Assembly (NCBI GenBank): GCA_937929805.1
Contig: CALFUT010000019.1
Span: forward strand, 1-45,845
Reading direction: 5' to 3'
From: an uncultured Pirellulaceae bacterium
GTDB taxonomy: Bacteria > Planctomycetota > Planctomycetia > Pirellulales > Pirellulaceae
DNA: 45,845 bases
A program made the position numbers and the translations under genes. Shown piece by piece: positions 1-45,845 of the stretch (position 1 is its first letter; each line of letters starts with the position of its first letter). A model generated the notes under the pieces. That model was given only the letters and a program-made list of their open reading frames with translations, ran no database searches and was not told where the DNA came from.

Positions 1-243
1 AAATTCGTCGCCGTGCACAGGGGAGAGCAGTTCGGGGCTGGCGTTGAGACCATGCCGAATATTATCCCCATCAAGCACGAAGCTGCGGGCTCCAATTTCG
101 TGCAGCTTGGCGTCCACGCAATTGGCAACCGTGCTCTTGCCACTGCCGCTGAGCCCCGTGAACCAGACAACGCAACCGCGGGGCCGCTCAACCGTTTGGT
201 CGTGCCATGTCACGAGCGTTTTTTCTTCTGGTGGCTTCGACAT
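1..243 (-). CDS. cysC: Adenylylsulfate (APS) kinase, N-terminal part (runs off the left edge)
   Basis: The gene starts with ATG at 243-241 on the minus strand and continues beyond base 1, so only the first 81 residues are visible. The P-loop GLSGSGKST lies at residues 30-38, preceded by VVWFT, and [11 protein letters not shown] follows at about residues 57-67. This pairing of a P-loop with DGDN.R.GLN is typical of APS kinase, which phosphorylates adenylylsulfate to PAPS in the cytoplasm for sulfate assimilation or sulfation. About 20 residues precede the core, as in stand-alone CysC. A CysN-CysC fusion is unlikely because the start is right at the domain. It lies 63 bases downstream of the acyl-CoA dehydrogenase-like gene on the same strand and may be co-transcribed. 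A PAPS supply next to a sulfatase-bearing region is suggestive only. Confidence 0.93.
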
Positions 244-306
244 CAAATAACCTTGAAAAACAGTCCCGCGAAAACTATCGGAACCTGAACTCTGTAAACT
301 TTCAAC

Positions 307-1407
307 TCAATCCACGATACCCGCGAACTCGCACAAATTGGAGTTCAAAACAGGTTGTGGGCAGCTCCAGACCAGAAAAAACATTGCCTCGCGGCACCAG
401 CGTTCAACCGGATGACCTTGAACATAACCGCCTCCTTTTGCTGCCACCAGAGCAGCCTGAGTCGCTCGTAGCACAAATGAGTTTGCGGATGCTCGAACCT
501 CTTGAGCCGAACAGCCCAACGTTTGTGGATCCGCGCCTGACGCAAGCTCCAGCAAATTGTGCTTCAAAGTTGATAGTTGTTCTCGGAACGCCTGATGGGT
601 TTGAGCTAAATCCTCGCGTCTTTCGGATTCGTTGCGGATGAATTCGATCGCGGCGGTAGCCAATCCGATCGCCAACGTCGATGTTTGCAAGCCACCCGTG
701 CCGCCTCCTTTACCGCTTGTCAGCACGGCGGGCTTGGGCCCCGAGATCACGAACTTTTCTTCGATGAAAACCTGATCGCAATGGATGGCACCCGTTTGAC
801 TGGCAGTCAGCCCCATGAGTTGGTGCCCCGGTTGAATCGTAATGCCGGCTAGATTTTTATCGGCCGCGAATAGGATTTGTTCTCCGTTTTCCTGTTCCGC
901 ACCCATCACCAGCCAATCAGCGCCGCAGCCTCCGGTGCACCACGGGCTGTAACCATCGATGATGAAACCACCATCAGCACGATTTGCCTGCAACACCGGT
1001 TTTCCAACATGCCTGCGACTGGTGGTCAAATGAGAGATTGCGACCGTGGCGATGCTTTCGCCGGACACCAGTTTTGGCAGCAGGTTTGATCGCAAGTGTT
1101 CGTTTTGAGTCCCCGCAACTCTTCGTAATGCACTCACTTGTTGCGTGAGGATGAACGTCGTTGTCAGGCAGGCGGCAGACAGCTGAAGGTACGCCCGTGC
1201 GATTTCGGATTCGCTCCAGCCTAAGCCGCCAGATTCTTGCGAGACAAACCAGCGGTAAACTCCACCGTCCGCGCACAGACGAACTTTTTCCTCTGGCCAA
1301 GCGTTTGCAGCAACCAAATCACCGTCGACCGCCGGAGTCATCATGCTCAGTCGATCGCATAACTTGGTCAACTCGGGCGAGTTTGGGCTATCAATCATCA
1401 GTGCCAC
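307..1407 (-). CDS. Acyl-CoA dehydrogenase-like flavoprotein
   Basis: This 366-residue protein has the layout of an acyl-CoA dehydrogenase: a helical N-terminal third with a GGLGW motif near residue 60, a central beta domain (TVAISHLTTSRR, then IDGYSPWCTGG and a CDQVFI strand), and a helical C-terminal domain ending in GGGYVQGHPVERWCREA. Family members use FAD to oxidise acyl-CoA or related substrates. The final segment resembles the conserved C-terminal helix of the family, but I cannot point to the catalytic glutamate with confidence, so the substrate and even the activity remain open. Length is slightly below the usual 380 residues. Start ATG at 1407-1405. It is read toward cysC and away from the sugar kinase, so 1408-1639 should hold divergent promoters. 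Confidence 0.8.
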   Translation of the reverse strand: MALMIDSPNSPELTKLCDRLSMMTPAVDGDLVAANAWPEEKVRLCADGGVYRWFVSQESGGLGWSESEIARAYLQLSAACLTTTFILTQQVSALRRVAGTQNEHLRSNLLPKLVSGESIATVAISHLTTSRRHVGKPVLQANRADGGFIIDGYSPWCTGGCGADWLVMGAEQENGEQILFAADKNLAGITIQPGHQLMGLTASQTGAIHCDQVFIEEKFVISGPKPAVLTSGKGGGTGGLQTSTLAIGLATAAIEFIRNESERREDLAQTHQAFREQLSTLKHNLLELASGADPQTLGCSAQEVRASANSFVLRATQAALVAAKGGGYVQGHPVERWCREAMFFLVWSCPQPVLNSNLCEFAGIVD

Positions 1408-1639
1408 TTAATTGTGGGGTTGTTTCTTTGGAGTTTGGAGCGATTGCATTAAAAACTCAGTTTGAGCATCAGCATGAAACCGTTCCCATAATTGTCGCAA
1501 AAGGTCTTGCTGAAGACTTGCGGTGAAACGAACGATCTGGTGTCACAGGCAGTGTTACGAATTCCTCGTTTTGACTAAATTGTACCACTATTGAAACGTT
1601 TGAGCGACGTTGGCTCAGCAAACTACCACTTTCAGCGAG

Positions 1640-2752
1640 ATGTGTCTTAAACCTATGCCCATGCAAATTAAACCCGCCAGTGATTGTCAGTTCGATATCC
1701 TTTCATTGGGTGAGGTCATGCTTCGGCTCGATCCGGGCGAGGGCCGTGTCAGAACGGCTCGAAATTTTGAAGTTTGGGAAGGCGGCGGCGAGTACAACGT
1801 TGCTCGGGGCTTGCGACGTTGTTTCGGCTTGCGAGGCGCTTTGGTTTCCGCGTTTGCGAAAAATGACGTTGGCTACCTGCTGGAGAACCTAATCTTGACC
1901 GGTGGCGTTGATATGAGCCATTGCAAATGGATGGATTTTGATGGCGTGGGCCGAGCAACACGCAACGGATTGAACTTCACCGAGCGAGGCTTCGGCATCC
2001 GAGCCGCACTTGGAACGATCGATCGCGGGCACACCGCGGCCTCTCAGTTGAAGAAGGGCGACATTGATTGGGACCACATTTTCGGCGATCTTGGCGTGCG
2101 TTGGTTCCACACCGGCGGTATTTATGCGGCTCTTTCTGACACGACGCCCGACGTGATTTCGGAAGCTCTGCAGTCCGCCAAAAAGCACGGCACGATCACT
2201 TCTTACGACCTGAATTTCCGCAGCAGTTTGTGGAAAGAGTTCGGTGGCAAGGAAAACTGCCAGAAAGTCAATCGCGAATTGGCTCCCTTTGTGGATGTCA
2301 TGATCGGTAATGAAGAGGACTTTACCGCTTGTCTTGGGCTTCATGTCGAAGGACTGGATGACCAGATGAAGGAATTGCCCATTGAGGGCTACAAAAAGAT
2401 GATCGCTCAAGCGACCAGCCAGTTTCCAAACTTTCAGGCGATCGCCACGACCTTGAGAACGGTCAAAACCGCGACGGTCAATAGCTGGGGGGCTCTCTGC
2501 TGGCAGGATGGAACGCTGAATCAGGCGACTCATCGGGAAGATCTTGAGATTTTTGACCGAGTCGGCGGCGGAGACAGTTTTGCTTCGGGCCTCATTTACG
2601 GTTTTCTAACAACTGGCGACGCCAAAAAAGCGGTCGAATACGGTGCTGCTCACGGTGCTCTTGCCATGACGACTGCCGGCGACACGACGATGGCAAGACT
2701 CGAAGAAGTCGAAGCTTTGATGGCTGGCGACAGTGCTCGGGTGAAGCGATAG
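1640..2752 (+). CDS. PfkB-family sugar kinase, 2-keto-3-deoxygluconate kinase-like
   Basis: This is a ribokinase/PfkB-fold carbohydrate kinase. After a short leader come the first strand FDILSLGEVMLRLDPG, the substrate-side glycine motif EGGGEYNVARGL, and near the C-terminus the ATP/anion-hole signature GGGDSFASGL with the predicted catalytic Asp. The LGEVMLRL start and GGGDSF (rather than GAGDTF) resemble KDG kinases, which phosphorylate 2-keto-3-deoxygluconate in uronate and modified Entner-Doudoroff catabolism; fructokinase is the alternative. The start is uncertain: the frame is open from a TTG at 1610, with ATGs at 1640, 1655 and 1661, none with a good Shine-Dalgarno site. I chose 1640 because it is the first ATG and leaves about 15 residues before the core. 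No partner aldolase is seen beside it. Confidence 0.85.
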   Translation: MCLKPMPMQIKPASDCQFDILSLGEVMLRLDPGEGRVRTARNFEVWEGGGEYNVARGLRRCFGLRGALVSAFAKNDVGYLLENLILTGGVDMSHCKWMDFDGVGRATRNGLNFTERGFGIRAALGTIDRGHTAASQLKKGDIDWDHIFGDLGVRWFHTGGIYAALSDTTPDVISEALQSAKKHGTITSYDLNFRSSLWKEFGGKENCQKVNRELAPFVDVMIGNEEDFTACLGLHVEGLDDQMKELPIEGYKKMIAQATSQFPNFQAIATTLRTVKTATVNSWGALCWQDGTLNQATHREDLEIFDRVGGGDSFASGLIYGFLTTGDAKKAVEYGAAHGALAMTTAGDTTMARLEEVEALMAGDSARVKR

Positions 2753-2827
2753 ATCCAGCTTTAGGTTTGACGGCCGCCGGGCAACCATCCAGCTGTAGTT
2801 AATCTCAGATACATAGGTGCGCCAATC

Positions 2828-3028
2828 ATGAAACGTTACGCGGGGCTAATCCGAGACACTTGGTGGCTGTGGATTGTGATGTTTGGCGGCGGCTTGGTCG
2901 TGAGTTTCTTTCAGCCAATATTTTACACATCAATTCCGATCATTATGTTTGCGTTTTTGTACTTCGGTCTAATGCGATATGACGCTGATGGGAAGCTGAC
3001 ACCATTTGACCAGGACGAAAAATTGTGA
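2828..3028 (+). CDS. Small two-helix membrane protein
   Basis: A 66-residue protein with two predicted transmembrane segments, about residues 12-30 (TWWLWIVMFGGGLVV) and 33-50 (YTSIPIIMFAFLYFGL), and a short acidic, lysine-ending tail. Start ATG at 2828. Its TGA stop (3026-3028) overlaps the GTG start of the next gene by four bases, so the two are probably translationally coupled. I do not recognise a family. The tight overlap with a well-formed downstream gene is the best evidence that it is real; the coupling suggests, but does not show, that the two products act together. Confidence 0.72.
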   Translation: MKRYAGLIRDTWWLWIVMFGGGLVVSFFQPIFYTSIPIIMFAFLYFGLMRYDADGKLTPFDQDEKL

Positions 3029-4179
3029 GCAAAGAGAATACGTTTGGCCAAGATTTGGATTTTCTTCGCAAGCACGAGGAGGTCATCGTCTTGAGCAACG
3101 GAGACGATGTCAAACTGGCTTGTCTCCCAGCGATGCAAGGACGCATCATGACTTCGGCGGCAAGCGGCAACGAAGGTCAAAGCTTCGGGTTTGTCAATTA
3201 TGACGTAGTAGCAAGCGATCATGTTAGCCCCGTATTGAATCTGTACGGAGGCGAGGATCGAATCTGGGTCTCGCCCGAGGGAGGCCAGTTTTCTGTCTTC
3301 TTTGATCCGGGCGTCGACATGGATTTCGCTAACTGGCGTACGCCAGCGTGCATCGACACCGAACCGTACGAAGTTGTCGCTCAAGATGAGCAGAGCGTTG
3401 ATTTTCGCAAGGTCGCGTCGCTAACAAACTGGAGCAACTTTACTTACGATCTTCAGATTGACCGCAAAGTCGTTCTGCTGTCGGCGGATGATGTGCTTGA
3501 GAGTATTGGTTTACTGTCCGACGGCCTTCGGTTCGTTGGGCATGAAAGCCAGAACAAGTTCACCAATGTTGGTGACAGCCCTTGGACGCCAAAGACAGGA
3601 TTGCCGGCCGCTTGGTCGATCGGCCTGAACAAGCCGTCGCCCAACGCTACCGTCATTGTTCCGTTCAAAACCGGGCCGGTAGACCAGCTTGGGAAGATTG
3701 TGGAGTCTAACTACTTCGGATCTTTGGACGAAAGCCGATTGAAGGTTGACGAATCGAACGGTCTAATTTTTTTCTTGGGCGATGGAGAACTTCGCAGCAA
3801 ACTTGGCGTCGCACCGCAACGAACCGGCGGACGGATGGGAAGCTGGGATGCTGATCGCGGAATCTTATCGGTCGTCGATTTCAGCATGCCGGATGCTCCG
3901 GACGGTTACACCAACAACTTGTGGGAAATGCAGGACGACCCGTTTTGTGGTGACGCTCTGAATTGCTACAACGATGGCCCCAACGATTCGGGAGAATCAT
4001 TCGGTGGGTTTTTTGAGCTTGAGACGATGGGACCGGCGTTGGCTTTGAAGCCGGGCGAGTCCGGGACTCACCGGCACCGGACGATGCGTTTTGAGGGCGA
4101 ACGTGATGCACTCGATCGTTTGGCCGAGCATGTGTTTGGCGTCGGGCTGGACGTGATCGAGTCTCAAGTCGGATTGTAG
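3025..4179 (+). CDS. DUF6786-like protein
   Basis: A 384-residue predicted soluble protein that begins at GTG 3025 inside the stop codon of the small membrane gene. There is no signal peptide. The chain is rich in beta strands and Trp/Gly turns: RIWVSPEGGQFSVFFDPG, an SLTNWSNFTYDLQIDR segment, WEMQDDPFCGDALNCYNDGP, and a late HRHRTMRFEG strand. This pattern matches what I remember of DUF6786 proteins, found in planctomycetes and Bacteroidetes and thought to resemble a sugar-mutarotase-like beta-sandwich. That assignment is from memory, and no catalytic residues can be named. The pairing with a membrane peptide and the nearby sugar kinase make a carbohydrate-related role conceivable. Confidence 0.72.
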   Translation: MSKENTFGQDLDFLRKHEEVIVLSNGDDVKLACLPAMQGRIMTSAASGNEGQSFGFVNYDVVASDHVSPVLNLYGGEDRIWVSPEGGQFSVFFDPGVDMDFANWRTPACIDTEPYEVVAQDEQSVDFRKVASLTNWSNFTYDLQIDRKVVLLSADDVLESIGLLSDGLRFVGHESQNKFTNVGDSPWTPKTGLPAAWSIGLNKPSPNATVIVPFKTGPVDQLGKIVESNYFGSLDESRLKVDESNGLIFFLGDGELRSKLGVAPQRTGGRMGSWDADRGILSVVDFSMPDAPDGYTNNLWEMQDDPFCGDALNCYNDGPNDSGESFGGFFELETMGPALALKPGESGTHRHRTMRFEGERDALDRLAEHVFGVGLDVIESQVGL

Positions 4180-4238
4180 GAAACGCAGCGGAAAAGTGAA
4201 AACGGGGCAACACCGAGTGGGTGAGTCGCTCGAAATTG

Positions 4239-4604
4239 CTATCCAAACCAGCCTTTTTTGTTGAATTTCTCCAAAGCTGTCTCTTCATCGGGATCGATGT
4301 CAAACACTTTCTCAAGCCGCATCAGCTTGAACACCTCCTCGACATTTTCGGTGATGTTTGTGATTCGTAGCGCCACATTTTTCTCGCGACACTTTTTGCC
4401 AAATGAGATCAGCTTGCCGATCATCGCCGACGACATGAATCCTACGTTTTGGAAATTTAGAATGATGCGATCATTGGATTTCTGATGCAGCAGATCAACC
4501 AGTTGGTCACCCAGTGATTCAATTCGGGATTCGTCGATAATTCGAACGTCTTGGAAGTACGCGATCAGAACGTCACCCTCAGAACGCGTGAGCAGGGTCG
4601 CCAT
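4239..4604 (-). CDS. STAS-domain anti-sigma factor antagonist-like protein
   Basis: A 121-residue single STAS domain of the SpoIIAA/RsbV class. It begins with a beta strand (DVLIAYFQDVRIID), continues with RIILNFQNVGFMSSAMIGKL, where Ser58/Ser59 sit at the position phosphorylated by partner anti-sigma kinases, and ends with NVALRITNITENVEEVFKLMRLEKVFDI, the usual closing strand-helix. Such proteins switch partners by binding an anti-sigma kinase when unphosphorylated. The last residues FNKKGWFG form a short tail. No partner RsbW-like kinase or phosphatase is encoded nearby, so the regulatory circuit lies elsewhere. It is convergent with the DUF6786-like gene and starts at ATG 4604-4602. Confidence 0.9.
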   Translation of the reverse strand: MATLLTRSEGDVLIAYFQDVRIIDESRIESLGDQLVDLLHQKSNDRIILNFQNVGFMSSAMIGKLISFGKKCREKNVALRITNITENVEEVFKLMRLEKVFDIDPDEETALEKFNKKGWFG

Positions 4605-4938
4605 GGCATTTTACCGGTTGTATACAGATTGAGCCGTAGGAAAAATTAGTTCGCAAAGAGTAGCACACACCACGCCAAACACGAACAATCGAATTTTACG
4701 CGACTTTGCGCGGTTGTAAAGCAACGACGAGCGAACAAGTTTGGAGTTTAGAAAGGGGATCGAGCAGAGCCGCTAAAATGACTCGACGGAAGTGTTGGCG
4801 AGGTCGGGCTAAATACCGTTGATCGGTTAACCAACCGTGAGAAAATCTGGTCTTCTTCGCCCGTTTTACGACGGGCATCGTAATTGGTTAGAATAAAGCT
4901 CAGTCCCGGCCCTGCTAATTTTTGTCCCGCTGACATCT
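4605..4938. other. 334-base intergenic region between the divergent STAS and dnaX genes
   Basis: No convincing open frame or RNA gene is present. I looked for an SRP RNA, which precedes dnaX in some bacteria, but the conserved AGGTCCGGAAGGAAGCAG-type core is absent. The region must hold the promoters of the two divergent genes, but I see no clear -35/-10 pair. Confidence 0.6.
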
Positions 4939-6858
4939 ATGAACTTGATTCCTGACGATTCATCCGAAAACGAGAAGCCTGCGAGTGGCGACGGCTATCA
5001 GGTCGTTGCGCTCAGATATCGCCCTCAAGCATTTGGGGATCTCGTCGGGCAGGGGCACATTGCCACTGCGCTTTCGAATGCCATCAAGCAAAGCCGCGTC
5101 GGTCACGCTTATCTGTTCACCGGCGCGCGAGGAGTCGGGAAAACGTCTTCGGCCCGAATTTTTGCAAAGTGCTTGAACTGCGAAACTGGACCAACGACGA
5201 CTCCGTGCAACGAGTGTGACATTTGCGGCGCGGTGTCGACGGGGGAAGACGTCGACGTCCTAGAGATTGACGGTGCCAGCAACCGCGGTATCGATGAAAT
5301 TAGGCAGCTTCGCTCCAACGCTGCGATTCGACCCAGCCGGGGCCGTTTTAAGATATACATCATCGACGAAGTTCACATGTTGACTCAGCAAGCCTTCAAC
5401 GCGCTGCTGAAGACGCTTGAAGAACCGCCGGGTCACGTGAAATTTATTTTCTGCACGACGGATCCTCAGAAGATTCCAATCACGGTTTTGTCGCGATGTC
5501 AGCGTTTTGATTTTTCTCCGGTGCAACCGAATGAAATCGCGGGCCGCTTGAACGAAATTGCGACCAACGAAGGTGTCACGGTCGACGAACAAGCCTTGGC
5601 ATTGCTCGCGCGACGCGCTAACGGTTCGATGCGAGATAGCCAATCGTTGCTGGAGCAGCTGTTTTCGTTTTGTGACAAATCGATTTCGGTCGAGGAAGTC
5701 CATCAGCTGTTGGGGACATCGGATATCGCTCGGATTGCTGAGATTGCATCCGCGATGGCCGCGAAGGATTCATCGGCAACACTTAAACTGATCCATCAGA
5801 CGATCGCCGAGGGAAGTGACGCAGGTCAGATTGCCGAGCAGTTGCTGGGATATTTTCGGGACACGATGGCGTTCCGTGTCGGTTGCGACGAAAACACTTT
5901 GCTCAGTTGCAGCCCTTCGGACATGGGAGGTCTGCAAACGCTGGCCGATCAGCTTGGGTTGGAAACGATTCTGTCATGCGTTCAAGTAATCGATCAGGCG
6001 TTGGTGCGGATGCAGTCAAGTTTGCATGCCCGAACGTTGCTAGAGGTTGCTGCGGTTCGAGTTTGTAACCTTGAGCACTTAGATTCTGTCGGAGACTTAG
6101 TGAAACAACTTGCGTCGGTCGATGGTGCTACAACCACCAAGCGACCTGTTGCCGGCGCATCGGCGAAGCCGCCGTTAAAAAAAAACGAAGTAGTTGAACG
6201 TTTGCCTCAGCCAGCAGCGGCTGAAACTGCTCCGGCACCGACCCCAACGCCGCCCGCTTCTCCTGTGTCGGATCCCGCGTCATCAGTTTCTGGTGTCACG
6301 GCGAACTCACTGGTTGCCGCGGGAGGAAACGCAGCCGCGACGCAAGTGCGGGAGAAACAGCCTGCTGCTTCGGCTTCCATCGCGGCTGAAGCCGCTGATG
6401 CATCGGTTGTTGAGAAGAGTGACTCGGTCGCAACGCCACCGCCACCAACCCAACCAGCATCTTCAACGACAGCCGGAACGCAGGAAATTGAGAAAAATTG
6501 GAAGCAGGCGCTAAGTGCGTTGGATGCCGAGGGAGATTTGACGGCGGACATGGCCAGCCAGTACGAACGTCTGGAATGGAAGTCGCCGGAATGCTTGGTT
6601 GTGACGATGACGGACTCGTACAACAGCGACTTGTGTTCGAAGCAAGATCGCCGCGAAAAGCTTGAATCCGCGTTGGCGACTGCGGCAGGTCGCTCGATTC
6701 GTTTGGATTTCGTCGCGTCCGCGTCGGCCAAAAAACAGGCGATGCGCGGGCCTCGGATGACTCGGAATCAGCAAATACGCGAACTCCAACAGCATGCGTA
6801 CGTACGTCAGACGATGGATTTATTCGACGCCGAAGTGACTGATTTTTATAAGCGGTAG
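4939..6858 (+). CDS. dnaX: DNA polymerase III subunits gamma and tau
   Basis: The 639-residue product is the clamp-loader motor of DNA polymerase III. The P-loop GARGVGKT is at residues 62-69, a zinc site is formed by Cys78, Cys81, Cys90, Cys93 and Cys96, the Walker B/DExx box DEVH is at 143-146, and the SRC arginine-finger motif is at 185-187. AAA+ domains I-III end near residue 395. Next comes a Pro/Ala/Thr-rich linker (about 400-510), then a tau-specific C-terminal domain containing EKNWKQALSAL and a final DLFDAEVTDFYKR helix. Start ATG 4939. Right after domain III, nine consecutive A residues (codons 413-416) can slip to give a short gamma-like product, listed separately. A small membrane protein follows 30 bases later. 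Confidence 0.97.
   Translation: MNLIPDDSSENEKPASGDGYQVVALRYRPQAFGDLVGQGHIATALSNAIKQSRVGHAYLFTGARGVGKTSSARIFAKCLNCETGPTTTPCNECDICGAVSTGEDVDVLEIDGASNRGIDEIRQLRSNAAIRPSRGRFKIYIIDEVHMLTQQAFNALLKTLEEPPGHVKFIFCTTDPQKIPITVLSRCQRFDFSPVQPNEIAGRLNEIATNEGVTVDEQALALLARRANGSMRDSQSLLEQLFSFCDKSISVEEVHQLLGTSDIARIAEIASAMAAKDSSATLKLIHQTIAEGSDAGQIAEQLLGYFRDTMAFRVGCDENTLLSCSPSDMGGLQTLADQLGLETILSCVQVIDQALVRMQSSLHARTLLEVAAVRVCNLEHLDSVGDLVKQLASVDGATTTKRPVAGASAKPPLKKNEVVERLPQPAAAETAPAPTPTPPASPVSDPASSVSGVTANSLVAAGGNAAATQVREKQPAASASIAAEAADASVVEKSDSVATPPPPTQPASSTTAGTQEIEKNWKQALSALDAEGDLTADMASQYERLEWKSPECLVVTMTDSYNSDLCSKQDRREKLESALATAAGRSIRLDFVASASAKKQAMRGPRMTRNQQIRELQQHAYVRQTMDLFDAEVTDFYKR
6175..6197 (+). promoter_or_regulatory. 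Candidate dnaX slippage/frameshift site (T2A9) with stops in both alternative frames
   Basis: Codons 413-416 read TTA AAA AAA AAC, giving a run of nine A (6177-6185). If one A is gained, or the ribosome shifts -1, reading continues as three codons and stops at TGA 6195-6197, giving a product of about 419 residues. If one A is lost (or +1), reading stops at TAG 6191-6193. Both alternative frames therefore end within five codons, at the point where gamma ends relative to tau in other bacteria. A 6-bp hairpin (6207-6212/6219-6224) lies downstream. Thermus thermophilus dnaX makes gamma by transcriptional slippage on A9; E. coli uses ribosomal -1 shifting on A6G. Confidence 0.65.
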
Positions 6859-6888
6859 CAAGTTCATCCTGACCACCCACGCTTGGCC

Positions 6889-7134
6889 ATGGCTCGGAAA
6901 CGACAATTTGGGATCAAACACGTGATCATTTTGACAGCGATTGTTGGCTACGTGGTGGCGGGCACCAACCGCGACAATCCGCTAAGGCAGATGATGCTAT
7001 TCGTCCCAGTCCTAACTGCCGTGATGTTTCTTGCGTTTGCTTTCTTCCTGTTCGTGATCGGTGTGAAACTGGACGGTGATTTGCCTAGGTATTTTCGGCG
7101 AAGGAGAGAATCCAGAGACGAAGAGAGTCCATAA
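6889..7134 (+). CDS. Small membrane protein, unknown function
   Basis: An 81-residue protein with a basic start (MARKRQFGIKH) and two predicted transmembrane segments, about residues 10-26 and 38-61 (LFVPVLTAVMFLAFAFFLFVI), then a strongly basic/acidic tail (RYFRRRRESRDEE). I chose ATG 6889; the frame is also open from a TTG at 6883. It lies 30 bases after dnaX on the same strand and could be co-transcribed. I do not recognise the family; function unknown. Confidence 0.6.
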   Translation: MARKRQFGIKHVIILTAIVGYVVAGTNRDNPLRQMMLFVPVLTAVMFLAFAFFLFVIGVKLDGDLPRYFRRRRESRDEESP

Positions 7135-7167
7135 ACCAAGTTTGTTTCCGATTTGAGCTGAAAACTG

Positions 7168-7203
7168 CCAGCCACGGATTTGCGCGGATCTTCACGGATA
7201 ACT
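7168..7203. repeat. Dispersed CACGGAT-type intergenic repeat unit
   Basis: The stretch holds GCCACGGATTTGCGCGGAT followed by TTCACGGAT. A near-copy, CAGCCACGGATTTTTACGGAT, occurs at about 45143-45163 in another intergenic gap. Both copies lie outside genes. I interpret them as remnants of a small dispersed repeat family; two copies in one window do not prove it. Confidence 0.45.
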
Positions 7204-7282
7204 GATCATTGGTGTCGGCGTGTGGAAAGCCATGGTTTGAAAAAACGAGACAAGGACTGGCCAGGCGATCGCTTGTTTTCAG

Positions 7283-7777
7283 CTACATCAGCGTTTCGTT
7301 GACTTCGGATTCATAGTCGTCTTTTGGGCTGAGGTTGATGCAGAGAGTCACAGCGATCGCCGCAAGCAGCCCAAGCGTGCTCGCCAGCGGCGGACCATAG
7401 TCAATCGCAAGGAAACCGGGTGCCGACGCGAGTTCGGTCGGGCGATCAGGATTCACGAAGATCGAAATTGAATTTCCGGGTTTGACGCCTTCTCCTGTTG
7501 CAAACACGCTGACGAAGCGGCTCAACGGTCGGTCATCGAAGGAGTAATCAACCTTCACGTGACGCCAGCGAAACCGTCTGGCCCCCTGATGTCCCAAACC
7601 GAAGGGGCGACCTGCGATCACTCCTTTGGTCTCGGTCCAGTCATTGGATCGCACGCCACGTGAAACTGCGAACCCAAGCCAAGCAGCGCTGATCAGAAAA
7701 GCGATCGATAAGAAGGCCAAAAGCCAACTCAAGCGATTCTGCTTTGGCAGTGAACGCAAGAAGGACTCAATCATCAC
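7283..7777 (-). CDS. DUF3592-like membrane protein
   Basis: This 164-residue protein has an N-terminal transmembrane segment (about residues 19-38, LLAFLSIAFLISAAWLGF), an extracytoplasmic beta-rich middle (TKGVIAGRPFG, then VKVDYSFDDRPLSRFVSVFATG and GNSISIFVNPDRPTELAS) and a second transmembrane helix near residues 130-150. The W..TKG.I...VDY.F......G..I.IFVNP..P pattern is that of DUF3592 proteins, whose role is unknown. Start is GTG 7777 or the adjacent ATG 7774. It overlaps the end of lepA by 11 bases, so it is the third gene of the PH-domain/lepA operon and probably coupled to it. Confidence 0.75.
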   Translation of the reverse strand: MMIESFLRSLPKQNRLSWLLAFLSIAFLISAAWLGFAVSRGVRSNDWTETKGVIAGRPFGLGHQGARRFRWRHVKVDYSFDDRPLSRFVSVFATGEGVKPGNSISIFVNPDRPTELASAPGFLAIDYGPPLASTLGLLAAIAVTLCINLSPKDDYESEVNETLM

Positions 7778-9563
7778 CAGCTTTCAACACCGACACAAAC
7801 GCTTTTTGCGGGATGTTCACGCTGCCGAATTGCTTCATCTTCGCCTTTCCCTTTTTCTGCTTTTCAAGCAGCTTTTTCTTTCGAGAGATGTCGCCACCAT
7901 AGCATTTGGACGTGACATCTTTGCGCAAGGCGTTGATGGTTGAGCGAGCAATGACGTTGCCGCCGATGACTCCTTGGATCGGAATCTTGAACTGATGACG
8001 CGGAATCTCTTTGGCGAGACGTTCGCAGTAGTGCAGGGCACGCGTTCGGGCTTTCTCGCGGTGGACTAAGTAAGCCAACGTGTCGACCGGTTCTTTGTTG
8101 ACCAGAATCTCGACTTTCACCACGTCCGTTTTGCGGTACTCGATGGGTTCGTGATCGAACGAGCCATAGCCTCGCGTGATCATCTTCAGTTTGTCATAAA
8201 AGTCAAACAGAACTTCGCCCAACGGCATCTCGCTGACGACCTCGATTCGCCCGGCCGATAGATAGTTCATCGTTTGGCTTTCGGATCGATGCTCGCGGCA
8301 GAGTTCCATCACGGGGCCGACGTGTTCCTCGGGCGTTAGGATCGACGCCTTGATGAATGGCTCGGTGATGCTTTCGATCATGGTCGGATCGGGCCAATAG
8401 CTAGGATTGTCGATCTCAACCTCTTTGCCATCCTTCAGTTCGACGTTGTATTTAACCGACGGGGCAGAAATCACCAAACCAAGATCAAATTCACGCTGTA
8501 GTCGCTCCTGAATTACATCCAGATGCAACAAACCAAGAAACCCACAGCGGAATCCAAAACCCAACGCCGCCGATGAATCTTTCTCGTAGGTCAGCGCGGC
8601 ATCGTTGATGGCCAATTTGTCGAGTGCTTTTGACAGATCGGTATATTGATCGGTGCTCATCGGGTAGATGGAAGAAAAGACCACCTGCCGAGCTTTCTGG
8701 TAACCGGGTATTGGATCGGTGGCGGGGTTCTCGAGTGCCGTGATCGTATCGCCGATCTCGATGTCCTGTACGCTTTTGACGCCCGCGACCAAGTAGCCGA
8801 CCTCTCCTGCGGAGAGCTGCTTTTTGGGAACCAGCTTGAGTTGGTTGTAGCCAAGTTCGTCCACGTTGTAGTCGCGTCCGCCGTGCATAAAGTGGATGGC
8901 GTCTTTGGTTTTCAGGGTCCCTTCCATGACTCGAATCTGCAGAATGACTCCACGATACTTGTCAAAGAAAGCATCGAACACCAATGCCTTCAGCGGCGCG
9001 TTTGGGTCGCCAGTGGGCGGAGGTAGTTTTTCGACAACGCCCGTGAGTACGTCTTCGATGTTCAGCCCCGTTTTGGCGGACACCGGGATGGCCTCGAAAG
9101 GATCGAGCCCCAGTTCCGCATCGATCGCTTCCTGTGCCATGTCAATGTTGGCCGCAGGAAGATCGATCTTGTTGATGACGGGCAGCAATTGCAGATCGTA
9201 CTCCATCGCCAGATAAAGATTCGCCACCGTTTGGGCTTCGACTCCTTGAGACGCATCGACGATGATCAATGCTCCCTCGCACGCCATCAGGCTTCGACGG
9301 ACCTCGTGCGAAAAATCAACGTGGCCGGGCGTATCGATCAAGTTGAGCAAGTACTTTTTGCCATCGGCTGCCGTGTAATCGAGGGACACCGTGTTGCTCT
9401 TGATCGTAATTCCACGCTCACGCTCAATGTCCATCGAGTCGAGCAACTGGTCTTGGAACTCACGTTGAGTCACACCGTTGCAGGCTTGGATCAGCCGATC
9501 GGCCAATGTGGATTTGCCGTGGTCAATATGAGCAATAATGCAAAAGTTACGGATATGTTTCAT
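7767..9563 (-). CDS. lepA: Elongation factor 4 (LepA), ribosome-associated GTPase
   Basis: A full-length 598-residue LepA. G1 is AHIDHGKST at residues 11-19, followed by RGITIKS (G2), DTPGHVDF (G3) and NKIDLPAAN (G4), then EF-G-like domains II, III and V, and the LepA-specific C-terminal domain with EILVNKEPVDTLAYLVHRE and DVTSKCYGGDISRKKKLLEKQK. LepA binds the ribosome and influences elongation and initiation. Start ATG 9563-9561; the stop codon of the upstream PH-domain gene overlaps it (ATGA), and the DUF3592-like gene overlaps its end. This tight overlap on both sides indicates one operon. Confidence 0.98.
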   Translation of the reverse strand: MKHIRNFCIIAHIDHGKSTLADRLIQACNGVTQREFQDQLLDSMDIERERGITIKSNTVSLDYTAADGKKYLLNLIDTPGHVDFSHEVRRSLMACEGALIIVDASQGVEAQTVANLYLAMEYDLQLLPVINKIDLPAANIDMAQEAIDAELGLDPFEAIPVSAKTGLNIEDVLTGVVEKLPPPTGDPNAPLKALVFDAFFDKYRGVILQIRVMEGTLKTKDAIHFMHGGRDYNVDELGYNQLKLVPKKQLSAGEVGYLVAGVKSVQDIEIGDTITALENPATDPIPGYQKARQVVFSSIYPMSTDQYTDLSKALDKLAINDAALTYEKDSSAALGFGFRCGFLGLLHLDVIQERLQREFDLGLVISAPSVKYNVELKDGKEVEIDNPSYWPDPTMIESITEPFIKASILTPEEHVGPVMELCREHRSESQTMNYLSAGRIEVVSEMPLGEVLFDFYDKLKMITRGYGSFDHEPIEYRKTDVVKVEILVNKEPVDTLAYLVHREKARTRALHYCERLAKEIPRHQFKIPIQGVIGGNVIARSTINALRKDVTSKCYGGDISRKKKLLEKQKKGKAKMKQFGSVNIPQKAFVSVLKAGDD

Positions 9564-9955
9564 GAGCGTCGCTCGTCGATCAGTTGTTTGACTCGTTCGG
9601 GATCAGGAATCCCGGATACCGAGATCTCCATCCCGCTTTGCCCCGCACTAGAAATGCCAATCATGCCGACGCCGAAGATTCGTTGGAAAAACGATTGCTC
9701 CAACTGAACATTTCGCACGTCGCTGTGCCAGACTTCGGTGATGGATTTGGATAGGATGCCACGCCGCAAGCGGGTTCGTTTGTTGGTGACGGTTAGTGTC
9801 GTGCCGATGGACTTTAGCCACCAAAAAAACATCATGATGATTCCAACGACGACCAAGCACAAAATCGCCGTGAACACGAACTCGACCGGCCGGTTTCGAA
9901 ACATCGACGGATGAGCTTCGTACAGCGTGCGTTCGTCTTCGGTTTGCTTGTTCAT
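9560..9955 (-). CDS. Membrane-anchored bacterial PH-domain protein (YdbS/bPH2-like)
   Basis: From ATG 9955 the product is 131 residues. A hydrophobic segment (about residues 23-47, FVFTAILCLVVVGIIMMFFWWL) precedes a bPH2-type domain: TTLTVTNKRTRLRRGILSK, VWHSDVRNVQLEQSFFQRIFGVGMIGI, then a final strand-helix ending IPDPERVKQLIDE. That sequence of motifs is characteristic of YdbS/YdbT-type membrane PH domains. The frame is open farther upstream to 10003, but the ATG at 9955 gives a sensible MNKQTEDE start. The gene is first in the operon and ends inside the lepA start codon. Function in the family is poorly known. Confidence 0.82.
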   Translation of the reverse strand: MNKQTEDERTLYEAHPSMFRNRPVEFVFTAILCLVVVGIIMMFFWWLKSIGTTLTVTNKRTRLRRGILSKSITEVWHSDVRNVQLEQSFFQRIFGVGMIGISSAGQSGMEISVSGIPDPERVKQLIDERRS

Positions 9956-10349
9956 AAAGCAGGTGATCTTAAAGTCGGATTGGTAGCTCTGTAGACGCCT
10001 CAACGATTTTCGATGAAGTGCCGGTGTTACCCTTGGGGGAGAAGATTATTGCCTCGCAGCCCCGTTTTTTGAAGCCCATGGTGCAGATTTGAAGCGACGG
10101 GACGTGGCTCGCAAATCGATCCGTTGTGGTGGGCCGACACGAAACGTCTCAATTAGAATGTGGCTTCGCATAGAGCCTTTCTTAGCCATGGAGACTGTGC
10201 ACGCTCCATGTGACGATGACCCGGATGAAAAGAGTATCGCGCTAGGGTTATCAACGACCTGCAAGTCTGGTTCATCGAAAACCGCCTCCACTGATCAACC
10301 AACAGCGCCCGGTAGATCAGTAGGGAGCTTCGAACGGAAAGCTTGATAG
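9956..10349. other. 394-base region without a supported gene
   Basis: Short open frames exist on both strands, but none shows a domain, a signal peptide or plausible composition. The right end joins the phosphatase remnant, so the region may include further decayed sequence of that gene, but I could not recover it in any frame. Confidence 0.5.
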
Positions 10350-10565
10350 GAGAGGGCACTGGTGGAAAGCGAGGCTCACTTTAAGCTGCGTAGTTCGCCG
10401 ACCCTGATGGTTGGGCCGGACAATCTGAGAAAGAAAGACAACCGCGGAAATGTTGGCGGTTTTCTGTTGGTTCGATGCGATCGGGCGACCGAAAACAGCC
10501 GGGCAAAGCTTGCGTTCGAATTCTTCGACGAAAATGGCGCTTCTCTTTACACGTGGATCAAGTAG
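10350..10565 (+). pseudogene. Remnant of a PhoD-like alkaline phosphatase (C-terminal fragment with internal deletion)
   Basis: The frame after the TAG at 10347-10349 reads ERALVESEAHFKLRSSPTLM and then VGPDNLRKKDNRGN directly joined to GGFLLVRCDRATENSRAKLA and FEFFDENGASLYTW. From memory, planctomycete PhoD-type phosphatases have ATFKLVISPTP.VGPD..KK.DN.AN, then about 60-100 residues including the last metal-binding histidines, then GGFLSVTV.R....TF...D.DG.VVYE. Here the two conserved blocks are fused with the middle missing, and nothing upstream is recognisable, so it appears to be a decayed gene. An AGGAGAGG stretch just before GTG 10362 means a short peptide could still be made. The sulfatase gene follows on the same strand. 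Confidence 0.55.
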
Positions 10566-10874
10566 CTTGTGTGCAGATCAGCTGGGTACAATCAAGCTTC
10601 TTTTAACAAAATCCACGCGTTGAGCAAAATTTTTAGTCGCGTCGACGAACGCTCTGACGTGTCCCACCGTACGAGGCCTTGATTTTTTGCGGCAGTGGTT
10701 TCACTAAGTGGTTCGCGTCGTGGGTAGTAGCGGCTTCAATCGCTTGAAAACGACAACCGAAAGCCTGAAGGCTGAAGGCTGAAGGCTTAACTACGAACCT
10801 TGCTCTCTAAAAAATCACAGCCTCTACGTGATGCAGAAGACGTTTTCAAGTTGCGAAAAATAGAAAGAAATCGA
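10566..10874. other. Region upstream of the sulfatase gene
   Basis: No gene is evident. The reading frame of the sulfatase is open back to a TTG at 10800, but the signal peptide argues for the ATG at 10875. A short tandem repeat lies at 10765-10785. The promoter must lie here, but no clear box pair is visible. Confidence 0.5.
10765..10785. repeat. Three tandem copies of the heptamer CTGAAGG
   Basis: CTGAAGG occurs three times in direct succession and is preceded by AAGC and followed by CTTAA, so the outer parts also form a small inverted repeat (AAGCCT/AGGCTT). It sits about 90 bases upstream of the sulfatase ATG and is presumably a small polymorphic intergenic repeat. Confidence 0.6.
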
Positions 10875-12740
10875 ATGCACTGGTCCCCGTGTCGTTATTT
10901 TGCTGGCCGAGTCCGCAATGCTTCGATTTTTGCATTTGGCTGGTTGCTGGTACTCGGCTGGACTCATACAGCAAAGGCTGGCAACGTACTGTTGATTATC
11001 GCGGATGATTTAGGGGCTGACTCCATTGGCCTTTTTTCCTCGGCTGCAAACACCGCCCCAACACCGACACTTGATAACCTAGCGGCCAACGGAGTTCGTT
11101 TTACACGCTGCTGGTCCAACCCAACATGTTCACCGTCCCGTGCGTCTTTGCTTACGGGGCGGCACGGGTTTCGAACTGGCGTGGGGACTCCGGGCGATGT
11201 GATCGACTTGTCAGAGAGCACGCTGGCTCACGCGTTCAATAACGCGGGTCATGCCACGGCCTGCATTGGAAAGTGGCACTTGAGCAACAATAGCAATGGT
11301 GGAGCAGATAATCCCAATCTTATGGGGTTTTCACACTTCAGTGGTCCACTCAGTGGAGGAATCCCGAACTACTCTGCTTGGACCAAAGTCGTCAATGGTG
11401 TGACCCAGCCTCAAATTAACACGTACGCAACCACTGAAAATGTGAACGATGCGCTTGACTGGATCGACGATCAAAATGGGGATTGGTTTTTGTGGTTGGC
11501 ATTCAACGCCCCCCACACGCCCTTCCATCTGCCCCCCGCTAATCTTCATAGCTACAACTTGAGCGGTGCCCCTGGAGACATTGCTGCCAATCCTACGCCG
11601 TACTACCAAGCTGCCGTTGAGGCGATGGATACGGAAATCGCTCGGCTGCTCAATACAATGGATCCGGCAGTGTTAGCCAACACGACCATTGTCTTCATAG
11701 GCGACAATGGGACTCCCGCTCAAGTTTCCCCGGGAACGGTACGAGGGGCGAAGTCGAGCTTGTACGAAGGAGGAGTCCATGTGCCGTGCATCATTTCAGG
11801 TTCCGCTGTATCGGGCAATTTGAATCGCACGAACGCCGCCAGCATCCACTTCGTTGACTTCTTTGAGTCGTTATTAGAATTGGGCGGCTTGGACCCTAGT
11901 TTGTACACGCCGGTGGGCGCCGCGACGGACTCGGTTTCGTTTGCGGACCACGTGTTCGACCCTGCTGCAGAAAGCGAGCACGATTGCCAGTTTACGATCA
12001 GATTCAATGGGACAAGGCCTGCTCAAGACGGCCACGCGATCGCAAACGATCGGTTTAAACTCATTCAATACTTGGACGGCGATGAAGAGTTTTTTCGAAT
12101 CGCCAATGAAACGTCAAACTTGTTAAACGCGGGACTCAATGGCAATCAAACCACCAACTACGTGGAACTGATCGCGAAGCTGGCGGTGCTGATGGATCCA
12201 CCCAAAGTTGACTCGGTCGTCCGGGACGAAGGATCCATCGCTCGGCCGGACTTGATTAATGCCATTGAGGTCGTGTTCAATCAACATGTAAACGTGGCGG
12301 TCGAAGATTTGCTGATGCAAAACGACACGACCCAACAAATTCTTGACTTGACAGGAGTCGGCTTTAGCTACGAAGCGACGACGTTTACTGCGACGTGGGA
12401 TCTAAGCATTTTGCCGACTCCGTTGGAGCCAGCTTTTTACACGGCTGAACTTATCGCAGCCAACGTTGCCAGTGTCGACGATGATACCGAACTGGACGGC
12501 GACGGTGATGGGGTGTCTGGCCCAAACCGCGAGGAACCGCTGCTGGTTGCGATCCCCGGGGACGTCAATCTGGATGGAACGGTTGACGTGTTGGGCGATG
12601 CTTTTGCTTTGGTTGCAAATTTGAATCTTTCTAGCGGCACCAGTTGGAGTCTTGGAGATTTAAACGCGGATGGAACGGTCAACGTCTTGGGCGACGCATT
12701 TATTCTGGTCGCCAACCTTGGACGTACGCTTAATCCATAA
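10875..12740 (+). CDS. Secreted sulfatase with C-terminal dockerin-type repeats
   Basis: From ATG 10875 the product is 621 residues. A signal peptide ending near THTAKA (about residue 35) precedes the sulfatase metal-site start NVLLIIADDLGADS and the formylglycine signature CSPSRASLLTG, with Cys85 as the modified residue. Additional family marks are GKWHLS, APHTPFHLP, IGDNG and VRGAKSSLYEGGVHVPCI. After the catalytic domain (to about residue 440) come a linker beta domain and two dockerin-like calcium-binding repeats, GDVNLDGTVDVLGDAF and GDLNADGTVNVLGDAF. Sulfatases of this class remove sulfate esters from polysaccharides or other sulfated substrates outside the cytoplasm, and dockerin tails are common in planctomycete exoproteins. 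Activation needs a formylglycine-generating enzyme, not encoded here. It ends 12 bases from a convergent gene. Confidence 0.94.
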   Translation: MHWSPCRYFAGRVRNASIFAFGWLLVLGWTHTAKAGNVLLIIADDLGADSIGLFSSAANTAPTPTLDNLAANGVRFTRCWSNPTCSPSRASLLTGRHGFRTGVGTPGDVIDLSESTLAHAFNNAGHATACIGKWHLSNNSNGGADNPNLMGFSHFSGPLSGGIPNYSAWTKVVNGVTQPQINTYATTENVNDALDWIDDQNGDWFLWLAFNAPHTPFHLPPANLHSYNLSGAPGDIAANPTPYYQAAVEAMDTEIARLLNTMDPAVLANTTIVFIGDNGTPAQVSPGTVRGAKSSLYEGGVHVPCIISGSAVSGNLNRTNAASIHFVDFFESLLELGGLDPSLYTPVGAATDSVSFADHVFDPAAESEHDCQFTIRFNGTRPAQDGHAIANDRFKLIQYLDGDEEFFRIANETSNLLNAGLNGNQTTNYVELIAKLAVLMDPPKVDSVVRDEGSIARPDLINAIEVVFNQHVNVAVEDLLMQNDTTQQILDLTGVGFSYEATTFTATWDLSILPTPLEPAFYTAELIAANVASVDDDTELDGDGDGVSGPNREEPLLVAIPGDVNLDGTVDVLGDAFALVANLNLSSGTSWSLGDLNADGTVNVLGDAFILVANLGRTLNP

Positions 12741-12752
12741 TTCGTGGCAGAG

Positions 12753-14132
12753 TTACTCCAACGCGATCAGTTGCTCTTGAGCGTTTTGCAACGCCTCCTG
12801 CGCCATCTCAAGAAATTCTGGGCTGTCGTGTTCCAGCAACGCTTTGAAATGAGCCTGCGGATCGTCGACCCAGTTTTGATAGGCGGCCGCGTATAGCCCC
12901 ATGAATTCGTAGTCGCAGTTTTGAAGCGACTGAACAAAGCCGCGATCAATCGCCGGCATGATGGTGGCGGGGATGGATTCTTTTGAAGCCAAGGCAACAA
13001 TCCCAGCGAAGGTCACGAACCTGACTTTGCTGTCGAGCATCTTCGCAGCCAGTCGCATGGTCCCTTCATCTAGCTTGGCCAGCTTTATCAGAGCGAACAT
13101 GGCTTTGGCTCGAACTTCGTTGTCCCGATACTCAACCAACAAACGCAATTCATCGACGATCGCTTCAGTGACGCCTGTCATCCGTTCGGTGGCTCCGATG
13201 GTTTGTAACAGAAGGGCTCGGTTGTTCGACCTGAGCAGATCAAGCAGCAGGTTCTCCTGTTGCTGCGTGAGCGAGCCTTCTATCTGCAACCGGTTCATCG
13301 CCACGACTTTTGTTGACATCGATTTGCCCTCGACCAGTGTCCACCAATCATCCTGAGGTTGATTCAAAACCTCAGTGGCAGCTTCTTTCGGTTGAAAGAA
13401 CCCGTCATTGGTTTTATTCAAAAACTTCAGTGACTTTTTCATCGGGCCTTTGATCTCGGCGGGCAAGTCGTTCGACCATACCGGATCTTTCTCGTTGCGA
13501 GACCAAGCAGCAATTGCTTCAGCGTAAGCAAAAGCTTGAGCATCCAGAAACGGTTTGGGGACTGCCAGCCATTGCGTCGTGTCCCAATAGCTGCCCTTGT
13601 TGTTCACCAGCGGAACGTTGGCGCGGAGCATTCCAAGTCCTGTGCCGATCACTGCAAGGTCAACCAGTTCGGGAAAATGAGCGTAGTTGAATTCGTTTTG
13701 GTGCAGCATGTCGGCCACCACAAAATGGACCAGCGTCGCCGCTGCGACTCCGGGCTCATGACGCACATCGGTCGTCAGCGTGATTTGTCGCTCGTTCGCA
13801 TCGTACTCGCCCGGCAGACCGCCGAGACCCTCGCAAGAGCCGCCGCCTCAGCCCCCGCCGCCACATTTTTCTAATTGTTGCGGAGCAACCTTGACGCTCA
13901 ACTGACTGATATCGTGCGATAGATGGCTACCGACGAACGCAACCAGTTGATTGACACCGTCTTGTGCTCGAACCAAATCAAGCATCGACGCCAGACTCTT
14001 CACGGGCAAATGGAGGCGTTCGAAACCAATGCACTCTGCCAGTTGCTGAAAGTGAAACTCAACTTTCGCCTTTTCACCGTCGGGAAGGTTTGCAGTTGTT
14101 TTGAAGAAGTTCACGCGGCTACCGTTTTGCAA
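12753..14132 (-). CDS. Candidate selenoprotein: HEAT-repeat protein with an in-frame UGA in a Gly/Cys-rich motif
   Basis: Two open segments (14132-13851 and 13847-12753) lie in the same frame, separated only by one TGA at 13850-13848. Read through, they give 459 residues with position 95 at the UGA. The UGA is bracketed by CGGGG before and GGGSCEG after, and coding character continues without a break (LPGEYDANERQITLTTDVRH). The N-terminal 90 residues are a soluble domain. The middle (PGVAAATLVHFVVADMLHQN) resembles a helix that in remembered relatives carries an HELAH motif, here changed to HF. The C-terminal part, from about residue 290, is HEAT-like helices. The start is unclear: TTG 14132 or GTG 14117, with a stop just upstream. 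The alternatives are a premature stop in a decaying gene or a sequencing error. Confidence 0.6.
13810..13850 (-). promoter_or_regulatory. In-frame UGA followed by a bacterial SECIS-like hairpin
   Basis: On the minus strand, 27 bases after the UGA, CUCGGC (13826-13821) and GCCGGG (13815-13810) pair as a 6-bp stem, including one U-G pair, around the loop GGUCU (13820-13816). Bacterial SECIS models ask for an apical loop about 16-37 bases after the UGA with a G in its first two positions; this hairpin meets both. The stretch is GC-rich, so a hairpin of this size could arise by chance, and it is supporting evidence only. Confidence 0.4.
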
Positions 14133-14461
14133 GAGCTTGCGGACACAAACGAATCATGGCTCAAAGATAGCGAATTTATCAGGCCCTGTCCGCGCCGATT
14201 CAGTCGCCGCGTCATGCGATATGATTTTTTTATCGATTGAAATACGAAATGCGCGAATGTGATGAGCATTCGCATTCGTGTCGATTCGCGTTCATTGGTG
14301 GTTAAAAAAACACTATCCACAAAAAAAGGCTCGCCAGTAAAAGTTTACTGGCGAGCCCATGTTCAAATTTTTAGCGATGTTTCCGACAATCCGCCGAAAC
14401 GACTCAGGTTGTCAGATCAGCCGATCAAAGTCGTGATGGCGATTGCTCGCCTCGTATCCGA
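14133..14461. other. Intergenic region downstream of katG
   Basis: No supported gene. It contains the katG terminator (14321-14357) and a short open frame on the minus strand starting with ATG at 14156, which ends after 12 codons within the start region of the UGA-containing gene. Confidence 0.55.
14321..14357 (-). terminator. Rho-independent terminator of katG
   Basis: GGCTCGCCAGTAA (from 14328) pairs perfectly with TTACTGGCGAGCC (to 14357) around a 4-base loop, and in the minus orientation the stem is followed by seven T (14327-14321). It lies 104 bases past the katG stop. This is one of the clearest terminators in the window. Confidence 0.93.
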
Positions 14462-17391
<2,930 letters not shown>

Positions 17392-17427
17392 TTGAAAAAT
17401 TCACGAAAAAAGGGTATTATTCGTGAA
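17392..17427 (+). promoter_or_regulatory. Promoter of the abiE-like operon overlapped by an inverted-repeat operator
   Basis: TTGAAA (17392-17397) and TATTAT (17415-17420) are separated by 17 bases, a near-consensus sigma-70 promoter. TTCACGAA (17400-17407) and TTCGTGAA (17420-17427) are perfect 8-bp inverted arms 12 bases apart that cover the spacer and the -10 region. AbiEi antitoxins are known to bind inverted repeats in their own promoter and repress it, so this is the expected autoregulatory site. The antitoxin ATG is at 17444. Confidence 0.75.
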
Positions 17428-17443
17428 ATAAAGGGCAGCGAAA

Positions 17444-18055
17444 ATGCAGTCGGTTGAAGATAAAATCTTACGAAGAATACGAGGCAAGCCTAAAGGCTGG
17501 GTCTTTACGGCCAATGATTTTTGGGACATCGGATCAGCCGAAACTACTCGCAAAGCTCTCAAGAAAATTTGCGACCGTGGCCGGATAAACCGAATCGCGC
17601 GAGGGCTGTACTACAACCCTAGAATGCACCCCAAGCTTGGAGTCTTGCCTCCGACGCCAGAAGATATTGTCGCAGCAATCAAAACGAAGCAGCACACTAA
17701 GACGCAACCAACTGGAGCGTATGCTGCCAATATCTTGGGGTTGAGTACTCAAGTGCCAGGCAAAGTTATCTTCTTGACTGACGGGCCTGACAAACAGCTG
17801 AAGGTTGGCAACCGTACAATCCAACTCAAGAATCGTTCTCCGCGCTCCATGGCTGGTGCTGGTCACATTACCGGCCTCTTCATTCAGGCCCTCAAGCACA
17901 TTGGAGAAAAAAGGTTTACGGAACGACACCTCAAGATTCTACGAAATAGGCTTGAGCCAAAGCAGAAAAAGAGACTCGAAAAGGACATCAGGTTGGCTCC
18001 AGGATGGATTGCCGCTGTTGTGCGCAAACTTGGCAAGGAGCCAGCGTGTGATTGA
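17444..18055 (+). CDS. AbiEi-type antitoxin (DUF6088-like) of a type IV toxin-antitoxin pair
   Basis: A 203-residue basic protein. Residues 1-65 look like a winged helix-turn-helix: VEDKILRRIRGKPKGWVF, ETTRKALKKICDRGRINRIA, then RGLYYNPR, the G.I.RI.RGLYY.P wing typical of AbiEi antitoxins. The rest matches the DUF6088 layout, with AANILGLSTQVPGKVIFLTDG and a basic C-terminal domain. AbiEi proteins repress their operon and neutralise the nucleotidyltransferase toxin without direct binding. The toxin gene starts inside the last codons (8-base overlap). Lys/Arg-rich, lower-GC composition than its neighbours suggests horizontal acquisition. Confidence 0.88.
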   Translation: MQSVEDKILRRIRGKPKGWVFTANDFWDIGSAETTRKALKKICDRGRINRIARGLYYNPRMHPKLGVLPPTPEDIVAAIKTKQHTKTQPTGAYAANILGLSTQVPGKVIFLTDGPDKQLKVGNRTIQLKNRSPRSMAGAGHITGLFIQALKHIGEKRFTERHLKILRNRLEPKQKKRLEKDIRLAPGWIAAVVRKLGKEPACD

Positions 18056-19079
18056 TTTTGCAAATCTTCCCGCCGATGAGCAAGCGATCTATTTTCAGCA
18101 AACCGCAGAAAAAATGAACCTGCCGGGCCACCTTGTTGAAAAAGACTTTTGGGTTTGTTTCACACTGCAAACCCTATTCTCGCTCGAGGATTTCAAAGAT
18201 CATCTAACCTTCAAGGGGGGCACTTCTCTCTCGAAAGTTTACAAGGTAATTGACCGGTTTTCGGAAGACATTGATTTTGCTGTCCAGCGTGACTGGTTGG
18301 GGTTTGGTGGAGACAATGCTCCTGATGCCATCGGTATATCTGGAGAGCAACGGAACAAACGATTACAGCTGCTTAGTAAAGCGTGCCTGAATAAAATACG
18401 AGATGAGCTTGTCCCTTCGCTCGACACTGCACTAGCAGGGATCCTGAAACGAGACGGGTGGAGCCTCGAATTCAATGAAAACGAAAGGAACAATCAGCAA
18501 ATCTATTTTAAATACCCTCAGTCGAGGCTGACCCCTGAATCGAGTTACAACCCGCCTTTTATTCGCATTGAACTGACGGCCAGAACCGACAACCATCCGG
18601 CAGAAACTGCGACGATCTTTCCCTATGTTGCCGAGCAAATTGATTCTTCAATTGGAAAACCGGAAGTCCTTGTAAATGTTCTCAAGGCCGAACGAACATT
18701 TTGGGAAAAGGCCACGATCCTGCATCAGTTTCATTTTCAAACCAACCCGGAGAAGATTGCTCCGGGTTTTTCACGTCACTATTACGACGTGTCGCATCTA
18801 GATTCCAAGGGCTATTCTAATTCTGCGATCGAACAAATCGAACTTCTTCCTGAAGTCGCTGACCACAAAAACATCTACTATCGTCAGGCTTGGGCTAGGT
18901 ATGACCTTGCCCGAAATCACAGAACTTTCGAACTCATTCCCCACGACAACATCGTTTCGACGATAAAAGCAGACTATGAGGAAATGCAGGAAATGATGTT
19001 CGGAGACACGCCGCTTGCTTTCGATGCAATTCTTCAACAGCTGCATGAACTGAAACAGAAAATCAACTCTCTCGAGTAA
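18048..19079 (+). CDS. AbiEii-type nucleotidyltransferase toxin
   Basis: The 343-residue product starts at GTG 18048, overlapping the antitoxin gene by eight bases. The frame is open much farther upstream, but that part is the antitoxin read in another frame. Residues 30-36 read VEKDFWV and residues 57-63 GGTSLSK, followed by the acidic pair Asp74/Asp76 in FSEDIDFAV: the GGTS...D.D nucleotidyltransferase signature of the AbiEii/AbiGii family. Later motifs KAERTFWEKATILH and RHYYDVSHL are also usual for the family. Characterised AbiEii enzymes bind nucleotides, or modify tRNA 3' ends in the related MenT toxins, causing growth arrest that protects against phage. The pair stands alone, without other visible defence genes. 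Confidence 0.92.
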   Translation: MIDFANLPADEQAIYFQQTAEKMNLPGHLVEKDFWVCFTLQTLFSLEDFKDHLTFKGGTSLSKVYKVIDRFSEDIDFAVQRDWLGFGGDNAPDAIGISGEQRNKRLQLLSKACLNKIRDELVPSLDTALAGILKRDGWSLEFNENERNNQQIYFKYPQSRLTPESSYNPPFIRIELTARTDNHPAETATIFPYVAEQIDSSIGKPEVLVNVLKAERTFWEKATILHQFHFQTNPEKIAPGFSRHYYDVSHLDSKGYSNSAIEQIELLPEVADHKNIYYRQAWARYDLARNHRTFELIPHDNIVSTIKADYEEMQEMMFGDTPLAFDAILQQLHELKQKINSLE

Positions 19080-19644
19080 ATCGATTCTATATCAAGCAGT
19101 TTTGTCGTTTCGACAGAGATGACTGTTTGAAGCGCGAGTGCCGTGCTCACGCGATGTTGATTGGTTCTTTGTTCAAGCCGCAAACCGAAACATGCTCACG
19201 CACCGCTAAGCATTGCCACGTCAATCGCATGAGCATGCCCTCGCTCGGTTGTCACATCTTCTCTATCGCGGCGTGAAGCATGGCACCCGTTGCTTTCGAG
19301 GAACAACTTGGCGTTTTTTAACTGACCACGAATCTTACGAATCCAACGAATACTGATTTGCCGCACGCTATGTTCGTTTGATTCGTCCGATTGGTGGTTC
19401 TCGAATCGTTTTTGAAAAGCGGCTTGTTTATCCGCTGATCTCTTTTGCGATCCTCACTGCGGCGCACGAAAAAACCCAACGGCTGGGATTGCGAAGGGCG
19501 TTTGCAATGGTACCGTTGGGCTTGAGGTCGCTTAGGCAACTGGCAGAATATAACCCACCGGCAAATTAAGGAAATCCTTCGAGGCTTCGGTCTATTTAGC
19601 GGTAGGTTTTAAATTGCCTTCTGCCTTAGTCTTCCACCACTGGC
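19080..19644. other. 565-base region between the abiE-like pair and frr, no supported gene
   Basis: Short frames on both strands have no recognisable features. The segment around 19320-19375 is rich in ACGAATC-like words (ACCACGAATCTTACGAATCC) of the type seen in dispersed planctomycete intergenic repeats. No terminator with a T-run is seen after the toxin or after frr. Confidence 0.5.
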
Positions 19645-20205
19645 CTAATCTTCCATGACTTCCGCTTCGCGGGCCTTGGCGATCGAGGCCGCTTGCTCTT
19701 CGAATTTTTTGGTCAGCTCTTGGATCTGATCCTTGATGTCGTCGCGCTGGTCTTCCGAGATCGTTTTGTCCTTCTCCTCTTGGTCGGCCAGCTTGTTGCC
19801 GTCGCGGCGGACGTTTCGGATCGCGATCTTTGCGTCTTCGGTCAAGTCCTTGATCCGGCCAACCATCTTTTTCCGAACGTCGGTTGACAACGGCGGAATG
19901 TTGATTCGCACGACACGCCCATCGCTTTGAGGGTTGAAACCAAGGTCGCTGCCGACGATTGCTTTTTCGATTTCCTTGATGATGCCCGCGTCGTAAGGGC
20001 GGATCACGATCTGAGTCGGCTCAGGCGCACCCACCGAAGCGACCTGCTTGATCGGAGTCGGTGACCCATACACGTCGACTCGAAGTGAATCGACCAACCC
20101 CGGATTCGCGCGACCCGTTCGAATGCCGCCAAGGTTCTTCTTAAGCACCTCGATCGCTTTTTCCATTCTCTCTTCGGAATCTTTGGTGATTTCGTCGGCG
20201 GGCAT
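19645..20205 (-). CDS. frr: Ribosome recycling factor
   Basis: A complete 186-residue RRF, the usual length. The hallmark RTGRANPGLVDSLRVDVYGS and APEPTQIVIRPYD segments are followed by RVVRINIPPLSTDVRKKMV and AKIAIRNVRRDGNK. RRF splits post-termination ribosomes with EF-G. ATG 20205 is preceded by AAAGGAG with good spacing, a strong Shine-Dalgarno site. It lies 156 bases downstream of pyrH on the same strand; pyrH-frr is the standard gene order. Confidence 0.98.
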   Translation of the reverse strand: MPADEITKDSEERMEKAIEVLKKNLGGIRTGRANPGLVDSLRVDVYGSPTPIKQVASVGAPEPTQIVIRPYDAGIIKEIEKAIVGSDLGFNPQSDGRVVRINIPPLSTDVRKKMVGRIKDLTEDAKIAIRNVRRDGNKLADQEEKDKTISEDQRDDIKDQIQELTKKFEEQAASIAKAREAEVMED

Positions 20206-20361
20206 TGGTGAACTCCTTTTGCTAGAAAAATCGAAGCGTTTTCGTTCTCAAATCGGCCACTTGTCCGGTCGTCGGCAAGCGCATCGATAGATAGTTTAGC
20301 ACTTTCCTAGGCAGAGTGAAAACAGGAGGGGCAAATCGAAATTGGCTGGAAACGCCAGAAA

Positions 20362-21099
20362 TCAACCGGCCACTTTTTCGTTGGTGACCATGGTGCCGAC
20401 TCGGTCGCCGGTGATCGCCTTGATGATGTTGCCGTCCTTGCGGAAATTGAACACCATCAGCGGCATGTCGTGTTCCATGCAGTGCGAGATGGCGGTCGAG
20501 TCCATCACACGCAGATTTTTTTCGATCGCTGTCTGGAAATTCAAATCGGAATACAGCACCGCGTGAGGATTCTTCGCTGGGTCCTCCGTGTAAATTCCGT
20601 CAACCGTCGTCGCCTTCATCAGGATATCGCAGCCAAGCTCCATGCTTCGCAATGCGGCAGCCGTGTCAGTGGTCACGAATGGGCCTCCAGTGCCGGCGCC
20701 CAAGATAACGATTCGACCTTTTTCCAGATGTCTCGACGCGCGTCGGCGAATGTAGGGCTCGCAAACGCCATCCATTTTAATGGCGCTCATCAATCGAGTT
20801 TGACAGCCGACCGATTCGAGTGCGTCCTGCAATGCTAGGCCGTTGATCACGGTGGCAAGCATGCCCATGTAGTGAGCGGTGGCTTCTTGGACGGTGCTGT
20901 TGGTCGCCGTGAACCGGCTGCCTCGTAGGATGTTGCCTCCACCGATGACCACTGCGATTTCGCACCCCAGTTGTTGGGCTTCGAAGATCTCTTTCGAAAT
21001 ATGAACCACTTCGTCCATGCTGATCCCACGTTCGCCCGAAGGTGAAAAACTTTCTCCAGAAAGCTTTAGCAAGATCCGTTTATATTTTGGTTCGGCCAT
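20362..21099 (-). CDS. pyrH: UMP kinase
   Basis: A 245-residue amino-acid-kinase-fold UMP kinase, close to the usual length. [12 protein letters not shown] is the first phosphate-binding strand, [14 protein letters not shown] the second glycine loop, [19 protein letters not shown] the UMP/ATP-binding region and [12 protein letters not shown] the late motif. It makes UDP from UMP and, in other bacteria, is controlled by UTP and GTP. Start ATG 21099. It precedes frr on the same strand; rpsB and tsf, which often stand upstream, are absent from the window. Confidence 0.97.
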
Positions 21100-21521
21100 G
21101 AGATCGTGGTTCCCGGTTTCGGAGAGGGCTAAATACCGTTGCTAATGTGTGCCGACGCCCGTGAAAATTTAGACGAGCGGGTTTCAGCCATTGGAAGACT
21201 AGTGACTGCGTCGGATTAGAGTCAATTCTACCCACTGAAAGTAGGCCCCGAGAGCGGATTCGAACGTGGCGAGGGAACTTGTCGGCTCGCGGTTCAAGCA
21301 GACGCGTTTATGACGGTTGTGAGTTTAGAGGATTAAGCAGCCGGTTGTTGTTTCTGCGGTTTCAATGGAAAGCATAGAACGTTAGAGTGCGCTGGTGAAA
21401 CTGAAAACGAGGATCCGGTCGACGGCTCGGGAGGCGAAATTTGTCGCCTTGCTGGCCAGCGAAGAATGAGAGCGTTTTCGTCAGTTGTTAAGGTCCATGG
21501 TTTACTTAGGGAATCCGCGTT
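21100..21521. other. 422-base region between divergent pyrH and the small basic gene
   Basis: No gene is supported. A GGATTCGAAC word at about 21256 recalls a tRNA T-loop on the minus strand, but the flanks do not pair. Promoters for the two divergent transcripts should lie here. Confidence 0.5.
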
Positions 21522-21677
21522 ATGTCACTTCTCCGTAGCGGTGCATCAAAAAAGTACTCGGAAAATTGGGCTTCCGTATTTGGCGGATCCGGCAATAAGA
21601 AAAAGAAGGCCACCGCCGCCAAGGCAACGGCCAAGAAATCAAAAGCCAAGCCACGAAAAAAGGGCTCGAAAAAATAA
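21522..21677 (+). CDS. Small lysine/alanine-rich basic protein (51 residues)
   Basis: ATG 21522 to TAA 21677 encodes MSLLRSGASKKYSENWASVF followed by a glycine hinge and a tail of Lys/Ala repeats (KKKATAAKATAKKSKAK, then PRKKGSKK). The ordered start with SKKYSENW and a histone-like basic tail look like a conserved small planctomycete protein that I recall but cannot name. The tail resembles the H1-like proteins and may bind nucleic acid. A perfect 7-bp hairpin follows five bases after the stop. The 67-base gap to purL suggests either co-transcription or a separate small mRNA. Confidence 0.7.
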   Translation: MSLLRSGASKKYSENWASVFGGSGNKKKKATAAKATAKKSKAKPRKKGSKK

Positions 21678-21681
21678 CTCC

Positions 21682-21700
21682 GCAGAGCAAAACGCTCTGC
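21682..21700 (+). terminator. Stem-loop after the small basic gene
   Basis: GCAGAGC (21682-21688) and GCTCTGC (21694-21700) form a perfect stem with loop AAAAC just after the stop codon at 21677. No T-run follows, so it may be a weak terminator, a processing site or a 3'-end stabiliser. Confidence 0.5.
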
Positions 21701-21744
21701 CAAGCACCCCTGTGACGGCGGTCGGCGAAAGTTAAAATGCCGCC

Positions 21745-24729
21745 ATGAATAACGCAGTCGAAACATGTACGCCGGACTCGAGGGCGAAAACGAAGCAACT
21801 CTGGCAAATCGATATCTGGCCCGAGGACGGCCAGCCCGATCGTTTGGCTGCTGAATTGCTTAGCGACGCGGCCGATCTGCGACTGCCGGAATCGCTCAGA
21901 ATCGCTGCGGCGCGTGGTTTTCTGATTGAGGGCGATGTCAGTCACGATCAGGCCGAGCAAATCGCAAAAAGTTTGCTGGTCGAGCCAGTGGTTGAGCGGT
22001 TCCAACTGGCCGCCGTCGGCGATGAAGCGATCAACCAATCGCAAGCGGATCGTCCGAACCTGATTTATGTGCTGCCGCTGCCCGGAGTGACTGATCCTCA
22101 AGCCGAAAGTGCGATGGGCGCGATGCGGAATCTGGGTTTCGACGTTTCGACCGTCCGAACGTATCGCAAGTTTTTGGTCTCCGAACTTGAGCAGTCCGAT
22201 CTGCAAACGTTGACCGCCAAGCTGTTGTCCAACGACTCCATCGAGACCGCCGTGTCGGGATCCCTGAAGCTGGACGGATTGGACTTGGGCACCGAGTACG
22301 TTTTCGAAAAAGGAATCGTGTCGCTGTCCGGTTTGAACTCGGACCAACTGCTTGATATCAGCAAGAAGTGGCAGCTGAGTCTTTCGGCCGTCGAAATGGA
22401 GACCATTCAGGCTCATTTCAAAACGCTCGACCGCGAGCCCACCGATGTGGAGCTGGAAACGGTTGCTCAAACTTGGAGCGAACACTGTAGCCACAAAACT
22501 TTGGCGGGGCGTATCAACTACCTGGACGAAAACGGGAGCCGCACGTTCGAGAACATGCTCAAGGAGACCATCTTCTCGGCCACGATGAAGATCCGCGAAG
22601 ACTTGGGCGACGATGATTGGTGCGTTAGCGTTTTTCGCGACAACGCGGGCATTGTTCGCTTTGATGATGAAAACAACATCGCCTTCAAAGTGGAGACGCA
22701 TAACCGTCCCTCGGCGCTGGAGCCGTACGGCGGTGCGAACACGGGCATCGGTGGCGTGATTCGTGACACGCTGGGAACCGGCATGGGAGCCAAGCCGATT
22801 TGCAATACGGACGTGTTCTGTTTTGCCGATCCGAATAGTGCGATCGAAGACTTGCCGCCGGGAGTCATGCATCCTCGCCGGATCATGAAAGGCGTCGTGT
22901 CGGGCGTGCGGGACTACGGAAACCGAATGGGAATCCCAACGGTTAACGGAGCCGTTTACTTCGACCGGCGTTACGTTGGCAACCCGCTGGTATTCTGCGG
23001 CAACGTTGGCCTGTTGCCCAAAGAGAAGTCATTCAAAGAGCCTCAGCCGAACGATTTGATCGTTTCGATTGGCGGAAAAACGGGACGCGACGGAATTCAC
23101 GGCGCGACTTTTAGCTCGGCCGAGCTAACCGAGGACAGCGACATCACCTCCGGCGGCGCGGTGCAGATCGGAAACGCGATCACCGAAAAGATGCTGATGG
23201 ACGTGATGCTGATCGCTCGCGATCGCGAACTTTACACCGCCGTGACCGATTGCGGAGCCGGGGGTTACTCAAGTGCCGTCGGCGAGATGGGCGAAGAGAT
23301 CGGAGCCGAAGTATGGCTCGACAAAGTTCCGCTCAAATACCAAGGCTTGTCCTATACCGAAATTTGGATCTCCGAGGCGCAGGAACGGATGGTGTTCTCG
23401 GTGCCGGAAGAAAACTGGCCGGCGTTTCGCGACCTTTGTGCTTCAGAATCGGTCGACGCGACCGTGATCGGACAGTTCAAGCCGACCGGGCAGTTGGTTT
23501 TGAAGTACGGCGACGAAGTCGTATCAGACGTCGCGATGAGCTTCCTGCATGACGGCCGCCCGCCGGTCGTTCGCGAAGCGACTTATCAACCAGTTGCCGC
23601 TTCCGAACTTTTGAACGCTCCGGCGCGAAGCAGTGCCGCCGAGTGGACTGGCGACCTGAAGAAGATTCTTGGATCGTTGAACGTTGCCAGCAAGCATTGG
23701 GTCATTCGGCAATACGACCATGAAGTGCAGGGCGGTAGCGTGATCAAGCCGCTGGTCGGCATTCAAAACGACGGACCGGGAGACGCGGCGGTCGTGCGGC
23801 CGGTGCTCGATTCTTATCGCGGCGTCGCGGTCTCGTGCGGCATGAATCCTCATTATGGCGACTACGACACGTGGCACATGGCAACCAGTGCGATTGATGA
23901 AGCCCTGCGAAACTGCGTGGCAGTGGGAGCCGATCCGAGCAAGATTGCGGTGCTGGATAACTTCTGCTGGGGTTACACCGACCGCCCGGAAACACTCGGT
24001 TCACTCGTCCGAGCCGCACTGGCCTGCCACGATCTTTCGATCGAGATGCAGACGCCCTTCATCAGCGGCAAAGATAGTTTGCACAACGAATTTAGTTACA
24101 CCAACGCCGACGGCCAGCGAGAAGTCATCTCGATCCCCGCGACGCTTTTAATCAGTGCCATGGGGCAAGTTGACGACGTCCGAAAATGCGTGACGATGGA
24201 TCTGAAGGCTGCCGGAAACTTGATCTACCAAATTGGGCAAACGTTTGATCATCTGGCCGGTTCGCATTGGTCGTCGGTCACCGGAGCGACCGGAGGAGCC
24301 GTCCCGACGGTCGATGGTGGTTTGGCGAAACGGATTTTTCGGGCCGTTCACGCTGCGATTGGAAACGGGCTGATTCGTAGTTGTCATGACTTGAGCGAAG
24401 GTGGGCTCGCGACGGCGATCGCCGAAATGGCATTCTCAGGTGGGTTAGGAGCTGAAGTTTCGATCGATCAGATCGAGGTCGCCGGCGTATCCGATGCGGA
24501 TTTGGTGCGGACTCGATTGTTTAGCGAATCGAACACGCGATTTGTTGTGGAAGTGACGCCCGACCAGCAAGCCGCCTTTGAGGCACAGTTTTCCGATTTG
24601 CCATTGGCGTTTTTGGGTAAGGTGACGGAAGCACCAACGCTAATTATTGCATCGGGCGATGAAACCGTGATCGACGCGCCGATCGATCAATTGAAAAACG
24701 CTTGGCAAAGTCCGTTGGATTGGAATTGA
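21745..24729 (+). CDS. purL: Phosphoribosylformylglycinamidine synthase, synthetase subunit (long PurL)
   Basis: A 994-residue PurL, longer than the about 740-residue small form and shorter than the about 1300-residue fused enzyme. The first 170 residues resemble PurS-like half-domains (LIYVLPLPGVTDPQAESAM is the second strand-helix), so a separate PurS may be unnecessary. The synthetase core has TWSEHCSHKT, then VETHNRPSALEPYGGANTG, DCGAGGYSSAVGEMG and, in the second repeat, DLSEGGLATAIAEMAFSG. It converts FGAR to FGAM with ATP and ammonia supplied by PurQ, which is encoded downstream. The motif usually written HNHPS reads HNRPS here. Start ATG 21745. Confidence 0.95.
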   Translation: MNNAVETCTPDSRAKTKQLWQIDIWPEDGQPDRLAAELLSDAADLRLPESLRIAAARGFLIEGDVSHDQAEQIAKSLLVEPVVERFQLAAVGDEAINQSQADRPNLIYVLPLPGVTDPQAESAMGAMRNLGFDVSTVRTYRKFLVSELEQSDLQTLTAKLLSNDSIETAVSGSLKLDGLDLGTEYVFEKGIVSLSGLNSDQLLDISKKWQLSLSAVEMETIQAHFKTLDREPTDVELETVAQTWSEHCSHKTLAGRINYLDENGSRTFENMLKETIFSATMKIREDLGDDDWCVSVFRDNAGIVRFDDENNIAFKVETHNRPSALEPYGGANTGIGGVIRDTLGTGMGAKPICNTDVFCFADPNSAIEDLPPGVMHPRRIMKGVVSGVRDYGNRMGIPTVNGAVYFDRRYVGNPLVFCGNVGLLPKEKSFKEPQPNDLIVSIGGKTGRDGIHGATFSSAELTEDSDITSGGAVQIGNAITEKMLMDVMLIARDRELYTAVTDCGAGGYSSAVGEMGEEIGAEVWLDKVPLKYQGLSYTEIWISEAQERMVFSVPEENWPAFRDLCASESVDATVIGQFKPTGQLVLKYGDEVVSDVAMSFLHDGRPPVVREATYQPVAASELLNAPARSSAAEWTGDLKKILGSLNVASKHWVIRQYDHEVQGGSVIKPLVGIQNDGPGDAAVVRPVLDSYRGVAVSCGMNPHYGDYDTWHMATSAIDEALRNCVAVGADPSKIAVLDNFCWGYTDRPETLGSLVRAALACHDLSIEMQTPFISGKDSLHNEFSYTNADGQREVISIPATLLISAMGQVDDVRKCVTMDLKAAGNLIYQIGQTFDHLAGSHWSSVTGATGGAVPTVDGGLAKRIFRAVHAAIGNGLIRSCHDLSEGGLATAIAEMAFSGGLGAEVSIDQIEVAGVSDADLVRTRLFSESNTRFVVEVTPDQQAAFEAQFSDLPLAFLGKVTEAPTLIIASGDETVIDAPIDQLKNAWQSPLDWN

Positions 24730-24787
24730 TTGGAGTTTCCAGCTAATGGCTCAGTTCTGAGTTGGCTTGGGCATATGAAAGCGATTT

Positions 24788-24867
24788 GGGAGGGTGAGGC
24801 TCCGTCCGAACCGCGCGGAGTAACATGCTAAATTATTCAATCGGCTCGGACGAAGCCTCGCCCTCCC
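24788..24867. repeat. Imperfect 26-bp inverted repeat between purL and purQ
   Basis: The left arm, from 24788, begins GGGAGGGTGAGGCTCCGTCC; the right arm, 24842-24867, is its reverse complement with three mismatches over 26 bases. A 28-base spacer separates the arms. It could fold as a long hairpin in the purL-purQ transcript. I recall such GAGGGCGAGGC sequences as common, mobile-like intergenic repeats in planctomycetes; only one copy is in this window. Confidence 0.75.
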
Positions 24868-24944
24868 GCCGAAGTGCCAAATGCAAACCACATTTATTTG
24901 AACCGTAATAACGGCGACTGAATCAGCCAGCCATAGAAAAACTC

Positions 24945-25709
24945 ATGACTCAACCAAACGTATTGATCCTTCGAGCACCCGGTACCAACTGTGATCAGGA
25001 AACCGGATTCGCGTTTGAAAAAGCCGGTGCAAAAGTGGCGTACCACCACATCAACCAGTTGATCGAATCTCCTAGCTTGATTTCCGACTCGCAGATTTTG
25101 TGTCTGCCCGGCGGATTCAGCTACGGCGACGATATCGCTGCCGGTCGCATTCTTGCCAGCCAGTTTCAGTCAAAGCTGTCCGACGTGATTCACGATTTTC
25201 ATTCGGCCAGCAAGTTGACACTGGGAATTTGCAATGGATTTCAAATCCTAATCAAAACCGGTTTTCTGCTGGCTGAGACCGATGAAGGATTGCCCGCAAC
25301 GCTGACGTGGAACGACAGCGGACGTTTCATTGATCGCTGGGTACACCTGAAAGCTGATTCTTCCGTTTGTGCGTTTCTGAAAGATTCGGACAGCATGTAC
25401 CTGCCGATCGCTCACGCGGAGGGAAAGTTTGTTCCGCGTAGCGAAGCGGTCTTGAGCGATCTTCAGGCTGGTCATCAGCTGGCGCTCACTTACGCCAGCG
25501 GCAATGGATCGGCGCAGGTCGATAACTTTAATGGGTCGACGGCCGATGTGGCGGGAGTCTGTGACCCGACCGGCCGAATCTTTGGCCTGATGCCACACCC
25601 CGAACGGTTTATCGATCGGACTCAGCACCCGCACTGGACGCGATTGGAGCTTCCAGAAGAAGGCGACGGGCTGGCGATATTTCGAAACGCCGTCGAGTAC
25701 TTCGCGTGA
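24945..25709 (+). CDS. purQ: Phosphoribosylformylglycinamidine synthase, glutamine amidotransferase subunit
   Basis: A 254-residue class I glutamine amidotransferase. The nucleophile is Cys96 in LGICNGFQIL and the His-Glu pair is at His218/Glu220 in MPHPERF; APGTNCDQET and CLPGGFSYGDD are PurQ-type strands. It hydrolyses glutamine and passes ammonia to PurL in purine synthesis step four. It lies 215 bases after purL on the same strand, separated by the inverted repeat. Start ATG 24945. The length matches larger PurQ proteins that pair with a long PurL. Confidence 0.95.
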   Translation: MTQPNVLILRAPGTNCDQETGFAFEKAGAKVAYHHINQLIESPSLISDSQILCLPGGFSYGDDIAAGRILASQFQSKLSDVIHDFHSASKLTLGICNGFQILIKTGFLLAETDEGLPATLTWNDSGRFIDRWVHLKADSSVCAFLKDSDSMYLPIAHAEGKFVPRSEAVLSDLQAGHQLALTYASGNGSAQVDNFNGSTADVAGVCDPTGRIFGLMPHPERFIDRTQHPHWTRLELPEEGDGLAIFRNAVEYFA

Positions 25710-25712
25710 CGC

Positions 25713-26966
25713 TTACTCAGCTGAGTTGGCTGTTGGGTCGGCTTCTTCGGTTTTCGGTTCATAGCTGAGTGAAGCGATCGTTTGCGCCGCGGCCTCTTGA
25801 ACCAGCGCGTCCGGATCGTCAAGTAGTTTCTGCACTTCAGGAAGAGTATCCTTAGCGGCAGGGCCAAGGCGGCCGATCGCAAGGACAGCTTTTTCGCGGA
25901 CATCTTCTTCCGGTGCGCTCAAAAGTTTGACCAAGCCAGATTGAAGCGAGATTGCTTCCTCGGGCTCCAGACGCTTGATCAGCTCGAACGCGGCGTCTCG
26001 TTCGTTAATATCGCTCAACGCTTCCAACAACATCTTGTCCATCACCTGCTTTTCGACGCCGATCTTGTACAACGCATACGCGGCATGAGGTTGAACTCGG
26101 TGGCTTCGAGAATTCAAGTATTCCTTGACCGTTGGAATGGCGCGCTGGGCCTCACGCCCAAGATGAGCCAGCCCCAGCAGGATTCGTTGTTTTTCAACGT
26201 GAGCGCGTGCCTCGACGAGTCGGGCGATTAACATCGGCACGATGTCGTTTTTGTCAGTCGGCCCAATGGCTCCCAATGCGATTGCGGCCCAGCCTCGCGA
26301 CGACGGGTTGCCGTTTTGAAGAATTTGAATCAGGCCATCTTCGGCAGGTAACGCGTCTGGGCCAAACTTTTCTAGGAATCGGCAGGCCATGCAATGAACG
26401 TTGAAGTCATCCGACGCAAGACAGCCGGCAACAGGTTCAATCGCTTCAAACGCTTGGTCTCCGATGCCTTGCAGCGCATACAAGGCGGCTCGCTGGTTGA
26501 ATGGTTCGTCTGACTCAAGCAGCTGAATGAGTTGCGGCAGCAACTCAGTCGCGTCGGGCCCCACTGACTTAATCGCTCGGCATGCGGCAGCCAATTGAGC
26601 CCGGTCTTTGGACGCCAAAGCAATTTTAATGGCGGGCATCGCAGCGCCCCCAATCTTCTGAATGGAAATTTCTGCTGCCGCTTGGACTAGTTCAGCGTTG
26701 CTGGGTGCAACAAGTCGCATTAACAAATTAATCACTTCTGGCCGTGCCGGCTGTTCGTCGGACCACATATCGCCCAACGCAATGATGGCCTCCAATCGAA
26801 CACTGGACTGCCTGTCGGCTGCGTGAGTCAGCGCGTCGTCGAGGGATGTGATTTTGGGTTTTTCAATTTTGACCACGGTAGTCGGTTTTTCGCCGTCGGC
26901 TTCCGCGCAACCAACCACAGAAAAGAGCATGCCAAATGCCAACAGCCACACACGCGATAAAATCAT
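25713..26966 (-). CDS. HEAT-repeat lipoprotein
   Basis: From ATG 26966 the product is 417 residues. MILSRVWLLAFGMLFSVVGC is a lipoprotein signal peptide with the predicted lipid-modified Cys20. The rest is about nine HEAT-like helical repeats of 35-40 residues, recognisable by periodic phrases such as VRLEAIIALGDMW, NQRAALYALQGIG, SRGWAAIALGAIG, VQPHAAYALYKIG and VREKAVLAIGRLG. Such solenoids bind proteins; nothing points to an enzyme. The frame is open upstream to 27077 but the lipobox fixes the start. It converges with purQ (3-base gap) and diverges from the Mla-like pair. Confidence 0.85.
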   Translation of the reverse strand: MILSRVWLLAFGMLFSVVGCAEADGEKPTTVVKIEKPKITSLDDALTHAADRQSSVRLEAIIALGDMWSDEQPARPEVINLLMRLVAPSNAELVQAAAEISIQKIGGAAMPAIKIALASKDRAQLAAACRAIKSVGPDATELLPQLIQLLESDEPFNQRAALYALQGIGDQAFEAIEPVAGCLASDDFNVHCMACRFLEKFGPDALPAEDGLIQILQNGNPSSRGWAAIALGAIGPTDKNDIVPMLIARLVEARAHVEKQRILLGLAHLGREAQRAIPTVKEYLNSRSHRVQPHAAYALYKIGVEKQVMDKMLLEALSDINERDAAFELIKRLEPEEAISLQSGLVKLLSAPEEDVREKAVLAIGRLGPAAKDTLPEVQKLLDDPDALVQEAAAQTIASLSYEPKTEEADPTANSAE

Positions 26967-27127
26967 GGTGAATGGATCGCTTTCGGGGGACGTGGGAGCG
27001 TTTGTTTCTGCAAAAGCGGAAACGATTCGCGGAATTCTACCAAGTTCGGTCACAATGATACCAATTCGAGCTTTCAAGAAACGAATGAGTCAGCGAAAAT
27101 GCGGCATCACGAGGATCCGGCGCGGTA

Positions 27128-28531
27128 GTGACGCGCGGGTTTCCTGCCAATTCGCGTAGCAAGGTTAATTCGATTCGTTCCAGAAAAACTATTGTCGGTA
27201 TTCTGATATGGTGCAGTATTGTTGCACTCGGAGCAATTGGGCTGCGCCGGGCTAACTACGATTCGCCCGCCGCGATGACTCAAATTACTCGCTTCCTCAC
27301 GTCTTCGACTCGCGATGTTCAGATCGAGTTTGCTCAACGCCAATTGTTGGCGGTCAACGATCCCGTCTTCGTGAACGAACAAGATGCCGCGCGGCCGATC
27401 GGGCGCATTTCAAGGATCGGGCCGCGTGACGAAATGCAAACGATCTCAGACGAAGATCCTACTCAGTTCAAAATCAACTTCGTCAATGAAGCAACCGTGA
27501 CGTTGTTCGCGGGCGCTCCAGACCTAAACGATGATGCGACGTTCACTTTACAGTCAACGCCCAAGTCGACCGAGTGGGTGGTGAAAACGATGCTGACCAA
27601 AGACAAGCGTCGCGAGCTGGTAACGTTGATCATGGATTCGTATCGGTGGCACATGCCAGAGATCGCGGAAGCCTTCGAGCCAGTCGTCAAGGACTCACTG
27701 GCCAACGCCGGGTCGGTGATTCAAGAAGAGTTAAGAGCTGCGTTCGCGGCTCGCGAGCAAGAGTTTCTGGCGTTGGGGAAACGGTTTGAAGTGGAGCTGC
27801 TGCAGGAAAAGATTATGCCCTTGCTCCAAGAAGAAATTTGGCCAATCGTCGAGGAAAAGGGATCGCCTTTGGCTCGCAAGGTTGGCACCGAAATTTGGCA
27901 GGAGCTATCGCTGTGGAGATTCGGCTGGCGTTTTTTATATGACAAGTCGCCCTTGCCCGAACGTAATTTTGCTCAGCAGGAGTTCAATCGATTCGTGAAG
28001 CAGAAAGCGGCTCCCATTTTGAAGGCGAACTTGCCCGAGATGCTGGAACTGCAGAAAACGCTGGTGCAGGAATTCTCTCAGCACCCAGAAATTCGGAAAA
28101 CGGTACGCGAGAGTTTTCAAACGGTGGTCAACGACGAGGAATTGCGAATCTTGCTCACGTCGATCTTCAAGGAAGTCTTGATCGACAATCCACGCTTGAG
28201 GGAAACGCTGGAGCAACAGTGGACGGGTGCAAAGGCTCAAGCGGCCATCGACCTTGCCAGCCGCAGGCTCGATCCGACGATCACTCAGATTGGCGAAACG
28301 ATGTTTGGGAATCCGAACACGTCGATCACGCCGGAGTTTGCTCGAGTGATGCGGCGGATGGTGTTAAACAAAGACCAGCGTTGGCTTATTCTTGATCCGG
28401 GTTCGGAAGCTGGAAACGATTCGACCCCGCAACGCCAGAAGGGTGATTCGTACCCCGCGTTTCGAGGCGACCGGGATGCGTTGATTCCATCCTCGTTTGT
28501 TCCCGGCTATTCAACGGAGGCCGTCGATTGA
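27128..28531 (+). CDS. Membrane-anchored periplasmic protein paired with a fused Mla-type ABC transporter
   Basis: A 467-residue protein starting at GTG 27128, with a basic leader and one transmembrane segment at about residues 22-40 (TIVGILIWCSIVALGAIGL). A short beta-rich section follows (NDPVFVNEQDAARPIGRISR and KINFVNEATVTLFAGAP), then some 280 residues of long helices (HMPEIAEAFEPVVKDSLANA onwards) up to a disordered tail. The position directly before an MlaF-MlaE fusion, with a 4-base overlap, is where an MlaD/MCE subunit would stand. The beta section has a hint of MCE wording but no convincing full MCE domain, so it may be a divergent or functionally analogous subunit. I do not recognise a named family. 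Confidence 0.75.
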   Translation: MTRGFPANSRSKVNSIRSRKTIVGILIWCSIVALGAIGLRRANYDSPAAMTQITRFLTSSTRDVQIEFAQRQLLAVNDPVFVNEQDAARPIGRISRIGPRDEMQTISDEDPTQFKINFVNEATVTLFAGAPDLNDDATFTLQSTPKSTEWVVKTMLTKDKRRELVTLIMDSYRWHMPEIAEAFEPVVKDSLANAGSVIQEELRAAFAAREQEFLALGKRFEVELLQEKIMPLLQEEIWPIVEEKGSPLARKVGTEIWQELSLWRFGWRFLYDKSPLPERNFAQQEFNRFVKQKAAPILKANLPEMLELQKTLVQEFSQHPEIRKTVRESFQTVVNDEELRILLTSIFKEVLIDNPRLRETLEQQWTGAKAQAAIDLASRRLDPTITQIGETMFGNPNTSITPEFARVMRRMVLNKDQRWLILDPGSEAGNDSTPQRQKGDSYPAFRGDRDALIPSSFVPGYSTEAVD

Positions 28532-30168
28532 GTTCAGGGAAGATTGATAAGGAAATGGAATCGTCTGACGAACAAGGGATTTTGATTCGCGATTTGCGAG
28601 TGATTGCCGGACAGCGGACGCTGCTGGAAAACGTCTCCGTTTCGTTTTGTCAGCATGAAATCACTTTGGTGGTCGGGCCAAGCGGCGTGGGCAAGTCAAT
28701 TCTGATGCGGTCAATCGCCGGCTTGTTGCCTCGCAATGTCGATGGCCCAAACGAGGGGATTTCGGTAAGCGGCGAGATTAAGATCGACGGCCGGTCGGCG
28801 GTCGCGGGCGATGCCGGAGTCGTGTTTCAATCATTCGCACTATTTGATGAGCTGTCTCCAGCCGGGAATATCCAATACGCGGTCTCGAGTGCCGGAAAAC
28901 GGGCGCGGGATGTGAATGCGAGAGAATTGCTCGAGACACTCAACGTTCCGGCCAATGTTCCGACTTCACGGTTGAGCGGCGGTCAACGTCAGCGTCTGGC
29001 GATTGCTCGGACGCTTGCCGCCAACCCAAGTGCGATTCTCTACGACGAACCGACGTCCGGTTTGGATCCGATGACGGGTCAGCAGGTGGCCAATCTGATT
29101 CGTGAAACGCATCAGCAATTTTCAAATACGTCCGTCATCGTGACTCACGATTATGTCACCGTCCTTCCGATCGCCGATCGCGTCTTCCTGTTAGATCCAG
29201 ACGCGCGTTGTCTGCAAGAAGTTCCTCGCGACGAATGGTCGGAACTGCCCAACCGTCTTGCGCCGCTGGCGAAAGTGGATTTTGATTCTCAACACCAGTC
29301 CAACCGGATGTCATTGGGCAACAAGCTGGTTGGCTTGGTTCAGCGATTCTTCCAGTCGACGGCCGACGTAGCGTTTGCGGCGATCACGACTTTGGTTTCA
29401 GTCCTGCCGTTGTGGCGGAAGCCGATATTGGGGCTTCGATTCTTCGCGCATTACGCTCGCATGGTGTTCGGTCCAACCGCTTGTGTTTACTTGATGGCGT
29501 CCGGATTGATTTCAGGATTCGTGACGACCTACTTCACGTTTCAGTTTTTGCCGTACGCAGATTACACTCGCCCGCTGTTGGTCGAAGATTTGCTGGTGGC
29601 GCTTGGCTTTGCGATGTTTCGAATTTTTGTTCCGGTGCTCTCGTGCGTGTTGATCGCCGCTCGCTGTGGTGCGGCGGTGACGTCGGATATTGGCGGCCGA
29701 CAGTTTGGAAGCCAACTGGATGCGATGAAGTCCTTTGGGACACAACCAGACCGCTATCTGTTGACACCCGTCTTGTGGTCGTTCTTGATCGGCACGCCGT
29801 TGCTGACTTGGTTGGCATTCTGGACGGCGCGGTTGACTAGTTTGGTTACCTTCACGTTCGCGAATCCTCAATTGGGTGCCGACTTTTGGATGTTGCACTA
29901 CCATCGAGGCATGGACGTGCCGGGCTACGTCTGGTGGCGAGGCACCGGTTGGCTGTTGGCCAAGCTTTTGGTTTCCGCGTTCGGGATCGCGGCCATCGCA
30001 TATCGAATCGGGCGTCAGCCCAAGTACTCGACGACCGATGTCAGCCGGGCGGTGACCCGGACCATTCTGTGGGCCACGCTGTTTGCGTTGGCTGTCCACT
30101 TTGCGTTCGCTTTTTTCGAATTCGAAGGAATCGTGCCCGGCAGTCGCCCGGAAGACTTGGCGCGGTAA
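28528..30168 (+). CDS. Fused ABC transporter: MlaF-like ATPase plus MlaE-like permease
   Basis: Residues 15-250 form an ABC ATPase: Walker A GPSGVGKS at 50-57, Q-loop Gln101, signature LSGGQ at 149-153, Walker B/D-loop DEPTSGLD at 173-180 and switch His in VTHDYV. Residues 290-546 are an MlaE-type permease with five or six hydrophobic segments and the conserved cytoplasmic helix GSQLDAMKSFGTQPDRYLLT, where MlaE proteins carry their ABC-coupling sequence. MlaFE complexes move phospholipids between the inner membrane and a periplasmic partner. In characterised systems the two halves are separate chains, so the fusion is unusual. The start is TTG 28528 (overlapping the previous stop) or ATG 28555. 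The upstream membrane protein is the probable periplasmic subunit. Confidence 0.88.
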   Translation: MSSGKIDKEMESSDEQGILIRDLRVIAGQRTLLENVSVSFCQHEITLVVGPSGVGKSILMRSIAGLLPRNVDGPNEGISVSGEIKIDGRSAVAGDAGVVFQSFALFDELSPAGNIQYAVSSAGKRARDVNARELLETLNVPANVPTSRLSGGQRQRLAIARTLAANPSAILYDEPTSGLDPMTGQQVANLIRETHQQFSNTSVIVTHDYVTVLPIADRVFLLDPDARCLQEVPRDEWSELPNRLAPLAKVDFDSQHQSNRMSLGNKLVGLVQRFFQSTADVAFAAITTLVSVLPLWRKPILGLRFFAHYARMVFGPTACVYLMASGLISGFVTTYFTFQFLPYADYTRPLLVEDLLVALGFAMFRIFVPVLSCVLIAARCGAAVTSDIGGRQFGSQLDAMKSFGTQPDRYLLTPVLWSFLIGTPLLTWLAFWTARLTSLVTFTFANPQLGADFWMLHYHRGMDVPGYVWWRGTGWLLAKLLVSAFGIAAIAYRIGRQPKYSTTDVSRAVTRTILWATLFALAVHFAFAFFEFEGIVPGSRPEDLAR

Positions 30169-30324
30169 CGTTGGTTGCCTTCATGCTTGACGTGGAACAA
30201 TTGGTGATCGCGAAAAGAAGCCGAACGCAAAAAAATCTCACCGATGGACCAGATGTGTCCGCCGTCTCGCGATGGAATGAATAGCGGGCAACAAGGCCCG
30301 CACTTCTTTCATCGAGAAAACATC

Positions 30325-30426
30325 ATGTTTTGGGTACTTGAGGCAGTTGTTGCCATCGGGTTTTTAGTAAGCGTCGCCGTGTCCATCGACGCGGCCGCGA
30401 CACGCCGCGAATCGCGTTCGTTTTAG
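30325..30426 (+). CDS. Possible 33-residue single-pass membrane peptide
   Basis: ATG 30325 to TAG 30426 encodes MFWVLEAVVAIGFLVSVAVS followed by a short basic end. One transmembrane helix, no recognised family. Only the hydrophobic pattern and an open frame support it; it may not be expressed. Confidence 0.35.
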   Translation: MFWVLEAVVAIGFLVSVAVSIDAAATRRESRSF

Positions 30427-30438
30427 GGGGTTTGTCAG

Positions 30439-30600
30439 GTGCCACCCCGCGCGCTCAAACCGCCCGCGGGGCAACGGAGAATCGCGCCGATGATGTTGCG
30501 ATGGGCTGGGATTCTGTTGGTCCGATTTGCCGTATGGCTTTCGGTCGGCGTTACAACCGGAGCAATCATTACAGCGATATTCTTCATTGGAAACCGTTAA
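30439..30600 (+). CDS. Possible 53-residue membrane peptide
   Basis: GTG 30439 to TAA 30600 encodes a basic, proline-rich start and a hydrophobic segment MLRWAGILLVRFAVWLSVGV followed by TTGAIITAIFFIGNR. AGGGGG lies eight bases before the GTG; an ATG at 30490 is the alternative start. Two small hydrophobic peptides in tandem ahead of the sigma factor gene are suggestive, but neither has a known family. Confidence 0.4.
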   Translation: MPPRALKPPAGQRRIAPMMLRWAGILLVRFAVWLSVGVTTGAIITAIFFIGNR

Positions 30601-30689
30601 AGTTTACCGGACATTCAGGGTCGTGTATTGGCCGTCGATAAGGTCTGTTACACAACCTCGACTACACCCTTTTTGAAACGGCCTTCTTT

Positions 30690-31607
30690 ATGCTCCACGA
30701 TCAGGAACGCAATGAATCAGACAAGCAAGAACTATCGGAGCTCAAGGCAGCTAGGTTGAAACGGCCGACTCGCGGCCTGCAGTCGCCATTGGAGACGTAC
30801 CTGCGCGAGATCAACGAGACCGCATTGCTAACGGCTGATGAAGAAAAGCAGCTTGCTCGACAGATCGCGGTTGGCGACGTTGAGGCACGCGACCGAATGG
30901 TACGAGCCAACTTGCGGCTGGTTGTGAATATCGCTCGCGGCTACACGGGCAAGGGCTTGGGCCTTCAGGACTTGATCGAGGAAGGTAACCTTGGCCTGTT
31001 GAGAGCAGTCGAAGGTTTTGATCCTGATGTTGGAACTCGGTTTAGTACCTACGCCAGCTACTGGATCAAGCAGTCGATCAAGCGAGCGTTGATTAACTCC
31101 GCCAAGACGATTCGCATTCCTGCCTACATGGTCGAATTGCTTTCCAAGTGGCGTCGAGCCACCGTGCGATTGACGGATGAACTTCGCCGGACTCCGACAC
31201 CTGAAGAAGTGGCTCGGTTGTTGGGTTTGCCGAAACGCAAGCTGCCCATCATCAAAAAGGCGATTCAGATTTACAATTCGACACCGCAAACCGATCAGGC
31301 CGATTCCGGTTGGTCGCTTAGCGAGATGGTCACCGACGATCGGGCTCGAAGCCCAGCCGACGAAATGCTCGAAAATGACGTGATGAGTCACATCAAATCG
31401 ATGATGCACGATTTGGATGAGCGCGAGGCGAGTGTCTTGAAAATGCGTTTCGGTCTGGAGAACACGGAGCCGCGAACGCTTAAGGAAATCGGTGAAATGC
31501 TTGGGTTGACCCGTGAACGCGTCCGCCAGATCGAAACCGAGGCGTTGAAGCGTTTGGGTGAGGGATTGCGTGATCCGTACGACATGGAAATCAGCATGCC
31601 GTTTTAG
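30690..31607 (+). CDS. Sigma-70 family RNA polymerase sigma factor (group 1/2, RpoD-like)
   Basis: A 305-residue sigma factor with all core regions: 1.2 (SPLETYLREINETALLTADE), 2.1-2.4 (RANLRLVVNIARGYTGKGLG, DLIEEGNLGLLRAVEGFDP, STYASYWIKQSIKRAL), 3 (RIPAYMVELLSKWRRA, RTPTPEEVARLLGL) and 4 (LKEIGEMLGLTRERVRQIE). The length and the lack of a long region 1.1 suggest a group 2 factor or a short primary sigma; planctomycetes have several such paralogues. It would direct RNA polymerase to -35/-10 promoters like the one seen before the abiE-like pair. Start ATG 30690. It converges with rpiB. Confidence 0.93.
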   Translation: MLHDQERNESDKQELSELKAARLKRPTRGLQSPLETYLREINETALLTADEEKQLARQIAVGDVEARDRMVRANLRLVVNIARGYTGKGLGLQDLIEEGNLGLLRAVEGFDPDVGTRFSTYASYWIKQSIKRALINSAKTIRIPAYMVELLSKWRRATVRLTDELRRTPTPEEVARLLGLPKRKLPIIKKAIQIYNSTPQTDQADSGWSLSEMVTDDRARSPADEMLENDVMSHIKSMMHDLDEREASVLKMRFGLENTEPRTLKEIGEMLGLTRERVRQIETEALKRLGEGLRDPYDMEISMPF

Positions 31608-31654
31608 TCGGTAGCGTGACGTTGAACGGCGTGTGCCAAGTTGGTCGGATCGAG

Positions 31655-32092
31655 CTACGCTTCCATCGCGGAGATTTTCTCAACGCGTCTTGCGTGGCGA
31701 CCGCCTTCGAAATCGGTCGCCAGCCACGCCGTGATGGTTTCGCGTACTTGCTGTTCGTCGAAACCATTGCCGGCCAGACACAACACGTTCGCGTCGTTGT
31801 GTTGTCGGCTTAGCCGCACCGCGTCAAGATTGCAGCAGATCGCTGCGCGGATGCCTTTTATTTTGTTCGCGGCAATCATTACGCCGATTCCTGTGCCGCA
31901 AATCAGAATCCCCATCTGGCTATCGCCGTTGCGGATCGAATTTCCAACATCCTGAGCGATGTCAGGGTAATCGCACGACTCGGTCGTCATCGTTCCACAA
32001 TCGTGAACGGTGTGACCGAGCGATTCAACAATCTCTCGGATGATTCTGCGATGCTCGACGCCACGGTGATCGCTGCCGACGGAAATTATCAT
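31655..32092 (-). CDS. rpiB: Ribose 5-phosphate isomerase B
   Basis: A 145-residue RpiB/LacAB-family isomerase interconverting ribose 5-phosphate and ribulose 5-phosphate. SVGSDHRGVEHR holds the substrate-site Asp-His, GILICGTGIG carries Cys65, the usual catalytic base, and GIRAAICCNLDAVRLSRQHN, then DANVLCLAG complete the family pattern. Start ATG 32092 overlaps the stop of the upstream TsaC/phosphatase gene by four bases (ATGA), so they form a coupled pair. In Bacillus subtilis the same three functions are encoded in one cluster (ywlC, ywlE, ywlF). Confidence 0.95.
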   Translation of the reverse strand: MIISVGSDHRGVEHRRIIREIVESLGHTVHDCGTMTTESCDYPDIAQDVGNSIRNGDSQMGILICGTGIGVMIAANKIKGIRAAICCNLDAVRLSRQHNDANVLCLAGNGFDEQQVRETITAWLATDFEGGRHARRVEKISAMEA

Positions 32093-33231
32093 GATGTGAG
32101 GTTGGGTAACTGGTTATCGAATGTCTCAACCCATTGTACTAGGTTCTCGCGAATCTGTTCAGCACATTGGCGATACACTTCGACCGGCCCGCCAATTGGG
32201 TCGCTGATGTCGCCATTGTCCCGTCGGACCGTGAACGTTTTCTTTTCTAAGTGGGGCCAACGATTGACAATCGCTGCCCGGTGCCCGTTGGTCATGGTCA
32301 GAATGACATCGGAAAAATTGATAATTTGAGGCGTGACGGCTTGGCTAGAATGAGTCCGCAGGTCGATCCCCGATTCGCTCATCACTTCAATCGCTTGGCT
32401 GGCTGCGGCTCCACCGGGCCCTGCCGAAATCCCGGCGGACATCACGGTCGCACCTCGCTGTTCAATTTCGTCGGCCGCACAATTCAGACGCTCGCTAAGC
32501 AATTGGCGTAAGATTCCCTCCGCCATGGGGCTGCGGCACGTGTTTCCAGTGCATACGACAAGTGCACAAAAGCCAGATACTCGCTGCATCGCGGCTTCGT
32601 TGACCACGCCTTCTTGGAGAATTTGAAAATTATCGTCAGTAACCTTGACCACCGATGAAGGGGCGGCGAAGTGGGTCGGGCCATCATTGAGAACGATGTC
32701 GACTCCGTTGCCAAGATCGTCCGCGATCGAATCACCATCGGTTGCGGGCGGCTTTCCTGCCTCGTTGGCACTGGTCACGATCACCGGCCCGGCACACAGT
32801 CTCAAAATCTGTAGTGTTAGCTCATGAGCTGGAACTCGTAGGCCCACCGTTCCGTCTAACATCACAACGCGTCGAACGTCGGGCGACAATCGGTTCAGCA
32901 CGCTATCTCGATGGCTGCCGTCAAGCACCAAGGTCACGGGGCCCGGCCAGCACCGTTGGGCAAATCTGCGAGCCAGCTTGGACATATCTGGTATGTAGTC
33001 CAGCGAGTCTTCATAGCCGCGAACTGACACCGAAAATGGCTGGTCGGGCGATCGGTTTTTGAACGCCGATAGGCGTTCGACCGCTCCGGGGTTGAGCGCA
33101 CTGACGGCCAATTCGTAAACGGTCTCGGTGGGCAGAGCTAGGATCTTCCCTGCCGAAAGTGCCTCAACCGCGCGGTGGACGACGTCACGCATGTCGTCTG
33201 ATTTCTGTAAATCGATGGTGACGGCAGGCAT
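32089..33231 (-). CDS. Fusion of threonylcarbamoyl-AMP synthase (TsaC/Sua5 type) and a YwlE-like low-molecular-weight phosphatase
   Basis: Residues 1-210 are a YrdC/Sua5 domain: LPTETVYELAVSALNPGAVE, the Lys-Asn-Arg of FKNRSPDQPF, PGPVTLVL, and IVTSANEAGKPP. It would make threonylcarbamoyl-AMP for t6A37 in tRNA. The normal TETVYGL motif has Glu instead of Gly at residue 40. Residues 220-380 are a low-molecular-weight phosphatase: Cys227-Thr-Gly-Asn-Thr231-Cys-Arg-Ser P-loop, and SDPIGG with the general-acid Asp. Thr231 matches the Thr11 of YwlE that selects phosphoarginine, where tyrosine phosphatases usually have Ile. Start ATG 33231. I infer a protein-arginine phosphatase half; the match to one residue is not proof. 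Confidence 0.9.
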   Translation of the reverse strand: MPAVTIDLQKSDDMRDVVHRAVEALSAGKILALPTETVYELAVSALNPGAVERLSAFKNRSPDQPFSVSVRGYEDSLDYIPDMSKLARRFAQRCWPGPVTLVLDGSHRDSVLNRLSPDVRRVVMLDGTVGLRVPAHELTLQILRLCAGPVIVTSANEAGKPPATDGDSIADDLGNGVDIVLNDGPTHFAAPSSVVKVTDDNFQILQEGVVNEAAMQRVSGFCALVVCTGNTCRSPMAEGILRQLLSERLNCAADEIEQRGATVMSAGISAGPGGAAASQAIEVMSESGIDLRTHSSQAVTPQIINFSDVILTMTNGHRAAIVNRWPHLEKKTFTVRRDNGDISDPIGGPVEVYRQCAEQIRENLVQWVETFDNQLPNLTS

Positions 33232-33645
33232 TGGTGATGGACTGAAAAGTGGGGAACTGGGGCGTCGGGGGAAGTGTCTGGCCCGCCAAACTATATCGCT
33301 CGGCTTCTGGGAGGGTCAAGTAGCGACGTACACGCAAAAACCTGTCTGAAGACCGGTAACATAAGTTAAAGGTTGTCGATATCGGTGGCCTTGCTTGGCA
33401 GGTAAACCGGGCCAACTATGAGGATGGGGTGGCTGTCGTGGCGGGAAACGGTTCCGTTTTCTGGTTCTTTTTGCTAAAACGTCGCCTTGCCATTACTTGT
33501 TGAATATAATCTGGTTCAGGGACGGGGTCCGTTGGGCGGATCTGCCCCATTCCCAGTCTCGAACATATTAACTCTACCTTGGTGGCAACCGGTCGCTCTG
33601 ACGATTGGCTTAAATTCACCATTCACTCTTTAATAGGAAATAAAA
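33232..33645. other. Intergenic region before the repeat lipoprotein
   Basis: A minus-strand open frame at 33622-33416 has no domain or good composition and is not called. The last bases before 33646 hold AGGA eight bases from the ATG of the next gene, a usable Shine-Dalgarno site. No clear promoter boxes. Confidence 0.5.
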
Positions 33646-34020
33646 ATGAAAAACTTGTTCTACCTTCTCGTTCTTTGCGCGGCCGTCATGACAGTTGGTT
33701 GCGAAGCTGCAAAGGACGCTGCCAAGGCAACAACTGACGCTGCTGGCGATGCCGTTGGTGCCGTCGGCGACGCCGCTGGCGATGCAGTCGGTGCCGTAGG
33801 TGATGCCGCTGGTAACGCAGTTGGTGCTGTAGGTGATGCAGTCAAAGACGGTGCCTCTGCGGTCGGCGAAGCGGCTGGTAGCGCAATGGACGCGACCAAA
33901 GAAGCCGCGGGCAACGCAGCAGGCATGGTCAAAGATGGTGCTTCAGCCACTAAAGAGATGGCAGGCGACGCGATTGAAGCCGGTGCTGATGCTGTCGGTG
34001 GCGGAAGCGGTGCCAAGTAA
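33646..34020 (+). CDS. Small lipoprotein with 11-residue amphipathic repeats
   Basis: A 124-residue protein. The first 20 residues are a signal peptide ending in the lipobox TVGC, so Cys19 is probably lipidated. The mature part is almost entirely Ala/Gly/Asp/Val in 11-residue units, best seen as DAVGAVGDAAG, DAVGAVGDAAG and NAVGAVGDAVK encoded by three near-identical 33-base repeats (33748-33846), continuing as degenerate ASAVGEAAGSAMDATKEAAG. Eleven-residue periodicity is that of LEA-type or apolipoprotein-like amphipathic helices that lie on membranes. A good Shine-Dalgarno site precedes it and a strong terminator follows, so it is a single-gene transcript, perhaps abundant. Function unknown. 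Confidence 0.88.
   Translation: MKNLFYLLVLCAAVMTVGCEAAKDAAKATTDAAGDAVGAVGDAAGDAVGAVGDAAGNAVGAVGDAVKDGASAVGEAAGSAMDATKEAAGNAAGMVKDGASATKEMAGDAIEAGADAVGGGSGAK
33748..33846 (+). repeat. Three 33-base tandem repeats inside the lipoprotein gene
   Basis: Each unit encodes eleven residues with the pattern xAVGAVGDAxx. The copies differ at synonymous positions, so they are old rather than a recent slippage expansion. Confidence 0.85.
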
Positions 34021-34097
34021 CCAAAGGTGCGTGAATTCGGCGGTGAGGCGGTTTTGAGAATGAAATCGTTGGTCCGCTGCACGTTCAAAAAATCAAG

Positions 34098-34138
34098 GAC
34101 ATGTTGCCCTAACATAGAGGCAACATGTCTTTTTCTTT
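34098..34138 (+). terminator. Rho-independent terminator of the repeat lipoprotein gene
   Basis: GACATGTTGCC (34098-34108) pairs perfectly with GGCAACATGTC (34119-34129) around a 10-base loop and is followed by TTTTTCTTT. It lies 78 bases after the stop codon. Confidence 0.95.
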
Positions 34139-34387
34139 GCGCAGTGGTTCGTCAAAATTGAGTTGAACATTTCTACGTTCAGCATGGTGCGAAAATTTCA
34201 AGCGAATTTCGCCTTCGGCGGTTGGTCAGTTTCGGTCGGTTGAACCACTCGGTTTGGTGGGCTCAGTGTTTGGTGCTCTCAAAGTTTTGCTCGCCCGTAG
34301 TTGCGGCGACCGTCGGAACTTAGCCAGCGGAGTAGCAGTTTGTTGCAGATAAAAATCGAAGACGATACAGGCTCGGTCAGCCGGCAA

Positions 34388-35371
34388 GTGAGACGACTGT
34401 CGCCTGGGTTGGCGTTTGTTGTCCTGCTGTTTACTCTTGTGGTTTCGGGTTGCGACCAGGGGCGTGCTCTTTCGTTACACGAGGATTCAAGTTCCAACGT
34501 GTTTGTCTGGGGGCGGCGGGGGCTCGACGATGGGCGCTTTTTGAAGCCTCGTGCGATCACGATTGACGATCAAGACCGGCTGTACATCGTTGACATGACC
34601 AGTCGCATCCAAGTCTTTGACCGTGACGGAAACTTCATTCGGTCTTGGCGGACTCCCAAGTGCAAACAAGGCAAGCCGTGTGGGTTGTCGATTAGCCAAG
34701 ATGGCCTGCTGATGGTTTGTGATACTCACTATTTTCGAGTGCTGTTCTACACGCCCGAAGGTGAATTGATTCCCGAACGAACGATCGGAGGAACCAACGG
34801 GCGTGGGCCGGGCGAGTTCGGCTTCGTTACCGATGTCGTTCAAGATTCGGAAGGTAATTATTACGTATCCGAATACGGTGACTACGATCGAATTCAAAAA
34901 TTTACTCCCGACGGGCAATACGTTTATCAATGGGGTCAGCACGGCACCGAGAACGGGCATTTTCTGCGACCGCAAGGACTTGCGATGGACGCGAAAGACC
35001 AGCTTTGGGTCGCCGATGCGAGTAATCATCGAATTCAAGTGTTTGACGTTTCTGGCGATGAACCGATTTTTGTCAGAACGATTGGCTCGATGGGTGCCGA
35101 GCCCGGGCAATTGAGTTACCCCTATCAGATTGATGTGGCTGAGGACGGCACGCTGACCGTAGGAGAATTCGGAAACCATCGGATTCAACAACTGGACGGA
35201 GATGACGGGACCGCCATTCGTTTGTGGGGTGGACCGGGGCGGCAACCGGGGGAACTTCATCAACCGTGGGCATTCGCAATCGACAGCACGGGTTCAGTTC
35301 ACGTCGTCGATTCGTACAATCATCGAATACAACGGTTCGAGTGGCCGGGTTCGGGGGTCGCATTGCCCTGA
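34388..35371 (+). CDS. NHL-repeat lipoprotein (six-bladed beta-propeller)
   Basis: From GTG 34388 the product is 327 residues, opening with MRRLSPGLAFVVLLFTLVVS and GC, a lipoprotein signal peptide with Cys22. The frame is open back to TTG 34301, but the signal peptide supports the later start. The remainder is five to six NHL blades marked by FLKPRAITIDDQDRLYIVD, GPGEFGFVTDVVQDSEGNYY, FLRPQGLAMDAKDQLWVADA, SYPYQIDVAEDGTLTVGE and HQPWAFAIDSTGSVHVVD, with repeated NHRIQ.F strands. NHL propellers bind ligands or proteins; planctomycetes encode many. No enzymatic residue is evident. It lies 34 bases before the ROK kinase gene. Confidence 0.9.
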   Translation: MRRLSPGLAFVVLLFTLVVSGCDQGRALSLHEDSSSNVFVWGRRGLDDGRFLKPRAITIDDQDRLYIVDMTSRIQVFDRDGNFIRSWRTPKCKQGKPCGLSISQDGLLMVCDTHYFRVLFYTPEGELIPERTIGGTNGRGPGEFGFVTDVVQDSEGNYYVSEYGDYDRIQKFTPDGQYVYQWGQHGTENGHFLRPQGLAMDAKDQLWVADASNHRIQVFDVSGDEPIFVRTIGSMGAEPGQLSYPYQIDVAEDGTLTVGEFGNHRIQQLDGDDGTAIRLWGGPGRQPGELHQPWAFAIDSTGSVHVVDSYNHRIQRFEWPGSGVALP

Positions 35372-35405
35372 GCAGCGGAGCTTGAGTATTCACACGGGAT
35401 TCCTG

Positions 35406-36395
35406 ATGGCAAACGACAAAACCGAACAGCGATACTGGATAGGATTCGATCTTGGCGGGACCAAGATGCTGGCGGTCGTTTTTGACGACGACTTCAAAGA
35501 GATTGGAAAAGCTCGCAAGAAAACGCGTGGCCATGAAGGCATGGACGCGGGGTTGAAACGGATCAACGACGTGATTGCCAAGGCGTTGGACGACGCGGGC
35601 GTCAAAGCAGAGCAGGTAAAGGGCCTTGGGATCGGCTGCCCCGGACCACTCGATCTAAAAAAACGACAGATTCGAGAAGCTCCCAATCTTGGCTGGAAGA
35701 ATGTTCCGGTTGCTGAATCGATTGAGCAAAAATTTAAGTTCCCAGTGACGATCGCGAACGATGTCGACGCCGGTGTGTTTGGCGAATACCAATCGGGCGC
35801 AGGGAAGAAGGCTCGCTGCGTGGTGGGTATTTTTCCAGGGACGGGGATTGGTGGAGGCTGTGTGTATGAGGGAAAGCTTCTGCGTGGGGCCAACTGCACC
35901 GCGATGGAAATCGGGCACATGCCGATGGTGCTTCAAGGCCCGGTTGACGGCTTGGGGAACGAAGGATCGCTGGAATCGGTCGCTTCACGTCTGGCCATCG
36001 CCGGCGCTGCGGCTCAGGCGGCCTACCGAGGTCAAGCACCTCACCTGCTGAAGGAAACCGGCACGGATATCGCCGACATTCGCAGTGGTGCTCTTGCTGG
36101 TTCGGTGAAGAATGGCGACAAGATGGTCGAACAGATCATTCACAACGCGTGTGTTCATCTGGCGAACTCGGTCGTCACGGTGGTTCACTTGCTCGCCCCG
36201 GATGTGATCGTCTTTGGCGGCGGTTTGATCGAGGCGATGGAGGACACGATGCTTCCAAAGATTGAGAAACTGGCTCGCGCGAGGGTTCTGCCATCGATGA
36301 GAGACGTCTACAAAATCGAAGCCGCTAAACTGGGCGATGACGCGGGTGTTCTTGGGGCTGCCGCGTTAGCCAAGCAGAGTGTTTTGGATAGCTAG
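35406..36395 (+). CDS. ROK-family sugar kinase (glucokinase-like) lacking the zinc cysteines
   Basis: From ATG 35406 the product is 329 residues. The ATP-phosphate motif is FDLGGTKM near residues 13-20, followed by GLGIGCPGPLD and the catalytic Asp in TIANDVDAGVFGEY, then GTGIGGGCVYEGKLLRGAN. ROK kinases usually have EIGH followed by a C.CG..GC zinc site. Here EIGHM is kept, but the site reads GPVDGLGNEGSLES with no cysteine, so the zinc is probably lost. The protein most likely phosphorylates glucose or another hexose, but without the zinc site the substrate cannot be assigned. Upstream in-frame sequence is the end of the NHL gene region and is not used. Confidence 0.87.
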   Translation: MANDKTEQRYWIGFDLGGTKMLAVVFDDDFKEIGKARKKTRGHEGMDAGLKRINDVIAKALDDAGVKAEQVKGLGIGCPGPLDLKKRQIREAPNLGWKNVPVAESIEQKFKFPVTIANDVDAGVFGEYQSGAGKKARCVVGIFPGTGIGGGCVYEGKLLRGANCTAMEIGHMPMVLQGPVDGLGNEGSLESVASRLAIAGAAAQAAYRGQAPHLLKETGTDIADIRSGALAGSVKNGDKMVEQIIHNACVHLANSVVTVVHLLAPDVIVFGGGLIEAMEDTMLPKIEKLARARVLPSMRDVYKIEAAKLGDDAGVLGAAALAKQSVLDS

Positions 36396-36439
36396 GCGCG
36401 AGTTGAGCCAGCGTTAAGCCAGAGTTGCGCGAGAGTCGG

Positions 36440-36454
36440 CGCCAAATTTTGGCG
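36440..36454. promoter_or_regulatory. 15-bp perfect palindrome after the ROK gene
   Basis: CGCCAAATTTTGGCG is a perfect inverted repeat with a single central T, 45 bases after the ROK stop. It could be a protein-binding site or a small hairpin; no T-run follows. Confidence 0.3.
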
Positions 36455-36649
36455 AGGTAGGCGAACGGGCTTCGATTGCATAGTCGGTCGGTGACTCATG
36501 GATGAGCTTCTGCTACGAAAAAGTCAGCGTGTGCGGGCATGTGGCGAGCTTCGATCGAGCGTGCGTGCTTTGGGACATCTCGTCACAGGTCTGGGTGATC
36601 GTGTTATTGAGAATATGCGTTAAGATGTAGACAAATGTGATGTGGCCAA

Positions 36650-37252
36650 ATGTTTAGGCCAATTCTGCTTGGGCGGACGGTTCGGAATTTTTTTTGCAAC
36701 GCTCGCGTCTTGGAAACATCTGTGACACGCTACCTCGACCAAAAGATTGGAAACTTTGCCGCGATTTGGGGCGTTGCCGGCGCTTGCCTGCTGCTGGGGT
36801 TTGCGGTGATGCGAATGGCAAAGCAGGTCACAGAAGGTTTTCAGCACCCGCTTGGCGTGGCTCATTACGCGGTGATGATTCCTTGGCTGTTTTTTATGCT
36901 TTACAGCGAAGGCTACAAGGGATTCCAGAAAGGCTATTCGCCTCGCGTGGCAGCAAGAGCCCATTACCTGCGAGGCCACGCGACGTGGGTTCGCACGTTG
37001 TTGGCTCCTCTGTTCTGCATGGGCTTTTTCGACTCGACCAAGAAGCGAAAGATTGTCATCTGCTGCTTGCTGCTTGGTGTGACAACCCTCGTCTTGCTGT
37101 TTCAATACATTCCTCAGCCATGGCGAGGCGTGTTGGACCTAGGTGTGGTGCTGGGGCTGAGTTGGGGCATTCTGGCGACGTTGATCTTCTTTTTTAAGTA
37201 CTGGTTCAGCGATGGGGCGGGGGCCGATCCCGAAGTCCCGTTGCGAGACTAG
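36650..37252 (+). CDS. Multi-pass membrane protein of unknown function
   Basis: A 200-residue protein with about four hydrophobic segments: AAIWGVAGACLLLGFAVM (about residues 37-54), GVAHYAVMIPWLFFMLY, KKRKIVICCLLLGVTTLVLL and LDLGVVLGLSWGILATLIFF. Between them lies a conserved-looking loop, SEGYKGFQKGYSPRVAARAH, with HYLRGHATWVR. Start ATG 36650; an alternative at GTG 36722 would remove the odd cysteine-containing leader. I do not recognise the family, but composition and hydrophobicity are those of a real integral membrane protein. Confidence 0.75.
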   Translation: MFRPILLGRTVRNFFCNARVLETSVTRYLDQKIGNFAAIWGVAGACLLLGFAVMRMAKQVTEGFQHPLGVAHYAVMIPWLFFMLYSEGYKGFQKGYSPRVAARAHYLRGHATWVRTLLAPLFCMGFFDSTKKRKIVICCLLLGVTTLVLLFQYIPQPWRGVLDLGVVLGLSWGILATLIFFFKYWFSDGAGADPEVPLRD

Positions 37253-37420
37253 GCATGCGGTAGGTTGCAGCTTTCTCGCGACGTTCTGCCTGCTGCTTTC
37301 ACGTTCCATCGATTTTGAGCCTTGCGGTTTACGGTGACTGGGCCACAATTGGTGGCAGGTGCTGGAATCGGGCACCATGAGAATTACCAGATACGCACCG
37401 ACGAAGCAGAGCATATACCG

Positions 37421-37936
37421 ATGGCGAAAAAGAAATCCGTTCCGGCGTCCCGAAAAAAATCGGCCCCCAAGACCACCAAGGCTCGCAAGCCGGCCGCGAC
37501 TTCCGTAGCCAGTTCAAAAAAGGCAGCCGGAAAGAAGGCACCTGCCAAAGCCAAGTCTGCGAAGAAGCCCGCTGCGAAAACCGTCGACGGTATTCTCAAG
37601 GCCTTTGAGAAAGAGCGAGCCTCAAAAAACCGCTCGTTGAAATCGACTCGCAAAAAGATTGAAACGCTGACCAAGCAAGTTGCCTCGATGAAGGCCGAGC
37701 TTGAGAAAGCGAAGCAGACGGCCGTCGAGACAGAGATTGCGATCGACACGCTTGATTCCCGTCGCGATGCCGAGGTCGGGACATTGCTTGCGGGGATGGG
37801 AGTCGATCTGGGGCGAGCTGCCGCGTCAAGCAAACCGAAAGATCCGGTCGATAAGCCAACGCCTCTGTTTGATAGCCACGCTGTATCGGTTGAGGTTCAC
37901 CCTGCATCAAACGCGGATGACAACGGCGACTCATAG
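37421..37936 (+). CDS. Histone-H1-like basic protein with a coiled-coil domain
   Basis: From ATG 37421 the product is 171 residues. Residues 1-55 are Lys/Ala/Pro-rich (MAKKKSVPASRKKSAPKTTK, AAGKKAPAKAKSAKKPAAK), like histone-H1-type or HC1-like DNA-binding tails. Residues 60-115 form a predicted coiled coil (RKKIETLTKQVASMKAELEK). The C-terminal 50 residues are acidic and probably flexible. The frame is open from 37322, but the basic domain and its Met argue for 37421. A nucleoid-associated or DNA-bridging role is an inference from composition. The 51-residue protein at 21522 has a similar tail. Confidence 0.75.
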   Translation: MAKKKSVPASRKKSAPKTTKARKPAATSVASSKKAAGKKAPAKAKSAKKPAAKTVDGILKAFEKERASKNRSLKSTRKKIETLTKQVASMKAELEKAKQTAVETEIAIDTLDSRRDAEVGTLLAGMGVDLGRAAASSKPKDPVDKPTPLFDSHAVSVEVHPASNADDNGDS

Positions 37937-38381
37937 CGAGGCGCTTGTCCTCAAGCAAAGCACGGAAATTGATCGGGCTTTTTTCAACGGCGGTGGCATA
38001 GAGCCGCGAAGGCACGAAGGGCACGAAGTTTTAATCGCGACTCTCTTCGTATGCCTCTTTTCTTCTTGGTTTCTCGATTGTTGTTTCAAACGCGGCGAGC
38101 AGAGAAACAAGCTCAAGCAGTCTGCCTGTTTTCGTGCGTTTCTCACCTTGTGGCAGCGAATTTCCGGCAAAACACGGCTTTTGGACGACGCAAAGGGCGT
38201 TGGCGGAGCAGTGCCGCTAGCCTTTTCGACTCCTTGCCAGATGGCAAACTTTTCCGGCTGAGACGGTCGCAACATTCGTCTGGTTGGAATTCGGGTCGTT
38301 CCGTCTGTAAGAGATGAATCAGACGCAACGAATGTTTCGATAACAACAGCGGACTCGGTTCGTTGCTCAAAAGCTATCCCT
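37937..38381. other. 445-base region with CACGAAG-type repeat remnants
   Basis: No gene is supported. GAAGGCACGAAGGGCACGAAG at about 38008-38028 belongs to the same class of intergenic words as the inverted repeat at 45227-45314. Inverted arms AACATTCGT (38271) and ACGAATGTT (38328) lie 48 bases apart, of uncertain meaning. Confidence 0.45.
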
Positions 38382-39734
38382 ATGTACCCTCGCCGGAACA
38401 TGACTCTGATTTGCTTCGCGTTCTTCGCGGGCTTGAATAGCGGCTGCTGCTGGCGTGAAAGTCCGGTTTGCAAAACTTGCTCTCCCTATATTTCTAGCGT
38501 TGAACCGTTGGCCGTCGCAGCAAAATCGGATGATGCAGGGGTCACAGCAAATTTTGATTCGGTGCCGGACTATGAATCGGCCAAGCAATCGTTGCTAAGT
38601 CAGGTGGTTGCCGATGGCACCGTCGCAATCACGCTAGATGAAGTCGTCTGCTTGGCTGCAAAGAACTCGGAATTAGCCGACGTCATTGAGCAGGAGCGCC
38701 ACTTGCTAAAGTGCCGACTTGAACAGTTGGAACGGCCAACTTCTTGCGAGTCAGCCGATTGCACATGCTGCTGTTCGAACGCGCGAGGCAGCAGTCTGGA
38801 TATCATTCTGCAAGGTGAGGCAATCGAACAGCGTAATCTAGCGGCAGGCAAGGCAGCTCAATTGTTTCTGGGGCTCGCACAGATCTCTCTGCAAAAGGCG
38901 TTGATCGACGAGTCTCGATCGCGGCTGGGCGAACTTGAGGAAACCGTTGCCGCCGCCGACGAAGCTGGATTCGCAACGTTTCAAGGGAAAACCGCGTTGG
39001 ATCAAGGCCGACTGCGGCTTGATCGGGCGGAATCGGAACTTGATGCTGCACATCAACAACTGACTTATCAGTTGAACATGCTGATTAACTCAACCGAGCA
39101 GCAGGTGGTTGTGTTCAAACCGGTTCACGACATCAATCCCGTTTCCATTGATTTGGATGTGTTGGGAGAAACAGCGTTGGCGGAATCTAATCGGGCGGGA
39201 ATCATCGCGGCTGAATCGGTCATTGCCAATCACTGCCACGGCGAGGGGCTTTACCGATTGCTGAGCATGTTTGACGACCGGATCGGTCAGCAACTTGAAG
39301 CAAAACCGGTCAAGAAACTGCTGTTGCGACGCCAGTTGATTGACATAATCAAAGCTTTGGAGGAACCCGACCCAACGCTTGGCCGCAGACGGGATCAAGC
39401 CGAGAAAATTGTCACGCTTCGAAAACGCGAGGCGCGACTGTCGGCAGCCAAGGCGATGTTGGATATGCAAACGGCGTTTGAAAAAATGGCGATTGCCAAC
39501 GAGGACGTTGGGCGACTTCGGGATCGGACGGAAGTGCTCGCGGCGGCACAGGAGATCGATGCAAGTGAGGCGTATCTGAAGAAGAACGAGAATTGGGTCG
39601 ATCTGCAACAGGCTCGATCGGCGCGAATCGAGGCGGCTATCAAGTTTGAAATCGCAAAGATCCGGCTGCGGCAAGCTCAGGGGCTGCTAGTTCAGTCCTG
39701 CGGCTACTCATTGGCATCAACCGCCTGCCGCTGA
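38382..39734 (+). CDS. TolC-like outer-membrane lipoprotein of a tripartite exporter
   Basis: A 450-residue protein. The first residues (RRNMTLICFAFFAGLNSGCC) are a lipoprotein signal peptide. The remainder is almost all long heptad-like helices: ITLDEVVCLAAKNSELADVI is the usual opening helix of TolC-family proteins, followed by QLFLGLAQISLQKALIDESR, RLDRAESELDAAHQQLTYQL and ARSARIEAAIKFEIAKIRLR. Three cysteines in CTCCC near residue 130 are unusual. It is the first of five genes in the same direction (TolC-like, HlyD/DevB-like, two DevC-like permeases, DevA-like ATPase) and would provide the outer-membrane channel. Start ATG 38382 or 38400. Confidence 0.78.
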   Translation: MYPRRNMTLICFAFFAGLNSGCCWRESPVCKTCSPYISSVEPLAVAAKSDDAGVTANFDSVPDYESAKQSLLSQVVADGTVAITLDEVVCLAAKNSELADVIEQERHLLKCRLEQLERPTSCESADCTCCCSNARGSSLDIILQGEAIEQRNLAAGKAAQLFLGLAQISLQKALIDESRSRLGELEETVAAADEAGFATFQGKTALDQGRLRLDRAESELDAAHQQLTYQLNMLINSTEQQVVVFKPVHDINPVSIDLDVLGETALAESNRAGIIAAESVIANHCHGEGLYRLLSMFDDRIGQQLEAKPVKKLLLRRQLIDIIKALEEPDPTLGRRRDQAEKIVTLRKREARLSAAKAMLDMQTAFEKMAIANEDVGRLRDRTEVLAAAQEIDASEAYLKKNENWVDLQQARSARIEAAIKFEIAKIRLRQAQGLLVQSCGYSLASTACR

Positions 39735-39972
39735 CGGTGTCTCTCTCAATGTCAGCCCCGAAACTCGGTTTCAAGCAATTTCGCACGGAAAAAGCGGGTC
39801 GATAACGACGAGTTGTTGAAAATGTGGGCCTCGATCTCGGTAACCGACCTCACGCTTTCTTTCATCTGACTAGGCTGGTAGTGTTTGAAGGATACAACCT
39901 GACAGTCGCTGGCCAGTTTCTGGCTCTCGCCGCCTGTTCTTGGTTTCCGACTCGCCCATTCTAAGCCTGACC

Positions 39973-41175
39973 ATGCGTGCAATCTTATTGATATTAGCTC
40001 TAGTCGCCACCGCGTTACTTGGTTGGTACGGCGGGGCAACCCAATCAAGCGGTGACAATGCTCAAGTCAGCCTAGATGCAAGTTCGACCGAGTCCCCTGC
40101 CGGAGCTCAAAACGGGCCAGACAAATCCGGTCGGCCAATCGGTTCAACCATTCGCTGCCGCGGGAAGCTTGTGCCTGCGAGTGGTTTGATCCAGATTGTT
40201 GCGCCCGTTGGTTCGCAGATTTCCGAATTGACTGACAAGTCCGTAGGTGATGAAGTTGTTCAAGGCGAGGTCCTTGCCTCGTTGCAGGGCCGTGAAGTCC
40301 GCGAACGAGAATTGGACTTGGCGAAAGCTCGTCGTTCCGACGCTCTCAAGAAAGCGGAAATGGAAACCGAGCAGGCGCAGTTCAAGATCAGTTCAGCAAA
40401 ACTTGGGGTTGAGGAAGCCAAAGCGGCAGCGGGCAAGATCAAAATTGAGCAGCAGAAGATCCAGTTGCTAGAGCGTCAATTGGCATCGAATCGATCGATG
40501 CTGACAAAGTTTCGGCAGATTAAATCCAACCCCACGACTTCTCAATTGTTGAATCAAACGGATGTGGAGAAACAGGCCTTGGTGGTGGCTCAATTGGAAC
40601 TGCAAATCGAGCAGGCAAAGTTGGCCGTTGAACAGGCTCGCAATAGTGCGCAGCGGGCGCAGGTCGTTGCCGAGAACACACTCGGTGCGGTTGAGAATGG
40701 GTTGAAGAACGCTCAGAAAGCGGTCCCGTTGGATTCGCTCGATGCGGCCGTCGAATTGGCAACCACTGCACTAAAATTGACTCAGTTGAGATCACCGATT
40801 CCAAAAGCAAAGATTCTTGACATCATCGTTCGTGAGGGGGACTCGGTGACCAACAAGCCTGTCATGGTCATTGGTGACACGGCAGAGATGCACTGCGTTG
40901 CCGAGGTGAGCGACCAATTCCTAACGCGGATCAATCTGGGCAGTGACTTCCCGGTGAGGGCGTCGATCACAAGCTCCGCGATTGCCCAACCGCTAACCGG
41001 AACGGTGATTACCAAAGGCGTGATGATCGGTGCGCCATCGCTGACCGATCCGAATCCTTTTGCCAAAGTGGATCGTCACACGGGAAACGTGACGATACGT
41101 TTGGACGATTCCGAAGTGGCCGAAGGGTTGGTCAATTTGCAGGTCGATGTCCAGATTCAACTGCCGGACGAGTGA
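39973..41175 (+). CDS. HlyD/DevB-type membrane-fusion adaptor
   Basis: From ATG 39973 the product is 400 residues. A single N-terminal transmembrane segment (AILLILALVATALLGWYGG) is followed by a half-lipoyl domain, GKLVPASGLIQIVAPVGSQI, then GDEVVQGEVLASLQGREV, a long coiled-coil hairpin (about residues 110-265), the second half-lipoyl strand LRSPIPKAKILDIIVREGDS and a beta-barrel domain (VAEVSDQFLTRINLGSDFPV). This is the layout of DevB-type adaptors linking an inner-membrane ABC exporter to a TolC-like channel. It is encoded between those two parts. The frame is open to TTG 39940, but the hydrophobic start favours 39973. Confidence 0.9.
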   Translation: MRAILLILALVATALLGWYGGATQSSGDNAQVSLDASSTESPAGAQNGPDKSGRPIGSTIRCRGKLVPASGLIQIVAPVGSQISELTDKSVGDEVVQGEVLASLQGREVRERELDLAKARRSDALKKAEMETEQAQFKISSAKLGVEEAKAAAGKIKIEQQKIQLLERQLASNRSMLTKFRQIKSNPTTSQLLNQTDVEKQALVVAQLELQIEQAKLAVEQARNSAQRAQVVAENTLGAVENGLKNAQKAVPLDSLDAAVELATTALKLTQLRSPIPKAKILDIIVREGDSVTNKPVMVIGDTAEMHCVAEVSDQFLTRINLGSDFPVRASITSSAIAQPLTGTVITKGVMIGAPSLTDPNPFAKVDRHTGNVTIRLDDSEVAEGLVNLQVDVQIQLPDE

Positions 41176-41288
41176 AATGCTTGTGGCACGTAGTAAGTCG
41201 TAGCAAGATGATAAACGAAGTTGTATTTTCGTGCGTTCCCTTCAGCTAACGACCTGACCGACTAACGAACTTCAACCCGCACCAGCTT

Positions 41289-42479
41289 ATGGCGATCCCG
41301 CTTTCCATTCACAATCTTCGCGATGGCGGATTTCGGACTGTGTTGTCGATCAGTGGAATCAGCATCGCGGTGACGTTGATCTTCATGCAGCTTGGTTTTC
41401 TTGGCGCGGTCCTCGATACAGCGGTGCTGTTTTATAACAACCTGAAGTTTGACTTGGTGGTTCGGTCGCCCAACTATTATCACTTCTGCGACGCAAACAA
41501 GTTTTCGGACGTGTGGCTGAACAAAATTGAAAGTGATGCCTCGGTCGTTTCAACGCAGCCGTATCACGTAAGTCTTGCGAAATGGAACTACGCAGAAAAA
41601 TCGGTGCAGCGAGGCATGCTGGTCATGGGCGCGGATCCGGAGGGCCAAACATTCCGTGACGGAAACATATCAGTCTCGCTTCCGGATTTGTCTCGGCTAA
41701 GTTTTCCGCGTGCCATTCTGGTGGATAGAAAATCCCGCCCGCAGTTTCTTGGTGCGAAGAATCGCGAACGTTTTAGCGATGCCGATATTGGCTTGGAAGT
41801 TGAATTGAACCAGAAAGCCTGCAAGATCGCTGGCGTGTTTGAGCTGGGTACTGGTTTAGCCGCCAACGGCGCGGCATTCATCCATGAAAGTGACTACCGT
41901 GAACTTTTTCCAAATTACGATCAGGATGATGTGACTCTGGGTTTGGTGACGCTCAATGAGAAAGCAGCCATGAACCCGAGTGCCGCGCGAGATGCAATCT
42001 GTAGAACGCTTGGGTTTTCATTATCTTCAACTCCGCCCGTCGAGATCCTGACACGAGCGGAAGTTGTGAAGGTCGAAATCGTGCATTGGGTAACGAACAC
42101 GCCTATCGGATTCATTTTTATCGCGGGCGTTGTGATCGCGATGATCGTCGGAGCCATCGTCGTGTACATCGTTTTGTCTTCAGACATCGCAAAACAAATC
42201 GGTGAATACGCGACGCTCAAAGCGATGGGCTACAAGAACAGCTATTTGTCGCGAGTGGTTCTTGAGCAGGCGATCATCCTTGGCGTTGTCAGTTATGTGA
42301 TCGCGTTTTTGGTTTCGCTTCTGCTGTATCAAGTCGTCGGGAAGGCAGCAAACCTGCCAATCACGATGACGATCGATCGACAGATTATTGTCTTTGTTTC
42401 TACCGTCACCATGTGCAGCGTGTCGGGTTTCATTGCCATGCAGAAACTCAGGAGGGCAGATCCGGCTGATCTGTTTTAA
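41289..42479 (+). CDS. DevC/MacB-type ABC exporter permease, first copy
   Basis: A 396-residue FtsX-fold permease. One N-terminal helix (TVLSISGISIAVTLIFMQLGF) is followed by a large extracytoplasmic domain (about residues 45-265), then three C-terminal helices (IGFIFIAGVVIAMIVGAIVV; VVLEQAIILGVVSYVIAFLV; IIVFVSTVTMCSVSGFIAMQ) and the coupling sequence IGEYATLKAMGYKNSYLSR, which contacts the ATPase in this family. It ends with LRRADPADLF. The second permease begins three bases after its stop and ends the same way (LLSADPASLF), so the two are paralogues that probably form a heterodimer. Confidence 0.92.
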   Translation: MAIPLSIHNLRDGGFRTVLSISGISIAVTLIFMQLGFLGAVLDTAVLFYNNLKFDLVVRSPNYYHFCDANKFSDVWLNKIESDASVVSTQPYHVSLAKWNYAEKSVQRGMLVMGADPEGQTFRDGNISVSLPDLSRLSFPRAILVDRKSRPQFLGAKNRERFSDADIGLEVELNQKACKIAGVFELGTGLAANGAAFIHESDYRELFPNYDQDDVTLGLVTLNEKAAMNPSAARDAICRTLGFSLSSTPPVEILTRAEVVKVEIVHWVTNTPIGFIFIAGVVIAMIVGAIVVYIVLSSDIAKQIGEYATLKAMGYKNSYLSRVVLEQAIILGVVSYVIAFLVSLLLYQVVGKAANLPITMTIDRQIIVFVSTVTMCSVSGFIAMQKLRRADPADLF

Positions 42480-42482
42480 TGA

Positions 42483-43664
42483 ATGATGCATTTGGTGCTG
42501 GCAGCAAAACTCGCTTGGTCCAACACGAGCGCGAACTGGCAACGGTTGTTCGTTCGATGCTCGGGCGTGACCTTCGCGGTGGTATTGATGTTCATGCAAA
42601 CCGGGTTTCGTAACGCATTGTTCGATAGCAATGTCCGCATCATGGAGGTAAAGATCTCGGCGGACGTCGTAATTAGAACCAAGTCGCGATTCATGCTCTC
42701 CAGCGGTCAGCAAATGCCGTTGCAGAACGTGATCACGGCACGGTCATGCGAAGGAGTGGCTTCCGCAGAACCGTTGTACATCGAAAACGTGATGTCCGAG
42801 TGGCATCGTGAGGGCACGCCAAAACGCAAAATCCGGGTGCTTGGTTTTGATCCAGAGCATGAGCTGTTTCATGGTTTCGGATTGGATCGACTTGCCAAAG
42901 ATTTGGCACGCGTATCGACGGCCGCGGCGGACGTTAAAAGTAAAAGCATGTTTCGATTGCCTCGCACGCCCGAGCAATTGAAAGCGGATCCGTTTGGGGA
43001 GTTGCGTGGGAAACAGCTTGAACTGGTAGGGTTGTTCGAATGTGGAATCAATTTCTCGAACGATGGAACGCTGGCCATGACGCCGCAAAATTTTGCTCAC
43101 TATTTCGAATTGCGTGGGGGTGGCGAACCTCTTTCTAGCGTCGACTACGGCGTCATTCGATGCGAACCCAATGTCTCGCCTGCCGTCGTTGTTGGGCGCT
43201 TGCAATCCTTGTTGGGCGAGCATGTGATTGTTCAGACTCGGGCTGATTTTTTGAAGTCAGAGAGAAATTTCTGGGGTAAAAACACGCCTATCGGTTTGAT
43301 CTTTCGCGTTGGGACGCTGATCGGATTCGTGGTGGGATTGATTATCTGCTATCAAGTGCTTGCGACGGACATAGGCGATCACATGGGGGAGTTTGCAACG
43401 CTGAAGGCCATGGGGTATCCGACCGGTTTTTTCGCAACCGTTGTCATCTGCCAAGCTTTGATTCTGAGTGTTGTGTCGTTCTTGCCCGGTTTGTTGATTG
43501 CGTTGTCGGCGTTCGGGCTGGTCAACTGGGGTACTGGATTGTTGATGTTCTTAAATGTTCCGCGAGCATCGATCGTGCTGGGGCTGACGGTGTTGATGTG
43601 TGTTATGAGTGCGGTCATCGCATTGCGGAAGCTGCTGTCCGCCGATCCGGCCAGTTTGTTTTAG
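42483..43664 (+). CDS. DevC/MacB-type ABC exporter permease, second copy
   Basis: A 393-residue paralogue of the preceding permease with the same topology: helix LFVRCSGVTFAVVLMFMQTG, a larger extracytoplasmic domain, three C-terminal helices (IGLIFRVGTLIGFVVGLIIC onwards) and MGEFATLKAMGYPTGFFATV, the coupling sequence. ATG 42483 follows the first permease by three bases. The extracytoplasmic parts of the two permeases differ clearly (this one has PLYIENVMSEWHREGTPKRK), while the membrane parts are close, which suggests an obligate heterodimer rather than a recent duplication. Confidence 0.92.
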   Translation: MMHLVLAAKLAWSNTSANWQRLFVRCSGVTFAVVLMFMQTGFRNALFDSNVRIMEVKISADVVIRTKSRFMLSSGQQMPLQNVITARSCEGVASAEPLYIENVMSEWHREGTPKRKIRVLGFDPEHELFHGFGLDRLAKDLARVSTAAADVKSKSMFRLPRTPEQLKADPFGELRGKQLELVGLFECGINFSNDGTLAMTPQNFAHYFELRGGGEPLSSVDYGVIRCEPNVSPAVVVGRLQSLLGEHVIVQTRADFLKSERNFWGKNTPIGLIFRVGTLIGFVVGLIICYQVLATDIGDHMGEFATLKAMGYPTGFFATVVICQALILSVVSFLPGLLIALSAFGLVNWGTGLLMFLNVPRASIVLGLTVLMCVMSAVIALRKLLSADPASLF

Positions 43665-43699
43665 TCCTGAGTGAATTCACCCAGAAGCCGAGAAGCAAT

Positions 43700-44812
43700 A
43701 TGACTGATTTTTCCAACCAGCCTGCCGTCATTCAAATCGACGGTTTGAACCATTACTTTGGATCGGGTGATTCGAAGACGCAGGCTTTGTTCGATAACGC
43801 GCTGAATGTTCGGCCGGGCGAGATCGTTATCATGACTGGGCCTTCTGGATCTGGCAAAACAACGCTGTTGACGTTGATTGGGACTTTGCGGACCGTTCAG
43901 GACGGCAGCCTGAAAGTGCTTGGCGAGGAATTGAACGGTATCTCTCAGCAGGGATTGACCGAGATCCGAAAGAAGATCGGCTTCATTTTCCAGGCGCATA
44001 ATCTTTTTGGATCTTTGACGGCGTATCAAAACGTTCGGATGGCAACGGAGTTGGCGGGTTTGAAGAACTCAGTGGTGAAGCCAAAGATCGAGCAGATGTT
44101 AACAAGGCTGGGCCTTGGAGAACGGATCCACTACAAACCCAAGTCTCTTTCCGGCGGGCAAAAACAGCGAGTCGCGATTGCTCGTGGCTTGATCCATAAC
44201 CCTCGCATTGTTTTGGCGGACGAACCCACTGCGGCACTCGACGAAGAATCCGGCCGCGAAGCGGTCACGCTGTTGCGTGAGATGGCCGATCGAGAGGGTT
44301 GCACGGTGCTGATCGTGACTCATGACAACCGAATTCTGGATTTTGCCGATCGGATCATTAACATGGTTGCGGGTAAGATCACGAACGATTCCGATGTGAA
44401 GCAGACCGAAAAAATCTGTGCGTTCCTGCAAGCAACGGAAATCTTTGCCGAGCTAACGCCGCGAACGCTGACGGACGTTGCTAACAATGTGGAGGTTCGG
44501 AATTATGCGGCCAACGAGACGATTGTTCGGCAGGGAGACGAGGGGCGTGAGTTCTTTGTCCTCGCCGATGGCAATGTCGCAATCGTTCGAACGAATCCCG
44601 CCACGGGGCAAGACGAAACGATCAATCAGCTTGCTGAGGGAAGTCACTTCGGTGAAGTTGCGCTCATCAAGGACCAGCCTCGAAATGCGACGGTCGTGGC
44701 GACCAAGCCAACGACTTGCTACGTGCTGGATCGTGAAGAGTTCCGGAGTGTGATCGATACGAGTGATTCGTTTGAATCCGAACTGCGCAAGGCGATGTTT
44801 GAGCGGATCTAG
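43700..44812 (+). CDS. DevA-like ABC exporter ATPase fused to a cyclic-nucleotide-binding-like domain
   Basis: From ATG 43700 the product is 370 residues. Residues 1-230 form a MacB/DevA-type ATPase: Walker A GPSGSGKT at 47-54, Q-loop FIFQAH, signature LSGGQ at 150-154, DEPTAALD at 174-181 and switch His in IVTHDNR. Residues 245-370 form a CAP-like cyclic-nucleotide-binding domain: RNYAANETIVRQGDEGREFF, ADGNVAIV, and the phosphate-binding cassette EGSHFGEVALIKDQPRNATV. The family cassette FGE.AL....RNATV is intact, so binding of a cyclic nucleotide is plausible. It is the last gene of the exporter cluster. The upstream in-frame stretch is the end of the permease gene. Confidence 0.93.
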   Translation: MTDFSNQPAVIQIDGLNHYFGSGDSKTQALFDNALNVRPGEIVIMTGPSGSGKTTLLTLIGTLRTVQDGSLKVLGEELNGISQQGLTEIRKKIGFIFQAHNLFGSLTAYQNVRMATELAGLKNSVVKPKIEQMLTRLGLGERIHYKPKSLSGGQKQRVAIARGLIHNPRIVLADEPTAALDEESGREAVTLLREMADREGCTVLIVTHDNRILDFADRIINMVAGKITNDSDVKQTEKICAFLQATEIFAELTPRTLTDVANNVEVRNYAANETIVRQGDEGREFFVLADGNVAIVRTNPATGQDETINQLAEGSHFGEVALIKDQPRNATVVATKPTTCYVLDREEFRSVIDTSDSFESELRKAMFERI

Positions 44813-45142
44813 CGAGGGTTGCCACTGTGTAGGAGTGGGGCAATTAGACGCCGCGTGGTCGTTGATGGCGAAATCAGCCAAGGATTTTTGCTGATCGACA
44901 CGGACAATAGCGGGCAGGTTTTCAAACAGGAGCTCGCAGAGGAAACGAAGGCCGGAGCGACAAAGCAATTCAGAAACTGTTTGTTTTCTTTCTCCGCTGC
45001 TTCAGTTGTCTCCAGTTCATTCTTTCGTTGACCGCAGTACTGCTCAGCGCTCTCCGCGACTCTGCGTTTCAAAACTTTGTCAACATCAAGATTCAGCCTC
45101 ATTGTTTCAAGCGACCGCGGAAACAAAGACGGATAATGAGTC

Positions 45143-45163
45143 AGCCACGGATTTTTACGGATG
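45143..45163. repeat. Second copy of the CACGGAT-type repeat
   Basis: CAGCCACGGATTTTTACGGAT closely matches the unit at 7168-7203 (CAGCCACGGATTTGCGCGGA). Both copies are intergenic. Confidence 0.45.
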
Positions 45164-45226
45164 TTCGTGGCGTACGTCCGCGAAGAGCAGTGCGTGTCGG
45201 TGGCTGAAATTGATTCCTTTATCGCA

Positions 45227-45314
45227 ACCACGAAATACACCAAAGACACGAAAGTTGAGCTCGGTATGAAGTGGATCCGGTTTTGGCTTTCGTGCCGTTC
45301 TTTAGTTTCGTGGT
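45227..45314. repeat. Inverted repeat with CACGAAA arms, MITE-like
   Basis: ACCACGAAA (45227-45235) and CACGAAAG (45247-45254) recur as exact reverse complements CTTTCGTG (45287-45294) and TTTCGTGGT (45306-45314). The outer and inner arms are equally spaced on both sides, with 11 non-matching bases between them. This forms an 88-base element with two nested stem segments. It is presumably a member of a dispersed repeat family. Confidence 0.7.
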
Positions 45315-45326
45315 CCGCGGATCGCG

Positions 45327-45845
45327 TTATCCCAAGGCCGAAATCGCTTTGAAGTCTTTTGCCAACGAGCGGTATAGCTGTTGGAAGACGGGGAACACTT
45401 CGTCGTATCGCTTGCGATTCTTTGCGATCACCGGCGTTTTGCTGGTTTCCTTGATCGTGGCGTTGCAGGCTTGAGTCACGTTTTTATATTGTCCTGCTCC
45501 GACGGCGGCCAGCAACGCGACTCCAAACGCGGGTCCTTGTTCGGCATTGATGGTAACCGCAGGCTTGGCGAACACGTCGGCTTGGATCTGTCGCCAAAGT
45601 TCGCTTTTCGATCCGCCACCCGAGACACGAACCTGCCGCACGGGGACATCAAGGTCTTGGATGATTTCGAGGCTGTCTCGCATCGCAAACGTCACGCCTT
45701 CCATAATGGCTCGGACCATGTGTCCACGAGTGTGCTTGAGCGTCAGGCCGACAAAACAACCGCGAGCGTCTGGATCCGCGTGCGGTGTTCGCTCGCCCGC
45801 CATGTAGGGCAGAAAGATCAGGCCTTCGCAGCCGGCCGGCACCGC
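45327..45845 (-). CDS. FGGY-family carbohydrate kinase, xylulokinase-like, C-terminal part (runs off the right edge)
   Basis: The last 172 residues of a kinase whose start lies beyond base 45845. The visible part has GLIFLPYMAGERTPHADPDA and RGCFVGLTLKHTRGHMVRAI, then the FGGY signature strand-turn VRQVRVSGGGSKSELWRQIQ with ADVF and the late EQGPAFGVALLAAVGAG adenine-site motif. These are typical of XylB-type kinases, which phosphorylate D-xylulose; other pentulose kinases of the family cannot be excluded from the C-terminus alone. The chain ends YRSLAKDFKAISALG, close to the usual family end, so the gene is not truncated on that side. Confidence 0.9.
   Translation of the reverse strand, partial: AVPAGCEGLIFLPYMAGERTPHADPDARGCFVGLTLKHTRGHMVRAIMEGVTFAMRDSLEIIQDLDVPVRQVRVSGGGSKSELWRQIQADVFAKPAVTINAEQGPAFGVALLAAVGAGQYKNVTQACNATIKETSKTPVIAKNRKRYDEVFPVFQQLYRSLAKDFKAISALG

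What the first reader, a model, noticed from the sequence alone, without database searches (positions are those of the whole stretch)
12753..14132. Candidate new selenoprotein: one in-frame UGA inside a CGGGG-UGA-GGGSC motif with a SECIS-like hairpin
Two open segments on the minus strand are in exactly the same frame and are separated by a single TGA (13850-13848). Coding character continues on both sides, there is no other stop, and the downstream piece has no sensible start of its own, beginning mid-domain with a GTG. The UGA sits among glycines with Cys on both sides, the kind of place where homologues would have Cys. A 6-bp hairpin with loop GGUCU lies 27 bases after the UGA, within the spacing and loop-G rule of bacterial SECIS models. 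I know of no described selenoprotein with HEAT-like repeats and this motif, but I cannot search for one.
Basis: partly seen in the sequence, partly recalled or inferred. Interest (0 to 1): 0.85.

Follow-up and report, generated by a model that had tools for sequence, protein, structure and literature searches.

The report
New planctomycete selenoprotein with HEAT repeats
A bacterial gene that looks broken by a stop codon appears instead to read that codon as the rare amino acid selenocysteine, placed in a glycine-rich loop of a protein family for which I found no earlier report of selenium, which gives a new place to look for selenium chemistry in environmental bacteria.

Summary
The minus-strand frame at window 14114-12753 has one internal stop, TGA 13850-13848. 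A search of 241 family genomes gave 51 strong homologues: 38 have TGA at exactly this codon, 13 have Cys, none anything else. The own genome has selA, selB, selD and a UCA-anticodon tRNA-Sec. SelB and/or tRNA-Sec was found in 35 of 37 TGA genomes and 0 of 13 Cys genomes. A 6-bp hairpin with loop (G/A)GU(C/U)U, 27 nt after the UGA, shows compensatory changes in TGA forms and none in Cys forms. No NCBIfam model matches it and no entry of a 2026 catalogue of 119 prokaryotic selenoprotein families fits it by name.

The Sec loop is an insertion in a zincin-like domain that lacks HExxH in 51 of 51 members, followed by HEAT-like repeats. Rooted with relatives, Sec is the older state and Cys arose once.

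I infer a redox role (Sec89/Cys94), unproven. No selenium or full-length product has been measured.

The parts
12753..14114 (-). Selenoprotein gene: GTG start 14114, in-frame UGA (Sec89), TAA stop 12755-12753; 453 residues
13848..13850 (-). UGA codon read as selenocysteine (residue 89)
   Evidence: 38 of 51 homologous loci have TGA, 13 of 51 TGC/TGT at this codon
13810..13826 (-). bSECIS hairpin: arms 13826-13821 and 13815-13810, apical loop GGUCU 13820-13816, 27 nt after the UGA
   Evidence: 97.9% of cells paired and 3 of 6 pairs with compensatory change in TGA forms; 70% and none in Cys forms; loop fits the published bSECIS rule
13821..13865 (-). Glycine-rich insertion, residues 84-98 (approximate limits), with Cys84, Sec89 and Cys94
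   Evidence: the Sec column is a gap in 13 of 14 zincin/HEAT relatives; gap also in hhalign
13713..13727 (-). H-F-V-V-A (residues 130-134), aligned with HExxH of relatives; zinc motif lost
   Evidence: 0 of 51 family members have HExxH; 6 of 14 aligned relatives do
12783..13265 (-). C-terminal HEAT-like alpha-helical repeats (residues 284-444)
   Evidence: profile hits to solved repeat chains, best E 2.2e-10 (synthetic fusion 9sah), 3.3e-8 to alphaRep; helices of mostly good confidence in the model; Pfam HEAT only below cut-off

Best explanation
The gene encodes a new family of bacterial selenoprotein, found here only in Pirellulaceae. SHOWN by comparison: the frame continues through the UGA, the aligned residue in Sec-lacking relatives is Cys, the genome has the whole Sec machinery, and a bSECIS hairpin just after the UGA is under selection as RNA. 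ESTABLISHED mechanism applied here, not measured: SelB with Sec-tRNA(UCA) recognises the hairpin and delivers Sec to the UGA. INFERRED function (about 0.45 for redox): a flexible glycine-rich loop carrying Sec89 and Cys94 was inserted beside the former active-site region of a metallopeptidase-like domain that has lost its zinc motif; Sec89 probably cycles between selenol and a selenenylsulfide with Cys94 (or with an upstream Cys), reducing a peroxide or disulfide, while the HEAT repeats hold a partner protein.
For: TGA 38, Cys 13, other 0 of 51 loci. SelB over cut-off in 32 of 37 and tRNA-Sec of at least 60 bits in 33 of 37 TGA genomes (at least one in 35 of 37); neither in 13 of 13 Cys genomes (Fisher p 3e-10). 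Own selA 574, selB 357, selD 267 bits, tRNA-Sec anticodon UCA. Hairpin covariation: 0 of 500 shuffles reach the covariation score or the percentage paired, and sliding the partners drops pairing from 97.9% to 49.5% or less. Codon +10 is GGT or AGT in 38 of 38 TGA forms, although GGT is 29.6% of Gly and AGT 16.7% of Ser codons downstream in these genes; 1 of 13 Cys forms has GGT. dN/dS 0.04-0.38 upstream and 0.05-0.11 downstream in 8 close pairs. 15 of 38 TGA-form genes also end in TGA, so UGA still terminates.
Against: No protein or selenium data. Two TGA genomes (G004, 80% complete; G023, 71%) show neither SelB nor tRNA-Sec. The Cys forms are one clade, so the machinery link is one evolutionary event. 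The shuffles do not keep relatedness, and 5 of 500 reach the count of pairs changed on both sides. Single-sequence hairpin energy is unremarkable, and Cys forms fold at least as well by energy (mean -11.6 against -9.6). For the redox role: 2 of 38 TGA forms lack the +5 Cys and 12 of 38 lack an upstream Cys; no consistent gene neighbour; the N-terminal model is not reliable.
Confidence: 0.94

Rival explanations
1. The TGA is an ordinary stop or a decaying frame (or an error), and the downstream part is a separate gene or dead sequence.
For: 25 such split frames exist in the window by the same mechanical test; there is no protein data.
Against: The codon is TGA in 38 loci of 37 genomes, with no TAA or TAG there in 51; uninterrupted Cys homologues; purifying selection on both sides; conserved SECIS.
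Confidence: 0.02
2. The UGA is read as an ordinary amino acid (suppressor tRNA, code change, or programmed read-through) rather than as Sec.
For: The codon lies among glycines, and UGA=Gly and UGA=Trp codes exist in some bacteria (recalled).
Against: Relatives have Cys, not Gly or Trp; tRNA-Sec and SelB are present; the hairpin is conserved; TGA still ends 15 of 38 of these same genes.
Confidence: 0.02
3. It is a selenoprotein, but Sec89 and the nearby Cys bind or sense a metal or metalloid (for example Hg, Cu, As) rather than doing redox catalysis.
For: A flexible Gly-rich loop with Sec and nearby Cys at varying spacing suits soft-metal binding (inference); the domain is related to HExxH proteins.
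Against: 12 of 38 TGA forms lack the upstream Cys and 2 lack both it and the +5 Cys; no consistent neighbour genes of any kind.
Confidence: 0.25
4. It is still an active zinc metallopeptidase, with Sec or Cys as a new zinc ligand or switch.
For: Domain homology to HExxH proteins (hhalign probability 100, E 7e-45).
Against: HExxH absent in 51 of 51; the columns of the Glu and second His are variable.
Confidence: 0.05

Closest known systems
Known prokaryotic selenoprotein families (119 families/subfamilies, PMC13188914 Table 1)
   Same: In-frame UGA, Cys homologues, bSECIS with G in the first two loop positions and 16-37 nt spacing (section 5 and parts 1-2 of 3 of section 7 read).
   Different: By name no listed family has HEAT repeats ('heat' occurs 0 times) or a zincin-like domain; NCBIfam, whose accessions the table uses for many families, gives no match to the window protein. 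'Hypothetical protein DG' (NF049953, GUxG) is reported from Desulfosediminicola (passages of PMC12013277) and was not among the matches; I did not check that the library holds that model.
Selenoproteins of planctomycetes P1 and P2 from Porphyra (PMC4807772)
   Same: Planctomycetes with the full Sec machinery; [quoted passage not shown]
   Different: The passages name fdhA and fmdB; the gene list is in S9 Table, which could not be opened here, so overlap is not excluded.
Zincin-like (HExxH) plus HEAT proteins of Planctomycetota (L107, L109, L097)
   Same: Same two-part architecture; profile alignment over 433 columns.
   Different: They lack the Gly-rich Sec loop and keep HExxH; the selenoprotein family has the loop and no HExxH.
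E. coli fdhF SECIS (recalled)
   Same: Hairpin with a GGUCU loop, as I recall it.
   Different: Compared from memory only, not by a call.

Membership tests
Bacterial selenoprotein | In-frame UGA conserved among homologues | tested here: met
   38 of 51 loci
Bacterial selenoprotein | Cys at the aligned position in other homologues | tested here: met
   13 of 51, no other residue
Bacterial selenoprotein | Coding constraint on both sides of the UGA | tested here: met
   dN/dS at most 0.38 upstream and 0.111 downstream in 8 of 8 close pairs
[quoted passage not shown]
   loop 5 nt with GU at positions 2-3 in 38 of 38, 6 bp, 27 nt; 36 of 38 30-nt segments reach -7.5; rule
Bacterial selenoprotein | selA, selB, selC, selD in the genome | tested here: met
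Bacterial selenoprotein | Selenium present in the full-length product | not testable with these tools
   needs mass spectrometry or 75Se labelling
Any described selenoprotein family | Match to a curated family model | tested here: not met
   no NCBIfam family for the window protein at E up to 1; Pfam weak only, under cut-off
Zincin metallopeptidase | HExxH zinc motif | tested here: not met
   0 of 51
Zincin metallopeptidase | Homology of the domain to HExxH proteins | tested here: met
   hhalign probability 100, E 7e-45 against 14 rows, 6 of them with HExxH
HEAT-repeat protein | Helical repeats recognisable by profile | tested here: met
   hits to solved repeat chains to E 2.2e-10, model helices; single proteins stay below Pfam cut-offs
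Thioredoxin-type selenoproteins (UxxC/CxxU) | CxxU or UxxC motif | tested here: not met
   in the window protein the motif is C-x4-U-x4-C; Cys at +5 in 49 of 51

The most novel reading that the evidence does not exclude
A dead metallopeptidase-like domain was turned into a selenium-dependent redox (or redox-sensing) protein by one insertion that brought a Gly-rich Sec loop together with half of its own SECIS hairpin. The family was born with Sec, not by Cys-to-Sec exchange; when one lineage lost the Sec machinery the residue became Cys, the hairpin dissolved, and the amino acids it had dictated (G-G/S-L-P) drifted.
Probability: 0.4. Interest if true: 0.85.

Novelty: new member of a known kind. 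Interest (0 to 1): 0.72.

Why it matters
It adds a selenoprotein family on a domain for which I found none listed (the catalogue I read says that most characterised selenoproteins have a thioredoxin-like fold). Here Sec looks older than Cys, while a 2006 survey found 33 Cys-to-Sec against 15 Sec-to-Cys events (passages of PMC1794560). The Cys clade, with the machinery gone and the hairpin eroded, is a natural experiment on why Sec is kept. In 37 genomes this protein may well be annotated as two fragments (inference; I saw no annotation of them).

Tried and rejected
Window-only evidence: split frames are common here (25 stops with 80 open codons on each side) and the hairpin energy is not special, so I did not rest on either. 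Gene context: in flanks of roughly 1.5-6 kb no neighbour recurs in a consistent place beyond close species (I looked at the 25 largest clusters); the peroxidase upstream is separated by a terminator-like hairpin at 14358-14327 (which finds 4 such sites against 3.1 in shuffles). Structure: AlphaFold2 with two rows gave mean pLDDT 54, the N-terminal domain mostly below 50, so I made no fold search. The genome-contig scan used a Cys pattern only and so could not find TGA forms; it returned one locus (Rhodopirellula maiorica SM1), the same gene as L095.

Papers, what I saw: PMC13188914 abstract, section 5, parts 1-2 of 3 of section 7, and passages; PMC4807772, PMC12013277, PMC1242214, PMC1794560 passages only. 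That the family is not in print rests on those readings and on search listings 16, 71, 72, 75, 80, 90 (listed: 25 of 78, 15 of 266, 2 of 2, 4 of 5, 10 of 79, 8 of 18 papers) in an open-licence library; most subscription papers, preprints and supplementary tables were not seen.

Rows left out of counts: L047 (same gene as L095); all matches of 110 bits or less, among them two short end fragments (G136:C345, G204:C33). tRNA-Sec was counted at 60 bits or more, not at Rfam's 47: at 47 three Cys genomes (G038, G055, G141) would count, but ARAGORN reads those hits, and the best hits of three further Cys genomes, as tRNA-Ser (6 of 13 Cys genomes checked). G222's SelB lies in two pieces under the cut-off and was counted as absent. 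G010 and G014, same genus, have SelB and tRNA-Sec matches but no match to the gene.

Full report
Observation. The minus strand from 14132 to 12753 is a single frame with one internal stop, TGA 13850-13848. The hairpin CTCGGC-GGTCT-GCCGGG is at 13826-13810, with 27 nt between UGA and loop. Aligned relatives place the start at GTG 14114, so the UGA is codon 89 of 453. Taken alone, neither is remarkable: 25 stops in the window, 11 of them TGA, have 80 or more open codons on both sides, and the hairpin's energy has z -0.22 against shuffles.

Homologues. A search with the downstream part in 99 genomes (own and relatives) gave 44 with a match; in 25 of 27 same-genus relatives it was strong, in frames of 358-373 aa, as expected if all open at the UGA. 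A profile search of 241 family genomes gave 93 with a match, of which 50 genomes hold 51 strong matches (544 bits or more; the next is 110). The codon in these 51: TGA 38 (37 genomes, one with two copies), TGC 11, TGT 2. Two same-genus genomes (G010, G014) have no match. Strong matches were not found outside the family in 392 genomes of the phylum or 396 of the order; both are samples. The family is Pirellulaceae, by the named member Rhodopirellula (Novipirellula) maiorica SM1, whose gene is that of G193.

Machinery. The own genome has selB 357 bits, selA 574, selD 267 and a tRNA-Sec of 70 bits with anticodon UCA. Over the 37 TGA genomes, SelB is over the cut-off in 32 and tRNA-Sec (60 bits or more) in 33; only G004 (80% complete) and G023 (71%) show neither. 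Over the 13 Cys genomes both are absent in 13. At Rfam's own cut-off of 47 bits three Cys genomes would count as having tRNA-Sec; in six Cys genomes, these three included, I checked the best hit and all six are tRNA-Ser. Within genus g94, tRNA-Sec is in 8 of 8 TGA genomes and SelB over cut-off in 7 of 8, while the Cys genome G217 has neither. The Cys forms are one clade, so this is one event, not thirteen.

RNA element. In 38 TGA forms (32 distinct) 97.9% of stem cells pair; three of six pairs show compensatory changes (C-G to U-A, C-G to G-C, G-C to A-U). No shuffle of 500 reaches the covariation score, though 5 of 500 reach the number of pairs changed on both sides, and these shuffles do not keep relatedness. 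In 13 Cys forms (10 distinct) 70% of cells pair and no compensatory change is seen. The loop is GGUCU, AGUUU or AGUCU in all 38, which fits the published bSECIS rule; RNAalifold adds a G-U/A-U closing pair, as that rule allows. Codon +10 is GGT or AGT in 38 of 38 TGA forms and GGT in 1 of 13 Cys forms. By energy alone the Cys forms fold at least as well, so the case rests on covariation and loop identity. Two TGA forms break the outermost pair and two the third pair.

Selection. In eight close pairs dN/dS is 0.04-0.38 before and 0.05-0.11 after the UGA. Fifteen of 38 TGA-form genes end in TGA, so the codon still means stop elsewhere.

What the protein is. Profile comparison with 14 planctomycete proteins aligns 433 columns with probability 100 and E 7e-45. 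Six of those 14 keep HExxH: three full-length with HEAT-type C-termini (L107, L109, L097) and three short (L098, L101, L102). Of these six I scanned four against Pfam (L097, L098, L101, L102); their peptidase matches (SprT-like, M78, M10, M48) are weak and below cut-off, so 'zincin-like' is my reading of the motif. In the selenoprotein family HExxH is absent in 51 of 51, and the Sec column is a gap in 13 of 14 relatives: the Gly-rich loop is an insertion just before the strand that leads to the former HExxH helix. The C-terminus matches solved repeat proteins (a synthetic fusion at E 2.2e-10, alphaRep at 3.3e-8; that alphaRep are HEAT-type is recalled) and models as helical repeats. Cys at +5 is present in 49 of 51 and an upstream Cys within 8 residues in 39 of 51.

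Evolution. In a tree of 51 the Cys rows form one clade. With 11 zincin/HEAT rows as outgroup the Cys clade sits inside the Sec rows (supports 100/98, 97/92, 100/100), so Sec is the older state. Cautions: the base of the family is unresolved, the stem is long (2.23), and the program warns of long branches meeting. The insertion and the 5' arm of the hairpin overlap, which suggests, but does not show, that Sec and SECIS came together.

Function. Not shown. Most likely a Sec89-Cys94 redox pair on a flexible loop next to a vestigial cleft, with HEAT repeats for a partner; metal or metalloid binding is the main rival. Gene neighbours give no hint.

Known or new. No NCBIfam match for the window protein, and no entry in a 2026 catalogue of 119 prokaryotic families fits by name or motif. 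Six paper searches (listings only) showed nothing on this family. One planctomycete study lists selenoprotein candidates in a supplementary table that could not be read here, so an unnamed earlier listing remains possible.

Noticed in passing
L107, L109, L097, L104-L106, L110, L112-L114, L046: A wider planctomycete group of HExxH-type domain plus HEAT proteins in which HExxH is missing in 8 of 11 full-length rows; in the 5 relatives scanned, no Pfam model covers the N-terminal domain over its cut-off.
   Followed up: partly
L076:316-2523: selD of the own genome has an N-terminal extension that looks like an NADH-dehydrogenase-type flavoprotein (735 aa; read by eye, not scanned).
   Followed up: no
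L087 and L088 (G221): One genome carries two TGA-form copies of the gene.
   Followed up: no
window 14462-16873 (-): Upstream neighbour is a peroxidase with two PF00141 stretches, like a catalase-peroxidase (recalled); not a conserved neighbour.
   Followed up: partly
window 17444-19079 (+): DUF6088 gene followed by an AbiEii-type nucleotidyltransferase, like a type IV toxin-antitoxin pair.
   Followed up: no
window 10800-12740 (+): Sulfatase (PF00884) with a C-terminal aspartate-rich repeat resembling dockerin-type repeats (seen; label recalled).
   Followed up: no
G259:C1:1443932-1444261, G082:C11:16505-16861, G522:C3:94897-95250: Weak distant matches with TGA inside the matched stretch; may be ends of genes read through or further cases.
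   Followed up: no
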